From contig JAUSFD010000024.1 in the NCBI GenBank assembly GCA_030649955.1, positions 62,001 to 126,000 on the forward strand: 64,000 nucleotides of DNA, written 5' to 3'. This DNA is from Candidatus Peregrinibacteria bacterium (GTDB taxonomy: Bacteria; Patescibacteriota; Gracilibacteria; Peribacterales; Peribacteraceae). The notes under the pieces were generated by a model. That model saw only the letters and a program-made list of their open reading frames with translations, made no database searches and was not told where the DNA came from. Positions within the stretch are counted from its first letter, which is position 1; each line of letters begins with the position of its first letter. The position numbers were made by a program, and so were the translations under genes. Below, piece by piece: positions 1-64,000 of the stretch.

Positions 1-1364
1 AGTGATCCTCGGAAGATACCGGATGCTACAGCAGTCTCCGTGAGAGTCACGGTCTCCGAATCCCCTCCAGCAAGGGCGACCGTGATCGTGAGCGTGTCTG
101 CGGCCGTTCCGCTGATGTTCTCGTCACTATCGGTGACCGTGAAGTACGCCGTCTCCCCTGACTTGATTTCGGACACAGAGGCGTAGCTACTGTTCGTGAT
201 CATGAAGGTCGAACCCGAGTGGACGAGTTTACCCGTGTCTTCCTTGATGGAACCGTTGTTCGTGATTGTTGCGCCTGTTGCGTAGAGGGTCTGCGCGACG
301 AACGTCAGAGTGGAACTACTGTCGATGGTGAGCGTTCCCAGGACGCGGATGTTACTCGTGAGCGTGACACCGCTCGATGCGGAGACCTGGAGGTTGTGGA
401 CTTCGGAGGCGACACCTTCCACATCGAGGTTCTGGTACTTGCCATTCATAATGAGCGTTCCACCCGACAGAATGAACCGACCCGCGGCCCCCGTGGTGAG
501 TGAGCCGGAGAGTCGAATATTCTCCTCCGCTTCGAGCGTTGCATCAGCGTCGTTCCCGATGGCGATGAAGCCGCTGGAGTTGAGCTTGGTATCCCTCTGC
601 TGCAAGTCAAAGGTTCCGTTCGTGATAGTCAAATTCTTCATCCGCAGCGTCGCGCCGCTGACGATGAGGTCATCGCTCCCCGCCGCACCGACGCTATTCA
701 GGATGATTCCCGAGAAGATCGACTGTCCAACGGCCTGGGTTACAGGGAGTCCGTCGGCGATGGAGCCGGAGAAGGCGAAGTTTTGGTCCTGCCATCCCTC
801 GAAGAGCACCGTACCGGAGTACCGGATGCGACCCGCACGGTTGACGATGAGATCACCGGAGAGGGAGAAAATGTGGTTCGCGACGGAGTTGCTCATGATG
901 CCTCCTGTCTGCACGTAGCTGCCGGAGATGTTGAGTTTCGAACCGGTGCCGAAGTTCAATCGTCCGCTTCCCATGCGAATTCCCCCCGAACCGACAATGA
1001 GTGAGGATGATCCCACGAGGAGTCGACCGGAGAACGTGGGAGAGAGGATGAGCTTCTCGACCTGCGTATTGTTCTTGAGCTTGATCCACTGGCCAGTGCC
1101 GCGCTGGATCATGATGCTCGAATCCAAACTTACCGTGTCGGCTGCGCCTGGAATGGAAGCACCGGTAGCGCCGGTAACCGTGGCCGCCCAGTTATCCGTG
1201 TTGTCCCACTGTTGCCCACGATCATCTGCATCACCGCGCCAGTAGCGCGTGGCGGCGAATGCAGCGTTCGGTGCCAGCATCGAGACGATGAGCGACATAC
1301 TCGTGAGGAAGCGCAGGCGTTCCGTGAAACGCGTCCATGCAGCGGAGAATCGGGAGGTGTCCAT
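1..1364 (-). CDS. Secreted beta-repeat surface protein, copy 1 (3' end outside window)
   Basis: The frame is open from the ATG at 1364 to the window edge (about 454 codons), so the C-terminus is missing. The N-terminus has a signal peptide ending near AFAA and a W..NW segment like those of secreted beta-helix or beta-sandwich repeat proteins. It is a close paralogue of the next gene (1597-3987): the first about 120 residues and the module ending TNSSYASVSEIKSGETAY are nearly the same. It lacks about 210 residues of internal repeats found in the neighbour; the join falls near 515. The upstream DNA is duplicated too. Export to the surface is inferred from the signal peptide; function is unknown. 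Confidence 0.85.
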   Translation of the reverse strand, partial: MDTSRFSAAWTRFTERLRFLTSMSLIVSMLAPNAAFAATRYWRGDADDRGQQWDNTDNWAATVTGATGASIPGAADTVSLDSSIMIQRGTGQWIKLKNNTQVEKLILSPTFSGRLLVGSSSLIVGSGGIRMGSGRLNFGTGSKLNISGSYVQTGGIMSNSVANHIFSLSGDLIVNRAGRIRYSGTVLFEGWQDQNFAFSGSIADGLPVTQAVGQSIFSGIILNSVGAAGSDDLIVSGATLRMKNLTITNGTFDLQQRDTKLNSSGFIAIGNDADATLEAEENIRLSGSLTTGAAGRFILSGGTLIMNGKYQNLDVEGVASEVHNLQVSASSGVTLTSNIRVLGTLTIDSSSTLTFVAQTLYATGATITNNGSIKEDTGKLVHSGSTFMITNSSYASVSEIKSGETAYFTVTDSDENISGTAADTLTITVALAGGDSETVTLTETAVASGIFRGS

Positions 1365-1509
1365 AGGGGAAGGTGGAGAAGAGTGAAGGGAATGTACGTT
1401 CCACGGAGAAACCGCGGAAACTTACCGGTCATTGTTCCATTCCCCTGTGCAGAGCGACAACCACATTGCCTTTCCTGTGAGGAATTTTGTGATGCAACGT
1501 GCGATCACT
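1365..1509 (-). repeat. Duplicated upstream region of the surface-protein genes
   Basis: The sequence upstream of copy 1 matches that upstream of copy 2 (3988-4131). Shared blocks include gaatgtacgt next to ccacggagaaac, and tgcaacgtgcgatcactc at about 1492-1509 and 4114-4131. A -10-like TACATT lies in the shared block on the minus strand. The duplication therefore covered the control region as well as the coding part. The blocks between have diverged. Confidence 0.6.
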
Positions 1510-1550
1510 CCGCGTGCTCCTCGCGCGCGGAGGAAACTACTCAGCCTACA

Positions 1551-1574
1551 GAAAAGCCCCCGTGCAGGGGGCTT
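1551..1574 (-). terminator. Rho-independent terminator of surface protein copy 2
   Basis: An 8-bp stem (AAGCCCCC paired with GGGGGCTT) with a 5-nt loop is followed on the minus strand by TTTTCTG. It lies 22 nt beyond the stop codon of the gene at 1597-3987 and upstream of copy 1, so the two paralogues are probably separate transcripts. Confidence 0.85.
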
Positions 1575-1596
1575 CCTCTTCCATTCCTCTAGAGAA

Positions 1597-3987
1597 TTAC
1601 TTCCGCCCGCTCGTCTTCCACTTCGACAGACGCGCTTCCTTGCGAGCGTTGATACGCGCCTTGCGTCCGTTGATGCGCGCTTCACGCTTCTCCTTCGCGA
1701 GCATCTTGCGCACCTCGGGTGTCAGGCTCTTCAGCTGCTCCTTGAGAACGCCAGTCGGCGCAGCGAGCTTCGGGCTCTGCACGCTCTTCCCCCCTCCGCC
1801 TCCACCGGAGCGCACACCGCCCCCTCCACCACCGCCGCCCGTGGCACTCGTCGTGGCGGAACCGATGGGTGTGAAGTTGGCCGTATCCGCATTGACTTTC
1901 GCATCCTGCGCATCCGTGTACGTCGCGGTGATCAGGGAATCAGCGGTGCCCTGGAGCGTTCCGTCGTTCGACGTTGCACTCGCGTTCGCGAGGGCGATGG
2001 AGCCTCGGAAGATGCCCGATGCCACAGCGGACTCCGTGAGTGTGACGGATTCCGAATCGCCCGATGCGAGTGCGACGGTAATCGCCAGGGTGTCTGAGGC
2101 CGTTCCGCTAATGTTCCCATCGCTATCCGTGAGGGTGAAATACGCGGTTTCTCCGGTCTTCACTTCCGAGACTGCGGCGTAACTGCTGTTCGTGATCATG
2201 AAGGTGGAACCGGTGTGCACGAGCTTCCCGGTGTTCTGCCGGAGCGTGCCGTTGTTCGTGAACGTGGCACCGGTGAGGTACAGCGTGTTCGCAGCGTGCG
2301 TGAGTACGGAGCTTGTGTTGATGGTGAGGGTTCCCAGCACGCGGACATTGCTCGTGAGGTAGACGCCGCTATTTGCGGCAATGGTCAAATTGTGGATGTT
2401 CGACTCCACGCCTTCCGCGTCGAGGTCCTGACGGATCCCATTCATCGTGAGCGTTCCGCCGGAGAGGGTGAAGCGGCCAGCGGCTCCGGTACTGAGTGAG
2501 CCCGACATGAACAGATTTGAATTGGTGCTGAAGGTCGCCTGCGCGCTATTCGCAACGGTGATCCCTCCGCTTGCGGAAAGTGTGAGGCTATTCGTCGCCA
2601 AATCGAGGTTGCCTAGAGTCACCGTGATGGCGCGCGTGATCAGATTTCCCCCTGCAAAAGTCACATCGTCATCCGTTGTTCCACCAGCGTTGTTGAGGGT
2701 GAGGTTGTAGAGACGCTGACCATCGACGTCCACCGATTGATCTCCCACATCATTGAGAGTGAGGGTCCCACCAGTCACGGTAATGGTTGCAGCATCGTTC
2801 ACGAGAATCGTCCCAGAAACAGTCATATTCGCATCCGTCGTCAGCGTTGCCTGTGCAGTATCAGCGAGTGTAATCCCCTTCTCCACAATGAGCGCGACGT
2901 TCTGCGTGTCCAAATCCAGATTTCCTCGAGTCACCGTTAAGGATCCCGACAGCTGCAGTGTCCCTCCAGAGGCAATGATGTCATCATTCGTACCTCCCCC
3001 GCCATTGTCGATAGTCAAGTTATTCATCCTCTGGCCGTCGAGATCGAGGATCTGGTCCACTCCGCCGTTCAACCGCAAGGTTCCTCCCGAGATCGAAATC
3101 GTCGCCAGGTCATGAACCCACACTCTGCCCGATGCAGTGATGTTCTCCTCCGCCTCAAGTGTCGCATCGGCGTCGTTCGCGAGCGTGATGGAACCGCTCG
3201 CGACGAGGTTGACATCCCGCTGCTGCATGTCGAAGGTTCCGTTCGTGATGGTTAAATTCTTCATACGCAGTGTCGCGCCGCTGACGATGAGGTCGTCGCT
3301 GCCCGCTGCTCCCACGCTGTTGAGGATGATGCCGGAGAAGATCGCCTGCCCGACAGCCTGTGTGTCCGGCAGCGCATCGCGGATGGAGCCCGAGAACGCG
3401 AGATTCTGGTCCTGCCATCCCTCGAAGAGCACCGTACCGGAGTACCGGAAGCGCCCCGCTTGCTTGATGATCAAGTTACCGGAGAGGGAGAAGACGTGGT
3501 TCGCGACGGAGTTACTCATGACTCCTCCGGACTGAATGTAGCTCCCGGAGATGCTGAACTTCGTGCCCGTGCCGAAGTTCAACCGCCCGCTCCCGATGCG
3601 CACTCCTCCCGACCCGACGATGAGCGTCGATGTACCGACGAGCAGGCGTCCCGTGAATGTGGGGGAGAGGATGAGCTTCTCCACGGCAGTGGTGTTCTTG
3701 ATTCTGATCCACTGACCCGTGCCGCGCTGGATCATGATGCTGGAATCGAAGCTGACGGTGTCCGCTGCACCCGGAACGGAAGCTCCTGTGGCGCCGGTGG
3801 GCGTCGCTGCCCAGTTGTCCGTGCTGTCCCATTGCTGTCCGCGGTCATCCGCATCGCCGCGCCAGTAGCGTTCGGCGGCGAAGGCAGCGTTCGGTGCCAG
3901 CATCGAGACGATGAGCGACATACTCGTGAGGAGGCGCAGGCGTTCCGTGAAACGCGTCCATGCAGCGGAGAATCGGGAGGTGTCCAT
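1597..3987 (-). CDS. Secreted beta-repeat surface protein, copy 2, with basic C-terminal tail
   Basis: 796 residues from the ATG at 3987, which matches the start of copy 1; a longer frame runs to 4119 but only adds sequence before the signal peptide. Order: signal peptide (to about residue 38), W..NW region, then a beta-rich series of about 80-residue repeats marked by NLTI/NLTL, SGGTL and DLDGQ, and a module with TAYFTLTDSDGNISGT. The end is a glycine-rich linker (residues about 720-740) and a strongly basic tail rich in KREARINGRKAR. The tail could anchor the protein to acidic cell-surface polymers, but this is inference. No enzyme motif is seen. The 5' leader is CU-rich without a Shine-Dalgarno sequence. 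Confidence 0.88.
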   Translation of the reverse strand: MDTSRFSAAWTRFTERLRLLTSMSLIVSMLAPNAAFAAERYWRGDADDRGQQWDSTDNWAATPTGATGASVPGAADTVSFDSSIMIQRGTGQWIRIKNTTAVEKLILSPTFTGRLLVGTSTLIVGSGGVRIGSGRLNFGTGTKFSISGSYIQSGGVMSNSVANHVFSLSGNLIIKQAGRFRYSGTVLFEGWQDQNLAFSGSIRDALPDTQAVGQAIFSGIILNSVGAAGSDDLIVSGATLRMKNLTITNGTFDMQQRDVNLVASGSITLANDADATLEAEENITASGRVWVHDLATISISGGTLRLNGGVDQILDLDGQRMNNLTIDNGGGGTNDDIIASGGTLQLSGSLTVTRGNLDLDTQNVALIVEKGITLADTAQATLTTDANMTVSGTILVNDAATITVTGGTLTLNDVGDQSVDVDGQRLYNLTLNNAGGTTDDDVTFAGGNLITRAITVTLGNLDLATNSLTLSASGGITVANSAQATFSTNSNLFMSGSLSTGAAGRFTLSGGTLTMNGIRQDLDAEGVESNIHNLTIAANSGVYLTSNVRVLGTLTINTSSVLTHAANTLYLTGATFTNNGTLRQNTGKLVHTGSTFMITNSSYAAVSEVKTGETAYFTLTDSDGNISGTASDTLAITVALASGDSESVTLTESAVASGIFRGSIALANASATSNDGTLQGTADSLITATYTDAQDAKVNADTANFTPIGSATTSATGGGGGGGGVRSGGGGGGKSVQSPKLAAPTGVLKEQLKSLTPEVRKMLAKEKREARINGRKARINARKEARLSKWKTSGRK

Positions 3988-4131
3988 AGGGGAAGGTGGA
4001 GAAGAGTGAAGGGAATGTACGTACCACGGAGAAACAACGAATACCGAAGGAGGATTCTTCCAGTCCTCATTTGTGACAACAAACACATTGTCTTTCCGGT
4101 GAAGGGATTTGTTATGCAACGTGCGATCACT
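3988..4131 (-). repeat. Duplicated upstream region, second copy
   Basis: Counterpart of 1365-1509. The TACATT at 4014-4019 (minus) is a possible -10 whose +1 would leave a CU-rich leader of about 20 nt before the ATG at 3987. No other gene is seen between 3988 and 4240. Confidence 0.5.
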
Positions 4132-4240
4132 CGACTTCGCAAACAGTCACACCGTGAGTGCGGGGGCTCCTCCTTATAGTGTGCTCTGCGTGGGTGAAAG
4201 GAAGAGCCGGGAATTCCACAGAAACTCTGCGTGTCATCCC

Positions 4241-4276
4241 TTGCCCCATCGGTGACGCTCGCGTACTCTCCGCCAG
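4241..4276 (+). promoter_or_regulatory. carB promoter
   Basis: TTGCCC (4241-4246), a 17-nt spacer and TACTCT (4264-4269) put +1 near 4276, three bases before the ATG at 4279. An upstream in-frame ATG at 4231 would lie outside this transcript, which is why 4279 is chosen as the start. Confidence 0.55.
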
Positions 4277-4278
4277 AC

Positions 4279-7200
4279 ATGCACGCGCACACGGCCAGTG
4301 GCTCCGCGAGCACCCGCGAGGGTGCTGCGGACGATTTTTCCGCAGTGCGCTCGATCCTCCTCCTGGGCTCTGGGGCTCTGAAGATTGGGGAAGCGGGCGA
4401 GTTCGACTACTCCGGCAGCCAGGCGATCAAAGCATTTAAGGAGGAGGGAAAGCGGGTGGTCGTCGTGAACCCGAACATCGCGACGAACCAGACGAGCTGG
4501 GGGCTCGCGGATGCAGTGTACTTCGTGCCTGTCTCTCCGGCGTTCGTTTCGCGCGTGATTGAGAAGGAGAAGCCGGATGCAATCGCCCTGAGTTTCGGTG
4601 GACAGACTGCGCTCAACTGCGGCGTGCAGCTGGAGGAGCAGGGCATCCTCGCGAAGCATCACCTCCGCGTCCTCGGGACATCCGTCGACAGCATCCGCAA
4701 GACAGAGGACCGGGCACTCTTCAATAAGGAGCTGCGGAGCATCGATGTCTCTGTGCCAACGTCGCAAGCGTGCAATACGATCGAGGATGCCGTGAAGGCT
4801 GCAGAGGAGATAGGGTACCCCGTCATCGTCCGCGCGGCATTCGCGCTCGGTGGGAAAGGGAGCGGACGGGCGATGAACGAGCAGGAACTGCGCGAAATCC
4901 TGAAAGTTGCCTTCGTGGAATCACCGCAGGCGCTCGTCGAGGAGGATCTCACGGGGTGGAAGGAAATCGAGTACGAAGTCGTCCGCGATCAGTTCGATAA
5001 TTGCATCACGGTGTGCAATATGGAGAACGTGGACCCGCTTGGCATCCACACAGGAGAGTCGATTGTCATCGCCCCCAGCCAGACACTGGATAACACCGAG
5101 TACCAGATGCTGCGCTCGATCGCACTGCGCGTCATTCGACATCTGCAGATCGTCGGGGAGTGCAACATTCAGTACGCTCTCGATCCTCGTTCCCGCGCGT
5201 ACCGCGTGATCGAGGTGAACGCACGTTTGAGCAGGAGCTCCGCGCTCGCATCGAAGGCAACGGGATACCCGCTCGCCTTCATCGCTGCAAAGCTCGCCCT
5301 CGGGCACGGACTCCCCTCACTCCGGAACGCCATCACGCGAGTGACGTGCAGCGACTTCGAGCCGTCCCTCGACTACGTAGCGGTGAAGATGCCGCGCTGG
5401 GATCTCCAGAAGTTCCGTCATGTCTCCGATCAGGTGACGAGTGAGATGAAGTCCGTGGGTGAAGTGATGGCGCTCGGGAGGACGTTCGAGGAGGCGCTGC
5501 AGAAAGCTATTCGCATGCTTAACATTGGTACGGAGGGACTCTACCCAGCGGCATTCAAGTTCGATGATCTCACGAAGGAAGTAAAGCGCCCCACACCCCG
5601 CCGCCTCTTCGCAGTCGCACAAGCACTCCATGGAGAGTGGACTACAGAGGAGGTTGCCATCGCGACGGGCATCGACCGCTGGTTCCTCGACCGCATCAAG
5701 CGCTGCAGCAATCTCGCTCGTCAGCTGTTCCTCACGAAGGCGCACGCACTTGAGCCGGATGTCCTCCGCACGTGTAAGCGCGCAGGATTCTCTGACCGCG
5801 CCATCGCCCTTATCCGCGATGTGCCGATGGAACAGGTGCGCGATGACCGCATCCGCGAGGGTATCGTCCCGATGCTGAAGCAGGTGGATACCCTCGGCGG
5901 AGAGTTCCCCGCGCAGACGAACTATTTGTACCTCACGTATCATGGTACGGAGCATGATGTGACCTTCACGAACAACGAAGGAGCGATGAGCGATGAGCGG
6001 TCAGCTCGAAACTCGAAGCTTGAAGCTCGAAGCTCATTACCGCGCGCGATCGTCCTCGGTGGGGGCCCGTACTCCATCGGCTCTTCGGTCGAATTCGACT
6101 GGTGCTGCGTCCAGGCAGCGCACGAGCTCAAGAAGCAGGGGTTCGCCGTGCATATGATCAACTCGAACCCCGAGACCGTGAGCACGGACTACGACGAGTG
6201 CGATGCGCTCTTCTTCGAGGAGCTCACGGAGGAGCGCGTTCGCGACATCGTCACTCTCGTGGAACCCAGTGGCGTCGTGGTGTCCATGGGCGGGCAGATC
6301 CCGAATTCCCTCTCCCCCAAGCTCGCGAAGGCGGGCATCGCGATCTTCGGGACGAATCCCGCAGACATCGACCGTGCGGAGGATCGCCACAAGTTCTCGA
6401 CATTGCTGGATACGCTCAAGGTCGATCAGCCGGAGTGGAAGGAATTCGCGGACCTCTCCTCGGCGAAAACATTCGCGCAGTCCGTGGAGTACCCGGTGAT
6501 CGTTCGGCCTAGCTACGTGCTCTCCGGTGCGGCGATGGCCGTCGTCCACTCCGGGGACGACCTCGAGGCCTACCTCGAGCAAGCCGCACTCGTGAGTAAG
6601 GAGGCACCAGTCGTCATCTCCAAGTTCGAGCAGGGCGCGAAGGAGATCGAGTTCGACGGCGTTGCGCAGGCGGGCAACCTCCTCCTCTACGCGATCTCTG
6701 AACACATCGAGAACGCCGGAGTGCACTCCGGTGATGCGACGATCGTGCTCCCGCCGCAGCGCGTGAACTTGGCAACCCTGCGACGACTCAAGAACATCGC
6801 GAAGAAGATCGCCGAGGGACTCCGGATCTCCGGCCCGTTCAACATCCAGTTCCTCGCGAAGAATAATCGTCTCAAGGTGATCGAATGCAATCTCCGCGCG
6901 AGTCGCAGCTTCCCCTTCGCGAGCAAGGTAACCGGTGAGAACTTCGCCTCCCTCGCGACGCAGGCGCTCCTCGGGCGCGCGCCCGCGAGCAAGCGCTACC
7001 AGACGATCGACCTCGATCACGTTGCGGTGAAGGCTGCGCAGTTCAGCTTCAGCCGCTTGAAGGGTGCAGATCCGCGACTGGGCGTTGAGATGGCGAGCAC
7101 GGGAGAGGTTGCGTGCTTCGGGAGTAATGCGGAGCAGGCGCTCCTCACGGCACTCCTCGCCGTCGGCTTCAAGTTCCCGAAGAAGAACATCCTCGTCACC

Positions 7201-7593
7201 ATTGGGAGGCTGGAAGATAAGATGGATCTCCTGCCCTCGATCCGCACCCTCGCGGAGCGTGGCTTCTCCTTCTTCGCAACCCAGCGCACGCACGAGTTCC
7301 TCAACACGCGCAACATCCCCTCTGCACTGCTGCACAAAGTTTCTGAGCCGCGTAGTCCCAACATTCGGGAGTACCTGGAGCAGAAGCGCATCGAGCTCGT
7401 GATCAACATCCCCACGCACTCGAGCGGCGACACGCAGACGGATGGCTACTTCATCCGCCGCATCGCGACGGATCACGGAATCCCCCTCCTCACGAACGTC
7501 CAACTCACGAAGCGCCTCGTGGAGGCGCTGGCCCAGGAGAACGTGGAGGAGCTCCCTATCCTCAAGTGGCCGGACCTGCTGAGGGCAACCTGA
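4279..7593 (+). CDS. carB: Carbamoyl-phosphate synthase large subunit
   Basis: 1104 residues. It makes carbamoyl phosphate from bicarbonate, two ATP and glutamine-derived ammonia for pyrimidine and arginine synthesis. Two homologous synthetase halves are visible, beginning at SILLLGSGALKIGEAGEFDY and at AIVLGGGPYSIGSSVEFDWC, each with an ATP-grasp domain, plus a C-terminal MGS-like regulatory domain (about the last 130 residues). Phrases such as NPNIATNQTS, VRAAFALGGKGSG and CNMENVDPLGIHTGES resemble the eukaryotic CAD-type branch more than E. coli CarB. The linker between the halves holds a short tandem-repeat array (5981-6036) encoding SARNSKLEARSS. No carA lies in the window. Confidence 0.97.
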   Translation: MHAHTASGSASTREGAADDFSAVRSILLLGSGALKIGEAGEFDYSGSQAIKAFKEEGKRVVVVNPNIATNQTSWGLADAVYFVPVSPAFVSRVIEKEKPDAIALSFGGQTALNCGVQLEEQGILAKHHLRVLGTSVDSIRKTEDRALFNKELRSIDVSVPTSQACNTIEDAVKAAEEIGYPVIVRAAFALGGKGSGRAMNEQELREILKVAFVESPQALVEEDLTGWKEIEYEVVRDQFDNCITVCNMENVDPLGIHTGESIVIAPSQTLDNTEYQMLRSIALRVIRHLQIVGECNIQYALDPRSRAYRVIEVNARLSRSSALASKATGYPLAFIAAKLALGHGLPSLRNAITRVTCSDFEPSLDYVAVKMPRWDLQKFRHVSDQVTSEMKSVGEVMALGRTFEEALQKAIRMLNIGTEGLYPAAFKFDDLTKEVKRPTPRRLFAVAQALHGEWTTEEVAIATGIDRWFLDRIKRCSNLARQLFLTKAHALEPDVLRTCKRAGFSDRAIALIRDVPMEQVRDDRIREGIVPMLKQVDTLGGEFPAQTNYLYLTYHGTEHDVTFTNNEGAMSDERSARNSKLEARSSLPRAIVLGGGPYSIGSSVEFDWCCVQAAHELKKQGFAVHMINSNPETVSTDYDECDALFFEELTEERVRDIVTLVEPSGVVVSMGGQIPNSLSPKLAKAGIAIFGTNPADIDRAEDRHKFSTLLDTLKVDQPEWKEFADLSSAKTFAQSVEYPVIVRPSYVLSGAAMAVVHSGDDLEAYLEQAALVSKEAPVVISKFEQGAKEIEFDGVAQAGNLLLYAISEHIENAGVHSGDATIVLPPQRVNLATLRRLKNIAKKIAEGLRISGPFNIQFLAKNNRLKVIECNLRASRSFPFASKVTGENFASLATQALLGRAPASKRYQTIDLDHVAVKAAQFSFSRLKGADPRLGVEMASTGEVACFGSNAEQALLTALLAVGFKFPKKNILVTIGRLEDKMDLLPSIRTLAERGFSFFATQRTHEFLNTRNIPSALLHKVSEPRSPNIREYLEQKRIELVINIPTHSSGDTQTDGYFIRRIATDHGIPLLTNVQLTKRLVEALAQENVEELPILKWPDLLRAT
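5981..6036 (+). repeat. In-frame heptanucleotide array inside carB
   Basis: Three GAGCGRT-type 7-nt units are followed by about five GCTCGAA-type units (GCTCGAA, ACTCGAA, GCTTGAA, GCTCGAA, GCTCATT). The array sits in the linker between the two synthetase halves and keeps the frame. It matches the unit length of the intergenic arrays in this window. Confidence 0.65.
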
Positions 7594-7750
7594 GGAAGGG
7601 CAGGAAAGGCAGGAAGGGCAGGAAGGGCAGCGAGGGCAGGAACGGCAGGAAGGTCTTTTACATTCTGCCTTTCCTGCCTTGTCTGCCTTTCCTGCCCTTC
7701 AGTCCCCTCTTTGCCTTCGCTGCCCTTCCTGCCCTTCCTGCCTTTCCATC
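7594..7750 (+). repeat. Inverted array of 9-nt units (GGAAGGGCA family)
   Basis: Directly after the carB stop codon, about six imperfect 9-nt units (GGAAGGGCA, GGAAAGGCA, GGAACGGCA) are followed by a short centre and reverse-complement units (TTCCTGCC, TGCCTTTCC). The RNA could form a long imperfect hairpin and may terminate carB transcripts. No gene is present here. Confidence 0.85.
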
Positions 7751-7758
7751 CGAGCATT

Positions 7759-7786
7759 GCCTCCACGCGATTTTGCACTACAATAG
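7759..7786 (+). promoter_or_regulatory. greA promoter
   Basis: TTGCCT (7759-7764), 16-nt spacer, TACAAT (7781-7786). +1 is expected near 7793, giving a roughly 20-nt CU-rich leader before the ATG at 7813. Confidence 0.6.
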
Positions 7787-7812
7787 CCGCTACCTCCACT
7801 CCCTCATCTCCC

Positions 7813-8346
7813 ATGGCAGACGATTTCACCACTGATGACGACGCCGCTTCCGCCGGGTTCGCCGGCGACGACCGCACGCTCGTCACAAAGGACGGGTTAC
7901 GTAAACTCAAGGAGGAGCTCGACTACCTGAAGACCGTCCGTCGGCAGGAGGTGGCACAGCGCCTGAAGGAAGCGATCTCGTACGGCGATCTCTCGGAGAA
8001 CTCCGAGTACGAGGAGGCGAAGAACGAGCAGGCGTTCGTCGAGGGCCGCATCATCGAGCTCGAGCAGAAGATCAAGAACGCAAAGATCATTGTAGAGAAG
8101 AAGACGGACTCGAAGCGCTCGAAGGAGATCGACATCGGGTCGACCGTCACCCTCGCGAACAAGATTGAGAACGACGACGAGGAGACGTACACGATCGTCG
8201 GTTCCACGGAGGCAGATCCGCTGGATCACAAAATCAGCAATGAGTCACCGATCGGCAAGGCACTGCTCTCTCGCAAGAAGGGCGACGTCATCGAAGTCCC
8301 GTCTCCCTCGGGCATGCTGAAGTACGAAGTGCTGAATGTCGCATGA
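7813..8346 (+). CDS. greA: Transcription elongation factor GreA
   Basis: 177 residues. It rescues backtracked RNA polymerase by stimulating transcript cleavage. An N-terminal coiled coil carries the family pattern ISYGDLSENSEYEEAK (tip acidic residues present) and the C-terminal FKBP-like domain ends with SPSGMLKYEVLNV. It has an extra acidic N-terminal stretch of about 20 residues (MADDFTTDDDAASAGFAGDD) before the usual start of the family. The upstream promoter and CU-rich leader support the ATG at 7813. Confidence 0.96.
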   Translation: MADDFTTDDDAASAGFAGDDRTLVTKDGLRKLKEELDYLKTVRRQEVAQRLKEAISYGDLSENSEYEEAKNEQAFVEGRIIELEQKIKNAKIIVEKKTDSKRSKEIDIGSTVTLANKIENDDEETYTIVGSTEADPLDHKISNESPIGKALLSRKKGDVIEVPSPSGMLKYEVLNVA

Positions 8347-8384
8347 GCCGTAGCATTGGCTGGTGAATGGGGTCACTGACCAGC

Positions 8385-8473
8385 AAGGCAGAAAGGGCAG
8401 ACAGGGCAGGAAAGTCAGCACGCATCAGACTATGTTTTCGCGAGCTGCCCTTCCTGCCTTTCCTGCCCTTCGC
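8385..8473 (+). repeat. Inverted array, GGCAGGAA family, second copy
   Basis: Units such as AGGCAGAAAGGGCAGACAGG on the left face CTGCCCTTCCTGCCTTTCC on the right around a centre at about 8420-8440. It is the same family as 7594-7750 and follows greA, where it may act as its terminator. Confidence 0.8.
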
Positions 8474-8515
8474 TATGCTCAGTAGTGAGACACTGCTAGG
8501 CTACTCTCACGCCGC

Positions 8516-8947
8516 ATGTCAGACCCCACTCCCCCGCCGACACCGCCATCCCCTCCTCCCCCTCCGAAGCAAGGGGGGTCGTCTGTCGTGATCTCCGAGG
8601 AGCTCAAGCAGAAACACCCCGACCTGATCGCCCTCATCGTCGCTTCGGAGAGCATGAACGACGAGGAGCGGCAGTACTGGGTGAACATCCTCCCGATCAT
8701 GACGCCGGAGCAGCTGCAGAATCTTCGGGATATTTTGGACAATGAGAAGAAGCAGCTCGCGGCGATCGACGAGAAGTACAGTAAGGAAATCGAGCGCATT
8801 GGAGAGACGCAACTGGTGAAACAGACAGAGGAGGAGCGTCGCAAGCGCCGCGAAGCTCGCACGAGCAAGGAGAGCTCCGCTATGGCGGAGGAGCAGCAGC
8901 GAGCGGAGGAAGTGCTCCGGAAGATTGAGGCGGGAAACCTCCCCTAG
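8516..8947 (+). CDS. Small proline-rich coiled-coil protein, unknown function
   Basis: 143 residues. The first about 18 residues are almost all proline, serine and threonine (PTPPPTPPSPPPPPK), followed by a helical region with MNDEERQYWVNILPIMTPEQ and a charged coiled coil rich in E, K and R (EEERRKRREAR). No signal peptide or membrane segment is seen, so it is probably cytoplasmic. No enzyme motif is visible. A possible -10 (TACTCT at 8502-8507) sits just upstream and there is no Shine-Dalgarno sequence. It is single between two repeat arrays. Confidence 0.8.
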   Translation: MSDPTPPPTPPSPPPPPKQGGSSVVISEELKQKHPDLIALIVASESMNDEERQYWVNILPIMTPEQLQNLRDILDNEKKQLAAIDEKYSKEIERIGETQLVKQTEEERRKRREARTSKESSAMAEEQQRAEEVLRKIEAGNLP

Positions 8948-9059
8948 GGAACGGGGAACTGGGAACAGGGATCAGGGAATGAAACCGCGAGCGGTTTCTT
9001 CCTGTTCCCCAATTCCTTCCCTGTTCCCACCTGTTCCCCGTTCCCTGTTCCCTGTTCCC
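8948..9059 (+). repeat. Inverted array of GGGAACA-type 7-nt units, with hairpin terminator
   Basis: Left units GGGAACT, GGGAACA, GGGATCA and right units TGTTCCC, GTTCCCTG flank a clean hairpin GAAACCGC-GA-GCGGTTTC followed by TTCCTG (8981-9003). It separates the convergent genes at 8516-8947 and holA and probably terminates both. Confidence 0.85.
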
Positions 9060-10043
9060 TTACACGTGCGGAGTCACTAGCCCTGCACAGCCGATGATGA
9101 ATCGATCGATGACCGCCGTGAGCTCCTCCGGTGCCTCATCCGTCGCGCGGATGCCGCCGGTCTTCAGGGCGATCTCATCGGCAATCGTCCTCTCAACGAA
9201 TGCGGTGAGCGTTGCTCGATCGACACGCTGCACGAGGGAAGCGAGTGCACGCGCCATGTCCGGACGCATGCGCGCAAAGCTGGCGATGTTGCGCACGTCG
9301 GCCTTCCCATCCACAGCGAGACCTCCTGCAGTGATCAGGTTCCGGAGCATCCAGAGGAGCACATTCCAGAGGGAGTAGGGATCCTCACCACGCTCGAGCA
9401 GAGTCCGTGCGTACGAGAGAGCCTCTCTCCCCTTCCCCGCGGAAAGGAGATCTGTGAGGTGCCAGATGATCTGCGTTCCCGAGGGGACAGCAATGCGCTC
9501 GACGTCCACCGTCGTGATCGTCCGGCCCGCAGCGTACGTGCAGAGCTTCGTCGCTTCCTGCGCGAGGGTCTCCTGATCTTCACCGACAATGGCAATCAAC
9601 GACTCGAGTGCACCTACCTCGGCGCGCCCCCCCTGCAGCGTGACGAATGGCACGAGCCACTGCAGGAGGGAACGACCCTTGAGCGGAGCGAACGTCGTGA
9701 CCTTCGCTGTCTTCAGGAGTTCCTTGTACACGGTTGAGCGCTTGTCCGGTTCTCCGTCTACGAAGAGAAGAACGCATGCGGGGTGCACACTCCCGATAAC
9801 GAGGGCGAACTCCTCCTTCGTGAACTTGGGCATCCCTTCGATGACGATCAGGCGCTTCTCCGCAATGAAGGGCATCGTCGCGACCTCATCGAGGAGCGTT
9901 CGTAGCGTCAGGGAGGCGGTATCGAGGCGTTGGAGATTCTCCGAGCCATGCTTCTCCGTGAACTGCTGGAGCCAGCGCTGCTTCTCCTCCCGCAACTGGA
10001 AGGCGTTCTCGCCAGTCAGGAAGAACAGCTGAGTGATGGCCAC
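9060..10043 (-). CDS. holA: DNA polymerase III delta subunit (clamp-loader subunit)
   Basis: 327 residues from a GTG at 10043. HolA opens the beta sliding clamp in the clamp loader. The family layout is present: N-terminal FFLTGENAFQLREEKQRW, then LLFVDGEPDKRSTVYKEL in the AAA+-like domain, an aspartate/glutamate-containing second domain (IVGEDQETLAQEATKLCTYA) and a helical C-terminal collar. As usual for delta, no intact Walker A motif is present. The gene is alone between a repeat array and the divergent envelope genes. Confidence 0.88.
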   Translation of the reverse strand: MAITQLFFLTGENAFQLREEKQRWLQQFTEKHGSENLQRLDTASLTLRTLLDEVATMPFIAEKRLIVIEGMPKFTKEEFALVIGSVHPACVLLFVDGEPDKRSTVYKELLKTAKVTTFAPLKGRSLLQWLVPFVTLQGGRAEVGALESLIAIVGEDQETLAQEATKLCTYAAGRTITTVDVERIAVPSGTQIIWHLTDLLSAGKGREALSYARTLLERGEDPYSLWNVLLWMLRNLITAGGLAVDGKADVRNIASFARMRPDMARALASLVQRVDRATLTAFVERTIADEIALKTGGIRATDEAPEELTAVIDRFIIGCAGLVTPHV

Positions 10044-10183
10044 AGGGTACCTTCGTGGCTTCTAGAGGGAAAGGATCTGGCTTCGAGAGGGAGGAAAATC
10101 TTATGGTTATGCACTCTTTTATCTACTTGGCAATTCCATCGGAATGGAGGGGGAGGGTGAAATTCGCTATACTATTAGGAAAT

Positions 10184-10528
10184 ATGCACACATACCTCCA
10201 TTCCCTCCTCTCTCGCACGACGCTGCGCGCAGTCGTGCTCGGCGCGACGTGCATCGTTGGGTCCTTCGTCATCGGTGTCCAAACCGTCGGCGAATTGGAA
10301 CCTGTTGAGCACGGCCAGGCGACAGAGCTGCAGGCAAGTATCGTGTCTTCCCAAGGCGATCTCGACAACGACGGCGCGGTGGATCTCAGCGATATCATCG
10401 CGCTCCTCGAAATCGCACAGGGATACGCGGAAGCGACTCCTGCGCAACTGAAGGCTGACCCCAACGGAGATTCCCAACTGACGGTCGAGGATGCGCTCCG
10501 CCTCCTGCGCACACTGGCCATCCGCTAG
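10184..10528 (+). CDS. Small membrane-anchored or secreted dockerin-like protein
   Basis: 114 residues with an N-terminal hydrophobic signal/anchor (VVLGATCIVGSFVIGV) and, in the last about 60 residues, two EF-hand-like calcium loops typical of type I dockerins: GDLDNDGAVDLSDIIALL and ADPNGDSQLTVEDALRLL. Dockerins bind cohesin domains. A cohesin-like domain is encoded by the next gene, 4 nt downstream, so a direct pair is likely. A -10-like TATACT (10168-10173) places +1 about 4 nt before the ATG. Confidence 0.8.
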   Translation: MHTYLHSLLSRTTLRAVVLGATCIVGSFVIGVQTVGELEPVEHGQATELQASIVSSQGDLDNDGAVDLSDIIALLEIAQGYAEATPAQLKADPNGDSQLTVEDALRLLRTLAIR

Positions 10529-10532
10529 TCTC

Positions 10533-11828
10533 ATGCAACGCTCTGGGTCCATCCGCTGGCACTCTCCCCGTACCTGCGTGCGGCTCCTCACGAGCATTGC
10601 ACTCGCGCTCTGTTCGTCCGTGACAACGGTCACTGCGCAGGACCAGGAGACGGTCCTTTTGCTCCGGCCGCACTGCGAGCTGGAGAAGCAGGAAGACTGC
10701 CCAGCATTCGAGATCAATGATCCCGAGAACCTCCGCACGCCAGAACTGACCGTGGGAGGGTCTCTCGATGTGGATCTCGTCCTCGTGAACCGGAGCAGCG
10801 AGCCCATTCGCCGTGTGCGAACCTGGATCACCTACGATCCGCAGATTTTGCAGGGAGTCACCATCACAGTGAACGAGCAGTTCCCTATCATTACACCAGG
10901 GGAAGCGGACTTCTCGAGTGCAGACGGGTATGCCCAGATCGGCGTAAGTACGGATGCAGTGTCCCCGGTCGACGGTGAGATCATTCCCATCGCCCGCGTG
11001 CAGTTCACGGTCCTCAAGGCACCGGGGGGCGGGAGGACACCACTCAGTTTCTACGACCTCCAGGAAGGACTGGAAGGACACACCTTCGCCGTGCCTGCAG
11101 GAAATGAAGAGAGCAACATCCTCCCCACGGAACTCGGCGGACTCATCGTCCGCATTGCAGGCTCTACAGAGACCTCCTCCAGCGCTGCATCCGTCAGCTC
11201 GGCGAGTGGCACTGGAACATCTGTCTCCAGCGCAGCACTCTCCTCCTCAACATCACAGGCTGCAGCGAGCACACCTGCGAGCGGCGCGAGCTCATCTGCT
11301 GCTTCCACAGGGCAGCGCACGGCATTCATCCTCCTGCAAGTGCAGAACCTTCGCGCAACGACAGAGGGGAGCACGATCTACGTGGCGTGGGACCCCCTCG
11401 CGAGCCAGGATGTCCGCGGCTACAACATCTACTACGGCTCAGAAACCGGTCGCTACATCCAGCGGAAGAGCATCGCCTCGACGGGGAACAGTATCTCGCT
11501 CCGAGGCCTCCCCGAGGGGACGACGTACTTCGTCGCAATCCGCGCGTTCAATGAGGCGGAGGAGGAGAGCGCGTTCAGTCAGGAAGTCTCCGTGAAAGTC
11601 GGTGATCCTGGTTCGTCCACTTCGCCGCTTGTCGGGCAGATCACCCGAGACGATGGACCCAATGGTCAGAACCCGCTCGATACCCCAGACGGCAGACCGA
11701 TCACGAGCACAGTCCCTGGAGAGTCGGGGGCATCCTCGATCCTCCTGCTTCTGTTGCTGGGCTCCGCGATCATCGGCACCGCCTTCGCCTTCCGTCGGCA
11801 GCTCGCCGCGCCCTACGTCCGCCCATGA
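10533..11828 (+). CDS. Membrane-anchored protein with cohesin-like and fibronectin III domains
   Basis: 431 residues. Signal peptide (residues 1 to about 36, ending VTAQ), a cohesin-like beta-sandwich (about 65-170, with SLDVDLVLVNRSSEPIR and WITYDPQIL), a long serine/alanine-rich linker (about 205-260), one FnIII domain (about 268-355, with VAWDPLASQDVRGYNIYYG) and a C-terminal membrane helix (SSILLLLLLGSAIIGTAFAF) followed by a short basic tail. The start codon lies 4 nt after the dockerin-like gene, and the stop overlaps the next start (ATGA), giving a three-gene operon. The cohesin call is by pattern only. Confidence 0.78.
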   Translation: MQRSGSIRWHSPRTCVRLLTSIALALCSSVTTVTAQDQETVLLLRPHCELEKQEDCPAFEINDPENLRTPELTVGGSLDVDLVLVNRSSEPIRRVRTWITYDPQILQGVTITVNEQFPIITPGEADFSSADGYAQIGVSTDAVSPVDGEIIPIARVQFTVLKAPGGGRTPLSFYDLQEGLEGHTFAVPAGNEESNILPTELGGLIVRIAGSTETSSSAASVSSASGTGTSVSSAALSSSTSQAAASTPASGASSSAASTGQRTAFILLQVQNLRATTEGSTIYVAWDPLASQDVRGYNIYYGSETGRYIQRKSIASTGNSISLRGLPEGTTYFVAIRAFNEAEEESAFSQEVSVKVGDPGSSTSPLVGQITRDDGPNGQNPLDTPDGRPITSTVPGESGASSILLLLLLGSAIIGTAFAFRRQLAAPYVRP

Positions 11829-12982
11829 TGGACCTCCACCCTCACTGGCACACGACCGGGAGGGAGGGGGATGCAGGGATACCATCGATTCCACAGAGGA
11901 CAGCGGGGAAGCGCGTTCCCGTTCTGGGGGCACTCCCCTCCCGTCGGCCCGCAGCGATCGTCGGCATCCTGCTCGTGCTCGGCATTGGCTACGTCATCAC
12001 GACGGATGCCTCCCCTTTCCAGGGACAGGTTGACGATGGGGTGACCGCAGAGGACTCGTCCAGAGAGGAGGAATTCGCTGGCGACGAGGAGTTCCCGGTG
12101 GACGAGGAGTTCGGGGAGTCTCCCGATGGTACCCTCGCACCCGTCGAAGTGCGCATCACCCTGAAACAGGGCCTGGTGCCACGGTCGATCACGGTGAGCC
12201 CCGGCCAGGAGATCATCTGGATCAACGAGCAGCAGCTGCCGCATATCCTCGAGTCGAAGCTCCTCTTCGACGAAACAGGGCAGTACCTCTACACACCGGC
12301 AATCTTCTCTGGCAAGCGCGAGAGCTTCATCATCTCTCCCGAGCAGAACTTGGGCACGTACGAGTACACATCCTCCACATCCAAGGACATCCAGGGGGAA
12401 ATTACCGTTGCCCTAGCGCAGAGTTCCCCCGGCGATGGGGAGGTGCCTGACCCGTTCGGTTCCGCAGCACTCAGCAAGATCCCGTTGCCGAGCGGCGAAG
12501 GGAGGAAGCCCGCCGCACCTCCCAAGACCGCAGCGAAGAGTACCGCATCCGCACCTCAAGTTGCGAAGCAGCAATCCTCCGCACCAACAATGGCCGCTGC
12601 GCATACAGCACTCCCTTCAGAGCTCCCCGCCGCTCAAGCGATCTCCTCTGCATCAGCAGCGCAGGCGATTGCACAGGTGATCCCTCCGTTCCTCCCACCA
12701 CCGGGAAACGGGAGCACATCGTCACTGCCACCTTCGCAGGAGGACTTGATTCCCCACAATCCCTACACCGTTGCCGGAGGACGTCAGCACCCCTTCGATG
12801 GTAGTGGCGAGCCGATTGACGATCTCTTCGACGGGCCGACGCATGCTGGTGCTCCCCTGGACAGGTACCGACCACGGGCGCATACGAAGACGGGGCCAGA
12901 GGTCTGGGTCGTTCTCGCTGTGAGCCTCCTCGGGATAGGGTGGTTCGGTCACCGGACGCTCAAGCGCATGCGCAGTTTGTAG
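11825..12982 (+). CDS. Two-helix membrane protein with degenerate cupredoxin-like domain
   Basis: 385 residues; ATGA overlap with the previous gene. There is an N-terminal membrane helix (AAIVGILLVLGIGYVI), an acidic stretch (SSREEEFAGDEEFPVDEEF), a plastocyanin-like domain (about 105-200) with ITVSPGQEIIWINEQQLPHI, an alanine/proline/serine-rich linker and a C-terminal helix (VWVVLAVSLLGIGWFG). In copper proteins the later segment reads roughly Y-x-C-x-x-H-x-x-M; here it is YTSSTSKDIQGEI, so the Cys, His and Met ligands are missing. A structural or ligand-binding role at the surface is inferred from the operon. Confidence 0.75.
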   Translation: MMDLHPHWHTTGREGDAGIPSIPQRTAGKRVPVLGALPSRRPAAIVGILLVLGIGYVITTDASPFQGQVDDGVTAEDSSREEEFAGDEEFPVDEEFGESPDGTLAPVEVRITLKQGLVPRSITVSPGQEIIWINEQQLPHILESKLLFDETGQYLYTPAIFSGKRESFIISPEQNLGTYEYTSSTSKDIQGEITVALAQSSPGDGEVPDPFGSAALSKIPLPSGEGRKPAAPPKTAAKSTASAPQVAKQQSSAPTMAAAHTALPSELPAAQAISSASAAQAIAQVIPPFLPPPGNGSTSSLPPSQEDLIPHNPYTVAGGRQHPFDGSGEPIDDLFDGPTHAGAPLDRYRPRAHTKTGPEVWVVLAVSLLGIGWFGHRTLKRMRSL

Positions 12983-13015
12983 GGCACGATTCCCTCCCTC
13001 GCGAGAGGAAGGAAA

Positions 13016-13044
13016 TTGCTTTTGACGTGAAAAAATGCTAGTAT
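13016..13044 (+). promoter_or_regulatory. Extended -10 promoter of the giant surface protein
   Basis: TTGCTT (13016-13021), 17-nt spacer, extended TGC-TAGTAT (-10 at 13039-13044). The transcript would begin near 13051 with AAACACACT and a CU-rich leader. A TTGACG at 13022-13027 is too close to this -10 to be its -35. Confidence 0.5.
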
Positions 13045-13076
13045 AGGGAGAAACACACTTTCATCCCCCACTCCCT

Positions 13077-16000
13077 ATGGGACGCTCCCCTTCCTCGGTC
13101 CGCCGCGCACCTGTCGTGCTCGCGGTCGCCCTCATCTTCGGTGCAGCCAGCTTCGGCGCGGTACGGTCCGCATTCCTCCAGCAACCTCCAGAGTTGGTCG
13201 TGGATAACCTCCATCCCAAGCTCTTCCAGCGCATCGAACGCTTCCTCGTTCCCGGGAAGAACGCGAACGGGAAGAGCGTCATGGTTGGAAAGTGGACGAC
13301 GCACGTGGAATTCCCGCTTCGGTACCCCGGGTTGCAATCCATGTGGCGGCTCACGCAGGGGGGATTCCGCGGGAACCAGTTCAAGGCGAGTGCCTACGTC
13401 CCATCGTCCGTCGCTTCGCGCTACGCGCGTGCGCTCTGGCACTTCCGTTCCATCGATCCTGGTCCCTACGACGTGTACATGACATGGAAGGGCGGACAGC
13501 AAATGGCGACGGCTGCGCCCGTCCGCATCCGCGAAGTGCAGAGGAACCTCACCGAAGCTCCCCTCCTCGTGAACCAGCGCGGAGAGCCGAGTGGCGAGGT
13601 CTTCGAAGGACGTCCATGGCAGAAGCTCGGCACGTTCATGGTCACGAAGCCCAATCTCGTGGTCGATATCTCGAATGCGAACTTCCAGGGCCAGCCGCCC
13701 GTCGGGGGGACTGTGGGCGCAGACGCCGTGCGCCTCGTCCGTCTCCCGCGCGTGGATCTCTCGCTCACTTCAACCGTGGAACTCACTGTGCACGACGGGA
13801 ACCAGGAACTCACGATGCGACAGACTGTGCACAATGCTGGTCCGGATGCACCGAGGGACATCGTCCTCCAAACGCTCATCCCGGAGAACCTCCTCCCCAC
13901 GAACCTCCCCCCCGGCTGCGAGATCAGTGAGCAATCGGTGATCTGCAGCAATCCTCCTCTGGATACAGAGATCACCTATGCCTTCGTCATCCCCGCAGGG
14001 ATGGCGTGTCCCGCGGACTTCACGATCTTCTCCCAAGTGGACAACGCGGAGTTCGACACGAATTCCTCGAACAACACTGTCGTCTCTGAGACGAGGGTCC
14101 TCTGCGCTTCGAAGGCAGACCTCCGTGTCAGTGCGCAGACCCCTGTCGAAGAAGTCTCCGCAGGGGGAGAGATCCCGTACACCTTGACTATCACGAATGC
14201 CGGACCAGATGACGCCACGAACGTCCTTCTCGACACCTCTGCGCCCGCGTTCTACGGTCGTGTGAAGCGTGTGCACGATTCTCGCTGCGAGGTGACCAGG
14301 CAGTATGATTGGAATGGCGACAACGAGGTGTGGGGGGAGGAGAACATCCTCTGCAGGATTGGGGACTTGCCCACTGGGGAATCCACAGATATTTCTTTTG
14401 ACATCAGTGTGAAGCCCGAGGGCGTCCCCTGCGACTACCCGCTCGCGCTGCCCTCTCTCGTGTCCGGATCAGAAGTGGACGAGAATGAAGACGATAACTT
14501 CTTCTTTGTGGAGACGAGAGTCGTCTGCAATGCGGCCGCAGATTTGCGCATCACACTGGAGAGTTCCACTCCCGATGTTAGCCCCGGCGACGTGGTGAGC
14601 TACTCCGCATCCATCACCAACACTGGACCCGGTGTCGCAGAGCGCGTCTTTATGCACGTGTTCCCACCCATGCCCGACGCATCGTTCATGCCGTTCTCCG
14701 ATGGATCCTGCAGAATCGATCACACGAATGACAGTACCGATCCTGCGGGGAACACCGACCACTCCATCGATCAGGTCCTCTGCGACTTTGGGTCTATTCC
14801 CAGTGGTCAAGGACGCGGAGCGACGTTCACCGTCCTCCTGAACGACGACGCTTCCTGCGTCGATGGGCTCGAGCAGGTGGTCGCCACCTCCTCCACGACA
14901 GAGGATCCAAATCCTGAGAATAACATCGCTGCATTCACCCACGCACTCCATTGTGCACCGGCGGGCACGGACATCGGCGTGACACTAAGCGGTCCCTCTG
15001 CAGTGCTCCCGGGAAACATTGCTTCCTTCGAACTCACTGGGGTGAACAACGGTCCAGACGCTGTTTCGTCCCCCATCGCTTTCATTCTCGAAGCTCCGGG
15101 AATCTCCTTCTTCACTCCGCACTCCGACGATCGCTGTTCGCAGGAAGGTTCCAGTATCCGCTGTGTGAGCAATCAGCTTCGTCCAGTAGAAAGAGATGTA
15201 TTTGGTGTCGTCTTCTACATTCCCATCGACATCGCGTGCGGGGCGACATACACCATACGGGCACGTGTGAGTGAGACCCCTCAGGGTGATCCTCTAACGG
15301 AGAACAACGCTGCAGAGACGCAATTCACCGTCCCCTGCGCTACGTCTTCATCCGCGCTCGACGTCATTATCGATGGACCAGCGCAGCAGAACTACACTCG
15401 TCAGCAGGATGACGCTGTTCTCGCGAACATCGTCCTCTCTCCCTCGCGCGACATCATCGACCTCCGCCGTCTGTACTTCGCTATCCAAGCGAAGACGAAT
15501 GACAACCGCGGCTTGCAAGCGACGAATAGGACAGAGACCGATAACATCCATGAGATTCTCGAGGATGTCGAGCTCCGCAATGTGCGTACGGGACAGACGA
15601 TCGATGCGCAGCGACTGACATGGAGTGGCGATCTGGGGACATCCACTGCGCAGACCTACCAAATCTACTTGGTGAGGGATATCACCGTCGACCGTCCAGA
15701 CACCTGGGAAGTGAGAGCAGACTTCATAGACAACACCGCAGCGAATTCCCCACGGAGCGGTGACTCTGTCCGCGTGCATATCTGCGGCGAGCCGACGCAC
15801 GTCGACGGAGAACCAAACCCCACTCCCTGCACCTTCGGTGGTCTCATCTCCATGTCCAACGCGTACGCACTGCAGGCGAACGATCACACCTTGGGTACTC
15901 CAATCCGTACCGCAACACCGCGGGGAACCATTTCCGGGAACTTCCACAAAATTGCCGGTGCTACTCTCGCCATCAGCGTGAAAACGATTGGCACCACAGA

Positions 16001-17651
16001 TACAGTAGTCACTGGGCAGAAGAATGTGAACCTGCTGCGCTTCGAGGCTCGCGCGAGTGAAGCTGAGGACATCTTCTTCCATCGCATCGATCCCGCTGCC
16101 GACGGACAGACATCTCTCGATAATGCCCAGAACTTCTCACTCTGGGTAGATACGGATGGCAACGGAGTGGTGGATACCGTTCTGCAAGATCATCTCTCTC
16201 CCGTATTGGGCAATATGTCCTTCAGTGACTTCAGCGGAGGGGGGTACGTCGTTCCAAGGGGGAGTACCGTCCTCTTCGAGATCCATGCAGACATTGCCCA
16301 ATCCCCTGCAACACCGAACACGCTCCAGCTCAAGATTTTCCCGCTCGGCATTGGGGCGGAACGCTCAGGTGATGGCGTCAGCCTCGAGGGCATCTCCATC
16401 GATAATCAATGCACGTCGACCTCCTGTGAAATCTTCCTCACCACGACACCTTCGCAGCGCTACACGATCATTCGCGGTGGGGATCTCTTCGTCACGCACA
16501 GCGCTACACCCGTGCGTTCTCGCCAGCTCCTCGGAGGGACACTGGGTGATCCCATCCTCCACCTCCAATTCCATGCGGAGAACGAGGATGTCGACGTCAC
16601 CGACTTGCAGCTCACAGGGGAGGGACAGAATAGCGGGAATACCGCAGATATCCTCCGCTCTGTCGATCGCTTCGAACTGTACAAAGCGGGGGAGACGACA
16701 GCCTTCGCAAGTGCAACGAGAGGGGGCTGTGGATCCGACATCGTTCCAGCGAACACATTCTGCGCGAACATGGAGAACCGCCAGCTCATCGTCCCAAGAG
16801 GGCAGGATGTGACGGTCCTCGTCCGCCCGCGTATCAAAACGGACGTGGAGGGTGGTATGCGCTACGATCGGTTCTCTGTGAAAATATCTGGGGCAGCGGT
16901 TGCGAACAACACGACGGGCGAAGGTGCTGTCCGTGCACGCGGTGTCACCTCCTCGAACAGTCTCGCTGCGAATAACGGCAACAATACTGCGGAAGGAGAG
17001 ATCTTCATCGGAACCAATACGCCTGCCTCGAATAGGGAGATCATTGGCGTGTCGCACATGACGGTGATGTCGAAGATCTCCTCAATCACGAATGCGAATC
17101 CGGATGCCAACGGCACGAACGTGCCGACGGGTATTGCGCCCATCGGCCAGTTCAAGTTTTCTGCAGCTCCCAATAGCAATTCGCTCAATGGTTTGAACAA
17201 AGCGGTGATCTCCGACGTCATCTTCAACATCACTGCGACGAACGTGCAGCTGGATAGTGCGCAGTACTTCTTCTACAACAAAGCGAACGTTTCCGCGAAG
17301 CACCACTGCGATGTCATGAGTGAGGACAATCAGATCGCTACGGGTACCGTCCAGGGAGCACACATGGTCCGCTGCTCTGGCATACACACTTCACAGGTCA
17401 ATGTCGCTATCGACCAGGGGACAAATAGCACATTCGTGCTGGAGGCGAGGGTCCTGAATGCCCAGGTGAGCTCTGTATCCACTTCAACGTTGCAAGTGTC
17501 GCTGCAGCAATTCAGTGATATGTCTCTCACGGGAACCTTCGGCCCCCACTCAAGTCACATTGAATGGCATGACCAGGATTCCGATGGCATCGCCTTCCAG
17601 TGGATCGAGTATCCGGAGACCGTAGTGAAATCGACAAGCTACCAGAGCTGA
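13077..17651 (+). CDS. Giant secreted protein: golvesin-like domain, four DUF11-type repeats, long C-terminal half
   Basis: 1524 residues. After a signal peptide (about 1-32) comes a golvesin/Xly-type carbohydrate-binding-like module (about 40-230: LVVDNLHP, GPYDVYMTWKGG, LVNQRGEPSG, WQKLGTFMV, GADAVRLVRL). Four DUF11/CARDB-like beta-sandwich repeats follow (about 230-760), each with VSYSASITNTGPG-type patterns and several conserved cysteines suggesting disulfides. The second half (about 765-1524) has no family I recognise but contains repeated beta-rich segments. It has no C-terminal membrane helix. Its size and isolated strong promoter suit a major cell-surface or S-layer-like protein, which is inference. 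Confidence 0.85.
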   Translation: MGRSPSSVRRAPVVLAVALIFGAASFGAVRSAFLQQPPELVVDNLHPKLFQRIERFLVPGKNANGKSVMVGKWTTHVEFPLRYPGLQSMWRLTQGGFRGNQFKASAYVPSSVASRYARALWHFRSIDPGPYDVYMTWKGGQQMATAAPVRIREVQRNLTEAPLLVNQRGEPSGEVFEGRPWQKLGTFMVTKPNLVVDISNANFQGQPPVGGTVGADAVRLVRLPRVDLSLTSTVELTVHDGNQELTMRQTVHNAGPDAPRDIVLQTLIPENLLPTNLPPGCEISEQSVICSNPPLDTEITYAFVIPAGMACPADFTIFSQVDNAEFDTNSSNNTVVSETRVLCASKADLRVSAQTPVEEVSAGGEIPYTLTITNAGPDDATNVLLDTSAPAFYGRVKRVHDSRCEVTRQYDWNGDNEVWGEENILCRIGDLPTGESTDISFDISVKPEGVPCDYPLALPSLVSGSEVDENEDDNFFFVETRVVCNAAADLRITLESSTPDVSPGDVVSYSASITNTGPGVAERVFMHVFPPMPDASFMPFSDGSCRIDHTNDSTDPAGNTDHSIDQVLCDFGSIPSGQGRGATFTVLLNDDASCVDGLEQVVATSSTTEDPNPENNIAAFTHALHCAPAGTDIGVTLSGPSAVLPGNIASFELTGVNNGPDAVSSPIAFILEAPGISFFTPHSDDRCSQEGSSIRCVSNQLRPVERDVFGVVFYIPIDIACGATYTIRARVSETPQGDPLTENNAAETQFTVPCATSSSALDVIIDGPAQQNYTRQQDDAVLANIVLSPSRDIIDLRRLYFAIQAKTNDNRGLQATNRTETDNIHEILEDVELRNVRTGQTIDAQRLTWSGDLGTSTAQTYQIYLVRDITVDRPDTWEVRADFIDNTAANSPRSGDSVRVHICGEPTHVDGEPNPTPCTFGGLISMSNAYALQANDHTLGTPIRTATPRGTISGNFHKIAGATLAISVKTIGTTDTVVTGQKNVNLLRFEARASEAEDIFFHRIDPAADGQTSLDNAQNFSLWVDTDGNGVVDTVLQDHLSPVLGNMSFSDFSGGGYVVPRGSTVLFEIHADIAQSPATPNTLQLKIFPLGIGAERSGDGVSLEGISIDNQCTSTSCEIFLTTTPSQRYTIIRGGDLFVTHSATPVRSRQLLGGTLGDPILHLQFHAENEDVDVTDLQLTGEGQNSGNTADILRSVDRFELYKAGETTAFASATRGGCGSDIVPANTFCANMENRQLIVPRGQDVTVLVRPRIKTDVEGGMRYDRFSVKISGAAVANNTTGEGAVRARGVTSSNSLAANNGNNTAEGEIFIGTNTPASNREIIGVSHMTVMSKISSITNANPDANGTNVPTGIAPIGQFKFSAAPNSNSLNGLNKAVISDVIFNITATNVQLDSAQYFFYNKANVSAKHHCDVMSEDNQIATGTVQGAHMVRCSGIHTSQVNVAIDQGTNSTFVLEARVLNAQVSSVSTSTLQVSLQQFSDMSLTGTFGPHSSHIEWHDQDSDGIAFQWIEYPETVVKSTSYQS

Positions 17652-17680
17652 TCGCAGCTTTCACGGAGAAAAGAAGCGAG

Positions 17681-17702
17681 GACCCCCGCAAGGGGTTCTT
17701 TG
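17681..17702 (+). terminator. Terminator of the giant surface protein
   Basis: CCCC-GCAA-GGGG with a GNRA-type tetraloop, extended by GA/TC pairs and followed by TCTTTGCTT, 30 nt after the stop codon at 17651. Confidence 0.75.
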
Positions 17703-17839
17703 CTTATGCATAGAGTAATATCTGATCAACTATTGTATTCAATGTATGCGAATGTAGCGCTGGTGCTACAGTACTCTCCATCGCTCACCGACGCAGAGCA
17801 ACATTCGGCAGACTGTGGAAGCTCAGGAGGAAGTTGCCC

Positions 17840-19342
17840 GTGGGAATAGACGTCCTCCTCGTCCTCGCAGTTGGACTCCTCTTCGCCGTCACGCTTTTCC
17901 TACTCCGGAATCCCGTAGCTCTTGATGATGGACTGCGTCACTTCGCAATGGCGCGCTTACTGCAAGAGCAGGGTATTGCCAATGCACCTGGGTGGAATGC
18001 CTTCCTCTACGAGGGCTACTTCCACGATCGCGTCCTCGATCCGTGGTTCCTCTCACACGTACTCCTCCTCCCGCTCACTCCCCTCTCCGCACACATCGCC
18101 CTGAAGATCTCGGCACTCGTGAGTCTCGTTGCACTCAGCGGATCGTTCATTCTGTTGTTGCGATCGTACGGACTCCGCGCGCGAACAAGTGCGATCTTTC
18201 TCCTGATACTCCTCTTCGCGGATCAGCAGTTCCTGGGACGTCTCCTCCTCGGCAGACCGTATGCGCTGCTCACGGCGTTCGTCGTGCTCACGCTCTACGC
18301 AGTGCACAAGCGGAGCACGCTCCTGCTCTTCGCCATTGCCGTTGCCACACCCCTCCTCTCGCAGCTCTTCGTCTTCACGCTCCTCCTCGCACTGGGTGGC
18401 GCAATCTGGCTCTGCACCATTCGACAGGAACGACCGAGTGGCATTGCGATGCTCATCGCCAGCATCACGGGAACCGGCATCGGCATTGCCCTCCACCCAC
18501 ACAGCGCGGAGTACCTCACGTACCTGTGGACAGTCTTTCTCCGCATTCCCTTCCTCAAAGCTGACGTCCCTCTCTCGAACGAGATGCACTCCGGATTCCT
18601 TCACTTGACCGGAATCAGCGTCGCCATCGCCCTCGGACTCATCATTCTCCTCACTGCTGCGTCGCTCAAGTCGAAGCGGAGTACGCGGAGGAAGCTCCAC
18701 CGCGCAGAGGTCACGTTTCTCGCTTGTGCGGCAATCCTCTGTACGCTCGGCTTCGCCCTCTGGATCCGGATGATCGACATCCTCTGGCCCATCCTCATCG
18801 CCCTGCTCGCGCGCATCGTCTCGATCGATCCCAAAGCACCACTTGATCTGCTGCAATTGCTCCCCCGCTCGCGAGCGATCGCCATCCTCTTCCCCATTCT
18901 CGTCGCACTCCAGATCATCATCGTCCCCGCGATGCTCCTCAAGAGAGATGCACAGAATTCCCTGGAGCCACTTGCGGGCATCGAGAGCATTCCACCACAC
19001 ACGCGTGTCCTCAATGCAGATTGGGATCTCTTCTTCGCGTTCGTGTACCTGCGGCCAGACCTCCGCTACGCGTTGGGGATCGATCCCTCACTCACGTACC
19101 TCACAGATCCTGACGTCCTGAAGAATCTTCAGGCACTCGAGACATCGTCATCGGATGCACAATCCCGTTCGATCGTCCGCGCGCTCCTGCGTACGTATCC
19201 ATCCGATGTGCTGATCTTCTCTGAGGAGCGGTACTCCGCCGTCCTCCCTTCGTTGATGACCATGCCCGAGCTCGCACTCCTCTCGCGGACGGGAGCACTC
19301 GCCTCGTTCTCCATCCGCTCCTTCGCGCCGAGCGCTCGGTAG
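17840..19342 (+). CDS. Polytopic membrane protein, GT-C glycosyltransferase-like
   Basis: About 500 residues with roughly ten membrane helices, then a soluble C-terminal region of about 110 residues. After the first helix comes a DDGLRHFAMAR segment; an acidic pair in the first external loop is typical of GT-C enzymes that use lipid-linked sugars (ArnT/PMT/Wzy-like). This supports glycosyl transfer to surface polymers, but the fold call is tentative. AGGAGG at 17825-17830 is one of the few real Shine-Dalgarno sequences here; it is too close to an in-frame TTG at 17834 and fits the GTG at 17840 (9-nt spacing). An extended -10 TGC-TACAGT lies at 17764-17772. Confidence 0.7.
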   Translation: MGIDVLLVLAVGLLFAVTLFLLRNPVALDDGLRHFAMARLLQEQGIANAPGWNAFLYEGYFHDRVLDPWFLSHVLLLPLTPLSAHIALKISALVSLVALSGSFILLLRSYGLRARTSAIFLLILLFADQQFLGRLLLGRPYALLTAFVVLTLYAVHKRSTLLLFAIAVATPLLSQLFVFTLLLALGGAIWLCTIRQERPSGIAMLIASITGTGIGIALHPHSAEYLTYLWTVFLRIPFLKADVPLSNEMHSGFLHLTGISVAIALGLIILLTAASLKSKRSTRRKLHRAEVTFLACAAILCTLGFALWIRMIDILWPILIALLARIVSIDPKAPLDLLQLLPRSRAIAILFPILVALQIIIVPAMLLKRDAQNSLEPLAGIESIPPHTRVLNADWDLFFAFVYLRPDLRYALGIDPSLTYLTDPDVLKNLQALETSSSDAQSRSIVRALLRTYPSDVLIFSEERYSAVLPSLMTMPELALLSRTGALASFSIRSFAPSAR

Positions 19343-19392
19343 ATTGTCTTCCGCGTACGGATGGGTACTATGGCCTCACTCCCCCTCCTTTC

Positions 19393-20043
19393 ATGCGAAC
19401 ATCGCGTGCACTCCTCTTCGCTTCGTGCTCTCTGCTCCTCTGCGGGTGCATCAAGATCGATGCGACGCAGACGATTGGGAAGGATGGGAGTGTTTCGATG
19501 GAACTCGTCTTCGATGCCAGCCAGATTCAGTCTCTTACGGACTCCCTGACGGAGAGCCTCGAGGAAGCACAGGAAGGCAGAGAAACTTCCCTGACCGATT
19601 CCCCCATGGACGAGTTCAACTGCGATGAGTTCACGACGAAACTCGAGGAGAGTTTCTCGAACGTCACCTGCGAAATGGTCGATGAGGGTGTGCTGCGCAT
19701 CCGCGCAAAATCCACCCCCCTCCCCCGCTCTGCCTTCACGTCGCGGAAGAGCAGTGGGAGAGAGACCTTCACCTACCGCGTGAGTGATGTCCTGCGCGTT
19801 ATGGGGACGGAGGACGAGCCGCTCTCCCCCAAGGATCTCCAGGAGCAGAAGGGCATCGTCACCTGGAAGTACACCATTGTGATGCCCGGGAAAATCAAGC
19901 GTTCATCGATAGGGAAGATCAAGGGGAGCAAAGTCACGTTCGATCTCGCTGAACTCGCGACGAAGCCCAATGCGACGATCATGTCTGAGTCTCCTCTCGA
20001 TATCCCTCCCCGAGGGTCGTCGAGGAGGAGGTTGAGGAAGTGA
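19393..20043 (+). CDS. Putative lipoprotein
   Basis: 216 residues with a lipoprotein signal (LLFASCSLLLCGC, lipobox LCGC), so it is expected to be lipid-anchored outside the cytoplasmic membrane. The mature part (KIDATQTIGKDGSVSMELVF, then an acidic helical stretch and a beta-rich end with YTIVMPGKIKRSSIGKIKG) resembles small LppM-like lipoproteins in pattern, but I do not assign a family. It ends in a basic tail SSRRRLRK. A TACTAT -10 (19366-19371) precedes a CU-rich leader. Confidence 0.78.
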   Translation: MRTSRALLFASCSLLLCGCIKIDATQTIGKDGSVSMELVFDASQIQSLTDSLTESLEEAQEGRETSLTDSPMDEFNCDEFTTKLEESFSNVTCEMVDEGVLRIRAKSTPLPRSAFTSRKSSGRETFTYRVSDVLRVMGTEDEPLSPKDLQEQKGIVTWKYTIVMPGKIKRSSIGKIKGSKVTFDLAELATKPNATIMSESPLDIPPRGSSRRRLRK

Positions 20044-20065
20044 TCTTTCCGCTACTTTGCCGACG

Positions 20066-20566
20066 ATGATTGATCCTCCTGTTCAAGTTCGAACATCGAC
20101 TGTGCAAGGAAAGGGTGTTTTTGCTACGAGAGCTTTAAAGAAAGGAGATTGCATCCTTACGATAGATGACTCCCATATCGTCCTCGATGAATCATCGCTC
20201 ACTTCCGAGCAACATGCTTTCGATCTGGATTATCTCGAAGACAGAATTGTCGTGATGCAGGCTCCTGAGAAATACATTAATCATTCCTGTGATCCCAATG
20301 TATTCGTCAAATCAGAAAATGGTGCCCGAAAAGTCTATGCCATGAGAGACATTCCTCAAGGTGAAGAAATTGCGTATGACTACTCCATCAATGGTGATAA
20401 CGACGGCATGTTTGAGTGTCATTGTGGAAGCAAACATTGCCGCAAAATCTATCAGGGCAATTTCTTCAAACTGCCAAAGACGTTACAACGGAAATATCTT
20501 CCCTATCTCGATGATTGGTTTGTAAAAAAACACAATTTCGAAATACGTGAGCTGAGAGGGACGTAG
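20066..20566 (+). CDS. SET-domain protein (putative lysine methyltransferase)
   Basis: 166 residues. SET-domain marks are in order: GKGVFATRALKKGDCI, NHSCDPNVFV (the NHS cofactor pocket), GEEIAYDYS (catalytic-tyrosine region), then a post-SET zinc cluster ECHCGSKHCRKIYQG. Such enzymes transfer methyl groups from SAM to lysines. The gene is visibly A+T-richer than its neighbours, which suggests transfer. The ATG at 20066 is preferred over a TTG at 20057 because TACTTT (20053-20058) places +1 at 20065, making the transcript leaderless. It ends shortly before the tRNA-Tyr locus. Confidence 0.85.
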   Translation: MIDPPVQVRTSTVQGKGVFATRALKKGDCILTIDDSHIVLDESSLTSEQHAFDLDYLEDRIVVMQAPEKYINHSCDPNVFVKSENGARKVYAMRDIPQGEEIAYDYSINGDNDGMFECHCGSKHCRKIYQGNFFKLPKTLQRKYLPYLDDWFVKKHNFEIRELRGT

Positions 20567-20614
20567 CATTCTTGACTTGGCCTGCCAACCGTAGTCAGGA
20601 GGTCCTGCGTGATA

Positions 20615-20651
20615 GTCCACCTTCGCTCGCTGCGGCGAGGCTATGGTGGAC
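20615..20651. repeat. Palindromic element next to tRNA-Tyr (CCACCTTCGC...GGCTATGGTGG type)
   Basis: GTCCACC...GGTGGAC arms with an inner GCTCGCTGCGGCGAG hairpin. The arms share the CCACCTTCGC / GGCTAnGGTGG pattern with the insert in tRNA-His fragment 1. A second hairpin, CAACCTCC-TGC-GGAGGTTG (20651-20669), follows and overlaps the tRNA 3' CCA; it may terminate the tRNA transcript. The rest of 20567-20667 holds no gene. Confidence 0.7.
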
Positions 20652-20667
20652 AACCTCCTGCGGAGGT

Positions 20668-20753
20668 TGGTGGGCCGGGCTGGACTCGAACCAGCGAAGG
20701 CGTAAGCCACCAGATTTACAGTCTGGCCCGTTTGACCGCTTCGGTACCGACCC
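20668..20753 (-). tRNA. tRNA-Tyr (GTA)
   Basis: An 86-nt class II tRNA with encoded CCA. The acceptor GGGTCGG pairs with CCGGCCC (one G-T pair). The anticodon arm is CCAGA-CTGTAAA-TCTGG, giving GTA. A long variable arm (GTGGCTTACGCCTTC) and T arm GCTGG-TTCGAGT-CCAGC follow. It lies downstream of its own interrupted 5' half (20790-20897). Confidence 0.95.
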
Positions 20754-20789
20754 ACGAAATGCGATGATGAGAAGAATGAACGAGAGGAC

Positions 20790-20897
20790 CTGGCCCGTTT
20801 GCCTGCCGGCCGAAGTCCGCCGAGGCGGACGAAGGCTGGACCGCTTCCCCCTTCGCTCTGCGATGCAGAGCTACGAGGGACTCGTCGGTACCGACCC
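20790..20897 (-). pseudogene. tRNA-Tyr 5'-half pseudo-copy interrupted by two palindromic inserts
   Basis: In tRNA sense it matches GGGTCGGTACC, then a 39-nt insert (20848-20886, containing CTCTGCGATGCAGAG), then GAAGCGGT, then a 38-nt insert (20802-20839, containing GTCCGCCGAGGCGGAC), then CAAACGGGCCAG. After the 5' strand of the anticodon stem the similarity stops. Both inserts fall in the D arm. A promoter sits right at its 5' end, so it is probably transcribed ahead of the intact gene. Confidence 0.8.
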
Positions 20898-20906
20898 ACA
20901 TGCTCT

Positions 20907-20935
20907 ATTCTACGGTATTTGGTGTGGGCATTCAA
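20907..20935 (-). promoter_or_regulatory. Promoter at the tRNA-Tyr locus
   Basis: TTGAAT (20935-20930), 17-nt spacer, TAGAAT (20912-20907); +1 near 20900, three bases before the pseudo-copy. No equally good promoter is seen directly before the intact tRNA. Confidence 0.6.
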
Positions 20936-20970
20936 TACGGGGAATGGTATCTGGCTGCGATTTTGCAGCG

Positions 20971-21636
20971 TCAATCCTCGCCCTCGAGCAACTGTCGAAT
21001 TGTCCTCGAATGGCCGTAGGATACTTTCGGGGCGGCGGAGAGATCCTGCGCGCGTTCGATGCTGATGAGTTCGCTCGCATAGAACACGCTCACGAGTGCA
21101 TTGAAAACCTCCACTCCGACAGGCGTCTGACAGAGCCGGTCGACGAAGCTCTTGAGCACAGCGTGCACGTCCACCTGCGTCCGCTTCGCCGGCAACTCGC
21201 CCACTTTCGCTTCGAGGTCGGAGACTACCCGCAAGATCGCTTCGGGGACGACGAGCGTATGATCGGTGATGCGCATGTACCGCACGAGATGCTCAGTCAG
21301 AGGATGACGGAGCTTCGCACCACGAGGTATCGATGTATCTTTGAGACGCTCCTCCCTCTTCGCTATCAAGGAGAGGATATGCTCTTGCTTCGATGTCCCG
21401 TGCTGCGCAGGAGAGAGCTCGATTGGCGCTTGCTTCCGCTTGGCTACCCTCGTCTGCTGCGGACATTGACCGGAGTACTCGTCGAAGAGTGCCGAGGCAC
21501 GGTCTTTCACGTCCTGTTCCTTAGCACTGCAGATCAAGTAACTCATCAAATCGGCTGCCTTCTCCTTCTGCCCTTTCTGGGACAGTCCCTCAGCCCTGAG
21601 GAACACCTCATCCGTCTCTGATGCTTGGCCGTCCAT
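20971..21636 (-). CDS. Hypothetical cytoplasmic protein
   Basis: 221 residues from the ATG at 21636 (MDGQASETDEV); an extension to 21699 is possible but would place the CU-rich leader (ctctctctcccttcaccc) inside the coding region. The protein is helical and charged, with no signal peptide and no motif I recognise. The N-terminal third (AEGLSQKGQKEKAADLMSYL) looks like a TPR-type helix pair; the C-terminal half has VDVHAVLKSFVDRLCQTPVGVEVFN. It is flanked by the tRNA-Tyr locus and a palindrome. Confidence 0.7.
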   Translation of the reverse strand: MDGQASETDEVFLRAEGLSQKGQKEKAADLMSYLICSAKEQDVKDRASALFDEYSGQCPQQTRVAKRKQAPIELSPAQHGTSKQEHILSLIAKREERLKDTSIPRGAKLRHPLTEHLVRYMRITDHTLVVPEAILRVVSDLEAKVGELPAKRTQVDVHAVLKSFVDRLCQTPVGVEVFNALVSVFYASELISIERAQDLSAAPKVSYGHSRTIRQLLEGED

Positions 21637-21711
21637 GGGTGAAGGGAGAGAGAGCAGAGGCAGGGAATAGTACGTCAAGGAGTACCCCTGCCACAACACT
21701 CACCCACAAGG

Positions 21712-21754
21712 CATGCCCGTAGAGACGTGCGATTCGCACGTCTCTACGGGCATG
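21712..21754. repeat. Perfect 43-nt palindrome, copy 1 of a shared core
   Basis: Two 21-nt arms around a central T (21733). The 25-nt core AGAGACGTGCGA-T-TCGCACGTCTCT is identical to the core at 39251-39291, while the outer arms differ but remain perfectly paired. It lies between two minus-strand genes and could terminate or insulate. Confidence 0.9.
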
Positions 21755-21758
21755 GATA

Positions 21759-22973
21759 TCACTCGTACCGCAACGCCTCCATAGGGCTCAATTCCGCTGC
21801 GCGGCGGGCGGGATAGATGCCGAAGACGAGGCCCGTCCCCACGGCCATAATGACGGCGAGGAGGATGGAGGAGAGGGAGAGCGCGAAGCTGAACTCACCC
21901 AGGACACTCGAGGCAAGACGCGAGAGGAGCCACCCGATCGTCGCACCACCGATGATGCCGATGATCCCACCGGTGAGGGTGAGGGAGACGGCTTCGAGGA
22001 GGAACTGCAGGAGGATGTCGCGCTTGCGGGCACCGACAGCTTTGCGCAGGCCGATCTCGCGCGTCCGCTCCGTGACGGAGACGAGCATGATATTCATGAT
22101 GCCGATTCCACCGACGAGGAGCGAGATGCCCGCGACGAGGGAGAGAAAGACCGTGAGCCCCAGCGTGACGGTGTTCACGATACTCGTCACCTGCTCAGCG
22201 CTGCGTGCAATGAAGTCATCGTTCTCCGGATCGTTCTCCGGATTGTTGATGCGATGACGCTCCCGCAGGAGGAGGGTGATATCCTCCTTGGCGAGTGCAG
22301 GATCGCCAATGGTCTTGAGAGTGACGAAGCTCAGGGTCTTCTGGCCGCTGATCGCGCGGGCTGTGGAGAAGGGAATGTACACGGGTTTATCCAGATCCTG
22401 CATAAGGAGCGAACCCTGTCCCTCCAGGACTCCTACGACCGTGAACGCGAATTCGCCGATTTGAATTTTCCTCCCGAGGGGATCCAAATCACCGAAGAGA
22501 TCGACCGCCGTCTGGTGCGAGACAACGGCGACGAATCGAGCGCCGTCTTCGTCCGTTTCATCGAGGAGGCGGCCGCGCGCAAGGGAGAGCCCGTAGTTCC
22601 CGAAGATCGTCTGTCTGGTGCCGAAGACCAGGGGGCTCCACTCCTCATTACCATAGTGGACCATATCCGAGACGATGATGACGGGCGTGACGCGCTCGAC
22701 GGTAGAGAGCCGGTTCACGGCCTCGAAGTCCTCCACGGTGAGGCTCTCCACATTCCCGCCGAACTTCTCCAGACCGATGGGGATGATGTCCATCGTGTTC
22801 GTGCCGAAGGATTCGATCTGCTCGAGGATGTACCCCTGGAAGCTGTTGCCCATGGAGACCATGAGTACCACCGACCCGACCCCGATGATGATCCCGAGCG
22901 TTGTGAGGACGGACCGGGTCTTGTTGACCGTTATCCCTGTCACTGCCGTTTGGATGGTGTCCGAGAGGTGCAT
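21759..22973 (-). CDS. ABC transporter permease, MacB/FtsX type (second of two)
   Basis: 404 residues. Layout as in MacB-type permeases: one N-terminal helix (LTTLGIIIGVGSVVLMVSMG), a large extracellular MacB_PCD-type domain, then three C-terminal helices with the conserved NIMLVSVTERTREIGLRKAV cytoplasmic motif. It probably pairs with the paralogous permease upstream (1-nt gap), with the ATPase at 24268-25035 and the fusion protein at 25032-26774, in a mechanotransmission exporter for a drug, peptide or lipid. The substrate cannot be read from sequence. Confidence 0.93.
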   Translation of the reverse strand: MHLSDTIQTAVTGITVNKTRSVLTTLGIIIGVGSVVLMVSMGNSFQGYILEQIESFGTNTMDIIPIGLEKFGGNVESLTVEDFEAVNRLSTVERVTPVIIVSDMVHYGNEEWSPLVFGTRQTIFGNYGLSLARGRLLDETDEDGARFVAVVSHQTAVDLFGDLDPLGRKIQIGEFAFTVVGVLEGQGSLLMQDLDKPVYIPFSTARAISGQKTLSFVTLKTIGDPALAKEDITLLLRERHRINNPENDPENDDFIARSAEQVTSIVNTVTLGLTVFLSLVAGISLLVGGIGIMNIMLVSVTERTREIGLRKAVGARKRDILLQFLLEAVSLTLTGGIIGIIGGATIGWLLSRLASSVLGEFSFALSLSSILLAVIMAVGTGLVFGIYPARRAAELSPMEALRYE

Positions 22974-22974
22974 A

Positions 22975-24201
22975 CTACTCGTAGCGAAGGGCGTCGATTG
23001 GATGCAAGCGCGAGGCTCGACGGGCAGGCGAGATGCCGAAGACTAGTCCCGTGATCGCCGCCATGAGGAGGGATGCGAGGATCGAGGGCATAGAGACCGC
23101 GAAGTGGTACGTGGAGAGCAGGCCAGAGATGCCGACCGCCGCGAGGAAGGCAATACCAATACCGAAGGCCATCCCGATCATGCCGCCGATGACGGTGAGG
23201 AGGACGGATTCGATGAGGAACTGGAAGAGGATGTCCTTTGGCCGTGCGCCGATTGCCTTCCGCAGTCCAATCTCCCGTGTGCGCTCAGTGACGGAGACGA
23301 GCATAATGTTCATGATGCCGATGCCACCGACGAGGAGAGAGATCGCTGCGATCGTCGTGATGAAGAGCGTGAGACCCAGGGAGACGGACCCCAGGATGTC
23401 ATTGGCCTGTGCCGATGAGCGGACGATGAAATCATCATCCTTCGGGTCATCTTCCGGGTTCTCGATGCTGTGACGCTGGCGGAGGAGGGACTTCACATCG
23501 TCGAACGCGATATCGAAGTTCTCCGTCGCGAGCATGGTGATGTAGTTGACGAACTTCTGTCCGGAGACAGTGCGCGCGACGGTGAAGGGGACGTAGATGC
23601 GATCATCGGCGTTCTGGAAGAACTGCGAGCCGAGCGCTTTGGAGACGCCCACCACCGTGTAGTGGAGAGAACCAATCTTCAGACGTTTCCCGAGCGGATC
23701 AACAGAGCCGAAGAGCTTCTCCTTCGCATCGGGCGCGAGGACGGCAACGGCCTTGCCGCCCTCGACATCACTCGCGTCGAGGAGGCGACCCTCTGTGGCA
23801 CTGATAGTTTGATTGAGGAAGAAATCCTCCGTCACGCCGAAGACCTGAGGCGACGATTCGCTGTTGCCGTACGAGCTCGTTCCCGTAACGAAGATGACCG
23901 GCGCGACGTTCTCGATCGTGCGGAGCTTGCGCAGGGCTTCGACGTCATCGAACGTGAGACTGTCGTGTCCTGCCCCCACGGAATTGGGGCCCCCTTCCAT
24001 CTGCCCGGGGAAGATCACCATGCTCTTCGCGCCGAGGGAGCTAATTTGTCCCAGGATCACTCCCTGCATGCTCGCACCGATCGCGCTCATGAGGACGACC
24101 GATCCCACGCCAATGATAATCCCGAGCATCGTCAGCAATGCACGCGAGACGTTTGCAGTTACCCCACGGTATGCGGTGATGAGAGTATCGGAGAGGAGCA
24201 T
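22975..24201 (-). CDS. ABC transporter permease, MacB/FtsX type (first of two)
   Basis: 408 residues; paralogue of the next gene, with the same order of N-terminal helix (LLTMLGIIIGVGSVVLMSAI), extracellular domain and three C-terminal helices, and the same ERTREIGLRKAIGA motif. Two different permease genes suggest a heterodimeric exporter. An inverted repeat array separates it from the ATPase gene, so transcript levels before and after the hairpin may differ. Confidence 0.93.
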   Translation of the reverse strand: MLLSDTLITAYRGVTANVSRALLTMLGIIIGVGSVVLMSAIGASMQGVILGQISSLGAKSMVIFPGQMEGGPNSVGAGHDSLTFDDVEALRKLRTIENVAPVIFVTGTSSYGNSESSPQVFGVTEDFFLNQTISATEGRLLDASDVEGGKAVAVLAPDAKEKLFGSVDPLGKRLKIGSLHYTVVGVSKALGSQFFQNADDRIYVPFTVARTVSGQKFVNYITMLATENFDIAFDDVKSLLRQRHSIENPEDDPKDDDFIVRSSAQANDILGSVSLGLTLFITTIAAISLLVGGIGIMNIMLVSVTERTREIGLRKAIGARPKDILFQFLIESVLLTVIGGMIGMAFGIGIAFLAAVGISGLLSTYHFAVSMPSILASLLMAAITGLVFGISPARRASRLHPIDALRYE

Positions 24202-24212
24202 GAGATGTGAGA

Positions 24213-24267
24213 GGATTAGGATTAGGATTAGGATTTGGGACTAGGCCTAATCCAAATCCAAATCCCT
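24213..24267. repeat. Inverted array of GGATTA-type units inside the exporter operon
   Basis: GGATTA units repeated three times plus GGATTTGGG face CCTAATCCAAATCCAAATCCC around GACTAGG. The same family occurs at 48157-48228, inside leuS, and at the window's end. It sits between ATPase and permease genes transcribed in the same direction. Confidence 0.85.
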
Positions 24268-25035
24268 TCACTTGAGGGAACGAACAGCATTCGCAACAAC
24301 GCGCTTAAAACCTTTCGTATCCGAATCAATCCTCCCATCCTTGATGTGGATGATCCGTTCGGCATGCTCCGCTGTGGTCCTCTCGTGGGTGACGAGGATG
24401 ATGGTGTGACCACGCTCGTGGAGTGTCTGGAGCGCGTCCATCACCGCAATACCGGAGGCAGAGTCCAGGTTCCCCGTCGGCTCATCCGCGAAGATCACAT
24501 CGGGCTCCGTAACGAGCGCGCGGGCGATGGCGACGCGCTGCTTCTGCCCGCCGGAGAGTTGACTCGTTAGGTAATCTTTGCGATCCGTGAGGCCAACGAG
24601 CTCGATTGCGCGTAGTGCGCGTTCCCGTCGTTCCGATACAGGGATCGTTGGGTGGTACAGGAGTGGGAGCGTCACGTTCTCGAGGACAGTTGTGCGCGGG
24701 AGGAGGTTAAATGCCTGGAAGACGAAGCTCACTCTGGTTGCGCGGATGCGCGCGAGCGCGTCATCGTCCATTGCACCAGCGGCTTCGCCCTGGAAGAGGT
24801 AGCTCCCGCTCGAGTGCGTATCGAGGAACCCGAGAATGTGCATGAGCGTCGACTTCCCAGAGCCCGAGGGTCCCATGATCGCGACGAACTCGCCACGTTC
24901 GATCATGAGGTCCACATCGTGGAGGACAGGGGTCACGACATCATCGTTCACGTAGGACTTGTTGAGCTTCCGCGTCTCGATGAGCGGAGAGTCATTTCCC
25001 TTTGCCTTAATGGATGGTGAGGACTTGCGCATCAT
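24268..25035 (-). CDS. ABC transporter ATP-binding protein, LolD/MacB type
   Basis: 255 residues. Walker [11 protein letters not shown]-loop [16 protein letters not shown], signature LSGGQKQR, Walker [13 protein letters not shown] and switch histidine region ILVTHE are all present, so the ATPase should be active. It energises the paired permeases downstream. Its ATG at 25035 overlaps the stop of the fusion-protein gene (ATGA), which indicates translational coupling. The C-terminus has about 20 extra residues ([18 protein letters not shown]). Confidence 0.95.
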
Positions 25036-26774
25036 TTCTTCTCGAGGACGATGACCGTTTCCCCCTCTTCTACCCCTGTCATGATCTCGACATCGCCCGC
25101 ACCGCCCTCCATCCCGACCGTGACCGCGCGTTCCTCCATCGTCCCTTCCTCCGTGAGGACGCGGACGATGCGCTTCCCCTCACCGGAATCGAGGACAGCA
25201 CGCCTGGGAATGCTCACGACATTGCTGCGCATTCCCGTGATGATCTCCGCATCGCCCGTCATCCCCACCTTCACATTCTCCTTCGGAGTGATGAAGTCCA
25301 GCTTCACGCGGTATTTGGAGACACCGTCCTTGTCCGTGGATGCCGTGTCGACCTCACTGACGTGCAGTGCAAAAGGTTGCCCGCGGAAGGCATCGAGCTC
25401 AATGGATCCAGACTGCGTTACCTGCACGCGTGGGATATCCACTTCTGAGACGAACATTTCGATGCGGAAGGGCGTTTCTCCGAACATCGTGATGGCCGCT
25501 CCCGCGGGAGCGAACTCTCCAGCCTTCACCGCAACAGCGGTGATGGTGCCATCGATCGGTGCGACGATGAGGGTATCGGAGAGCTCCGCAGCAGCACGGG
25601 CAACTGCCGCGCGCATCTGCCGTACATTCGCCTCTGCTGCAGCGATATCTGTGGGTCGAGCTCCCGCTTTCTTGAGTGCGAGTTGGGCTTCACCGATACG
25701 CAGGGTGCTCTCGTACGTCGTGATGTCCGCGAGAGCTCTTTCCCGTGTGCCACGCGCAGTGGTGAGGGAGGATTCCTCCGCTGCAATGCGCGTTTCGTAC
25801 CCTGCGGATGCATCGCGGAACGTCTTGAGGGCAGACTCGAGCGCACTCTGCGCGGATTGAATCGATGTTCGCTGAGAAGAGATTGTCGCTTTGTGCTCCT
25901 CGCGCTCCTCTTGAGTGAGGTACCCGGTAATCTGGAGGTTCGAGACGATGTCGAACGAGCGGATGACGATCTCTGTGGATGCACTCACGCCACCACGGGC
26001 ATCCTCCATTGCGATGAGGAGATCCTTGTACTCCTGGGCCGCGATCGCTGCGGATCGCGCAGCACGCAAGTTCGTGCGGACACTCCCCTGCTGCAGGCGC
26101 ACGAGGTTGTAATCTGCAGGTTGATCCTTGATGACGGCATCGAGCACGTCGTTATCGGAGAACACATCGTCGATCACCCCGAGCGTGTTCTCCGCTGCGG
26201 CGATCTGTGCGAGGGTGCTCGTACGCGCATTGCCGAGGGAGCCGACGAGGCCGATCTGCGCCTCACTCTCGAGAGATTTGAGCTTCTGCTCAGAATCCTT
26301 GAGCGATTGCTCCGCCGTCTTCAGTGTTGATTGCGCTGCCGCGAGGGAAGCGCGCTTGTTCTCCACTTCCGCTTCCACAATGGCAATATCCTCAGGGCGA
26401 GAACCTTCCATCAGGGCACGCAAGTCTGCATCCGCTGCTTGGAGCCGAGCAACGGCGGAAGACACATCGGCAGCGAGTGTTCCGCTCCTCACCTGCGCCA
26501 AACGCGCACCTGCCTTCACTTTATCCCCCTCCTTCACAGAGACGGAGGCAACGACACCGGAACGTGGGAACTGCAGAGCGAGTTCTTTCTCGGAAATGAC
26601 TGTGCCCACAGCCTCCACGGTCTGCACGAAGTCTCCGCGCACTGCGGTGGACGTGACGTACTCCGGCTCAGCAGGTCCGGAGAGCGCGTAGAATGCGAGG
26701 AGGATGAGGAAGAGGACGATCGCACCTGCGAGCGTCTTCCACTTGTGCCGCTTGAGAGTTGAGAGAATGCGCAT
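25032..26774 (-). CDS. Membrane fusion protein (MacA/HlyD type)
   Basis: 580 residues from the ATG at 26774; a longer frame to 26882 would overlap the MarR gene and lacks the signal-anchor at its start. One N-terminal helix (LAGAIVLFLILLAFYAL) is followed by the first lipoyl/barrel segment (VQTVEAVGTVISEKELALQF), a long alpha-helical hairpin of about 270 residues (rich in A, E, K and R), the second lipoyl half (IVAPIDGTITAVAVKAGEFA) and a C-terminal beta-barrel. The hairpin is longer than in typical MacA. A tall hairpin in a cell without an obvious outer membrane suggests bridging of the wall or S-layer; that is inference. Confidence 0.9.
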   Translation of the reverse strand: MRILSTLKRHKWKTLAGAIVLFLILLAFYALSGPAEPEYVTSTAVRGDFVQTVEAVGTVISEKELALQFPRSGVVASVSVKEGDKVKAGARLAQVRSGTLAADVSSAVARLQAADADLRALMEGSRPEDIAIVEAEVENKRASLAAAQSTLKTAEQSLKDSEQKLKSLESEAQIGLVGSLGNARTSTLAQIAAAENTLGVIDDVFSDNDVLDAVIKDQPADYNLVRLQQGSVRTNLRAARSAAIAAQEYKDLLIAMEDARGGVSASTEIVIRSFDIVSNLQITGYLTQEEREEHKATISSQRTSIQSAQSALESALKTFRDASAGYETRIAAEESSLTTARGTRERALADITTYESTLRIGEAQLALKKAGARPTDIAAAEANVRQMRAAVARAAAELSDTLIVAPIDGTITAVAVKAGEFAPAGAAITMFGETPFRIEMFVSEVDIPRVQVTQSGSIELDAFRGQPFALHVSEVDTASTDKDGVSKYRVKLDFITPKENVKVGMTGDAEIITGMRSNVVSIPRRAVLDSGEGKRIVRVLTEEGTMEERAVTVGMEGGAGDVEIMTGVEEGETVIVLEKK

Positions 26775-26799
26775 AGTCAGGAGAATAAAGAAGGAGGGT

Positions 26800-27243
26800 T
26801 CACTCGCCGTGGGCGAGCTTGTAAGACGAGAGGAGGGTAGCGAGGATACGTGCGAATTCCTCGAGGTCGTGCTCCGGGACATGCTCGATGATGTCGCGCA
26901 CCGCTTCGTGCTTCTGGCGCATCGCCGAGCGCAGGATCTTCAGCCCTTCCGGCGTCACGCGCAAGCGGACGAGCTTCCTGTTCTTCGTATCCGCAGATCG
27001 CCTCACGAGCTTCGACCGGACGAGGCGCTCGATGAGCGACGTTGCGGAGGGGGATGTGATCTTCATTCCCACAGCCAGCTCCTTCATCGTGATGCCTGGG
27101 TATTCCAGAATGAGGAGGAGCGCGTGGAGCTGCAGGAAGTTCATTGCGTGCATCTGCGTCGATGCCCTCGCCATGCGCTTGCGCACGACACGACTCAGTT
27201 CGAACGTGAGCGAGATGATGCTGTCGACGAGCTGCTTCTTCAT
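26800..27243 (-). CDS. MarR-family transcriptional repressor
   Basis: 147 residues with a winged helix-turn-helix: GITMKELAVGMKITSPSATSLIERLV (helix-turn-helix) and a wing with RSADTKNRKLVRLRVTPEG. N- and C-terminal helices form the usual dimer interface. It is the first gene of the exporter operon; a perfect 8-bp inverted repeat overlaps the -10 and start region of the operon promoter, so autoregulation and control of the exporter by a small ligand are expected. AGGGA before the ATG is a plausible ribosome binding site. Confidence 0.94.
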   Translation of the reverse strand: MKKQLVDSIISLTFELSRVVRKRMARASTQMHAMNFLQLHALLLILEYPGITMKELAVGMKITSPSATSLIERLVRSKLVRRSADTKNRKLVRLRVTPEGLKILRSAMRQKHEAVRDIIEHVPEHDLEEFARILATLLSSYKLAHGE

Positions 27244-27257
27244 GCTGAGTCCCTGGA

Positions 27258-27301
27258 ATGATTAGAGTGGCTAATCATATCGAGTGTGCGTTCGGCGTCA
27301 A
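27258..27301 (-). promoter_or_regulatory. Promoter and MarR operator of the exporter operon
   Basis: TTGACG (27301-27296), 16-nt spacer, TATGAT (27279-27274). The operator ATGATTAG-agtgg-CTAATCAT (27258-27278) is a perfect inverted repeat that covers the -10 and the predicted +1 (near 27267). The geometry is that of classic MarR-type repression. Confidence 0.85.
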
Positions 27302-27408
27302 GGGTTTCTACGCCATTTCTCCGCTGTCCGAAGGGGACACAGAGTGGGAAATTGTTGACTTCCCCAAAACGCACGCTATCAATAGGCAAATTTTCTCCCC
27401 TCCTTCAC

Positions 27409-27858
27409 ATGAGTCACTTCTACCGCGGCGAACTACCGGAAACAGATTCCCCTCAGTATTTCGTAGGTGCAGCAGCCCATGCTCTCCGAAATGAAGGAGT
27501 GCAGTTAGCGTACGGAAGTGGTGGGCTGATGATCAACACCCAGCCGATCACTGCCGACATCGAAGAGGGCTTTCGACAGGTCCTCGGCGGTAAGCATGCA
27601 ATCATTGTCCATTGCCATGGTGTCCAGATCGAGGGAGAGGATCCTGAAATGAGGAGCGAGGAGAAACTCGCGCTCGTGACGTCAATGATGGACAGGCTCA
27701 TCCAGGAGTGGAATGTACAGGCCGGATTCGGTGGAGAGCACGGCGGTCCCAAGGACACCCTCGCGCCTCTCCCAACGGATCCAGACATCCTGCCTATAAG
27801 AGATTTCACCCCAGATTTGGATAATGACGAAGACTCGGCAGTCAGCGAGCGAGTCTAA
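27409..27858 (+). CDS. Hypothetical protein, A+T-richer singleton
   Basis: 149 residues from the ATG at 27409 (MSHFYRGELPETDSPQYFVG). A promoter-like TTGACT (27355-27360), 16-nt spacer and TATCAA (27377-27382) leaves a 20-nt CU-rich leader, which favours this start over the in-frame ATG at 27286. Acidic, no signal peptide; it contains AIIVHCHGVQIEGEDPEM and GGEHGGPKDTLAPLP. I do not recognise a family. Its 3' end overlaps the convergent reductase gene by 17 nt. Confidence 0.65.
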   Translation: MSHFYRGELPETDSPQYFVGAAAHALRNEGVQLAYGSGGLMINTQPITADIEEGFRQVLGGKHAIIVHCHGVQIEGEDPEMRSEEKLALVTSMMDRLIQEWNVQAGFGGEHGGPKDTLAPLPTDPDILPIRDFTPDLDNDEDSAVSERV

Positions 27859-28666
27859 TGAGTCCGAGTGCAGATCGTACAGCCTCCTCCACGTGAGGAA
27901 GCGTAATCCCCTCCCCTTTCAATTTCTCACCGGAGAGGATGCAGTTGCTCCTCCCTGCCTTCACGACACCTGGTAATCCATCGAGAGTGAGCCGCTCGAA
28001 GCTGTGCGCGGGATCGATGATCTCTCGGTAGAGCTCCATAACTCTGTAGGGAGAAATGCTCCCGGGATTCACGATGTTGTAAGTGCCCGTCTTCTTCTTC
28101 TCGATCAATGTCTGAGCAGCAGTGAGGAAGTCGGGTAGTGATGTGAGGGAATTCTGCACGTCGAGGACTTTCGGATAGCGCTTGAGCTTCATGATCAAGT
28201 TCCGGTCGGATTGCGAACCATCGAAGGGCATCCTCAGTCGCAGGATGAGCACGGGGAAGTCTCTAAGGATCTGATCTGCCCAGCCTTTCGTGCGTGAGTA
28301 GAAGCTGCCGGAGAAGTTCGGGGGATCGGCCTCCGTGAATCCCTTTCCGTCATTGTCCCCTTCGTAGATGCAACCCGAACTCAAATGCACCATGTAGATG
28401 CCACGTTTCTGACACGCATCAAGAAGCAAGAGTGGACCGGTGACATTACTCCGGAGCGTCTCCTCCTTGTGCGTCTCGCACCAGTCGACATTGGGCTTGC
28501 CCGTCTTGCCTGCGGCGTTAATAACGGCATCCGGTTTCTCCGCATCGAGCACGCGTTCTATCTCCTTCTGATCTGCAATATCTACATCCGATGCGACGGC
28601 ACCTGGGAAGCGAGTGAGGAACTGGGAGCCTAAGTATCCCTTCGCACCGAAGACGAGGATCTTCAT
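27842..28666 (-). CDS. NAD(P)-dependent sugar epimerase/reductase (RmlD-like SDR)
   Basis: 274 residues, extended SDR fold. The Rossmann motif is GAKGYLGSQF, followed by DVDIAD, an INAAGKTGKPNVDWCE segment typical of RmlD-like dTDP-dehydrorhamnose reductases, and a catalytic YSRTKGWAD (YxxxK). It probably makes or modifies an activated sugar for surface glycans. TACTAT (28678-28673 on minus) places +1 exactly at the ATG 28666, a leaderless start; a frame extending to 29155 is not needed. No other rml gene is in the window, so the exact substrate is open. Confidence 0.85.
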   Translation of the reverse strand: MKILVFGAKGYLGSQFLTRFPGAVASDVDIADQKEIERVLDAEKPDAVINAAGKTGKPNVDWCETHKEETLRSNVTGPLLLLDACQKRGIYMVHLSSGCIYEGDNDGKGFTEADPPNFSGSFYSRTKGWADQILRDFPVLILRLRMPFDGSQSDRNLIMKLKRYPKVLDVQNSLTSLPDFLTAAQTLIEKKKTGTYNIVNPGSISPYRVMELYREIIDPAHSFERLTLDGLPGVVKAGRSNCILSGEKLKGEGITLPHVEEAVRSALGLIRLAR

Positions 28667-28713
28667 GGAACTATAGTACTGATAACCATGGTGGGAAGCC
28701 ACTACGATGGAAT

Positions 28714-28741
28714 TTGACTGATTGCAATTTTCGTTCATAAT
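28714..28741 (+). promoter_or_regulatory. Leaderless promoter of the 28748 gene
   Basis: TTGACT (28714-28719), 16-nt spacer, CATAAT (28736-28741); the predicted +1 (28748) is the A of the start codon. Confidence 0.6.
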
Positions 28742-28747
28742 CCATAC

Positions 28748-29311
28748 ATGGAGTACCAACCAGAGGAGGACGGTGCCGTGCCAACACGGGAGCAGATGAT
28801 GCTTGCAGGGCGCAGGCTCAACGATCTTCTGCTCCTCACCAAGGAAATTTTTGGCGTTGAACTGCACGACAGGACTACCCTTGATCGGGAGTCTCTTGGT
28901 GTGAAGGTATCGATGAAAGACAACCAGAGTTTCGCCCTCACATTCAGTGAGCAATTGGACAACTTCAATATGACAGCCGACGAATTGGCGGACTTGTACA
29001 TTCTCTGCGATCAGCGACGTGGCCTTATTGCAGAGCAATTGCCTGAATGGGCATCGATGTACACGACGGCTCGGAGAGAAGTTTCCGAGATGGAAAGTTC
29101 GCGTGTGCTGTCCCTCCTCGATACAGTACGCACGAAGCTGAATGGTCTCCTCCACTATCTAGGGTTCGCTGATCACACATCGATGCAGCAGAGGAATGCC
29201 TGGCTCGACAGGAGAATTTCACAGTTCGACACCCTCACACGGCATGGCCACTGCTACGCACTCATTCAACACCTCCTCGACTCAGCAGAATTCGTTGAAA
29301 CGGAGATATAG
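28748..29311 (+). CDS. Hypothetical helical protein
   Basis: 187 residues, mostly alpha-helical, no signal or membrane segment. Visible segments: DLLLLTKEIFGVELHDRTTL, DNFNMTADELADLYILCDQR and LLDTVRTKLNGLLHYLGFAD. No family recognised. The start is set by the promoter just upstream, which would give a transcript beginning at the ATG. It is A+T-richer than ftsK downstream and belongs to the set of small singleton genes scattered between housekeeping genes here. Confidence 0.7.
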   Translation: MEYQPEEDGAVPTREQMMLAGRRLNDLLLLTKEIFGVELHDRTTLDRESLGVKVSMKDNQSFALTFSEQLDNFNMTADELADLYILCDQRRGLIAEQLPEWASMYTTARREVSEMESSRVLSLLDTVRTKLNGLLHYLGFADHTSMQQRNAWLDRRISQFDTLTRHGHCYALIQHLLDSAEFVETEI

Positions 29312-29351
29312 CTTGCAGAAGCGCAGCATTCATCTGGTAGAGGAGAATTTG

Positions 29352-29360
29352 TGCTACACT
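29352..29360 (+). promoter_or_regulatory. Extended -10 of ftsK
   Basis: TGC-TACACT; -10 hexamer 29355-29360, +1 near 29367, one base before the ATG at 29368. Confidence 0.55.
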
Positions 29361-29367
29361 GAGGCTA

Positions 29368-31578
29368 ATGCCCCGTCCTCGTCGCAAAGTGAAGCGCCGA
29401 TCGCGATCTCGTTCCTCGATGAGGCTCGATCTCAAATCTTCGACGCGCTCCGCCATCAGCGGCATCGTGCAGGTCGGCATCGGGGTACTCCTCTTCCTCG
29501 CCATCCAGAATCGCGCGGGCAGAGTGGGCGACTCCCTCAATGAATTCCTCACATTCTTCTTCGGATCCTGGGGGGTCATCTTCCCCGTCTTCCTCGTGCT
29601 CTCGGGGATCGTCCACTGGATTTCGCCGGACCGGCGGATCGAAGCGAAGCGCTCACTGGGCCTCCTCCTGTGTTTGATCTCATTCTTGGGATTGATGCAC
29701 GTCGGGGCGCCGCTCGAGGAGATTGGCCAGAACAGGAACGAACTCGCGGGGGCGATCGGGTTCCTCATGAGCGTGCCCTTCGTGCTCTTCCTCAGCAAGG
29801 CCGTCGGGTACGTCGTTCTCTCCTGCATGCTCGCAATCGGGCTACTCATCGCCTTCGAGCCGGACATTGGGAAGTACCGGTCGTTCATGCGAAGCGTCGT
29901 CCGGTCGTTCAAGCCGCAGAAGCACCGGGTGGTCTCCGTCGCGGATGACGAGGACGAGTGGGAGGAAACAGCGGATGAGGATGCTGCTGATCTCGTGGAG
30001 AACGACGGTGACGCGCCGGAGCTCAATATCGTTCGTCCGGTCTTCGCGCAGAGGATCGTGGAGAAGGAGGCAGAAAAGACGATCCGCAAGGAAGCGAAGA
30101 AGGAGGAAACGCTCGAGATGAAAGACACGCGCTACGAGGAGTGGACGTTTCCCAGCTTCGACCTGCTCGAGAACGCCCAGACGCACTTGACTGTCAACGA
30201 CGAGGAGCTCAAGCAGCAGGCGCGGATGATCGAGGAGAAACTCAAGGAGTTCGACATCGACGTCACGATGAAGGATGCGCGGCCCGGCCCGACCGTCACG
30301 CAGTTCACCTTGCAACCGGCCGAGGGCGTGCGGCTGAGTCAGATCGCGAACCTCAAGGATGATCTGGCGCTCGCTCTTTCCGCGCAGAGCCTACGCATCG
30401 AAGCGCCAATCCCGGGGAAAGCGCTCGTGGGAATCGAGATGCCGAATTCCGTCCGGACGACAGTTCACCTGCGCGAGATCCTCGAGAGCCCCTCCTTCGC
30501 ACAGAGTGAATCGCCGCTCACGCTCCCGCTCGGGCGCGACGTCTCCGGCGATGCGATCACGGCGACGCTCGATAGCATGCCCCACTTGCTCATTGCCGGA
30601 GCGACCGGCTCCGGAAAATCCGTGTGCATGAACACCTTCCTCGGAGCACTCCTCTTCCAGAACGCGCCGCACGAGCTCAAGTTCATCCTCATCGACCCCA
30701 AGCGGGTCGAACTCATGCCGTACGACGGCATCCCCCACCTGCTCACGCCCGTCATCACGGAGGCGGAGCGCGCACTCCAGGCGCTCCGGTGGGCAGTCGC
30801 GGAAATGGGCCGCCGCCTCCACCGCCTCTCCGAGCAAGGCGTGCGCAACATCGATGAGTTCAACGAGAAACAGACGGAGGAAGCGTCGGCTCTCCCACGG
30901 ATCGTCATCGTCATCGATGAGCTCGCAGACCTCATGATGCGGCAGTTCCGGCGAGACACAGAGACGATGATCGCGCGCATCGCACAGCTCGCGCGTGCCG
31001 TCGGCATGTACCTCATCATCGCCACACAGCGTCCGAGCGTCGATGTCATCACGGGTCTCATCAAGGCCAACATCCCCACGCGCATCGCCTTCCGCGTCGT
31101 GAGCTCGGTGGATTCGCGCACGATCATCGACTCGATCGGCGCGGAGGACCTCCTTGGGCGCGGTGACATGCTGTACATGAACGCATTGACCCCCAAGCCC
31201 ATCCGCATCCAGGGCATTTACATCTCTACGAAGGAGAGTGAGCGCGTCATCAACGCCGTGAAAATCGCAGGAGGTGGAAGGCTCACGGAGCAGATCGGAC
31301 TGGGCGAGGAAGAGGAAGCGGGAACGGAGAACCAGGACAGCGTCCACGGCCACATCGATCTCGATGCCGATGACAACGGCGGCGATGATCTGTTCTTCGA
31401 AGCCCTACGGGTAGTGCAGGCGTCGGGAAAGGCCTCCGCAAGCCTCCTCCAGCGCCAGCTCAAAGTTGGTTACGCGCGTGCAGCTCGCCTGCTCGACATC
31501 ATGGAGGAGAAAGGATTGATTGGTCCTTCGGATGGCGCGAAGGCGAGGAAGGTATATGTGGAGAAAACGGCCGCTTGA
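29368..31578 (+). CDS. ftsK: DNA translocase FtsK/SpoIIIE
   Basis: 736 residues. A basic N-terminus (RPRRKVKRRSRSRSS) precedes four membrane helices (about 28-195), an acidic linker, the alpha/beta motor domain with Walker A GATGSGKS (about 411-418), the FtsK phrase LIDPKRVELMPYDGIPHL and Walker B VIVIDELADLMM, and a C-terminal gamma winged helix (SASLLQRQLKVGYARAARLLDIMEEKGLIG). It pumps chromosome DNA at the division septum. It is somewhat shorter than E. coli FtsK because the linker is short. The start is effectively leaderless. Confidence 0.97.
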   Translation: MPRPRRKVKRRSRSRSSMRLDLKSSTRSAISGIVQVGIGVLLFLAIQNRAGRVGDSLNEFLTFFFGSWGVIFPVFLVLSGIVHWISPDRRIEAKRSLGLLLCLISFLGLMHVGAPLEEIGQNRNELAGAIGFLMSVPFVLFLSKAVGYVVLSCMLAIGLLIAFEPDIGKYRSFMRSVVRSFKPQKHRVVSVADDEDEWEETADEDAADLVENDGDAPELNIVRPVFAQRIVEKEAEKTIRKEAKKEETLEMKDTRYEEWTFPSFDLLENAQTHLTVNDEELKQQARMIEEKLKEFDIDVTMKDARPGPTVTQFTLQPAEGVRLSQIANLKDDLALALSAQSLRIEAPIPGKALVGIEMPNSVRTTVHLREILESPSFAQSESPLTLPLGRDVSGDAITATLDSMPHLLIAGATGSGKSVCMNTFLGALLFQNAPHELKFILIDPKRVELMPYDGIPHLLTPVITEAERALQALRWAVAEMGRRLHRLSEQGVRNIDEFNEKQTEEASALPRIVIVIDELADLMMRQFRRDTETMIARIAQLARAVGMYLIIATQRPSVDVITGLIKANIPTRIAFRVVSSVDSRTIIDSIGAEDLLGRGDMLYMNALTPKPIRIQGIYISTKESERVINAVKIAGGGRLTEQIGLGEEEEAGTENQDSVHGHIDLDADDNGGDDLFFEALRVVQASGKASASLLQRQLKVGYARAARLLDIMEEKGLIGPSDGAKARKVYVEKTAA

Positions 31579-31584
31579 CGAATG

Positions 31585-31908
31585 TCACTTTGATAAACGC
31601 ACGCTTCCTCCTCTCCACAACCGCCACAACCGGTGAATCACACTGAATAGAATGGCACCGAGTGCGAAATTTGTCACAGCAAGGTAGAGATAAATTTCCC
31701 AGTCATTCACGGTTCGGAAGTTTTCCAAGTATCCGTCAACGAGGAACATAACTGGAAGAACGGCAGGAAAGTCGAACACCAAAAGAGAGAGCTCGCACCC
31801 ATAACCTCCCCGCACTTCGCATGAATACTCAAGTGCTACATTCAACCCCAAGTACACAATTCCTACCAGCCCACCAAGGAGCCAGGGGGGCATTTTCGTA
31901 AAGGACAT
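31585..31908 (-). CDS. Small integral membrane protein
   Basis: 107 residues with three predicted membrane helices: LLGGLVGIVYLGLNVAL, LSLLVFDFPAVLPVMFLV and IYLYLAVTNFALGAILFSVI. A cysteine pair lies in the loop after the first helix (YSCEVRGGYGCEL). Function unknown. It is A+T-richer than ftsK, with which it converges (6-nt gap). A TATAGT -10 (31940-31935 on minus) leaves a leader of about 20 nt. Confidence 0.7.
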   Translation of the reverse strand: MSFTKMPPWLLGGLVGIVYLGLNVALEYSCEVRGGYGCELSLLVFDFPAVLPVMFLVDGYLENFRTVNDWEIYLYLAVTNFALGAILFSVIHRLWRLWRGGSVRLSK

Positions 31909-32065
31909 GATATGGAAAGGGAAAAGTTTCTCTCACTATAATCATCAAAGATGAAAAAAGGAAATTTTCTCTCAGGAGAACCAGTTTCCATCTGAAAATT
32001 CATCGGGATTTTGCTGCAGTTCACCGAGAAGTGCATCACTGTGCTCCAGAGTATAGACTGCCTCC

Positions 32066-32686
32066 ATGAAGCTCCTGGTCGGAACGAACAACACGGGCAA
32101 GGTCGTGGAGATCCGCGAAGTGTTCTCAAACCTCCCGTTCACGCTCCTCACGCCCGAGCACTTGGAGATCGAGGAAGTGCCAGAGGAGAACGGCATCAGC
32201 TTCGCGGAGAACGCGATTGCCAAGGCGCAGTTCTACTACAACCGCGCCAAGCTCCCAACCGTCGCGGATGACTCGGGGATTCTCGTCGAAGCTTTCGAAG
32301 AAGAGCTGGGAATCCACACGCGCCGCTGGGGCCCTGGAGCAGAGGCAACGGATGAGGAGTGGATCGGCTTCTTCCTCGACCGCATGAAGAAGGAGCAGAA
32401 TAAACGCGCGCGCTTCGTCTGCTCGCTCGCCTATATCGATGACACGGGGCGATTGACAACATTCGAGGGGACGTGCGAGGGGACGATCACCGATTCCCTC
32501 GAAGCACCGTACCTCCCTGGTCTCCCCATCTCCGGCTGCTTCCGGCCCGATGGCTACGAACAGGTATTCTCAGCCCTTCCCATTGAACATAAAAATAGTA
32601 CAAGCCATCGCGGGCGCGCGCTCCAGCAGTTCCTCACGTACATCACAGATGAGACGAACTTGGCGGATCTCTCGACGCATCGGTAA
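32066..32686 (+). CDS. XTP/dITP diphosphatase (RdgB/HAM1 family)
   Basis: 206 residues. The family start KLLVGTNNTGKVVEIREVF, the central VADDSGILVEAF and the end TSHRGRALQQF match the house-cleaning pyrophosphatases that hydrolyse non-canonical purine nucleoside triphosphates (ITP, XTP and deoxy forms). The middle part is slightly longer than in E. coli RdgB. TAGACT (32054-32059) puts +1 at the A of the ATG (32066). The gene stands alone. Confidence 0.92.
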   Translation: MKLLVGTNNTGKVVEIREVFSNLPFTLLTPEHLEIEEVPEENGISFAENAIAKAQFYYNRAKLPTVADDSGILVEAFEEELGIHTRRWGPGAEATDEEWIGFFLDRMKKEQNKRARFVCSLAYIDDTGRLTTFEGTCEGTITDSLEAPYLPGLPISGCFRPDGYEQVFSALPIEHKNSTSHRGRALQQFLTYITDETNLADLSTHR

Positions 32687-32719
32687 ACCTTGGAAGTTCC
32701 AACAATCATACCAACCAGC

Positions 32720-32794
32720 GCGGGCATACTTGGCACGTCACTCGCGAGCCACGTCGTTCGCGAACGACTGTGGCGAGTGACGTGCCTTGCCCGC
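32720..32794. repeat. Long hairpin element
   Basis: GCGGGCA...TGCCCGC outer arms and GGCACGTCACTCGC/GCGAGTGACGTGCC inner arms, closing on the perfect palindrome CGTTCGCGAACG with two small mismatched bulges. The GCGGGCATAC start is shared with the hairpin at 55679-55698. Nothing else is seen in the 191-nt gap. Confidence 0.8.
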
Positions 32795-32877
32795 AGTCCC
32801 AGAGGAAAAGCCCGCGTTCGTAGAAATCCCGTCGCTCTCCCTCGAGCACAGCATCAGGAGTCTGTTATCCTTGCGCT

Positions 32878-34047
32878 ATGCGAAGGTTCTTCATGATCAT
32901 CGGCGTTTGCCTCGTGACCGTGGGCTGCTCCCCACGTCCCCAAAACATCCCCACAACACCAGGTGAGGAATCAAGCAGCAGCTCCCGTTCCTCAAGCTTC
33001 TCGAGCACTGCTTCCTTGAAGGTCTCCCCACTCTCCGCGGAAGACTTCACACTCGAGACCATCGCAGAGGGATTGGAAGTGCCGTGGAGCATCGCATTCG
33101 CATCGGAGAATCGCATCCTCGTGACCGAGCGACCAGGCAGACTTCGACTGATCGAGAACGGCATCCTGAAGCTCGATCCCCTCCTCACGTTCCCCGAGGT
33201 CTCCTCGCAAGGCGAAGAAGGCTTGATGGGTATCACCCTCGACCCGGACTATGAGGATAATCACTCGTTTTACGTCTGCTTGGCGTACACCACTAATCAG
33301 GGAATGGTTCTGAAGGTCCAGCGTCTCACGGATGAGGGTAATCGCGCTGTCGTCAATCGGACGATCATCGATGCCATTCCCGCTGCGCGCTTCCACGCCG
33401 GCTGCGCTGTCGCCTTCGGGCCCGATGGGAAGCTCTACATTACTGCGGGTGATGCGACGGAGCGCGCACTCGCACAGGATCTCTCGAGTCTCGCAGGCAA
33501 GATCTTCCGGATCAATGCTGATGGGTCTATTCCAGAGGACAATCCTTTCCCCGATTCTCCGATCTGGAGCTACGGTCACCGTAATCCACAGGGGATCGCG
33601 TGGCATCCGGAGACGGGCGAGATGTACGCAACCGAGCATGGCCCCTCTGGATTCGATGGTCCCGGCGGTGGCGATGAAGTGAATCGGATCATTCGTGGCG
33701 GGAACTACGGCTGGCCGATCGTGAGCCATGAGCGCAGCGCAGCGGGACTCATCGATCCGTTGAAGGTTTACACGCCCGCGGAGGCTCCTGCCTCAGCTGC
33801 ATTCTACAATGGAGAATTCTTCTTCGGCGCGCTCCGCGGTGAAGCGCTCTGGCGCATTGTCTTCTCCGAAGATGACCCCGATGCGATCCTCCTCGCAGAG
33901 GAAGTGCCACTCCCCTCCCTTGGGCGCATTCGGAATGTCCTCGCGGGTCAAGATGGCGCACTCTACTTCACGACTAGTAATAGAGACGGACGAGGGTCTG
34001 CTCGCAAGGGAGATGACAAGCTGCTGCGGCTTGTGCCACGCAAATGA
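32878..34047 (+). CDS. PQQ-dependent aldose sugar dehydrogenase-like lipoprotein
   Basis: 389 residues. Lipoprotein signal (IIGVCLVTVGCS), serine-rich spacer, then a six-bladed propeller of the glucose/sorbosone dehydrogenase family: GLEVPWSIAFASENRILVTE, GEEGLMGITLDPDYEDN, YITAGDATE, YGHRNPQGIAWHPETGEMYATEHGP and GDEVNRIIRGGNYGWP. These enzymes oxidise sugars outside the membrane with PQQ. No PQQ synthesis gene is present here, so the cofactor would come from outside. TG-t-TATCCT (32863-32871) puts +1 exactly at the ATG 32878. Confidence 0.88.
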   Translation: MRRFFMIIGVCLVTVGCSPRPQNIPTTPGEESSSSSRSSSFSSTASLKVSPLSAEDFTLETIAEGLEVPWSIAFASENRILVTERPGRLRLIENGILKLDPLLTFPEVSSQGEEGLMGITLDPDYEDNHSFYVCLAYTTNQGMVLKVQRLTDEGNRAVVNRTIIDAIPAARFHAGCAVAFGPDGKLYITAGDATERALAQDLSSLAGKIFRINADGSIPEDNPFPDSPIWSYGHRNPQGIAWHPETGEMYATEHGPSGFDGPGGGDEVNRIIRGGNYGWPIVSHERSAAGLIDPLKVYTPAEAPASAAFYNGEFFFGALRGEALWRIVFSEDDPDAILLAEEVPLPSLGRIRNVLAGQDGALYFTTSNRDGRGSARKGDDKLLRLVPRK

Positions 34048-34056
34048 TGCATCGCG

Positions 34057-37000
34057 TTACGTTCCGAGTGGCATGAAATCCAACGCGGTGATCTTCGCCC
34101 AGACCTGCTGAACGAGGGTCCGCAGCTCCGTGAGATCGCTCTCCGCTATGGTGAAGGTGCGCTCGACGGGGTGGTCACTCCCCTCCCCCACGAAATCGAG
34201 GGTGAAGGAGACGGGTTCCAGGACGGAGCGACTCTGTTGGAGGAGGATTGCGTAGAAGACGAGCTGACGGTAGTAGTCTCCACCACGGATTTCCGATTCC
34301 GTCTGCGGGTGCCCCGTCTTGTAATCGATGACATGGGCGCGTGCAGACGTCTCGCCCTCCCTATCGATGCGGTCGATCGTTCCCTTAATCGGGATGTCGC
34401 CTAGCCTCGCAGCGAGAGTGAACTCCACTGCGTGGATGATGGGAGGTTCCCCACTCAAGCGCAGGTCGTAGTACCGCGAGAGCGCTTCCTCTCCGAGGGA
34501 AAGAAGTCCTGCAAGTGCACCGGGGGCGATGGGCTCCCTCTCGCGGAGGTGCTCGGAAAACGCACCGATGAACTCCGCTTTTGCCATCGGGGTCTTGCGC
34601 TGTGCAGAGAGTCCCCACTCCTTGAGTGCTGCGTGCACGGCGTTGCCGTAGAGGAATCCCGTACCCATCGCCGTCGGTGTGCCGAGGAGATCGGTATCGA
34701 GGAACAGTCGCGGATCCTCCAGGAAGCGGTTGAGGGCACTCGCGGAAAGGGAGAAATTCTCGAGCTTCTCGCGCACGAACGCCGTGAATGCTTCATCGAG
34801 CACGAGCGGTGGGCGCGAGAGGAGGAGGGTCGCACGCTCGGGATTGCGGAGATCACGCGTCTCCTCCGGGAGATCTCCTGCCTCAGCAAAGAACGCGGAA
34901 GGGGAGACCGTTCGAGTCCGGTCGCCCGTCGTCGTCTCCTTCGGGCAGGTCATGAGGAGCTCACGCTTCGCCCTGGTCATAGCGACGAAGGTGACGCGGC
35001 GCTCATCCTGAGATCGCTCGAAGGTGCGCACTTCATCCGACCAATCGAAGAGCAAGTCCTCAGGAATCGCGATCGAGGGTGGTGTTCGACGCCGGTCCCA
35101 GTGACCGTCGCGGAAGTTTGCGAGGATCACGCACGTGAACTCGCGTCCCTTGCTCTGGTGTGCCGTCATGAGCTCGACTCCTTCCGTACGTAAGTGGGGG
35201 AGGTCGTACGTGAGCCGGAGTTCACGATACTCACGGGATTCGTAGTACTCGAGCTCAGAGACGAAATCCGCAAGCGTGTAGCTGCTCCCCTCCTTCGTTC
35301 GGCTCCGCACCCGCTCGAAGAGCTCCTGCAGCGCTGCGAAATCGACGGGATTGAACGATCCATTCGTCACCTGCTCTGCCGTGGGGAGGAGTCCGGTGTC
35401 GCGGAGAATACGATCGAGAGTGTCGAGGGGCGAGAGGCTCCCGAGTTTGTGATGGAGATCGAGGAGCAGATCCCGCACACGCAGGAGCGCCGTTCGATCG
35501 TGCAGCGTGAGTGCAGAATGGGGGTCTTGAGAATCGTCGAGAGCGAGGAGAATCGTGAGCACGTTCGCGCTGCGGTCGCGGCGTGCGGCGAAGAGGCGTC
35601 CCAAATCCGCAGGGTGGCACCCGAAGCACGCGCATCCCAGTGCTGTAGCAAGGGCGGCACTGTCTTGCGGGTGCACAATAGCCTTCACGATCGCGAGTGC
35701 CTGGAGGACCAGGGGATGGGCGAGCAGGTCGATCTTGCCCGTCATCTGCACGGGAATTCCCCGCGAGTGGAGTACCTCCTCGATAGGCTGCAGTTCGCTG
35801 TTGGTCTGCACCAGGATCGCGATCTCCCCAGGGTGCATTCCCGCCTTCAGGCGTTCCTCCACGAGATCGGCAATGAGATACGGCTCCGTGACGTCACTCG
35901 GAGAGAGGAGGAGCTTCGGTTGCTCTCCCCCAGCACCCGACGCTGCTGTGAGGTCTTTCATGAGTCCGGGAATCTTGCCCACGAGCCGCTCCGTATTGTG
36001 ACTGATGAGCCGCATAGCTGCATCGAGGATCGGCTGACTGCAGCGGTAGCTCACGGTGAGGGGAATGAGCGGCGCCTTCGGGAATCGCTCGTGGAAGGCG
36101 AGGATATTCCGCAGGTTCGCTCCCTGGAACCGGTAGATCGCCTGATCGTCATCCCCCACGACGAAGAGGTTGGGCTCGTGATCGAGAGTCGGGTACGTCG
36201 TGAGAAGCTCGATCAGACGGTACTGTGCACCGTTCGTATCCTGGACCTCGTCTACGAGGAGGTACTGATAGCGCTCGTGTAGCGTCGCGAGCAGCCACTC
36301 CTCCCGCTCCAATGCGCTGATCACCGTGAGGATCATGTCGTCGTAGTCATAGCGCCCCGTGCGGGTGAGCATCTCCTGGTAGCGCGTGAAGACCTCGATC
36401 AGGTCGCGGAACTTCCGAGCGGAGAGCTCCGCTCTTTCACGGACTTTCGTCCCCTCCCTCCCCTCCCCCGCCATTTCCGCGTCGAAGGCATCAGCCACTT
36501 TGAGGAGCGAAACAGGATCCGCTTTCCCCTCACGCTTGAGGTCGCTAATCCTCCCGATAATCTTCGCAGTGAGTGCATGGGGGTTCTTCCGATTCACCAG
36601 TCGTATGTGCGGAAGAAGTTGATCTATTATTTTATTCACTTCTCGGTATCGATCCAGGTCGGAGATGAGCTCGAGAGCTGCGAATTCCTGGAAGACATGC
36701 GGATGTTCCTCGATCAAGTCTCGACAGAAACCGTGGAAATTCCGGACGGCGACTCCGTATGCATCCGCTCCAATCACCGATCGAAGACGTTCGCGCATCT
36801 CCGTTGCCGCACTCACCGAGAACGTGAGGCAAAGGATGCTCCGTGGATACACCTGCGTGCGCTGGAGGATGTTCGCGACACGGAGTGCTGTCACCTGCGT
36901 CTTCCCCGTCCCCGGTCCCGCAACGACCATCACCGGCCCTTCGATCGTCTCTACCGCAGTGCGTTGGGCATCGTTGAGGGAGCGCATCGATTCTGCGAGC

Positions 37001-37068
37001 CTTGGGGACATTCGTCCGTCACTCGGACGCTTCTCCATCTGCCTTCGAACGGGAGCAGCCTTTGGCAC
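34057..37068 (-). CDS. UvrD/Rep-family helicase fused to a RecB-like nuclease domain
   Basis: 1003 residues from a GTG at 37068. SF1A helicase motifs: LNDAQRTAV (Q motif), Walker A AGPGTGKT (50-57), DEVQDTNGAQYRLI (motif II), GDDDQAIYRFQGA (motif III), YRCSQPIL (motif IV), AHQSKGREF and a VAMTRAKREL motif VI. The last about 280 residues are a PD-(D/E)XK nuclease with HVIDYKTGHPQT and a YYRQLVFYAILL helix, as in AddA/AdnB or RecB. No partner subunit gene is in the window. TGA-TAGCAT (37083-37075 on minus) puts +1 at the G of the GTG. Confidence 0.93.
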   Translation of the reverse strand: MPKAAPVRRQMEKRPSDGRMSPRLAESMRSLNDAQRTAVETIEGPVMVVAGPGTGKTQVTALRVANILQRTQVYPRSILCLTFSVSAATEMRERLRSVIGADAYGVAVRNFHGFCRDLIEEHPHVFQEFAALELISDLDRYREVNKIIDQLLPHIRLVNRKNPHALTAKIIGRISDLKREGKADPVSLLKVADAFDAEMAGEGREGTKVRERAELSARKFRDLIEVFTRYQEMLTRTGRYDYDDMILTVISALEREEWLLATLHERYQYLLVDEVQDTNGAQYRLIELLTTYPTLDHEPNLFVVGDDDQAIYRFQGANLRNILAFHERFPKAPLIPLTVSYRCSQPILDAAMRLISHNTERLVGKIPGLMKDLTAASGAGGEQPKLLLSPSDVTEPYLIADLVEERLKAGMHPGEIAILVQTNSELQPIEEVLHSRGIPVQMTGKIDLLAHPLVLQALAIVKAIVHPQDSAALATALGCACFGCHPADLGRLFAARRDRSANVLTILLALDDSQDPHSALTLHDRTALLRVRDLLLDLHHKLGSLSPLDTLDRILRDTGLLPTAEQVTNGSFNPVDFAALQELFERVRSRTKEGSSYTLADFVSELEYYESREYRELRLTYDLPHLRTEGVELMTAHQSKGREFTCVILANFRDGHWDRRRTPPSIAIPEDLLFDWSDEVRTFERSQDERRVTFVAMTRAKRELLMTCPKETTTGDRTRTVSPSAFFAEAGDLPEETRDLRNPERATLLLSRPPLVLDEAFTAFVREKLENFSLSASALNRFLEDPRLFLDTDLLGTPTAMGTGFLYGNAVHAALKEWGLSAQRKTPMAKAEFIGAFSEHLREREPIAPGALAGLLSLGEEALSRYYDLRLSGEPPIIHAVEFTLAARLGDIPIKGTIDRIDREGETSARAHVIDYKTGHPQTESEIRGGDYYRQLVFYAILLQQSRSVLEPVSFTLDFVGEGSDHPVERTFTIAESDLTELRTLVQQVWAKITALDFMPLGT

Positions 37069-37096
37069 ACTGTCATGCTATCAGATCAGCCAAAAT

Positions 37097-37166
37097 GGGT
37101 ATGTAGTATGTCGTATGATTGTCTGTCGCACCCTGCTCCATACTGCATACAACATACTCAATACCC
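37097..37166. repeat. Inverted array of GTATGTA-type 7-nt units
   Basis: GTATGTA, GTATGTC and GTATGAT on the left face CATACTGCATACAACATACT and ATACCC on the right. Same architecture as the other arrays but a different unit. It lies between the divergent helicase and DUF378 genes, upstream of both promoters. Confidence 0.75.
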
Positions 37167-37245
37167 TCCAGAGAAGGGAGCTTTGTCAATGTGGTGCCCA
37201 GAGGCACTGGTGCTACAGTCCCTTCGTCCTTCCCCTCCCCTCATC

Positions 37246-37491
37246 ATGGAAAAGTCCTTCTCTAGCTTGTGTGGCTTGTGCAAAACTGCGCACATCCTCG
37301 TCATCGTCGGTGCCATCAACTGGGGCCTCATCGGCATCGGTGCGTTCCTCGGCACGGACTGGAACGTTGCGTACATGCTCCTCGGCAACTGGCCTTTCGT
37401 GGAGTGGGCGGCGTACGTCCTGATCGGCGTGGCAGGCGTCTTCAAGATCTTCAGCTACAAGTGCCCGTGCAAGTGGGATAAGAAAGCCTGA
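37246..37491 (+). CDS. DUF378 small membrane protein
   Basis: 81 residues with two membrane helices and the DUF378 pattern ILVIVGAINWGLIGIGAF, then WNVAYMLLG and a cytoplasmic cysteine-containing end (YKCPCKW). Four cysteines near the two ends (CGLC, CPC) are notable. Function of the family is unknown. An extended -10 TGC-TACAGT (37211-37219) leaves a CU-rich leader of 20 nt (ccttcccctcccctcatc). Confidence 0.85.
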   Translation: MEKSFSSLCGLCKTAHILVIVGAINWGLIGIGAFLGTDWNVAYMLLGNWPFVEWAAYVLIGVAGVFKIFSYKCPCKWDKKA

Positions 37492-37495
37492 ACGC

Positions 37496-37580
37496 GGGAA
37501 CAGGGATCGGGAAACAGAATATCAGGGCCCCTGTTACTCTGTTCCCTGCTTGCCCCTCGAAGCTTTCGCGAAGAGGGGTT
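37496..37580. repeat. GGGAACA inverted array and adjacent hairpin
   Basis: GGGAACAGGGATCGGGAAAC faces CTGTTACTCTGTTCCCTG; it is followed by a CCCCTC...GAGGGG hairpin. It separates the convergent DUF378 and rpoD genes and likely terminates both. Confidence 0.75.
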
Positions 37581-37623
37581 CCCGGTGCCCTTCTCTGAGG
37601 CTCCAGTATAAGGACTCCGCTCC

Positions 37624-39138
37624 CTACATCTCATCCAACACCTCGTACGCGCAGTGATCGCACTTCCGCAGTGCCCGCCCATCCTGCACAATGTCGACGA
37701 GCGTTCCCTTGCGACACTCGGGACAGAGTTTGCCTTGGGCAAAGGAAGTGACTGCAGAGAAGCCGACGCGCTTAGGAAGACCACCGTGCTCGCGAATCGT
37801 GAGGGAGCGCGGGTGATCGCGCATTTTCTGGAGGACCTTCGCTTCGATTTGGCGAATGCGCTCGCGAGTGACGCCGAATTCCTTCCCAACTTCCTCCAGT
37901 GTGTGCCCGATACCATCGCGCAATCCGAAGCGCATCTCTATAATCTTGCGTTCACGTGGCGTGAGGAACTCGAGCATCGCGTGGACGTTCTCCTTCCTGA
38001 GCTGCCGATTGGTGGCCTCGAAAGGATTCACCGCCTCCTCATCCTCGATGAAGTCCCCGAGCTTGCTGTCCTCCTCTGACCCCACGGGCGACTCGAGAGA
38101 GATGATATCCTGCGAGATTTTCTGGATGTGGGCGACTTTCTTGATATCCATCTCCATTTCGACGGCCAATTCCTCGAGTGTCGGCTCGCGGCCGAGCTCC
38201 TGGACCAAGCGGCGCTGCGTGTGCGTGAGCTTGTTGATCGTCTCCACCATGTGCACGGGAATGCGGATGGTGCGCGCCTGATCTGCGATGGCGCGCGTGA
38301 TCGCTTGGCGGATCCACCAGGTCGCGTACGTGGAGAACTTGAACCCGCGCTCGGGATCGAACTTCTCGACCGCGCGGAAGAGGCCGATGTTCCCCTCTTG
38401 AATCAAGTCGAGGAATGAAAGCCCTCGGCCGATGTACTTCTTCGCGATGCTGACAACGAGGCGGAGGTTCGCCTCCGCAAGTTGCTGCTTCGCGCCGGCG
38501 TCACCCTTGCGGATCCTGCGGGCGAGCTCCACTTCCTTGCGTGCATCGATGAGCGGCACGCGACCGATTTCGGAGAGGTACATGCGCACGGAGTCGTTGC
38601 TGATCTCGAGCAAATCGATCTCCCGCTCGCGTCGACGCTTCTTGCGCTCCTCTTCGCTCAGATCCTTGTCACTGTCCACAGCAATGCCCGCCATGGCAAT
38701 GGTGCGCATGGCTTCGTCATCGGTATCAGCGTCCATCACCTCCACCTTCTCATCCTTCTCCTCGTCGCCGTCCTTCTCCTCGTCGCCGTCCTCATCCGTC
38801 TCCTCCTCCGTCGCCTCCGCGGGTTCCCCCTTACTCACGATCTCCGTGAGGTCCTCCGTTGGCTCTGCAGCGGTATGCCCGGTCGATTTGCCCTTCTTCT
38901 CCCAGATGAGGGCATCCTTCACATCGATCACCTGGATACCCAGATCCACGAAGAGTGTGTAGATATCGTCGAGCAGGTCCACGTTCTCCTCAGCATTCGG
39001 CACAGCGGAGATGATCTCCTGGTGCGTGACGTACCGCTGCTCGCGCCCCTTCTTGATGAGGTGCGTCACCTTCTCCGGGAATTTCTTGAGATCCTCCTCC
39101 GTCGGCTGGGCGATGAATTTCCGTGGGTGAGAAGCCAT
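37624..39138 (-). CDS. rpoD: Primary RNA polymerase sigma factor with C-terminal zinc ribbon
   Basis: 504 residues. Region 1.1-like N-terminus ([20 protein letters not shown]), an acidic spacer with a repeated GDEEKD unit, region 1.2 ([16 protein letters not shown]), region 2 ([31 protein letters not shown]), region 3 and region 4 ([24 protein letters not shown]). Sigma-70 proteins normally stop about 30 residues after this helix-turn-helix; here about 45 more residues form a C-x2-C...C-x2-C ribbon (CPECRKGTL and CDHCAYEVL). TACACT (39153-39148 on minus) places +1 three bases before the ATG. Confidence 0.96.
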
Positions 39139-39250
39139 TCAGAGAGCAGTGTAGAGCATCCCCCGCTGGGCGCAAAAAGTCACACGGTAGACTACGCAAG
39201 AAACGGGCGGAGGGAAAGGGGAAAACGAGGCTACAGCGTTATTCGTTCAG

Positions 39251-39291
39251 GGTGTGCTAGAGACGTGCGATTCGCACGTCTCTAGCACACC
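39251..39291. repeat. Perfect 41-nt palindrome, copy 2 of the shared core, overlapping the dnaG stop
   Basis: Two 20-nt arms around a central T (39271). The core equals that at 21712-21754; the outer arms are GGTGTGCT and AGCACACC. It supplies the last codons and the stop of dnaG (MVC-stop) and probably its terminator. Confidence 0.9.
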
Positions 39292-41030
39292 ATCTGCGTC
39301 AGTTTCAGCACCTGCTGGTACTGGGTGGTGAGCTGCTCCTCCTCAGCACGCCGTCCTCCTCTCTTCGCCTCCATAAGGCGCTGCGCGATCTCATGCTGCT
39401 TGCGCGCGAGGATCTCCCGGTTCGCCGCGATGCAGTTCTTCTTCACCTCACGGTACGCGAGGGACTCGGACCACTCCGCAAACCCATGCTGCTCTAGAAA
39501 GAGGAGGAGCACCCCCAGGTGCTCGCGGAGCTCCTCGGGGAGTTCGATGGTAGCCAGGGTGAGGATTTGCCCATCGTTCGCCGCCAGAAGCCCCGCTCGT
39601 ACCGCCTTCTCAAAGGGAGTATCTGGCTCGATCAGCTCCGAAAGGAGAGGACGCAGGCTCGGGTAGAGGAAGAAGAGTCCCAAGGCGATCTCCATCTTCG
39701 AGAAGCCCTCCGGCTTGCGCTCCGCATCGCCCTTCTTTCGAGAATCGCCCGTGATCGTCTGCGCTACGGATTGCACGCGGTCGAGATCCTCCTTGAGGGC
39801 AACAGTCGATGTCCCCAGCGCTCCCGCCGCTCGGTTGATGTACTCCTCTCGCTCCACGGCGAGTGGGAGAGCGTTCACGAGCGAGAGGAACTTGAGGAGA
39901 GCATCACGGCGGACCGCCGGCGACGCCATTGGGGAGAGCTCGAGGAGCGAGAGTGCACGCTGCATATACGGCATGCGCTCAGAAGTGAGGAGAGAGGTGA
40001 GCAGCGCGGGATCCTCGCGCGCGATTTCGTCGGGATCTTTCTTCGGGAGGGTCACCGTCTCGACGACGAGTCCCTCTGTTGAGAGGAGAGTGAATGCCCG
40101 CTCGGCAGCCTGCTCCCCCGCAGCATCCTGGTCCAGGCAGAGCACGACGGTCGTCACGTACCGCTTGAGGAGCTTCGCGTGTTGCTCTGTGAGTGCGGTT
40201 CCGCTCACGGCAACAGCGTTGGGGATGCCGCACTTGTGGAGGGCGAGGACATCGAAGTACCCCTCGACGAGGAAGGCTTCCTTCTTCTCCCGCATGGATT
40301 CCCGAGCGAGGGAGAGGCCAAACAGCACCGCGGACTTGTGGTAGAGGATGCTCTCCTGCGTATTCAGGTACTTCGCATCGTCATTGCCGAGTGTCCGGCC
40401 ACCGAACCCGATGAGGGCCCCCTGCACATCGCGAATGGGGAAGAGCAGGCGGTTACGGAACCTGTCGTAGATGCGCTCGTCTCTGAGCTCCTTCTGCACA
40501 CCCAGCCCACAACTCAGGATCTCCTTCCTGCTGAAGCCCCGCTTGAGCAGGTGCTCGTATGTCTGCGAGAACGAATCGGGCGCGTAGCCAATCTCGAACC
40601 GATCCTGGAGCTCCACAGGGACGCGTCGCCCCTCGATGTACTGGAGTGCGTGCGGGGTCTTCGTGAGCTGCTCGCGGTAGAAGGTCAGCGCCACCTCCAG
40701 GCACTCACGCGCACGCGTGCGCTCGTCTTTATTCACGTGGGAAATGGATTTCTCGACGAGGGTCACCCCCGTTCGCTCCGCGAGGTCGCGCACCGCCTGG
40801 GGGAAATCCACCCCCTCCATCTTCTGGTAAATGCTGAAGATGTCGCCCCCGTTCTGGCATGCGAAGCACCACGCGATCCCCTTATCCGGCGACACGATGA
40901 AACTGGGATGCGTATCGTTGTGGAACGGGCAGCGTGCGACGAAGTTCCTCCCCTTCTTCGTGAGCGCAGTGTATCCGGAGACGAGCTCCTCGATACTCAG
41001 CTTCGCCTTGATGGCAGAGACGTCATCCAT
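39282..41030 (-). CDS. dnaG: DNA primase
   Basis: 582 residues from the ATG at 41030 (MDDVSAIKAKLSIEEL). CHC2 zinc finger with C34, H37, C55 and C58 (RCPFHNDTHPSF, CFAC), the catalytic core (RNRLLFPIRDVQGALIGFGGR), a TOPRIM domain (FLVEGYFDVLALHKCG, VVLCLDQDAAGEQAAERA) and a helical C-terminal region for helicase contact. It lays RNA primers at the replication fork. In-frame sequence to 41252 is non-coding repeat. With rpoD next to it, it recalls the dnaG-rpoD pairing of the macromolecular synthesis operon, but a 143-nt gap and a palindrome separate them. Confidence 0.96.
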   Translation of the reverse strand: MDDVSAIKAKLSIEELVSGYTALTKKGRNFVARCPFHNDTHPSFIVSPDKGIAWCFACQNGGDIFSIYQKMEGVDFPQAVRDLAERTGVTLVEKSISHVNKDERTRARECLEVALTFYREQLTKTPHALQYIEGRRVPVELQDRFEIGYAPDSFSQTYEHLLKRGFSRKEILSCGLGVQKELRDERIYDRFRNRLLFPIRDVQGALIGFGGRTLGNDDAKYLNTQESILYHKSAVLFGLSLARESMREKKEAFLVEGYFDVLALHKCGIPNAVAVSGTALTEQHAKLLKRYVTTVVLCLDQDAAGEQAAERAFTLLSTEGLVVETVTLPKKDPDEIAREDPALLTSLLTSERMPYMQRALSLLELSPMASPAVRRDALLKFLSLVNALPLAVEREEYINRAAGALGTSTVALKEDLDRVQSVAQTITGDSRKKGDAERKPEGFSKMEIALGLFFLYPSLRPLLSELIEPDTPFEKAVRAGLLAANDGQILTLATIELPEELREHLGVLLLFLEQHGFAEWSESLAYREVKKNCIAANREILARKQHEIAQRLMEAKRGGRRAEEEQLTTQYQQVLKLTQMVC

Positions 41031-41044
41031 GGACAGGCAATACT

Positions 41045-41170
41045 GAATGTAAAATGAACAATGAACAATGTACAATGAACGAAGGGCGACGTGGGGTATT
41101 TGATCGGAATGTTGATTGTGAAAATACAGAACCTCCTCCATTGAACATTCTCCATTCACCATTGTACATT
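41045..41170. repeat. Inverted array of AATGAAC-type 7-nt units
   Basis: AATGAAC, AATGAAC, AATGTAC, AATGAAC on the left face CATTGAACATTC, CATTCACCATTGTACATT on the right, with a 50-nt centre. Same architecture as the other arrays, new unit. It fills the gap between dnaG and the methyltransferase gene. Confidence 0.8.
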
Positions 41171-41176
41171 TGCTTG

Positions 41177-42658
41177 TCACGCCTTTGCCACCATCCACCG
41201 TGGCAAGCGGTTCCTGAGCTTCCCCTCCTGCGCGAGGCTGGAACCGACGCACAGATCGCGGTAGAGGAGGAGCACATCACCCCGGAGTTCTCCCGCACAC
41301 ATCGGATCGCCACCGTGAAGGAGTGTGTTCAAGTCTGCATCGTTGAGGGTGAGTGCGTTCTTCGTCGCTCCCGCGCCCCGCAGTGTCGCCACTTCCTGGC
41401 TCAAGCGAACGCGATTACTGTCCAATCGACGCGCGAATGGGAGACCGAGAGAGTAATCGTGCACCGGGAGGCCGAATCCCCCCACCTCTCCTGTCGAAAG
41501 GAGCAGCTGATCGCCCCGTTCGAGGAGAAGCTCTCCTTCTTGGACGAACGCGACACCATAACGCTCTTCGAGCACTCCTGCGATCTCCCTCTGCCGTGAT
41601 CGCGGCAGTGGCTTCTCCTCGTACGGTTCCCAATCGAGCTCAATGGGTGCGCGCGTTGGCGCTCGTTTGCGAAGAACAGCCGCGAAGAATCCCTCTGTGT
41701 CGTACGTCTGCGGCCAGAGGCGGAGGAGAGGGATGGGTGAATCCACTCCCAGAGCCTTCTCCTGCACAAGCATCGAGTCCTCGATTGCTTTCCCGAGACC
41801 CCATGCATCCGCACCGATCGACCGAGGATCGACTATTTCGAGTTGATCAATATATTTGTTCAGGATTGAGCGCACCACCTCCTCATTCTCTTCCGGTGTG
41901 AGCGTGCACGTGGAGTACACGATCGTGCCGCCGACTTTGGCGGCGTTCACCGCGGATTCCAGGAGTTCCCGCTGCAACCGCGCCATCTTCCCGATGTTCT
42001 CCAGAGAACAGTACGTGAGCGCATCCGAGTCCTTGCGCGCAGTCCCCTGCGCCGTGCAGGGAGCATCGCACAATACGCGGTCGAACCGCTCCGTCATGTT
42101 CTTACTGAACCACTGCCCCACCTTCTTCGTCACCACAACGTTCGTGACTCCCAATCGATGCAGAGAACTCTTTAGTGTCCACAATCTCTTCTCCTGCACA
42201 TCGTTCGCGACGATCACTCCCCCGGCCACCGTAGCCTTGGCGGAGGCGGCTTTGCCCTGCATGCGCCCAGCGATCTGCGTTGTCTTACTCCCCGGTGCAG
42301 CACTCATATCGAGGACAGTCTCGCCTGGTTTGGGGTCGAGCAGGGCAACGGGGAGCATGCTCGCCGCCTCCTGCATGTACGTGTGTCCCAGGAGGTGGAG
42401 GAGATCCTTCCCTAGAGCTTCTTCCCGATCGACTCGCTCGATGAAGAATGCCTCCGGGCACCACGGCACTGGGGTCACCTCCCATTTCCGCCGCTCCGCC
42501 CATGCGAGGAATGCCGGGATCGAACTCTTCAGCGTGTTTACCCGCATGCTCTTCCGTAGAGGTCGATCCGACGCAGCAAGGAGTGCGGGGAGATCTGTGT
42601 ACGGCGCGTAGCGGTCGAAAGGATGAAGGTGAGGAGTTCTCTCCATTGACTGAAGCAT
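41177..42658 (-). CDS. RNA m5C methyltransferase (RsmB/RsmF/NSUN family)
   Basis: 493 residues from the ATG at 42658; GAGGGA just upstream can act as ribosome binding site. SAM-binding motif DMSAAPGSKTTQIA, motif IV DAPCTAQGTARKD (PC cysteine) and motif VI STCTLTPEENEEVV (TC catalytic cysteine) are intact. The C-terminal about 130 residues look like a PUA-type RNA-binding region. The segment after motif I reads MQGKAASAKATVAGGVIVANDV, about ten residues more than family members; the extra DNA (about 42219-42253) resembles the CCAAGGCTACGGTGG palindrome arm found at tRNA-His. Confidence 0.9.
   Translation of the reverse strand: MLQSMERTPHLHPFDRYAPYTDLPALLAASDRPLRKSMRVNTLKSSIPAFLAWAERRKWEVTPVPWCPEAFFIERVDREEALGKDLLHLLGHTYMQEAASMLPVALLDPKPGETVLDMSAAPGSKTTQIAGRMQGKAASAKATVAGGVIVANDVQEKRLWTLKSSLHRLGVTNVVVTKKVGQWFSKNMTERFDRVLCDAPCTAQGTARKDSDALTYCSLENIGKMARLQRELLESAVNAAKVGGTIVYSTCTLTPEENEEVVRSILNKYIDQLEIVDPRSIGADAWGLGKAIEDSMLVQEKALGVDSPIPLLRLWPQTYDTEGFFAAVLRKRAPTRAPIELDWEPYEEKPLPRSRQREIAGVLEERYGVAFVQEGELLLERGDQLLLSTGEVGGFGLPVHDYSLGLPFARRLDSNRVRLSQEVATLRGAGATKNALTLNDADLNTLLHGGDPMCAGELRGDVLLLYRDLCVGSSLAQEGKLRNRLPRWMVAKA
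42219..42253 (-). repeat. In-frame palindromic-element arm inside the m5C methyltransferase gene
   Basis: On the minus strand it reads GCCTCCGCCAAGGCTACGGTGGCC. CAAGGCTACGGTGG is identical, over 14 nt, to the right arm of the insert in tRNA-His fragment 1 (about 61318-61331). It encodes ASAKATVA in a surface loop and keeps the frame. Confidence 0.6.
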
Positions 42659-42738
42659 GGATTCCCTCGAGAAAAAGGGCAATCATGAAACTTCTGCGAC
42701 GTGTTGTTTGCTTTACATCCCTGTACTAGAGTTGAACT

Positions 42739-43389
42739 ATGCAAACGGGAGTAGACACAACGGGTAATTCGGAAGATGCGGCGCTACAAATCTTCGCATT
42801 TTCAGAGCAAATGAAAAGAACGCCAATGCCTCGTACTGGTCTCACTGTAAGCAAAGTTGGGCAGAGCTCAGTGGGAAAGGGCATGCTGCGTTGGATGAAC
42901 ATTAAGCCGCAGCTCATACACACAGTCCAGGGAACCCCTGAAGAAGTGACTGCTCAGCTCTCTCAACTAACAGAGGAAGTGCACGTCGATATTGCACTGA
43001 TTGCCTTCTACCTGCACCACTTCGATCTGCAGCAAATTCTTTCAGCACTCAAGAGCATGCGGAAGATCGCTCAATCTTCTGTGGTCATCGATTACACCCT
43101 CCACGGAGTTGATACGTCGCTCGTACGCAAACTCGTAACAAGCAGAACAGAGCAAGCGCAAATTGAGAGGAGCGGTGGTTTCGAACGATGGCTCAGCACA
43201 CACGACGGCTTCACTCGATCACAGTTAGAAGCACTCTTCCGCACTGCAGGTTTCCCCAACGTGAGCAGTCTCCCGTTGCGAGCCGGGCGAGCGATCGTAC
43301 TCGGCTCGGATAGTATGAGACTTTCAGTCGCGAACATGCTCGGGCAACAGCAGAACGCCACATCTGTGCATTCTGTCGGTATGAGCTAG
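42739..43389 (+). CDS. Degenerate class I methyltransferase-like protein
   Basis: 216 residues. The middle and C-terminal parts match the second half of small-molecule SAM methyltransferases (VDIALIAFYLHHFDLQQILSALKSMRK, VVIDYTLHGVD, FTRSQLEALFRTAGF), but the N-terminal glycine-rich SAM motif is not recognisable. It may be a truncated or diverged enzyme. It is A+T-richer than neighbours. TAGAGT (42727-42732) puts +1 at the ATG. The stop overlaps that of the convergent leuS. Confidence 0.6.
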   Translation: MQTGVDTTGNSEDAALQIFAFSEQMKRTPMPRTGLTVSKVGQSSVGKGMLRWMNIKPQLIHTVQGTPEEVTAQLSQLTEEVHVDIALIAFYLHHFDLQQILSALKSMRKIAQSSVVIDYTLHGVDTSLVRKLVTSRTEQAQIERSGGFERWLSTHDGFTRSQLEALFRTAGFPNVSSLPLRAGRAIVLGSDSMRLSVANMLGQQQNATSVHSVGMS

Positions 43390-45866
43390 ACAACAAGGCT
43401 CACGAGCTTTCCGGGAACATATATCTCCTTCTTCAGAGTCTTCCCTTCAATGTACTTCTGCACATTCTCGTGCGCTTTCGCTACGTTGAGCACCTCTTCC
43501 TGCGGTGCGTTCGCACCAACGACCACTTCACCGCGGAGTTTCCCGTTCACTTGGATAGCAACGGTGACTTCGTCGAAGACGGTCATCGCAGGATCGAACG
43601 TCGGCCAGGATTGCTCGACGACGAAGCCTTTTCCGCCGGTCATCTCCCATAGCTCGTCTGCGAGGTGGGGAGCGAGCGGACCTAAGAGGAGAGCGAAGGT
43701 TTTCGCGATATCGGGAGTGAGACTCCCCTTCGCTTCGAGCAGGTTCAGGAATTCCATGAGCGAGGAGATCGCCGTATTGAAGTGCAGTCGTTCAAGCGAA
43801 TCGGTGACTGCCTTGATTGTGCGGTGGAGAGCGCGCTCTGTATCAGCGTCCTTTTGATCAACTTTTTTGTTCGACTTTTTTCCCTCATCTAAGGAAGAAC
43901 TGAACAATCTCCACACTCTTTGCACGAAGCGATCAATCCCTTTGATGCCCGTGTCGCTCCAGTCGCCTCCATCCGTGAAAGGTCCCATGAACATCAGGTA
44001 CATGCGGAAGACATCGGAGCCGTGACGGTCGATGAAACTATCGGGACTCACGACGTTCCCCTTGCTCTTGCTCATCTTCGCGCCCTTGTTCGTGATGAGA
44101 CCTTGATGCACGAGACGTTGGAAGGGCTCCTCATGCGAAACCAATCCGAAGTCCTTGAGTGCCATCATGACGAAGCGCGCGTAGATCAAATGCATGCACG
44201 CGTGCTCGGGCCCGCCGATGTACATGGAAACGGGCATCCACTTCTTCTCCAGAGCGGGATCGATGAAATCTTTCTTCGAAGGAGGATTAGGATTTGGATT
44301 AGGATTTGGCATTAAATATCGCAGGTAGTAGAAACTGGAGCACACGAATGTATCCATCGTGTCGAACTCTGGGCGCCAGCCCTTGCCGAAGATCTTCTCC
44401 GTCCGCGCGATGAACTCCTTCGATTCTGTGAGCGGAGACTTCCCCGTCGGCTTGAACTCGACATCCGTCGGGAGCAACCATGGCAGATGTTTCTCGGGAA
44501 TCGGATGCGCCTTCCCCTCCGGATCGTAGACGATGGGAATGGGCGCGCCCCAGTAGCGCTGACGCGAGATCAACCAATCACGAAGGCGGTACGTCGTCAC
44601 TCGCTTCCCCCAACCGTTCTCTTCCAGATGATCCATGATGCGCACGGTGGCTTCGCGGATATCCAAACCATCGAGGAACGACGAGTTGATCATTTTCCCT
44701 TCCTTCTCCTGTACCTGCTCTGCGGAAGTGATCGGTGACGTATCCCCATCGGAAGCGACGACGACGCGCACTACCGGGATGCCGAATTGTGTCGCAAACT
44801 CGAAGTCACGGACATCGTGCCCAGGCACTCCGACAACAGCACCCGTGCCGAAACCCGCGAGGACGAAGTCCGATACCCAGATGGGGAGTTTCTTCCCATT
44901 CAAGCTGTTGACTGCAGAGAAACCCGTGAACACGCCCGTCTTCTTACGACCTTCAGCCTGGCGGTCGAGCTCTGTTTTTTTCGCTGCCTGCTGTGCGTAC
45001 GTACTGACCTCACTTGCGTGATCTCCTCCCTGCGACTTGAGCTCTCCTCCAGCAACCTTCTTCGCGAACGGGTGCTCCGGAGCGATGACGATGAACGTGG
45101 CGCCGAAGTTCGTATCGGGTCGGGTGGTGAAGCACACGATCTTCTCGGTCGTCCCTTCGATTTCGTACGTGATATCGATACCCACTTTCCTACCGATCCA
45201 GTTCTGCTGCATGACCTTCGTCTTCTTGGGCCAATCGAGTTGATCCAAATTGTCCACGAGTTTCTGTGCGTAGTTCGTGATCTTCCAGTACCACTGCTCA
45301 AGTGGCTTCTGCACCACTTCCGTTTCACAGCGTTCGCACTTCCCCTCCCACACCTGCTCATTCGCAAGGACAGTCTGGCAGCTGGGGCAGAAGTTCACCA
45401 TGCCCATCTTCTTGTACGCGAGATTGTTCTTATACATCTGGAGGAACAGCCACTGCGTCCACCTGTAGTACGAGGGATCAGAGGTGTTCACCAGCTTCTC
45501 CCAGTCATACATTGTTCCAATGCGCGTGAGCTGCTTGATCATCGTCTCGACGTTCTTCGCCGTCGACTGCGCTGGTGGCACGCCCGTCTTGATCGCGTAG
45601 TTCTCCGCCGGCAGCCCGAAGGCATCGAAACCCATGGGCTCGAAGACATTGAAGCCCTTCATGCGCGTGTAGCGCGCAGCGCTATCCGCTGGTGCGAAGT
45701 TGTACCAGTGCCCCACGTGGAGCTTGTCCCCGCTTGGGTATGGGAACATGACGAGCGCGTAGTAGGGCTTCTTCGCATTCTGCAAATCTGCGGAGTGCAG
45801 TTTCGCTTTCGCCCACTTCTCCTGCCACTTCGTCTCCACTGCCGTTGGGTCGTAGAATTCCTGCAT
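43386..45866 (-). CDS. leuS: Leucyl-tRNA synthetase
   Basis: About 826 residues. HIGH-like PYPSGDKLHVGH, the connective zinc-ribbon region (CPSCQTVLANEQ, CERCETEV), the CP1 editing domain (FTTRPDTNFGATF), KMSKSKGN and a C-terminal anticodon-binding part are all present, so charging and editing should both work. TACTAT (45879-45874 on minus) overlaps an ATG at 45875; +1 near 45867 makes the in-frame ATG at 45866 (MQEFYDPTAV) the likely leaderless start. An in-frame PNPNPNPNPP stretch in the catalytic region comes from a GGATTA-type repeat (44281-44311). Confidence 0.96.
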   Translation of the reverse strand: MQEFYDPTAVETKWQEKWAKAKLHSADLQNAKKPYYALVMFPYPSGDKLHVGHWYNFAPADSAARYTRMKGFNVFEPMGFDAFGLPAENYAIKTGVPPAQSTAKNVETMIKQLTRIGTMYDWEKLVNTSDPSYYRWTQWLFLQMYKNNLAYKKMGMVNFCPSCQTVLANEQVWEGKCERCETEVVQKPLEQWYWKITNYAQKLVDNLDQLDWPKKTKVMQQNWIGRKVGIDITYEIEGTTEKIVCFTTRPDTNFGATFIVIAPEHPFAKKVAGGELKSQGGDHASEVSTYAQQAAKKTELDRQAEGRKKTGVFTGFSAVNSLNGKKLPIWVSDFVLAGFGTGAVVGVPGHDVRDFEFATQFGIPVVRVVVASDGDTSPITSAEQVQEKEGKMINSSFLDGLDIREATVRIMDHLEENGWGKRVTTYRLRDWLISRQRYWGAPIPIVYDPEGKAHPIPEKHLPWLLPTDVEFKPTGKSPLTESKEFIARTEKIFGKGWRPEFDTMDTFVCSSFYYLRYLMPNPNPNPNPPSKKDFIDPALEKKWMPVSMYIGGPEHACMHLIYARFVMMALKDFGLVSHEEPFQRLVHQGLITNKGAKMSKSKGNVVSPDSFIDRHGSDVFRMYLMFMGPFTDGGDWSDTGIKGIDRFVQRVWRLFSSSLDEGKKSNKKVDQKDADTERALHRTIKAVTDSLERLHFNTAISSLMEFLNLLEAKGSLTPDIAKTFALLLGPLAPHLADELWEMTGGKGFVVEQSWPTFDPAMTVFDEVTVAIQVNGKLRGEVVVGANAPQEEVLNVAKAHENVQKYIEGKTLKKEIYVPGKLVSLVV
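44281..44311. repeat. GGATTAGGATTT array inside leuS
   Basis: Units GGATTA, GGATTT, GGATTA, GGATTT, encoding Asn-Pro repeats on the minus strand. It is the same family as the intergenic arrays at 24213, 48157 and the window's end, but here only one arm is present and the frame is kept. Confidence 0.85.
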
Positions 45867-45908
45867 CTGCTCCATAGTATCGGCTTTCTACCGCGAGAGG
45901 AATATGCG

Positions 45909-45937
45909 TTGACACTTATCGAAAGAAGCGTTTCAGT
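45909..45937 (+). promoter_or_regulatory. Promoter of the 45945 gene
   Basis: Consensus TTGACA (45909-45914), 17-nt spacer, TTCAGT (45932-45937). +1 near 45944, one base before the ATG. Confidence 0.6.
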
Positions 45938-45944
45938 ACCACAT

Positions 45945-46733
45945 ATGGCGAACGGCTACAAAGCATTGAAGGACTTCCGCGATGACGCCAACTACGTCCG
46001 TGTGCACAGGTACACTGATTACGAGAGAATTCAGAGCACACAAGTACTCGATCCCCCGCAGGAATGTAACAAGACATTGTGGTCCAGGATGGGTGATGCC
46101 ATCAATGCCCAACCCACAGGCTATATAAAGACTGGTCTATTCAACGCTTTCAGTGATCGCATCACCCTTCGTCCCGAAGAAGTGTGGCATGCGAGAATCG
46201 TACTGAATAGCATGCTCTCCACTGTGGAGAGCGTCATGCAGTGTCTCGCACTCCACGGGAAGGATACAGCGACCGAAACGGGGAAGGACGAACAGGCACG
46301 CTACGGAGTCGAGTGGATGAGACCCGAGCACGTGGAAGAGGGATACGGAGCGTCCGTACTTGATGGGAGGGCACTCGCGATTGAGAAGGAGTTCTACCCC
46401 CCTCTCGGTCGCATTCCCTGGACCCGAGGGCAGATGCTCCAGTTGCTCCGGGAGAAGGACACTTTCGGGAGGGTTTTGTACGGATCTTCCGGCATCCTCG
46501 GTTTCACACTCTTCCGTGGAGAGCGGGATGTACTCAACCTCCTCGGGTGGGGAGTCACTCAGGAGAAACGCACCGTGGAGCAGGGAGGGCCCGAGCGCCT
46601 CGTGGGCGACCTCCTGGAGTTCACTTCCCCCTCGTCACCGCACAAGTTCCGCTACAGCACAATTTTCAACAGTGTGGCTCAGCAGCATCCCTTCCCACCG
46701 AAGACTGTTCTGGCTCAGCAATCGTACTTCTGA
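45945..46733 (+). CDS. Hypothetical protein
   Basis: 262 residues from the ATG at 45945; the upstream in-frame sequence is antisense leuS and is not used. No signal peptide or membrane helix. Segments: YKALKDFRDDANYVRVHRYT, LRPEEVWHARIVLNSMLSTV and RGERDVLNLLGWGVTQEKRT. No family recognised and no catalytic pattern is evident. The consensus-like promoter ending at the start codon supports it as a real, leaderless gene. Confidence 0.7.
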   Translation: MANGYKALKDFRDDANYVRVHRYTDYERIQSTQVLDPPQECNKTLWSRMGDAINAQPTGYIKTGLFNAFSDRITLRPEEVWHARIVLNSMLSTVESVMQCLALHGKDTATETGKDEQARYGVEWMRPEHVEEGYGASVLDGRALAIEKEFYPPLGRIPWTRGQMLQLLREKDTFGRVLYGSSGILGFTLFRGERDVLNLLGWGVTQEKRTVEQGGPERLVGDLLEFTSPSSPHKFRYSTIFNSVAQQHPFPPKTVLAQQSYF

Positions 46734-46811
46734 GAGGTATCCGCCGAGCATACTCCACCAAGCTCTGCTACACTTCCGCTTCGCCGAGCAGGTCGGCTCC
46801 CCTCTGTTGTT

Positions 46812-48155
46812 ATGGCTCGTACACCAACTGTTGCAATCATCGGGAGACCCAACACGGGAAAATCGACGCTCTTCAACAGGCTCGTCGGGCGGCGGCAGGC
46901 GATCGTGAGTGATGTGCCGGGAACGACACGCGATCACGTTGCGGGGTCGATTGATCTGGAGGGCATGCGCGCGCTCCTCGTCGATACGGGCGGGATGGGT
47001 GGGGGCACAGAGGATCGGGAGATCGAGAGTGATGTGCACGCTCAGTCACTCCTCGCGCTCAGTCATGCGGATGTGATCCTCTTCACGATCAATAGTCGTG
47101 AGGAACTCACATCGAGTGACTTCGCGATTGTGGAGATCCTCCGCAAGCAACGTCGGCGGCACGTACCGGTGATCCTCGTGGTGACGAAGTGCGATAACCC
47201 TGCAACTCTGGAGGAGGTGCTCGCGCAGTACTACCAACTCGGCGTTGCGGACACGATCATTCCCTTGAGCGCACCGCACGGAATCGGCATCGAGGAACTG
47301 CGCGAGAAGCTCAAGAAAGAACTCACGAAGCTCCACTTTCAAGAGGTTGGAGAGAAGGAGGAGACAGAGGGACCACCGCGCGTCGCCGTCATTGGGAAAC
47401 CGAATGTGGGGAAGAGTTCGATCGTGAATGCGCTGATGTCCGATGCACAGCGCAAGGTTTCGCCCAAGCTCGTCTCTGAAGTCGCAGGGACGACACGCGA
47501 TGCGACGGACACTATCATCCGTCACGAGGACCGCGAGTACGTGTTCATCGACACCGCTGGACTCAAGCGGCACGCGCCGCGCGAGGAGGGCATCGATAGC
47601 TTCGCGGCGTTCCGAACAGCGCAGGCACTGCAGGAGTGCTCGGTTGCCATCCTCGTTCTCGATGCGACAGAACCCGTGAGTCGACAGGACCAGCGTATCG
47701 CGGGGCTCGCTGCGGAGGAGGGGAAGGGACTCATCATCGCGCTCAACAAAATAGACAAGCTGAAGGCGGAGCAGCGGACGGAGAAAGTAGACGAAATTCG
47801 CCTCGAGCTGCCGTTCTGCCGCTACGCACCCATCCTCCCCTGCTCCGCGCTCAACCGCGAAGGATTGCTGAAGCTCTTCGCATTGGTCGACATGGTGCAC
47901 CGCAACCGCACGCGTCGCATCCCAACGAAGGAGCTCCATCGCTGGTTCACGGATGCAGCGCATGGCAGACCACTCGGCGTCATTGCAAAATCGAAGCACC
48001 TCACACAGGCCGAGGATATCCCGCCGACGTTCATCCTGTTCGTCAGCGATCCCAAGCGCGTGCAGGTCACGCAGCTTCGATACTTGGAAAATCGCCTACG
48101 CGAAACCTTCGGATTCGATGGAACGCCGGTGAGATGGGTGACGAAGAGAGGCTAG
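46812..48155 (+). CDS. der: Ribosome-assembly GTPase Der (EngA)
   Basis: 447 residues. Two tandem G domains: first G1 GRPNTGKST with TRDHVAGS and VDTGGMGGG, second G1 GKPNVGKSS with GTTRDATDT, DTAGLK and NKIDKL; then the KH-like domain ending RYLENRLRETFGFDGTPVRW. It matures the 50S ribosomal subunit. The first domain's NKxD motif reads TKCD, a tolerated variant. TGC-TACACT (46766-46774) leaves a leader of about 31 nt. Confidence 0.97.
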   Translation: MARTPTVAIIGRPNTGKSTLFNRLVGRRQAIVSDVPGTTRDHVAGSIDLEGMRALLVDTGGMGGGTEDREIESDVHAQSLLALSHADVILFTINSREELTSSDFAIVEILRKQRRRHVPVILVVTKCDNPATLEEVLAQYYQLGVADTIIPLSAPHGIGIEELREKLKKELTKLHFQEVGEKEETEGPPRVAVIGKPNVGKSSIVNALMSDAQRKVSPKLVSEVAGTTRDATDTIIRHEDREYVFIDTAGLKRHAPREEGIDSFAAFRTAQALQECSVAILVLDATEPVSRQDQRIAGLAAEEGKGLIIALNKIDKLKAEQRTEKVDEIRLELPFCRYAPILPCSALNREGLLKLFALVDMVHRNRTRRIPTKELHRWFTDAAHGRPLGVIAKSKHLTQAEDIPPTFILFVSDPKRVQVTQLRYLENRLRETFGFDGTPVRWVTKRG

Positions 48156-48156
48156 A

Positions 48157-48228
48157 ATTGGATTGGGATTAGGATTTGGATTTGGGAAATGAGGACCCCT
48201 AATCCTAATCCCAATCCTATTCCTAACC
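48157..48228. repeat. Inverted array of GGATTA-type units between convergent genes
   Basis: GGATTGGGATTAGGATTTGG faces CCTAATCCTAATCCCAATCC around GAGGACCCC. Likely a two-way terminator for der and the LOG-like gene. Confidence 0.85.
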
Positions 48229-48831
48229 GCGTCCCTCCCTCATATCCTTCACCCTCCCGTCCTCCCGGATCGGCAGCGGGAACGCTTTCACGACGACCTC
48301 CAATTTATCCATGAGCGTCATAGGATCATCATCGAGGACGATGTTGGGAGGCATGGTGCGTTGGCAGAGCTCCTCGACCACGTGGATGATGGAATTGCTG
48401 ATGCCACCGCTGTTGGTGAGCACGCCCACGGGACGGCCTTCGTCGTAGGCGATCGTGAATTCGTTGAGCGTGCCGATGCCTCCGCCGATGATGACGACTG
48501 CATCTGCAGAGCGGATGTTGATGATGTCGCGCTCCATGAATCCCATCCCCGTGTAGATGATCATGTCATGGGCGTGGGGGGAGAGATACTCGTTCACGTG
48601 CTCGTACTCAGAGAATGCGGGAGAGATGCCCACGGTGAACCCGTTGAATTCCTTCGCACCCAGGAGTGCATCATTGGGTAACCCCGGGCAGGCTCCGTTG
48701 ATGAAGATGTGCCCGCGCTTCGCGATCTCCCGCCCAATGTTCCGCGCTTTCTCGCGCGCTGTCAGGTCCTCGATCTGCGGACCGCTCGCAGAGCCCATGA
48801 CGCCGATCTTCAGTTTGTGATGGTGTGCCAT
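48223..48831 (-). CDS. LOG-like Rossmann protein (SLOG superfamily)
   Basis: 202 residues from the ATG at 48831 (MAHHHKLKIGVMGSASG). The lysine-decarboxylase-like/LOG fold is marked by KIGVMGSASG, FINGACPGLPNDALLGAKE and VVIIGGGIGTLNEFTIAYDEGR, a variant of the PGGxGTxxE nucleotide-binding motif. Relatives hydrolyse nucleotides (cytokinin-activating type) or sense nucleotide signals; the exact reaction is open. The start overlaps the upstream gene by 22 nt; a TACACT -10 inside that gene (48909-48904) may give an extra transcript. Confidence 0.8.
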   Translation of the reverse strand: MAHHHKLKIGVMGSASGPQIEDLTAREKARNIGREIAKRGHIFINGACPGLPNDALLGAKEFNGFTVGISPAFSEYEHVNEYLSPHAHDMIIYTGMGFMERDIINIRSADAVVIIGGGIGTLNEFTIAYDEGRPVGVLTNSGGISNSIIHVVEELCQRTMPPNIVLDDDPMTLMDKLEVVVKAFPLPIREDGRVKDMREGRG

Positions 48832-49259
48832 AGCAGGGAGAAGACTTGATCGACTTTGCTTTCGGGAACTTCCTCCTCGCACAACTTCCGGAGAGCGGAG
48901 CCCAGTGTAGCATCGATCTGCGCGCAACGCTCGCGAGAGCGTGTGACGCGAGCAATGCAGAAGGCAATCCAATCCCCTTTCGTTCCACCCGCCCCAATCT
49001 GCGCATCAGTGAAGTCACACTTGCGTGCATCACCGGAGGCAATTGCCCGCGTGATTAATTCTTGAACTTCCTTCGCACTGCCCTCGCCTCCCGTGACCTC
49101 GGACAGGTGCAACTGCTCGAGCTCGGCATCGAGCGCATTCGCGGCTTCCAGGAACACATTCCCGATCTGCGATGCCATCGCTGCCTTACTCACGCCCGGA
49201 GGGGGCACGAAGCCTACCCAGATGTACAGGCCGACCAAGGCAATAGGGAGGAACCTCAT
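48810..49259 (-). CDS. Small secreted or membrane-anchored protein
   Basis: 149 residues from the ATG at 49259: signal peptide or anchor (MRFLPIALVGLYIWVGFV), then a helical region (NVFLEAANALDAELEQLHL) and a part with cysteines (RKCDFTDAQIG, WIAFCIARV, RERCAQID, RKLCEEE) that may form disulfides outside the cell. No family recognised. The start is fixed by a perfect extended -10 just upstream. It overlaps the LOG-like gene, so the two may form one transcript. Confidence 0.75.
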   Translation of the reverse strand: MRFLPIALVGLYIWVGFVPPPGVSKAAMASQIGNVFLEAANALDAELEQLHLSEVTGGEGSAKEVQELITRAIASGDARKCDFTDAQIGAGGTKGDWIAFCIARVTRSRERCAQIDATLGSALRKLCEEEVPESKVDQVFSLLWHTITN

Positions 49260-49265
49260 TTGTAT

Positions 49266-49274
49266 ATTATAACA
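49266..49274 (-). promoter_or_regulatory. Perfect extended -10 (TG-t-TATAAT)
   Basis: TATAAT at 49271-49266 with TG one base upstream; +1 falls on the A of the ATG at 49259. The best consensus match of the leaderless promoters in this window. Confidence 0.75.
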
Positions 49275-49333
49275 TATTTTAATTAATAAGCAAAACACTC
49301 CTTCCTAGGCTATCGCTCTGCTATCATGCTCTT

Positions 49334-49930
49334 ATGGGTTCTCCAGACGCTGCAAATCCTCTCCCCTCAGAGATCTGGCAGATAAGTACCCGAGAGCTGA
49401 AGAAAAGACTGCGAGCCGCATTGAAGGCTAAAAATGGAGAGGAACTTCGCATCTACGAGAAGGAGTGCTTTGAATGAGGGTTCCAGATTCATCCCGCTCT
49501 TCGTGAACGTATTGCAGATGTTCTGGTGGAGGAAACGCCTCCGCCATCGTCACCACCTTCTCCACGTACGCTACTGGGTGCGATGCACTTGAAATCAGAG
49601 GAGCCTCAGAAGGTGGACAGAACTTTCCTCTACACTGGGGAGACAATTTTCCTTACTCTCGAATTCCGCTTGGAGAAGATGCGAGAAGAGGGCAATCCTC
49701 TCTATTTCGATTTCTCCGGAGACGAGGCTTTCATAACAAAAGCACTGCTGAACATCAAACCGGGTCTCTCCCGGGGGGACGTTGCAGGCATCATGCAACC
49801 AGTTCTCGAAACTCTCGTCAGGGGAAAACTCTCCCTGAGGAAAGCCCGCTTCCTTGAGCAGTACCTCCAAGGTTGGGACCTCATCACAAAGGAAGACCTC
49901 GGTATCGATGAATTTGATGAGGACTGTTAG
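49334..49930 (+). pseudogene. Hypothetical gene interrupted by one in-frame UGA
   Basis: TGC-TATCAT (49319-49327) gives a +1 exactly at the ATG 49334. The frame reads 47 codons (ending ECFE), then TGA at 49475-49477, then stays open in the same frame for 150 more codons to TAG at 49928 (GFQIHPALRERIADVLVEE..., DVAGIMQPVLETL, LGIDEFDEDC). No ATG in frame lies close after the TGA; a GTG at 49526 could restart. Options: recent nonsense mutation, read-through, or sequencing error. No family recognised; the 3' end overlaps mltG by 4 nt. Confidence 0.65.
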
Positions 49931-50931
49931 CGGAGGTACTTCTTCTTGTTCTCGTTGTGCTCGTCGTTCGTCTCCGCGTAGCGGATCACGCCGTCCGTCC
50001 CGTGGAGGTAGTACAGGTACTTCGACTCTTCCGGCGCGAGTGCAGCTTCGATGCTCGAGAGGCTAGGACTCGCGATGGGTCCCGGTGGGAGGCCGCGGTA
50101 CTTCCGGAGGTTGTACGGTGAGTCGACTTCCAGATCATCGAGTGTGATCGCACTGGAAGGCTTCTCGAGGATGTAGCGCACTGCTGCATCGACCCCAAGC
50201 CCAATGCCGTTGTCGAACCGCTTCCAGAGGATGCCAGAAACTATCGGTCGCTCACCCGCTTTCCGTGTCTCCTCCTCAATTAACGAAGCCATCGTGATGA
50301 TCGCGTGGAGAGAGCGATCAGAGCCATCGATTGCCGCTTTCTTCTCTTCGACCACCCGATGACGGAACGTCGTGAGGAGTCGCTCGAGGAAGAACTTCGG
50401 ATGGAAATCTGCAGGAGAGACGTAGTAGGTATCTGGATAGAGGTACCCCTCGATCTTTCCGCCGCGCTTCGCCATATCCGTTCTTGGTGGCAGGAATTCG
50501 AAGGAGGAGAAGTCACACGTCTGCGCGCAAGTGAGGATCGCGCCTGTCTCCGCTAGTCCCTCTCCTGCCACGAGTGCATCGATATCCTTCACGGTGTAGC
50601 CCTCGGGGATCGTAAGGCTGATCTCCTCAGAAGCACCGGTCGTGAGCGTCTCGACGATCTCCGAGACAGATTGTGAAAGACGCAGGACGAAACTTCCCGC
50701 CTGAAGAGAGGAATCTTCGCCGTGGAGACGAACGTAGAGGGAAAATGCCCGCGCGGAGCGGATGACGCCTTCCTCCTTTAGCTGTGTTGCAATGCTCTGC
50801 ATTGAAGCTCCTTTTGGGATCTTCACGATTTTCCGCGTTTCTCCATCACCGATTGCGGAGAGGGCATGCGCATACCACAGATACCCTCCCACGAGGGCAA
50901 GGGCGAGAAAGAGGAGGAGTTTGCGAAGCAC
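49927..50931 (-). CDS. mltG: Endolytic murein transglycosylase (MltG/YceG family)
   Basis: About 334 residues from a GTG at 50931 (TAGGATTC upstream can serve as ribosome binding site). An ATG at 50979 is in frame, but the codons between come from the GGGAACA repeat array. One N-terminal helix (LLLFLALALVGGYLWYA), a LysM-like part (VKIPKGASMQSIATQLKEEGV, LTIPEGYTVKDIDALV) and the catalytic domain with EGYLYPDTYYVS and the glutamate motif ITMASLIEEETRKAGERPIVSGI. It cuts nascent glycan strands and sets their length. Confidence 0.93.
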   Translation of the reverse strand: MLRKLLLFLALALVGGYLWYAHALSAIGDGETRKIVKIPKGASMQSIATQLKEEGVIRSARAFSLYVRLHGEDSSLQAGSFVLRLSQSVSEIVETLTTGASEEISLTIPEGYTVKDIDALVAGEGLAETGAILTCAQTCDFSSFEFLPPRTDMAKRGGKIEGYLYPDTYYVSPADFHPKFFLERLLTTFRHRVVEEKKAAIDGSDRSLHAIITMASLIEEETRKAGERPIVSGILWKRFDNGIGLGVDAAVRYILEKPSSAITLDDLEVDSPYNLRKYRGLPPGPIASPSLSSIEAALAPEESKYLYYLHGTDGVIRYAETNDEHNENKKKYLR

Positions 50932-50943
50932 GTTGAGAATCCT

Positions 50944-51005
50944 ACTGGGAACAAGGAACAGGGAACAGAAAAAATCCATGGAGTGCTTCCCTGTTCCCGG
51001 TTCCC
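50944..51005. repeat. GGGAACA inverted array
   Basis: GGGAACA, AGGAACA, GGGAACA on the left face CCCTGTTCCCGGTTCCCTCC on the right around AAAAAATCCATGG. It lies between ybaB and mltG, both minus-strand, directly against the start of mltG. Confidence 0.8.
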
Positions 51006-51010
51006 TCCTC

Positions 51011-51304
51011 TCACTCCGCTGCACCGGGCATTCCCATGTCTCCCATGATCGCCTGCATCTTCTCCGCAGAGACCAGCTGCGCTTTCTTGAGCGCGCGGTT
51101 GAGTGCATCCTTCAGTAACTCTGGGATCGACTCGCGCGGAACCTCCGGACCGATAGTAATACTCACGATCTCCTGCTCCGCAGTGACGACAACGCGAATG
51201 CCCTGCGCCTCCGCCTCTACGTGGATCTGCTTCAACTCCTTACGCACACGCTTTGCGTCGCGCTGGAAGCGGTACATGTTCCGAAGCTGGGCAAAGGACG
51301 GCAT
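51011..51304 (-). CDS. YbaB/EbfC family nucleoid-associated protein
   Basis: 97 residues, the usual length. Helical N-terminus (QLRNMYRFQRDAKRVRKELKQ), a beta sheet with EAEAQGIRVVVTAEQEIVSITIG and a C-terminal helix with LKDALNRALKKAQLVSAEKMQAI. Family members form dimers that bind DNA, often encoded near dnaX and recR, neither of which is seen here. TGC-TACCAT (51319-51311 on minus) places +1 at the A of the ATG. Confidence 0.9.
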   Translation of the reverse strand: MPSFAQLRNMYRFQRDAKRVRKELKQIHVEAEAQGIRVVVTAEQEIVSITIGPEVPRESIPELLKDALNRALKKAQLVSAEKMQAIMGDMGMPGAAE

Positions 51305-51343
51305 AGCAGAATGGTAGCAGAAACTCTCTACACAAACAGAACT

Positions 51344-51700
51344 CTAGTCCCGCAAATCCATGAGGAGCTGCATTGACTGTTCAATCTCGTCACGGAGAGC
51401 TTCCAAGTGCTCTGAGAAAATATCGATTCTCCTCGAAAGCTCTTGCTCCTGCACCGTAAGAGGAAGGGTAACCATTCTCCTCCCATCCTTTTTGATGATA
51501 GAACCTCCTGTTGACCGACCTTTCCTGTCATCGGTCAGGATAACCGAACCCATGATGTAGCCACCGATTGCATCTTGGTGCTTCTTGATTTGCTCCATTC
51601 TCTGCTGCAGTGACTCACGATGTTCTTCCAGAGCAGCTCTGGGAGACGGTCCATTCAGCATGTCCGTCAATCTTTCAGGAATTGTAGACGATTTTTCCAT
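51344..51700 (-). CDS. Hypothetical coiled-coil protein
   Basis: 118 residues from the ATG at 51700 (MEKSSTIPERLTDML); an in-frame GTG at 51727 is possible, but a -10-like TACTTT (51734-51729) places +1 after it. Two coiled-coil helices (LEEHRESLQQRMEQIKKHQD and LSRRIDIFSEHLEALRDEIE) flank a short beta-rich part (IMGSVILTDDRKGRSTGG). A+T-richer than neighbours. No family recognised. Confidence 0.65.
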   Translation of the reverse strand: MEKSSTIPERLTDMLNGPSPRAALEEHRESLQQRMEQIKKHQDAIGGYIMGSVILTDDRKGRSTGGSIIKKDGRRMVTLPLTVQEQELSRRIDIFSEHLEALRDEIEQSMQLLMDLRD

Positions 51701-51772
51701 GGGCAGGAATAATTCCAGATTCACCACAAAAGTAAAGCAGTCTGTTGCGCAGAGTGGGGAGATACGGATTTC

Positions 51773-54382
51773 TCAACGCGTAATGCCTATTCGATCCTCA
51801 ATCTCCTGGTCGACGAAGACTTTCTTCCGCCCAAACTTCATGCGGCTGTACTCTTTGATGAGGACAGCGAGCTTGTCATTCCTCTTACTCTCGTCGTAGA
51901 TGGTCGCAAGGCTGAAGGGACGTGAAGTCGTGTTGTTGATATTGAGCTTCACGTAGCAGTGGAAGTTCGGGATGCCGATGACATCCTGCTCACTGAGAAC
52001 CGGTGCCATTTCTTTCGCCATGTACTCGGCATCCTCGGCACCGATCTTGAAACTCAGGATGGTACCCACGTTACCGAAGACGGCGTCGCGCATCTTCGTC
52101 GACGCCTGCTCGTACTCACCGGTTTTGCCCACGAGTTGGCCGATGTACTGGTGCGCCATGATGAGACCGAGCTCGTACTTGCGGGCCTCGGAGAGGATGG
52201 TGGCGAAGGCGTCCGTCACGAAGTTCTGGAACTCGTCGACGTACAGGTAGAAACGGCGGCGGTCTTTCTGCGGGATACTCGCACGGGAGAGCGCGGCCAT
52301 GTTCACCTTGTTCACGAAGATCAAGCCGAGGAGCTGTGCGTTCACATCGCCGATTTTGCCTTTGCTCAGGTTCACGAGGAGGATCTTCCCGTCATCCATG
52401 ATCTTTCGGATGTTGAAGGCACTCTTCGGTTGCCCGATGATGTTGCGCATCGTCGAGTTCGTCACGAAGGGGCCGAATTTGGCGGAGAAGTACGGGATCA
52501 TCTCCTCTTTCTCGCGTGCACCGGTCTTGGCAATTTCATGCTCCCAGAAGCTCCGCACGACAACGTTCCTACATTTGCTCACCTTGTACTTCTGGAACTC
52601 TTCGTCGACGTACAATCGCGGGACATCGATGAGTGTCGCGCCTTCCTCTTCATCGTCCATGAGCGTCAGGCAGCCGTTGCGGAAGTAGTGCTGGATGCGC
52701 GGGCCGAAGATCTCTGAGCCGAAGAGCTTGATGAAGATCTCCATGGCATCGAGGGACGCGCGATCCTTCTCTTCGTCCGTCTTCGCCTCCAGAAGATTCA
52801 AACCCATTGGCCGCTCGGTATCCGCGGGGTCGAAGACGACGATGTCCTTTGCGCGTTCCTTGGGTGTGTGTGCCAGCATGTCCTCGATCAAGTCCCCGTG
52901 CGGGTCCACGACGCAGATGCCTTCGCCGTTCTCGACATCCTGCCGCGCCTGGTAGCTGATGAGCGAAGATTTTCCGCAACCGGATTTCCCGATGATGTAC
53001 TGGTGACGCGTGCGGTCCTTGTGCATGAAGCGGATGGGCGTCTCCAGCGCACGGTACTTGTTGAGCCCCAGAAGTACCCCTTCCGTCGGCGCATTCGGCG
53101 GCGGCGGGAGGACCTTGTACGTAATCCACTGGATGAGCGGTATCTTGTTGTAGCGGCTGTCCGGGAAGTGGTAGAGCCCCGCAAGCTCGCGCTCCACGAG
53201 GAGGTTGCGCTTGTGCATGAAGCCGTTCAATCGATTCTTCCAGAGCCAGTGGATGATGGGGGCATTGAGGAAGAGCGGGAAGAAGTCGAAGAACATGCGG
53301 CGGTTCATGAACCAGTTGCCGTAGATATCCTTGTAGACGTTGAAGGCGACTTGCATGTTGTTCGTGATGTCTAAGGCACGCGCCCACGTCTTCGCCGCCG
53401 CGAGGACGCGCACGGTCGTGTGGAAGCCGCTCATACCCGCCTTCTCGCCCATGCGCTTGTAGAGCTCCTCCTCCGGCTGAATCATACGGACGAAGCTATC
53501 TCCTTTGCTCGCACCCGGGGCGAAGGTTTCTCCGTTGGCACCGGTAGCAACACCTCCCAGGACTTTCATGAAGGACGAGAGGATGGGAATTTTCCCCGCC
53601 CAGTGATCCTGCTTCCCCTTGAACTTCATACTCGCGTAGTTCTTCACTTTCTTACTCCACTTCTCGGAGAACGTCGGCGTGATGATCACCTGGATCGCCG
53701 CAGTCTCGTCGACTTCCAGTTTGCTGAGGACGTTGCTGACGTCGTTGATCGGATCGTCCTGCATCTGCTCGTAGAAACGGATGGGGAACAAGTACTTCTT
53801 CTTCGTGATCATGTTGTACCCCACGAGCTTGTAGCCCTTCGGCCAAATATCGGGCGTTTTCTGGAGAGCCACCTCCGCATCCGGGTAGTACGCGGTGATC
53901 TGCTTCTCCAGGATCGACACGAGGCTGGGCTGCGTGAGCACGTAGAACATGAGCTCACCCTTCTCCACGAAGAGCTCGAAGCAGATCGAGTTGAAACGAA
54001 AAATCCAGAAGTGCATGAGCCGCCAGAACGTCAGGTTCTTCACCTCCCATAGCGCGCGGTACAGCTGCTCCATGATGGCAACCTTCTCCTTGAAATCCTT
54101 CTCCGTCCGCTTCTCCTGATCGATCTTGCTATCCGAGCGCGGGAGCAGCACCTTCATGGAAACGAGCTTCCGCGACTGGAACCACGCGTAGTAGAAGCGC
54201 ATGTCCAGTTTCAATACTTTCAATAGGTAATACGCCGTGAGGAGGAGCAGGGAGTTCTGTAGCGGGTCACTGCGGAACCAGTCCCACGCTCCAGTCCAGA
54301 ACTGCGGGTCCAGCGTAAAAGTGATGAGCCAGATGGAGGCCCACAGGAGCGGCCAGAGGAAGAGGCGGAGGACGGCGACCAC
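51773..54382 (-). CDS. Membrane-bound TraG/HerA-type secretion ATPase
   Basis: 869 residues. Two or three N-terminal hydrophobic segments, a long middle domain (about 60-420) of the type seen with CPR conjugation-like ATPases, then a RecA-like motor: Walker A GKSGCGKSSL (about 463-472), CVVDPHGDLIEDMLA, Walker B FYLYVDEFQNF (about 713) and a glutamine-containing IMAHQYIGQL sensor. It resembles VirD4/TraG coupling proteins and may power DNA or protein transfer or a pilus-like structure. A VirB2-like gene lies 4 kb away (58292). A relaxase is not seen. Confidence 0.85.
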   Translation of the reverse strand: MVAVLRLFLWPLLWASIWLITFTLDPQFWTGAWDWFRSDPLQNSLLLLTAYYLLKVLKLDMRFYYAWFQSRKLVSMKVLLPRSDSKIDQEKRTEKDFKEKVAIMEQLYRALWEVKNLTFWRLMHFWIFRFNSICFELFVEKGELMFYVLTQPSLVSILEKQITAYYPDAEVALQKTPDIWPKGYKLVGYNMITKKKYLFPIRFYEQMQDDPINDVSNVLSKLEVDETAAIQVIITPTFSEKWSKKVKNYASMKFKGKQDHWAGKIPILSSFMKVLGGVATGANGETFAPGASKGDSFVRMIQPEEELYKRMGEKAGMSGFHTTVRVLAAAKTWARALDITNNMQVAFNVYKDIYGNWFMNRRMFFDFFPLFLNAPIIHWLWKNRLNGFMHKRNLLVERELAGLYHFPDSRYNKIPLIQWITYKVLPPPPNAPTEGVLLGLNKYRALETPIRFMHKDRTRHQYIIGKSGCGKSSLISYQARQDVENGEGICVVDPHGDLIEDMLAHTPKERAKDIVVFDPADTERPMGLNLLEAKTDEEKDRASLDAMEIFIKLFGSEIFGPRIQHYFRNGCLTLMDDEEEGATLIDVPRLYVDEEFQKYKVSKCRNVVVRSFWEHEIAKTGAREKEEMIPYFSAKFGPFVTNSTMRNIIGQPKSAFNIRKIMDDGKILLVNLSKGKIGDVNAQLLGLIFVNKVNMAALSRASIPQKDRRRFYLYVDEFQNFVTDAFATILSEARKYELGLIMAHQYIGQLVGKTGEYEQASTKMRDAVFGNVGTILSFKIGAEDAEYMAKEMAPVLSEQDVIGIPNFHCYVKLNINNTTSRPFSLATIYDESKRNDKLAVLIKEYSRMKFGRKKVFVDQEIEDRIGITR

Positions 54383-54467
54383 GGGTCAGTTCTCGGGAGG
54401 AGAAAGATACAGGACAATCTCAAGATTATAGCACGGATTCGAGGTTTCTTCCAGACCTGTGAAAGCG

Positions 54468-54542
54468 GGAACAGGGAATAGGGAACCGAATAACAGGGAA
54501 CAGGAGGGGAACAGGGTCCTGATATTCTGTTCCCTATTCCCT
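54468..54542. repeat. GGGAACA inverted array
   Basis: GGGAACA, GGGAATA, GGGAACC, GGGAACA units face TGTTCCCTATTCCCT. The block GGGAACCGAATA recurs at 57171-57182. It lies between the RlpA-like gene's stop and the ATPase gene's start. Confidence 0.8.
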
Positions 54543-55587
54543 ACCCACAGGCTACCACTCGCATCCGCATCTCCCGGCTCTTCCCTTCTGCTGTACCAAG
54601 GCGGAAGCGGTACTCCCCTTCTCCAGAGGGTGTGAGCGTGTAGTGCTCTCCGGGATGAATCCACTCCTGCAGACGTACGCTGTTCCCATCAGGGTAGATG
54701 ACGGATTTGACGACGAAGGGAACACTTGCGCGCAGCGTCAGGACCTCACCCATTGGCATCGTGTGAGGAATGCCACCGTCGAGGCGCACGGACTTCGTGA
54801 TGCGCTGCTGCATACGCTTCTCCACCGAGCAAGATCGCGAAACGGATGCATCGCCGAGTCGCTCGAAGCGCGCCATGAACTTCCCCTTGCTCCTCTCTTC
54901 GATGCTCGTGAACGCGGCGAGGCTCAAGTCCATGTCACGCCCTTCGACGAAGGGGCCACGGTCGTTGATGCGTACGGTGACGCTCTTGCCATTCGAAACA
55001 TTCGTGACGCGGACGAGCGTGTTGTGCGGGAACGTCCGGTGCGCCGCGGTGAGTGCGTGCATATCGAAGGTCTCGCCGAACGCCGTCCCCTTCCCGTGGA
55101 ACTTCTCCGCGTAGAGGCTCACCTCGTGCTCCTCCTCCCGGAGCATCGTATCCAGCCGCTGCATGAGGAGCGTGAGCTCTTCCTGTGTCAGCGACTTGTC
55201 GAGAGTTGCAGGATTCTCGGCGTGGGCGAGAGGGTAGCGTTCGAGAAGCACGGGGAGGTCTACCATCTGCGCATCCTCAATCGCGGCAACGCTCCGAGTT
55301 CGGTAGAGCCAGAGGAGTGCATCGCGCAGCGTGAGTTTCGCATCGGGTTCAAAGCTCGGCGTCGTGTCGAGAATCCCACGGTACTTCGCGAACGTGATCT
55401 CTGTGAAACCCGCGGAGCCCGCAGGGACGTCGTCGTACGGTTTCTCCCGTGTCGATGTCGCAGGGCGTTGGATACTCTGCCACAGCTGAAGGAAGCCCTC
55501 GCGCCTGCTGATTTCCCCCTCCGCCGCACTGGCTATGATCGGCAAGACACAGCAGAAAACGCCGGTCAGGACGGTAACAGTACGCAT
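54541..55587 (-). CDS. RlpA-like double-psi beta-barrel protein
   Basis: 348 residues from the ATG at 55587 (MRTVTVLTGVFCCVLP; ATGs at 55599 and 55623 are alternatives). Signal peptide, an SLH-like helical region (about 20-150, YDDVPAGSAGFTEITFAKYRGIL, TLRDALLWLYRTRSVA), then a double-psi beta-barrel with EKFHGKGTAFGETFDMHALT, AAHRTFPHNTLVRVTN and VRINDRGPFVEGRDMDLS. The conserved histidine and aspartate of RlpA lytic transglycosylases are present in the AAHRTFP and NDRGP motifs. It probably acts on or binds peptidoglycan. Confidence 0.85.
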   Translation of the reverse strand: MRTVTVLTGVFCCVLPIIASAAEGEISRREGFLQLWQSIQRPATSTREKPYDDVPAGSAGFTEITFAKYRGILDTTPSFEPDAKLTLRDALLWLYRTRSVAAIEDAQMVDLPVLLERYPLAHAENPATLDKSLTQEELTLLMQRLDTMLREEEHEVSLYAEKFHGKGTAFGETFDMHALTAAHRTFPHNTLVRVTNVSNGKSVTVRINDRGPFVEGRDMDLSLAAFTSIEERSKGKFMARFERLGDASVSRSCSVEKRMQQRITKSVRLDGGIPHTMPMGEVLTLRASVPFVVKSVIYPDGNSVRLQEWIHPGEHYTLTPSGEGEYRFRLGTAEGKSREMRMRVVACG

Positions 55588-55678
55588 CAGTTCCACCATG
55601 CAGATGGGATCCCGAAAGTACAATGGTCAGAGCGAGTGAATGTGGGCTCGTCGCCAACACCTCAACAAAACCCATGAG

Positions 55679-55698
55679 GGCGGGCATACGTGCCCGCC
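55679..55698. repeat. Short perfect hairpin
   Basis: GGCGGGCA-TACG-TGCCCGCC between two minus-strand wall genes. It shares GCGGGCATAC with the element at 32720. The rest of 55588-55737 holds no gene. Confidence 0.75.
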
Positions 55699-55737
55699 GA
55701 CTGAATGAACATCACATCCCGGTTGGGGAAATCTCCA

Positions 55738-57105
55738 TTACAGAACTTTCCACCCGTTCGCGCGCACGAGTTTGTAAGCGCTCCTCCGCTGAGCGCGCCT
55801 CACGGATGCGAGAGTTGCAGGACCCGCAATGCCCGCACCGCGATCGGTGATCGACGTGATGATGCCTGCAGCAATCTGGTACGTGCGCAGCGCTTCCTCT
55901 GTCACCTCTCCGAAGAGTCCACTGATCCGCTCCTCCGGGAAGTATCCCTGCTCAGTGAGGAATGTCTGGAGGGCAGTGACATCCTTCCCACGATCCCCCT
56001 TCGAGAGAAACTTTCCGATCGTGCGGCCGCGCTCGGCGAGGAGGAGATCGATTTTCCGCAGGGCAATGAGGCGCTCTGCGTACGTCTCCGCGTGCATCCT
56101 CCGCCAGCGTACCGTGAGCACTGCGAGCGTGCGCGGACCGATACGACCTGCCCCGGGCATCGATGCATCACCAACGAGACCTGCTTCCATTTGGAATTGC
56201 AGGATCGCATTGAAGAGTGCGTCGTCGTACACACCGTTCGTGCGGCCGCTATAGTAGCCGAGCGCGCGGAGTGTGCGCTGTGCTGTGCCCACTGTCTGCT
56301 CACTGCTCGTCCGCTCAACAGTCGTCGGAATGGGGAACGTCGCGGTCTTCCTCCGGACAGCAGCGACGAGGAACGCGGCACTCCTCTCCGAGAGGGCATC
56401 CTGCGGTTCCGCGGTGAGTCCGTAATCGGTGAGGAATGCGCGGAATGCATCCGCTGTTTCTTCGCCGAAGAATCCCGTGATAGATCGCGGGAAGTATCCC
56501 GCGTCACGCAGGTGCTCCTGCAGGAGCTGTACGGAAGGACCGCGATCCCCTTTCTTTGGCCTCAGCGCGAGCAAATCAGGATCAAGAGCCATGAAGGGTT
56601 TCAGGATATCCAGGGGGGAAGCGAGTGAGAGGAGATCGAGGGATTCTCCCGGCTGCGCGGTGCCCGGTGGGTACACCGTTCCGCGCACGCGCTGCACACC
56701 GAAGGCGAGAGCACGCGCGAGTCCCTCCTCCCCATGACCAACCCACAGATCGAGACGGTGCACGCCATCTTCGAGGACGCGAATTGCGCCGCCACGATCG
56801 TGCACGGTCACTGACCCGATGCCGGGAAGGATGATGCGCGTGCCAAAGGGATACGTTGCAGGCGCAGCGGCCATGCCCGCGTAGACCTCTGTACCATCAG
56901 CACCGCGAAGACCTTCACCATTCAGAACCTTGTCCTGCGCATAGGTGCCGGTGACGTAGCAACACTGGTCCGCCAGCGGCGAGTAGTACGCCGTAATCAT
57001 GAAGTCCTGCTCCCACGGTGCGTCGGGAACTTCCTGCGCAGCAATGTGCAGTGGCGTGAGGAGCGCACAAACTAGCGTCAGTGCTGTGAGTTTATGTGTG
57101 TGCAT
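55738..57105 (-). CDS. 3D-domain wall enzyme with three peptidoglycan-binding domains
   Basis: 455 residues from the ATG at 57105. The extended -10 TGC-TACAAT (57124-57116 on minus) overlaps the upstream ATG at 57117, which therefore cannot be in the transcript; +1 near 57109 favours 57105. Signal peptide (LTALTLVCALLTPLHIAAQ), a 3D domain (FMITAYYSPLADQCCYVTG, VHDRGGAI, HRLDLWVG: the three aspartates of MltA/YabE-type enzymes) and three PG_binding_1 repeats (RGPSVQLLQEHLRDAGYFP, GTAQRTLRALGYYSG, KDVTALQTFLTEQGYFP). It should bind and probably cleave cell wall. Confidence 0.92.
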   Translation of the reverse strand: MHTHKLTALTLVCALLTPLHIAAQEVPDAPWEQDFMITAYYSPLADQCCYVTGTYAQDKVLNGEGLRGADGTEVYAGMAAAPATYPFGTRIILPGIGSVTVHDRGGAIRVLEDGVHRLDLWVGHGEEGLARALAFGVQRVRGTVYPPGTAQPGESLDLLSLASPLDILKPFMALDPDLLALRPKKGDRGPSVQLLQEHLRDAGYFPRSITGFFGEETADAFRAFLTDYGLTAEPQDALSERSAAFLVAAVRRKTATFPIPTTVERTSSEQTVGTAQRTLRALGYYSGRTNGVYDDALFNAILQFQMEAGLVGDASMPGAGRIGPRTLAVLTVRWRRMHAETYAERLIALRKIDLLLAERGRTIGKFLSKGDRGKDVTALQTFLTEQGYFPEERISGLFGEVTEEALRTYQIAAGIITSITDRGAGIAGPATLASVRRAQRRSAYKLVRANGWKVL

Positions 57106-57156
57106 GTATCCGGTCATTGTAGCACAAATCTGGGCGACAGTCTCGGCTTCCCTGAG

Positions 57157-57224
57157 AAGGGAACAGGGAACCGAATATCAGGGAACAGGAGCCTGTTATT
57201 CTGTTCCCTGTTCCCGGTTCCCTC
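57157..57224. repeat. GGGAACA inverted array
   Basis: GGGAACAGGGAACCGAATAT and CAGGGAACAGG face CTGTTATTCTGTTCCCTG and GGTTCCCTC. It adjoins the stop of the peptidase gene at 57227 and lies upstream of the 3D-domain promoter. Confidence 0.8.
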
Positions 57225-57226
57225 GT

Positions 57227-58222
57227 CTACCGCACTATCACCATATCCTCCAACCGCATCCCGAACTTGCCGGGGAAGTAGACCCCGGGTTCGATGGTGA
57301 TCACTTCTCCTGCGAGTAATTTGCGATCTGGTGCCTTCTCCGAGAGCGACACTCCCTCGTGGATCTCCAGCCCGACTCCGTGACCGAGGGAGTGAGTGAA
57401 CGCATTCTCGATACCGTATTGCCTGAGAACTTCACGCGCCTTGCGATCGAGTGCTCGCGTGTTCACACCAGCCCGGACGAGGGACTTCGCCGCTTCCTTC
57501 GCTTCGGTGAGGGCGCGGTACATCCTCTCCTCTTCCGCAGTCGGTCGCGTGGTGAAATACACTTCACTCCTGTCGGCGCAGTACCCTTGCACTTGAGCAC
57601 CCACATCGATCTGCACGATGTGCCCCTTCTGGAGCGCGCGCGATGTAGGCGCATGGTGAGGGCTACTGGTGTGCGTGCCGAATGCGACGATGGGATCGAA
57701 TGCGAGTCCATCTGCTCCGAGTTCGAGTGCCCAGATCTTGAGCTTGCGCGCGACCTGCTCCTCGGTGATTCCCTTGCGGAGTGCGGAGGGCACTCTTCGC
57801 AGGAGCTCCACCGTAATCTTGTGTGCGCGGCGGATCTGCTTGAGCTCGCTCTCCTCCTTCGCGCGGCGGAATTCCGCGACGACCCCCTCTGTTTGTACAA
57901 ATTTTGTGTTCGGGAATTTCCTCTTCCACAAGCGAAGACGTTGGACCGTGACCGTCTCTGATTCGATCCCGCACTCCCGCAGTGGCTTCAGGAGGGCCTG
58001 TGTCTCTGCCCCGTCGGCAACGGTCCAGCCCTCTGGGAGGGTGCGCTGCGCCCGCTCCGTGTAGCGAGCGTCGGTGATGAGGGTTTGTCGGCGCCCCGCG
58101 AGGAGCACAATTCCCGCAGTGAGAGCCATTCCCGTGAGGTAGCGGACGTTCGTCAAGTCAGAGACCAGGAAGGCCTGCGTGCCAGCCGAACGGAGCAGGG
58201 GTTGAGGGGTGCGTGGACGCAT
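57227..58222 (-). CDS. Xaa-Pro aminopeptidase (M24 family)
   Basis: 331 residues. N-terminal creatinase-like domain (DLTNVRYLTGM, LITDARYTERA) and the pita-bread catalytic domain with the dinuclear metal ligands: two aspartates in VQIDVGAQVQGYCADRSE, histidine in HSLGHGVGLEIHE, and glutamates in TIEPGVYFPG and RLEDMV. It removes residues ahead of proline from peptides. The N-terminal domain is compact compared with E. coli PepP. It is divergent from the 58292 gene. Confidence 0.94.
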   Translation of the reverse strand: MRPRTPQPLLRSAGTQAFLVSDLTNVRYLTGMALTAGIVLLAGRRQTLITDARYTERAQRTLPEGWTVADGAETQALLKPLRECGIESETVTVQRLRLWKRKFPNTKFVQTEGVVAEFRRAKEESELKQIRRAHKITVELLRRVPSALRKGITEEQVARKLKIWALELGADGLAFDPIVAFGTHTSSPHHAPTSRALQKGHIVQIDVGAQVQGYCADRSEVYFTTRPTAEEERMYRALTEAKEAAKSLVRAGVNTRALDRKAREVLRQYGIENAFTHSLGHGVGLEIHEGVSLSEKAPDRKLLAGEVITIEPGVYFPGKFGMRLEDMVIVR

Positions 58223-58230
58223 GGAGGAGG

Positions 58231-58259
58231 TGGATTGGAAGCGGTTTTTATGCTATCAT
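58231..58259 (+). promoter_or_regulatory. Extended -10 promoter of the VirB2-like/PKD operon
   Basis: TGC-TATCAT (-10 at 58254-58259), a weak TGGATT 17 nt upstream. The transcript would begin with GAAAAACACACTCC, close to the AAACACACT start of the giant surface-protein transcript. Confidence 0.5.
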
Positions 58260-58291
58260 AGAGAGAGAAAAACACACTCCCCTCAAGACGT

Positions 58292-58687
58292 ATGCAGAAG
58301 CACTCCCTCCGCACGTTCCTCAGCGTTGCACGCATCACCCTCATGGTCTTCGTCTTCGGCGTCAGCGGGGCTACCGCGAGCGTCTTCAGAGGGGATGGCC
58401 TCGAGGCGGGTAAGAACTTCGCGAGATCCATTCCAGGAATCTCGAAGACTGACGATCCCCGCATGGCGGCACAGAACGTCCTCATTGCCATCATGGACTA
58501 CCTTGCACTCGCGGGGGTCATCGCCATCATCGTCGCCGGCTTCTACCTGATCCTCGGCATGGGCTCAGATACATCCCGTGACAAGGCGAAGACGATCATC
58601 ATCTACGTCATCGTGGGCCTCCTCATCGTCCTCTTCGCTCGCGTCATTGTGACCTTCGTCACGCAGTACATCGCCTCTCAGGTCTGA
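58292..58687 (+). CDS. VirB2/TrbC-like small membrane protein
   Basis: 131 residues: a signal peptide (ITLMVFVFGVSGATAS), then two membrane helices (LALAGVIAIIVAGFYLILGM and IIIYVIVGLLIVLFARVIV) joined by a short cytoplasmic loop GSDTSRDKAKT. This is the layout of conjugative-pilin-like (VirB2/TrbC) and pore-forming partners in type IV secretion loci. The next gene starts 14 nt later, so they form an operon. A role together with the TraG/HerA ATPase at 51773-54382 is inferred. Confidence 0.75.
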   Translation: MQKHSLRTFLSVARITLMVFVFGVSGATASVFRGDGLEAGKNFARSIPGISKTDDPRMAAQNVLIAIMDYLALAGVIAIIVAGFYLILGMGSDTSRDKAKTIIIYVIVGLLIVLFARVIVTFVTQYIASQV

Positions 58688-58701
58688 GCTCGCGTCCCTC
58701 T

Positions 58702-61209
58702 ATGCGCATCTTCCGCACCCTCAACCGCTGGCTCCGGGGAGCACTCCTCCTCGCCATCGCGGCGGCCCTGGTGCCAGTGGGCGGTGTGCGCGACGGGGCA
58801 ACGCTCTTCGAGAATGGATTGAAGGCGGCTGCGTCCCTCATCACCTCTTCGCACGCAGCGGCACCTGAGGAGGAGAAGATCGGCATCCAAGTGGGGGAGG
58901 TGTTCGAGATCATGGGAGTCGCGAGCATTCCGGAGCCGCAGTTCAGCTGGGTGCTGATTCAGGATCGCAGCTTCATTGCCGCGGGTCGCGAGCAGCACTT
59001 CCGCGTCCGCTTGAGCAGACCGGGAAAGCACACCCTCGATGCGAACATCTACTCCACCACAGCAGAGGTGCAGTTCCGCAAATCGATTCTCCTCGATGTG
59101 CAGCCCTTCCAGGACAACGGTCCTGGCTTCGCGACGGGAGGCAACCTCCCGGTGCCTGAAGACCCCTCGACCATCGTGCTCACCGACCCCTCCACACTGC
59201 GCGGCTCGATGGTGATCCCGAAAGACCGGGAGATCGTGCGCATCGTCCATGCTCGCACGGACATCGAAGAGCTCACCATCGACCTCGATACGACTGTCGA
59301 TGCGGATGAGGATGGCAATCCGGCGAACGACAACGACACTGCGAAAACCTTCATCCGCACGGAACGCACGCCGCTCTTCCTCTGGTTCACCACTCTCCCG
59401 GAACCGCGGACAATCCGCGTCACGGCGAAGCTCACCGACGGTGGCACACTCTCGCAGGAGATCCGCTTGAGCGTGGGCGTCCCCCCTAGCGAAGTCGTCA
59501 CATCCGACGACATCAGCGCACTGGAGACGCCCGATGGCACGGTGCTCTTCACTCTGCGTACAGAGAATCCCTTCCCGGAAACACCGCTCCTGTACGAGTG
59601 GTCATTCGGTGACGGCGAGTGGAGCATGCTGACTACCCCGGAGCACCGGTACGCCCAATCCGGGAGCTACACGGTGCACGTCGATGTCGTAAATCTGGGA
59701 ACGGGGCAGGTGATCTACTCCGGAGATTCTCCCATCACCGTAGCGAAGGGCGGACCACGCATTCCCGTGCCAACGCAGCCGACTCCTGGCACAGGAGGAG
59801 AGCAGCCCGAACCGAGTGGCGGCGGCGGAGGGAGCATCCTGCGGTACATCGTCATCGCCGTGATCGTCCTCCTCGTGGCGATGATCATTGGAGCCCTCAT
59901 CGCATTCCTCTGGAAGTTCTGGAGAAATAGGCGCGGCGGTTCCCTGCAGGAGACATTTGAAGCGATGGAATCGAAGATTATGGAGAAAGAGGGAAGTGGC
60001 ACTCCTGGAAATATCATTGATGTAGCGCCACCGCTGGAACTCACACGGTCTCAGCAAACAGAGGGATCCGCACCGCCAGAACCGGTACAGGAGGCGCCGT
60101 CATTCGCCCCCCCACCGCCACCTCCTTCCACCCCTGGGGTAAACATCGACGAAGCTCCTGCGTGGCTGAAGAGCGGACTCTCATCGAGCGGGCCTGCGGA
60201 AGCAGCCGTGGAACCTCCACCAACTCCTGAGCCCACACCCCCACCTCCATCCGCTCCGCCAGAATCTCCTGCTCCTCTTCCAACGGAATCGATCCCGGAG
60301 ACGCCCATGAGCTCCACCTCTGCTCCTGCAGAGGAGAGCACACTCCCTCCGTGGTTGCAGCAAGATGCGAGTCCTCCGCCATCGACACTGGAACCATCGC
60401 CACCGTCCACTCCTCCCGAACTCGCACCATCAGACGGTCCTGTCCCCTCGTGGCTGCAACCATCTGCGCCCACTGAGGAACCAGCTCCTCCTCCTTCGCC
60501 TCCAGAACCTCCACCCGCAGAAGCCCCCACAGTCCCCGAAACACCTGAACCCACTGAGCCACCTCCTCAGACTCCCACTCCCGAACCCGTCCCCACTCCG
60601 GAACCTCCACCTCCCCCTCTGCCCACTCCGGCACCGGAACCCGCTTCGAGTGCGATGGAGGAGAGCACCCCATCTGCGGAAACGTCGACAGAACCGGAGC
60701 TGCCCGCTCCCGCGCCTGAGCCATCTACTCCACCACCCACACTCCCCGCTGCAACACCTTTCGCGTCTCTCCCCGCACCGACTCCTCCACCCGCTCTCCC
60801 GCCTCCCGTCACGTTAGCACCAGCAGCGATGGTGAATCCGGGGAAGACGGAAGAGCAGCTGGCCCGCGAGCGTGAGCGCAAGCGTCGCAAGCGTCACCGC
60901 TACCAGGAGAACCTCAAGCGTCGGAAGGCAGAAGCCGTGACGAGTCCCACTGCAACCGTTCCTGCGCCAGCACAAGTGTTGGAAAAGGAGACCCCGCCCT
61001 CAGTTCCTGTTGCACCCAAACTAGCAGCACCCAAGCCTATGGTCGATATACCTCCGGTCAAACCGAAAGCTCCTGAGAAGAAACCGAAGAGCGACGACAC
61101 GACCATCGCAATCATCCGTGCTGATAGCCTGGAGCAGCAGAAACCTGTGAAGAAAACCCCGAGGAAGAAAGCGGACGAGGGCGGAAAGGGCACAAAGAAA
61201 GCTGCGTGA
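58702..61209 (+). CDS. PKD-domain membrane protein with long proline-rich cytoplasmic tail
   Basis: 835 residues. Signal/anchor (LLLAIAAALVPVGGV), an external beta-rich region with a PKD fold (about 285-355: YEWSFGDGEWSMLTTP, HRYAQSGSYTVHVDVV), a Gly/Pro linker, one membrane helix (about 378-400: YIVIAVIVLLVAMIIGALIA) and a cytoplasmic tail of about 430 residues. The tail has three copies of a PxWL motif (APAWLKS, LPPWLQQ, VPSWLQP) separated by proline/serine/glutamate-rich spacers, then a basic RERERKRRKRHRYQ segment and a lysine-rich end. It looks like an outside-to-inside connector whose tail recruits partners. Confidence 0.82.
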   Translation: MRIFRTLNRWLRGALLLAIAAALVPVGGVRDGATLFENGLKAAASLITSSHAAAPEEEKIGIQVGEVFEIMGVASIPEPQFSWVLIQDRSFIAAGREQHFRVRLSRPGKHTLDANIYSTTAEVQFRKSILLDVQPFQDNGPGFATGGNLPVPEDPSTIVLTDPSTLRGSMVIPKDREIVRIVHARTDIEELTIDLDTTVDADEDGNPANDNDTAKTFIRTERTPLFLWFTTLPEPRTIRVTAKLTDGGTLSQEIRLSVGVPPSEVVTSDDISALETPDGTVLFTLRTENPFPETPLLYEWSFGDGEWSMLTTPEHRYAQSGSYTVHVDVVNLGTGQVIYSGDSPITVAKGGPRIPVPTQPTPGTGGEQPEPSGGGGGSILRYIVIAVIVLLVAMIIGALIAFLWKFWRNRRGGSLQETFEAMESKIMEKEGSGTPGNIIDVAPPLELTRSQQTEGSAPPEPVQEAPSFAPPPPPPSTPGVNIDEAPAWLKSGLSSSGPAEAAVEPPPTPEPTPPPPSAPPESPAPLPTESIPETPMSSTSAPAEESTLPPWLQQDASPPPSTLEPSPPSTPPELAPSDGPVPSWLQPSAPTEEPAPPPSPPEPPPAEAPTVPETPEPTEPPPQTPTPEPVPTPEPPPPPLPTPAPEPASSAMEESTPSAETSTEPELPAPAPEPSTPPPTLPAATPFASLPAPTPPPALPPPVTLAPAAMVNPGKTEEQLARERERKRRKRHRYQENLKRRKAEAVTSPTATVPAPAQVLEKETPPSVPVAPKLAAPKPMVDIPPVKPKAPEKKPKSDDTTIAIIRADSLEQQKPVKKTPRKKADEGGKGTKKAA

Positions 61210-61228
61210 CGGAAAGCCTCAAATAGCT

Positions 61229-61234
61229 TAGGAT
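61229..61234 (+). promoter_or_regulatory. -10-like site at the tRNA-His fragment array
   Basis: TAGGAT; +1 near 61241, five bases before the 5' end of fragment 1. It may be the old promoter of tRNA-His. Confidence 0.35.
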
Positions 61235-61243
61235 GCCCTGCGC

Positions 61244-61355
61244 GTGGCGGGCGTAGCTCCCACCTTCGCCCTTTTCAAACATCGTTCGAGGCTGATGCAG
61301 TTGTTCCCTCCTCTGTGCAAGGCTACGGTGGGCGAGCAGTTGGACAAGTCTGCTT
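61244..61355 (+). pseudogene. tRNA-His fragment 1 with a 77-nt palindromic insert
   Basis: GTGGCGGGCGTAGCTC (61244-61259) is identical to the intact tRNA-His start. Then a 77-nt insert (61260-61336) with CCACCTTCGCC and GGCTACGGTGGGCGAG arms, then AGTTGG and an eroded stretch (ACAAGTCTG). The insert lies in the D arm. Beyond 61355 similarity is lost. Confidence 0.8.
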
Positions 61356-61372
61356 TCATTCCTCGTTTTCTC

Positions 61373-61462
61373 GTGGCGGGCGTAGCTCAGTTGGGCCCGA
61401 AGGGCGCCCTTCGGGCTTAGAGCGTCTGGGGCCGAAGGCCGGTCTTAGACCCTCCAGAAGGT
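61373..61462 (+). pseudogene. tRNA-His fragment 2 with palindromes in the D and anticodon loops
   Basis: GTGGCGGGCGTAGCTCAGTT-GG (61373-61394) is identical to the intact gene. A perfect 22-nt palindrome GCCCGAAGGGC/GCCCTTCGGGC (61395-61416) sits in the D loop. TTAGAGCGTCTGG follows; the anticodon loop is replaced by 24 nt (61430-61453) with GGCCGAAGGCC and GGTCTTAGACC; then CCAGAAGGT, after which the T arm and acceptor 3' strand are missing. Confidence 0.85.
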
Positions 61463-61481
61463 AGTGAGGTACTCTTGAAAT

Positions 61482-61766
61482 ATGGCATTCGTATACATGC
61501 TCTGGAGCGAGAAAGATAACGGCTGGTACATCGGAAAGACGAAACGCTTGTTCTATGAGAGATTTTTAGAACATACTGCCGGAAAGGTCAGGTCAACGAA
61601 ATTCCGTCGACCATTGCTCCTCGCATACATTGAGGAGATACTTGATGGTAATGAGCAGAAACGAGAGCACTTTCTGAAGCATCCAAGTGGATACACTCAG
61701 AAACTTCGAATCACAGAGCTCTTGATTATGAGAAAAAGCGAATGGCCGATTAGGGGTCCTGTCTAA
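61482..61766 (+). CDS. GIY-YIG nuclease, single domain, between tRNA-His fragments and intact tRNA-His
   Basis: 94 residues, the full length of the small UPF0213/YhbQ-like group. FVYMLWSEKDNGWYIGKT supplies the GIY-YIG-type motif pair; the following RFLEHTAGKVRSTKFRRPLL holds the conserved arginine, and NEQKREHFLK the catalytic-glutamate helix region. Such domains cut DNA and occur in homing and mobile elements as well as repair. The gene is A+T-richer than its surroundings and starts 20 nt after fragment 2. Its position is best explained as cargo of a small element at the tRNA-His gene. Confidence 0.88.
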   Translation: MAFVYMLWSEKDNGWYIGKTKRLFYERFLEHTAGKVRSTKFRRPLLLAYIEEILDGNEQKREHFLKHPSGYTQKLRITELLIMRKSEWPIRGPV

Positions 61767-61768
61767 GA

Positions 61769-61784
61769 AAAGAACATGTTCTTT
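61769..61784. terminator. Palindrome after the GIY-YIG gene
   Basis: AAAGAACATGTTCTTT, a perfect 16-nt palindrome three bases after the stop codon. Possibly a weak terminator or a protein-binding site at the element's edge. Confidence 0.45.
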
Positions 61785-61803
61785 CTATCTTCGCATCTAC
61801 CCT

Positions 61804-61809
61804 ATAATA
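61804..61809 (+). promoter_or_regulatory. -10 of intact tRNA-His
   Basis: Perfect TATAAT; +1 near 61816, seven bases before the tRNA 5' end. A weak TTCTTT lies upstream. The intact tRNA has its own promoter, separate from that of fragment 1. Confidence 0.6.
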
Positions 61810-61822
61810 TTGGCTCATCGTG

Positions 61823-61899
61823 GCGGGCGTAGCTCAGTTGGTTAGAGCGTCTGGCTGTGGCCCAGAAGGTCGTGGGTTCAATTCCCATCGCTCGCCCCA
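61823..61899 (+). tRNA. tRNA-His (GTG)
   Basis: 77 nt with an encoded G-1 (61823) facing C73, acceptor GCGGGCG/CGCTCGC, D arm GCTC-AGTTGGTTA-GAGC, anticodon arm TCTGG-CTGTGGC-CCAGA (GTG), T arm GTGGG-TTCAATT-CCCAT and encoded CCA. The last base is directly before the stop codon of the convergent gene at 61900. hisS lies about 740 nt downstream. Confidence 0.96.
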
Positions 61900-62424
61900 C
61901 TACTCTCCACTCTGCGGCACCAACTGCGGGAGGAGTATTTTCTCGACGTCCGCGAGGACTTTCTGATCCACGGAAGTCGTGGTGAGGAAGATCGCGCTCT
62001 CCTCATTCTGAATGCGACACCAGTGCACGACTTTGTACGTTCGCACGAGGTCTGCATAGCGGTAGAAGGTCGTCTTCGAGGGGCCGATGGAGAGCGGTAT
62101 CACATCCTCTGCCCTTCGCTTCCCGGGACACTCTTCCTTGGGGCCCTTCGCGATAGTGACGGCATCACCCAGAAGGTCATTGGCACTCCGGGCAGTGACT
62201 TCCCCATTCACCAAACCGATGGTGATCGACTCGTCCGAAACTTCTTTGACCCCCCAGCCATCGGGGAGCATCACCGTCCAGTTCAAGACTGCTCCACTCG
62301 CGGTGCGCGCAAGATTCCCCTCATCAGCCTGGTTTCCCTTCCACGCATCGAAGAGCAACCAGAGGAGTCCCAGGAGGAGTGCGAGCAGAAGGAGGAGCCG
62401 GATGCGTCGTGAGCCCGATGTCAT
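61900..62424 (-). CDS. Small membrane-anchored protein, unknown function
   Basis: 174 residues from the ATG at 62424 (MTSGSRRIRLLLLLALLLGLLWLLF): a single N-terminal helix with a basic start, then an external domain (VLNWTVMLPDGWGVKEVSDE, FYRYADLVRTYKVVHWC) with a beta-rich pattern seen in small PsbP-like or Mog1-like domains, though I do not assign it. Its stop codon touches the tRNA-His CCA. A longer frame to 62577 would run into the palindrome and is not supported. Confidence 0.72.
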   Translation of the reverse strand: MTSGSRRIRLLLLLALLLGLLWLLFDAWKGNQADEGNLARTASGAVLNWTVMLPDGWGVKEVSDESITIGLVNGEVTARSANDLLGDAVTIAKGPKEECPGKRRAEDVIPLSIGPSKTTFYRYADLVRTYKVVHWCRIQNEESAIFLTTTSVDQKVLADVEKILLPQLVPQSGE

Positions 62425-62576
62425 CGCACTCACAGTGCACGGGAAGCGACGGACAGGCAAGGATCCTTCCCCTTCCCAATGGAGAGAACAGATGGTAGGA
62501 TCGGTGCTTGATAGCGTGCCATCGAGATGGTACGAACCCTCTTTCCTGTATTTCCGAGCCACAATTCCGCCCGCCA

Positions 62577-62603
62577 ACCCCGCTCTGCAAGGCTACGCGG
62601 GGT
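62577..62603. repeat. Palindromic element upstream of hisS
   Basis: ACCCCGC...GCGGGGT with the inner text TCTGCAAGGCTAC. GTGCAAGGCTACG occurs in the insert of tRNA-His fragment 1 (61315-61327), so both belong to one element family. Confidence 0.7.
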
Positions 62604-62634
62604 CTCCGGGTCATTGCTCCTCTCCTGCACTCTG

Positions 62635-63987
62635 ATGTCACAAACTGAATTCCGAACACCGAAGGGCACGCACGACGTCCTCCCAGAGGATCACCAGTAC
62701 ATGACGTACATCAAGAAAGCCGTGCGTCACCGCTGCCGCCAGGCAGGCTACAAGCGCATCGATACTCCGATGTTCGAGCATCGCGCGATCTTCGAACGCG
62801 GGATCGGTGCGCACACGGACATCGTGGAGAAGGAGCTCTTCCTCGTCTCGGGGAGCAAGCGTGAGGGGGGAGAAGATGCGGCACCGGTCTTCGCGTTGCG
62901 ACCCGAATTCACCGCAGGCATCTGCCGCTCGTATATCGAGCATGGGATGCAGCAACTGCCGCAACCTGTCGAGCTCTACGCCATCGGACAGTGCTTCCGA
63001 CACGACCGTCCCCAGAAGGGGCGCTACCGGCAGTTCCACCAGTTCGACCTGGAAGTGATCGGCCTCCGGGACCCCAGCCTGGATGCGCAGCTGATCCACG
63101 TGCTCAAGAACATCCTCTCCGATATCAAGATCTTCAGTCGCCTGACGCTGCAAATCAACAACATCGGTCAGCCGGAGAGCCGGAAGGCATTTGCAGATGC
63201 GCTGAAGGACTACTTCATTGGGAAGGAGCGGCACCTGCCGGAGATCGACCGTAACCGCCTGGAGAGTAACCCTATGCGTCTCCTCGACTCGAAGGAGGAG
63301 GACACGCAGATCCTCGTGAAGAATGCGCCTAAGCTCTCGCAGTTCGTCTCCGAGGAGAGCAAGCAGTACCACGAGACGGTTCTCGAGTATCTCACCGCCC
63401 TCGGCGTGCCTTACATGGAGAATGCATCGCTGGTGCGTGGTCTCGATTACTACACGCAGACGGTCTTCGAGTTCTGGGACCAATCGACCGGGGCACAGAA
63501 CGCGGTGGGTGGTGGTGGCCGCTACGACGGGTTGATCGAGCTCCTCGGCGGCAAGCCTACCCCCGGTGTGGGCTTCGCAGGCGGCCTCGAGCGCATGATC
63601 TGGCACATGAAGGAAGCCGGAGTGACAGTGCCGAATAAGGATCAAGTGGATGTCTTCGTGGCACAACTTGGCCCCGAAGCGAAGAAGCAGTGCTTAACCC
63701 TCGTGTCGGAACTCCGCGAGAAAGGGGTGCACACTGTCGGAGCCCTGGGTGAAGCCAGTCTGAAGAGCCAGATGCGCCTCGCGGATAAATTCCAATCCCG
63801 CTACACGCTCCTCCTCGGGAAGATGGAGGTGAAGCACTCGACGATTATTCTGCGCGACATGCAGGCGGGGAAGCAGAAGGAGATGAAGCTCGCTGACGTC
63901 ATTCCCGAAGTGATCAAGCTCCTCGGGAAAGAGAACCTCGATACTTACGTGCTGAGGGATCATATTGGGGACGTGGACGAGGATTAG
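62635..63987 (+). CDS. hisS: Histidyl-tRNA synthetase
   Basis: 450 residues from the ATG at 62635. Class II motif 1 region (HRAIFERGIGAHTDIVEKEL), motif 2 (FRHDRPQKGRYRQFHQFDLE), the HisRS-specific LVRGLDYYTQTVFEF and GGGGRYDGLIELLGG, and motif 3 (GVGFAGGLERM), followed by the C-terminal anticodon-binding domain. It charges tRNA-His, whose intact gene lies upstream in this window; proximity to its own tRNA is unusual. The upstream in-frame extension to 62527 crosses a palindrome and is rejected. Confidence 0.97.
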   Translation: MSQTEFRTPKGTHDVLPEDHQYMTYIKKAVRHRCRQAGYKRIDTPMFEHRAIFERGIGAHTDIVEKELFLVSGSKREGGEDAAPVFALRPEFTAGICRSYIEHGMQQLPQPVELYAIGQCFRHDRPQKGRYRQFHQFDLEVIGLRDPSLDAQLIHVLKNILSDIKIFSRLTLQINNIGQPESRKAFADALKDYFIGKERHLPEIDRNRLESNPMRLLDSKEEDTQILVKNAPKLSQFVSEESKQYHETVLEYLTALGVPYMENASLVRGLDYYTQTVFEFWDQSTGAQNAVGGGGRYDGLIELLGGKPTPGVGFAGGLERMIWHMKEAGVTVPNKDQVDVFVAQLGPEAKKQCLTLVSELREKGVHTVGALGEASLKSQMRLADKFQSRYTLLLGKMEVKHSTIILRDMQAGKQKEMKLADVIPEVIKLLGKENLDTYVLRDHIGDVDED

Positions 63988-64000
63988 GATTGGGGACTAT
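63983..64000. repeat. Start of a GGATTA-type array, cut by the window's end
   Basis: GAGGATTAGGATTGGGGAC begins at the hisS stop codon and matches the left arms at 24213 and 48157. The other arm would lie outside the window. Confidence 0.6.

Follow-up and report, generated by a model that had tools for sequence, protein, structure and literature searches.

Several described systems bring nucleases, duplicated gene parts or short palindromes together with RNA genes or their surroundings. In the T-even phages, SegB cuts the DNA of tRNA genes and drives segmental amplification or a change in copy number by recombination (PMC13096335, PMC2988022). In the mobile ORFs of fungal mitochondria, the insertion of an endonuclease ORF brings in a duplicated portion of the host gene, which replaces the native part and leaves a remnant of it beyond the ORF (PMC3630166); the enzymes of the atp6-type mobile ORFs of Glomus and Allomyces are LAGLIDADG, and a GIY-YIG enzyme is found in Glomus atp9 (PMC3630166). 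Islands and prophages integrated in tRNA genes are flanked by one complete and one partial copy of the tRNA at attL and attR (PMC9897764), and the mobile hairpin elements of mitochondria (RHE, double-hairpin elements, yeast GC clusters) are very short GC-rich palindromes present at many sites (PMC2800124).

Here we describe a locus in a stretch of 64,000 nucleotides from a contig of an ultra-small Candidatus Peregrinibacteria bacterium (“the window”), in which a lone GIY-YIG gene has a broken copy of tRNA-His on one side and an intact copy on the other. GIY-YIG genes recur between broken and intact tRNA copies, here and in relatives, which suggests a family of very small mobile elements in tRNA genes that has so far gone undescribed; a literature search, in which coverage of subscription journals was limited, returned no description of this combination in CPR bacteria. 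The phenomenon is broader than the earlier note on this DNA had it, and the interpretation given there, of an element inserted in tRNA-His that orphans the native 5′ half and rebuilds the gene downstream, is half right.

The tRNA-His locus of the window

The locus is bounded on the left by the gene for a PKD-domain membrane protein (58702..61209, + strand) and on the right by hisS, encoding histidyl-tRNA synthetase (62638..63987, +; an ATG-initiated ORF may start at 62527). Between these two syntenic markers, fragment 1, its hairpins, the broken copy, the GIY-YIG gene and the intact tRNA-His all lie on one strand. ARAGORN, Rfam, Pfam and sequence comparison bear out the inventory of the earlier note (two tRNA-His fragments, a GIY-YIG gene, a TATAAT and a complete tRNA-His), with the starts of the fragments shifted: position 61244 takes in G-1 and two bases of the leader, the exact copy in fragment 1 running from 61247, and fragment 2 begins at 61376. 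A 225-codon ORF on the minus strand (61900–62577), between tRNA-His and hisS, has no Pfam match.

Fragment 1 is an exact copy of tRNA-His bases 1–13 (61247..61259, +), of the type we call R5, and is directly followed by the R5 hairpin sequence CCACCTTCGCCC ... AAGGCTACGGTGGGCGAGCAG (61260..61339, +). Fragment 2 is a broken tRNA-His copy (61376..61462, +) made of bases 1–48 and inserts, without the T-arm and the 3′ acceptor strand. Read base by base, it consists of tRNA bases 1–19, exact (61376–61394); a 22-nt perfect palindrome, GCCCGAAGGGCGCCCTTCGGGC, inserted in the D-loop (61395..61416, +); bases 20–32, exact (61417–61429); a 24-nt double hairpin that replaces the anticodon loop (61430..61453, +); and bases 40–48 (61454–61462), after which similarity to tRNA-His stops. 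It had been taken for a plain 5′ half ending at the variable loop; the end at base 48 stands, but the copy is no simple half, as the palindromic hairpins inserted in the D-loop and in place of the anticodon loop had been overlooked. Exact self copies of 13 and 19 nt are far beyond chance, and the D-loop insert is one of just four perfect palindromes in the whole 64 kb whose arms reach 9 nt or more. Long palindromes at 21712–21754 and 39251–39291 have a common core, AGAGACGTGCGATTCGCACGTCTCT.

The GIY-YIG gene (61482..61766, +) encodes a single-domain nuclease of 94 residues with its active-site residues intact, and is separated by a gap of 56 bp from the intact tRNA-His(GTG) (61823..61899, +; found by ARAGORN, Rfam tRNA score 70 bits). 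The gap holds a TATAAT hexamer (61803..61808, +), a possible −10 box that had been read as a new promoter. The hexamer is present, but as a promoter it is only suggestive: a two-hexamer sigma-70 scan of the interval gave zero promoters, and no −35 box for this TATAAT. A group I intron, or any other known RNA, was rejected for the interval, given the intact 70-bit tRNA and the lack of an Rfam match at E ≤ 1.

The protein scores 37.2 bits against PF01541 (cut-off 22.6) and has the GIY and YIG motifs and the catalytic Y, R and E of the GIY-YIG superfamily; Y5, Y16, G18, R27, H31 and E62, the catalytic positions, are invariant in 40 proteins. Its AF2 model (pLDDT 84) has the predicted GIY-YIG fold, with UPF0213 (1zg2, E 4e-3) as the top PDB match, followed by Slx1 and the I-TevI domain (1ln0), at E-values that are modest, as expected for a domain of 94 residues. 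The domain covers residues 2–69, the rest being a helix and a disordered tail, and no DNA-binding module accompanies the catalytic domain. Sequence searches found no meaningful relatives among solved structures, tblastn found no phage relatives, and NCBIfam gave only a similarity to intron endonucleases, below the cut-off.

Occupied and empty loci were compared, as the earlier note had proposed, and the same site is free of the nuclease in syntenic relatives: the order PKD gene, tRNA-His, hisS is kept in five relatives at genus level (G011, G017, G020, G027, and G018), none of which has a GIY-YIG gene there, and among 30 hisS loci the gene is found in the window only. The empty alleles vary, G017 having one plain, single-copy tRNA-His, G020 a copy of bases 1–13 with a hairpin, and G011 a tandem, degenerate tRNA-His copy downstream. 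The hisS frames of some class-level relatives (G044, G046, G048, G055, and G057) contain TGA in frame 6–30 times, which would fit a reading of TGA as a sense codon in these genomes.

GIY-YIG genes and tRNA copies in relatives

The window's own genome has nine PF01541 matches: one open frame of 822 residues, presumably UvrC, and eight small genes, six of which have a tRNA within 400 bp (P about 2e-8, based on the searched loci). For the relatives, which are metagenome-derived and at genus level, about 110 GIY-YIG loci from 59 genomes were picked by domain score regardless of their proximity to tRNAs, and the count was restricted to the 98 loci flanked on each side by 400 bp or more of sequence: a tRNA is found within 400 bp in 50 of them, against 4.5 expected, and in 47 of these 50 the nuclease gene is on the same strand as the tRNA. 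Among the 28 top-scoring loci sampled from other families across the phylum, six lie within 500 bp of a tRNA, each of them on the same strand as the tRNA. The tie between the GIY-YIG genes of this group and tRNAs and tRNA fragments, on which the original suggestion had been made to depend, is clearly strong. Away from tRNAs, two GIY-YIG genes are associated with tmRNA and one with 23S rRNA, and no Rfam RNA lies close to the other tRNA-free loci; with one 23S case only, we reject the idea that the tRNA-free genes are rRNA-associated. In the tmRNA cases (L151, L182) the tmRNA is just upstream of the nuclease gene and on the same strand, and its CCA is followed flush by the motif TTCGACTCG and then by the GIY-YIG gene; in the 23S case (L145:1-2571) the GIY-YIG gene lies within the 23S rRNA gene of relative G002.

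At 15 loci the GIY-YIG gene is bordered by an intact and a broken copy of one and the same tRNA. Where the intact tRNA is upstream, copies of the 3′ end follow the nuclease gene (L003, L004, L006, L048, L142, L158, and L162); where it is downstream, copies of the 5′ end precede the nuclease gene (the window, L047, L061, L065, L109, L112, L113, L120, and L126). L047, at tRNA-Gly, has both broken halves, with bases 1–56 before the GIY-YIG gene and bases 60–76 beyond the intact copy. The better-preserved 5′ copies end at about bases 56–62, i.e., in the T-loop, which speaks against the proposed junction in the anticodon or variable region. The stop codon of the nuclease gene often lies within the downstream tRNA copy (L047, L109, L113, L120, L126, L138, and L176), the copy supplying C-terminal ends such as SGVAQW*, WGVAKW*, AGIV*, and SGCGAVG*.

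Class B denotes the loci that begin with the intact copy, and class C those that end with it. The two classes interleave on the GIY-YIG tree (L109 and L172 are both at tRNA-Pro(GGG), L120 and L138 both at tRNA-Gln(TTG)), and the simplest unit is therefore tRNA copy, GIY-YIG gene, tRNA copy, with either copy disabled. The geometry first proposed, in which the 5′ half is restored, is thus retained for the class C relatives (broken copy, nuclease gene, intact tRNA) and given up as a general rule, since at other loci the intact tRNA comes first and the nuclease gene is followed by 3′ fragments or by a broken copy. An architecture of 300–600 bp recurs with different tRNAs across many genera.

The tree itself splits into a tRNA-associated clade and a remainder that is mostly tRNA-free. 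The window protein is divergent, on a long branch with L138 as its nearest relative (44%), and falls in the tRNA-associated set of 57 rows (96% SH-aLRT). The isotype of the adjoining tRNA is clustered on the tree, with 34 changes against a mean of 44.4 after shuffling (0 of 200 shuffles as low), and most sister groups of one isotype have zero common flanking genes. On this comparison of sequences, clustering without common neighbors would suit isotype-specific homing or movement of the nuclease gene together with its tRNA; it could also be due in part to vertical inheritance, which stays compatible with the data because gene order is poorly conserved at such distances.

Palindromes, copied tRNA ends and a CCA-flush motif

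A perfect palindrome with arms of at least 7 nt is present in 17 of the 21 disabled tRNA segments, compared with 92 of 2646 background segments and none of 16 intact tRNAs; disabled segments that share a locus do not count as independent, and a palindrome is present at least once in most of the 15 loci. The density in the background, 3.5% of 65-nt segments, rules out palindromes as a general property of these sequences. Their sequence and position vary (D-loop, anticodon loop, T-loop). In different genera, copies of tRNA-Phe (T-loop), tRNA-Ile (anticodon loop), and tRNA-Leu carry the 20-mer CCTGCCTGCCGGCAGGCAGG as an insert; this 20-mer occurs in 18 of 59 genomes, is absent from the window's own genome, and other loci have other palindromes, and we therefore reject a single palindrome common to the whole family. 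It is also found within broken tRNA copies beside an intact tRNA with no GIY-YIG gene found nearby (L194, L195, L196, L200, L186, and L077).

Copies of tRNA ends are likewise frequent where the nuclease is absent. Exact copies of bases 1–12 or 1–13 lie about 90–135 nt upstream of the same intact tRNA and lead into a hairpin of the CCACCTTCGC...GGTGGGCGAGCAG type, most of them without a GIY-YIG gene (L013, L015, L023, L027, L032, L035, L036, L037, and L040 in the window's own genome; also L104, L121, L133, L137, and L190). The R5-type sequence after such a copy is found at Lys, Gly, Thr, Gln, Arg, Pro, Met, and His tRNAs, and at the syntenic tRNA-His the copy is present without the nuclease in L104, as it is in G020. 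Among the 34 tRNAs of the window's own genome, 13 copies of the 5′ end lie upstream and none downstream, seven copies of the 3′ end lie downstream and none upstream, and no self copy is on the opposite strand. Exact self copies of an end are borne by 12 of the 28 tRNAs without a GIY-YIG gene, always on the expected side and strand, and most start 0–2 nt from mature base 1 or end 0–1 nt from CCA. Tandem duplication with simple decay is disfavored for the 1–13 copies, as identity is exact over 12–13 nt and mostly stops 0–2 nt from base 1.

Because G020 has the 1–13 copy and hairpin without the nuclease, fragments 1 and 2 of the window represent different events, and fragment 1 is independent of the GIY-YIG gene. 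That relatives lacking the nuclease keep the same fragments, an outcome named beforehand as adverse to the idea, holds for fragment 1 only, and the “two rounds” of insertion read from the two fragments find no support, the same 1–13 copy and hairpin preceding so many GIY-YIG-free tRNAs.

Finally, a covarying motif of about 115 nt with three hairpins starts at the base right after the tRNA CCA and is followed by the GIY-YIG gene in many loci with the tRNA upstream (motif loci L055, L125, L153, L054, L056, L162, L169, L110, L168, and L165; covariance model matches L238–L267). Compensatory changes are seen in 16 of its 30 predicted pairs, and 18 of 26 examined model matches start at the base after the CCA, with and without a nuclease gene. 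In many loci the GIY-YIG gene lies 9–150 nt beyond the motif; others are GIY-YIG-free. No Rfam match was found in the loci scanned, and the motif is absent after the tRNA-His of the window. It may be a non-autonomous partner of the nuclease cassettes, and its starts exactly after the mature CCA raise the question of whether insertion or RNA processing recognizes the mature tRNA.

Interpretation and comparison with known systems

On balance we favor the view that a lone GIY-YIG gene of 80–95 residues between two same-strand copies of its host tRNA gene, one functional and the other disabled by truncation and loop palindromes, is a minimal mobile cassette that would act like a free-standing homing endonuclease gene. 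The nuclease would cut tRNA genes of one isotype that are still unoccupied, near the T-loop. Repair would then bring in the GIY-YIG gene along with another copy of the tRNA gene, partial or whole, and in this way a functional tRNA would always be rebuilt, the cassette carrying its own repair of the host gene; the redundant copy would then decay or be knocked out by mobile palindromes. We lean, with the same reserve, toward reading 61376–61899 as one member of this family of nuclease cassettes occupying tRNA genes, with the broken copy upstream and the rebuilt tRNA-His downstream, fragment 1 presumably being left by an older, unrelated hairpin event further upstream. The member would be an atypical one, with its GIY-YIG gene on a long branch, its broken copy ending at base 48 and not in the T-loop, and a GIY-YIG-to-tRNA gap of 56 bp.

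Duplication as such needs no present-day GIY-YIG gene, because self copies at GIY-YIG-free tRNAs and palindrome-bearing broken copies (L077, L194–L196, and L200) occur without one. These same observations, with the 1–13 copy at the GIY-YIG-free tRNA-His of L104, would be accounted for if partial tRNA duplication and hairpin repeats arose independently and merely opened redundant, unselected space that collects GIY-YIG genes without any causal part for them. We consider this rather unlikely: a passive dump should gather other genes as well, and neither the split of the tree, nor the same-strand bias, nor the isotype clustering, nor the GIY-YIG frames that end within a tRNA copy would be expected from it. 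The broken copy might, alternatively, be a working part, either a tRNA-like leader, extended by hairpins, through which the nuclease mRNA is controlled in its translation or processing, or a mark against self-cutting. The high share of broken copies with a loop palindrome would suit this idea, as would the window copy, which folds more stably than its shuffles (z −3.1; z −2.3), and repressive hairpins do lie upstream of T4 homing endonucleases including SegB (PMC2988022); yet the palindromes differ in sequence and position, the broken copy stands before or after the nuclease gene, and similar copies occur without one, which makes a working part improbable. Group I introns can carry GIY-YIG enzymes, and the interval might in principle be what is left of such an intron in the tRNA, or of an integrase-borne island. 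With no integrase and no Rfam intron match in the interval, an uninterrupted tRNA, and a short layout recurring with so many tRNAs and genera that decay from large islands is unlikely, we regard either remnant as very improbable.

A wider reading, which we put forward tentatively and hold to be possible rather than probable, is that of a new minimal class of CPR elements that colonize tRNA genes with boundaries that coincide exactly with base 1 or the CCA end of the mature tRNA. The GIY-YIG nuclease would be their sole protein, and non-autonomous versions (the CCA-flush motif, the 1–13 hairpin elements, and the loop palindromes) would travel with them, perhaps by way of a step in which the processed tRNA, and not the gene, is recognized. 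Should the cassette reading be true, selfish nuclease cassettes of the smallest class known would reside in the essential single-copy tRNA genes of streamlined CPR genomes, each cassette restoring the gene that it breaks. The expansion of small GIY-YIG genes in CPR, so far unexplained, would thereby gain a likely role, many tRNA fragments would be accounted for, and each isotype would provide a nuclease and target that can be tested directly as a pair.

Each proposed step would have its precedent, in the cutting of tRNA genes by SegB and in the replacement copies of the mitochondrial mobile ORFs. T4 SegB and its like are also free-standing (intronless) GIY-YIG genes among tRNA genes, but they belong to phages, whereas the present genes are cellular and lie within single tRNA genes beside a duplicated tRNA copy; since the usual DNA-binding region is absent from the bare 94-residue catalytic domain and cleavage is putative, we do not class the window gene as a Seg-type homing endonuclease. 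The fungal mobile ORFs sit at the 3′ end of protein genes and bring a gene part from another species, while here the hosts are tRNA genes and the copies, of the 5′ end, the 3′ end or the whole, are identical to the local tRNA. The partial tRNA at the far end that typifies tRNA-integrated islands is found as a 5′ partial in the window and as a 3′ partial in L003, L004, L006, and L142; those islands are integrase-driven and span 9–23 kb in the cited examples, compared with about 300–600 bp here, and because there is no tyrosine or serine integrase, the GIY-YIG gene being the only ORF between the tRNA copies, we do not class the locus as an island. The palindromes differ from the mitochondrial hairpin elements in being bacterial and concentrated in the loops of redundant tRNA copies. 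The rRNA insertion sequences of CPR bacteria resemble the cassettes in that homing-type nucleases spread among CPR RNA genes; they are, however, introns or insertions inside rRNA, and their source paper mentions tRNA genes zero times, whereas the GIY-YIG genes described here are concentrated at tRNA genes.
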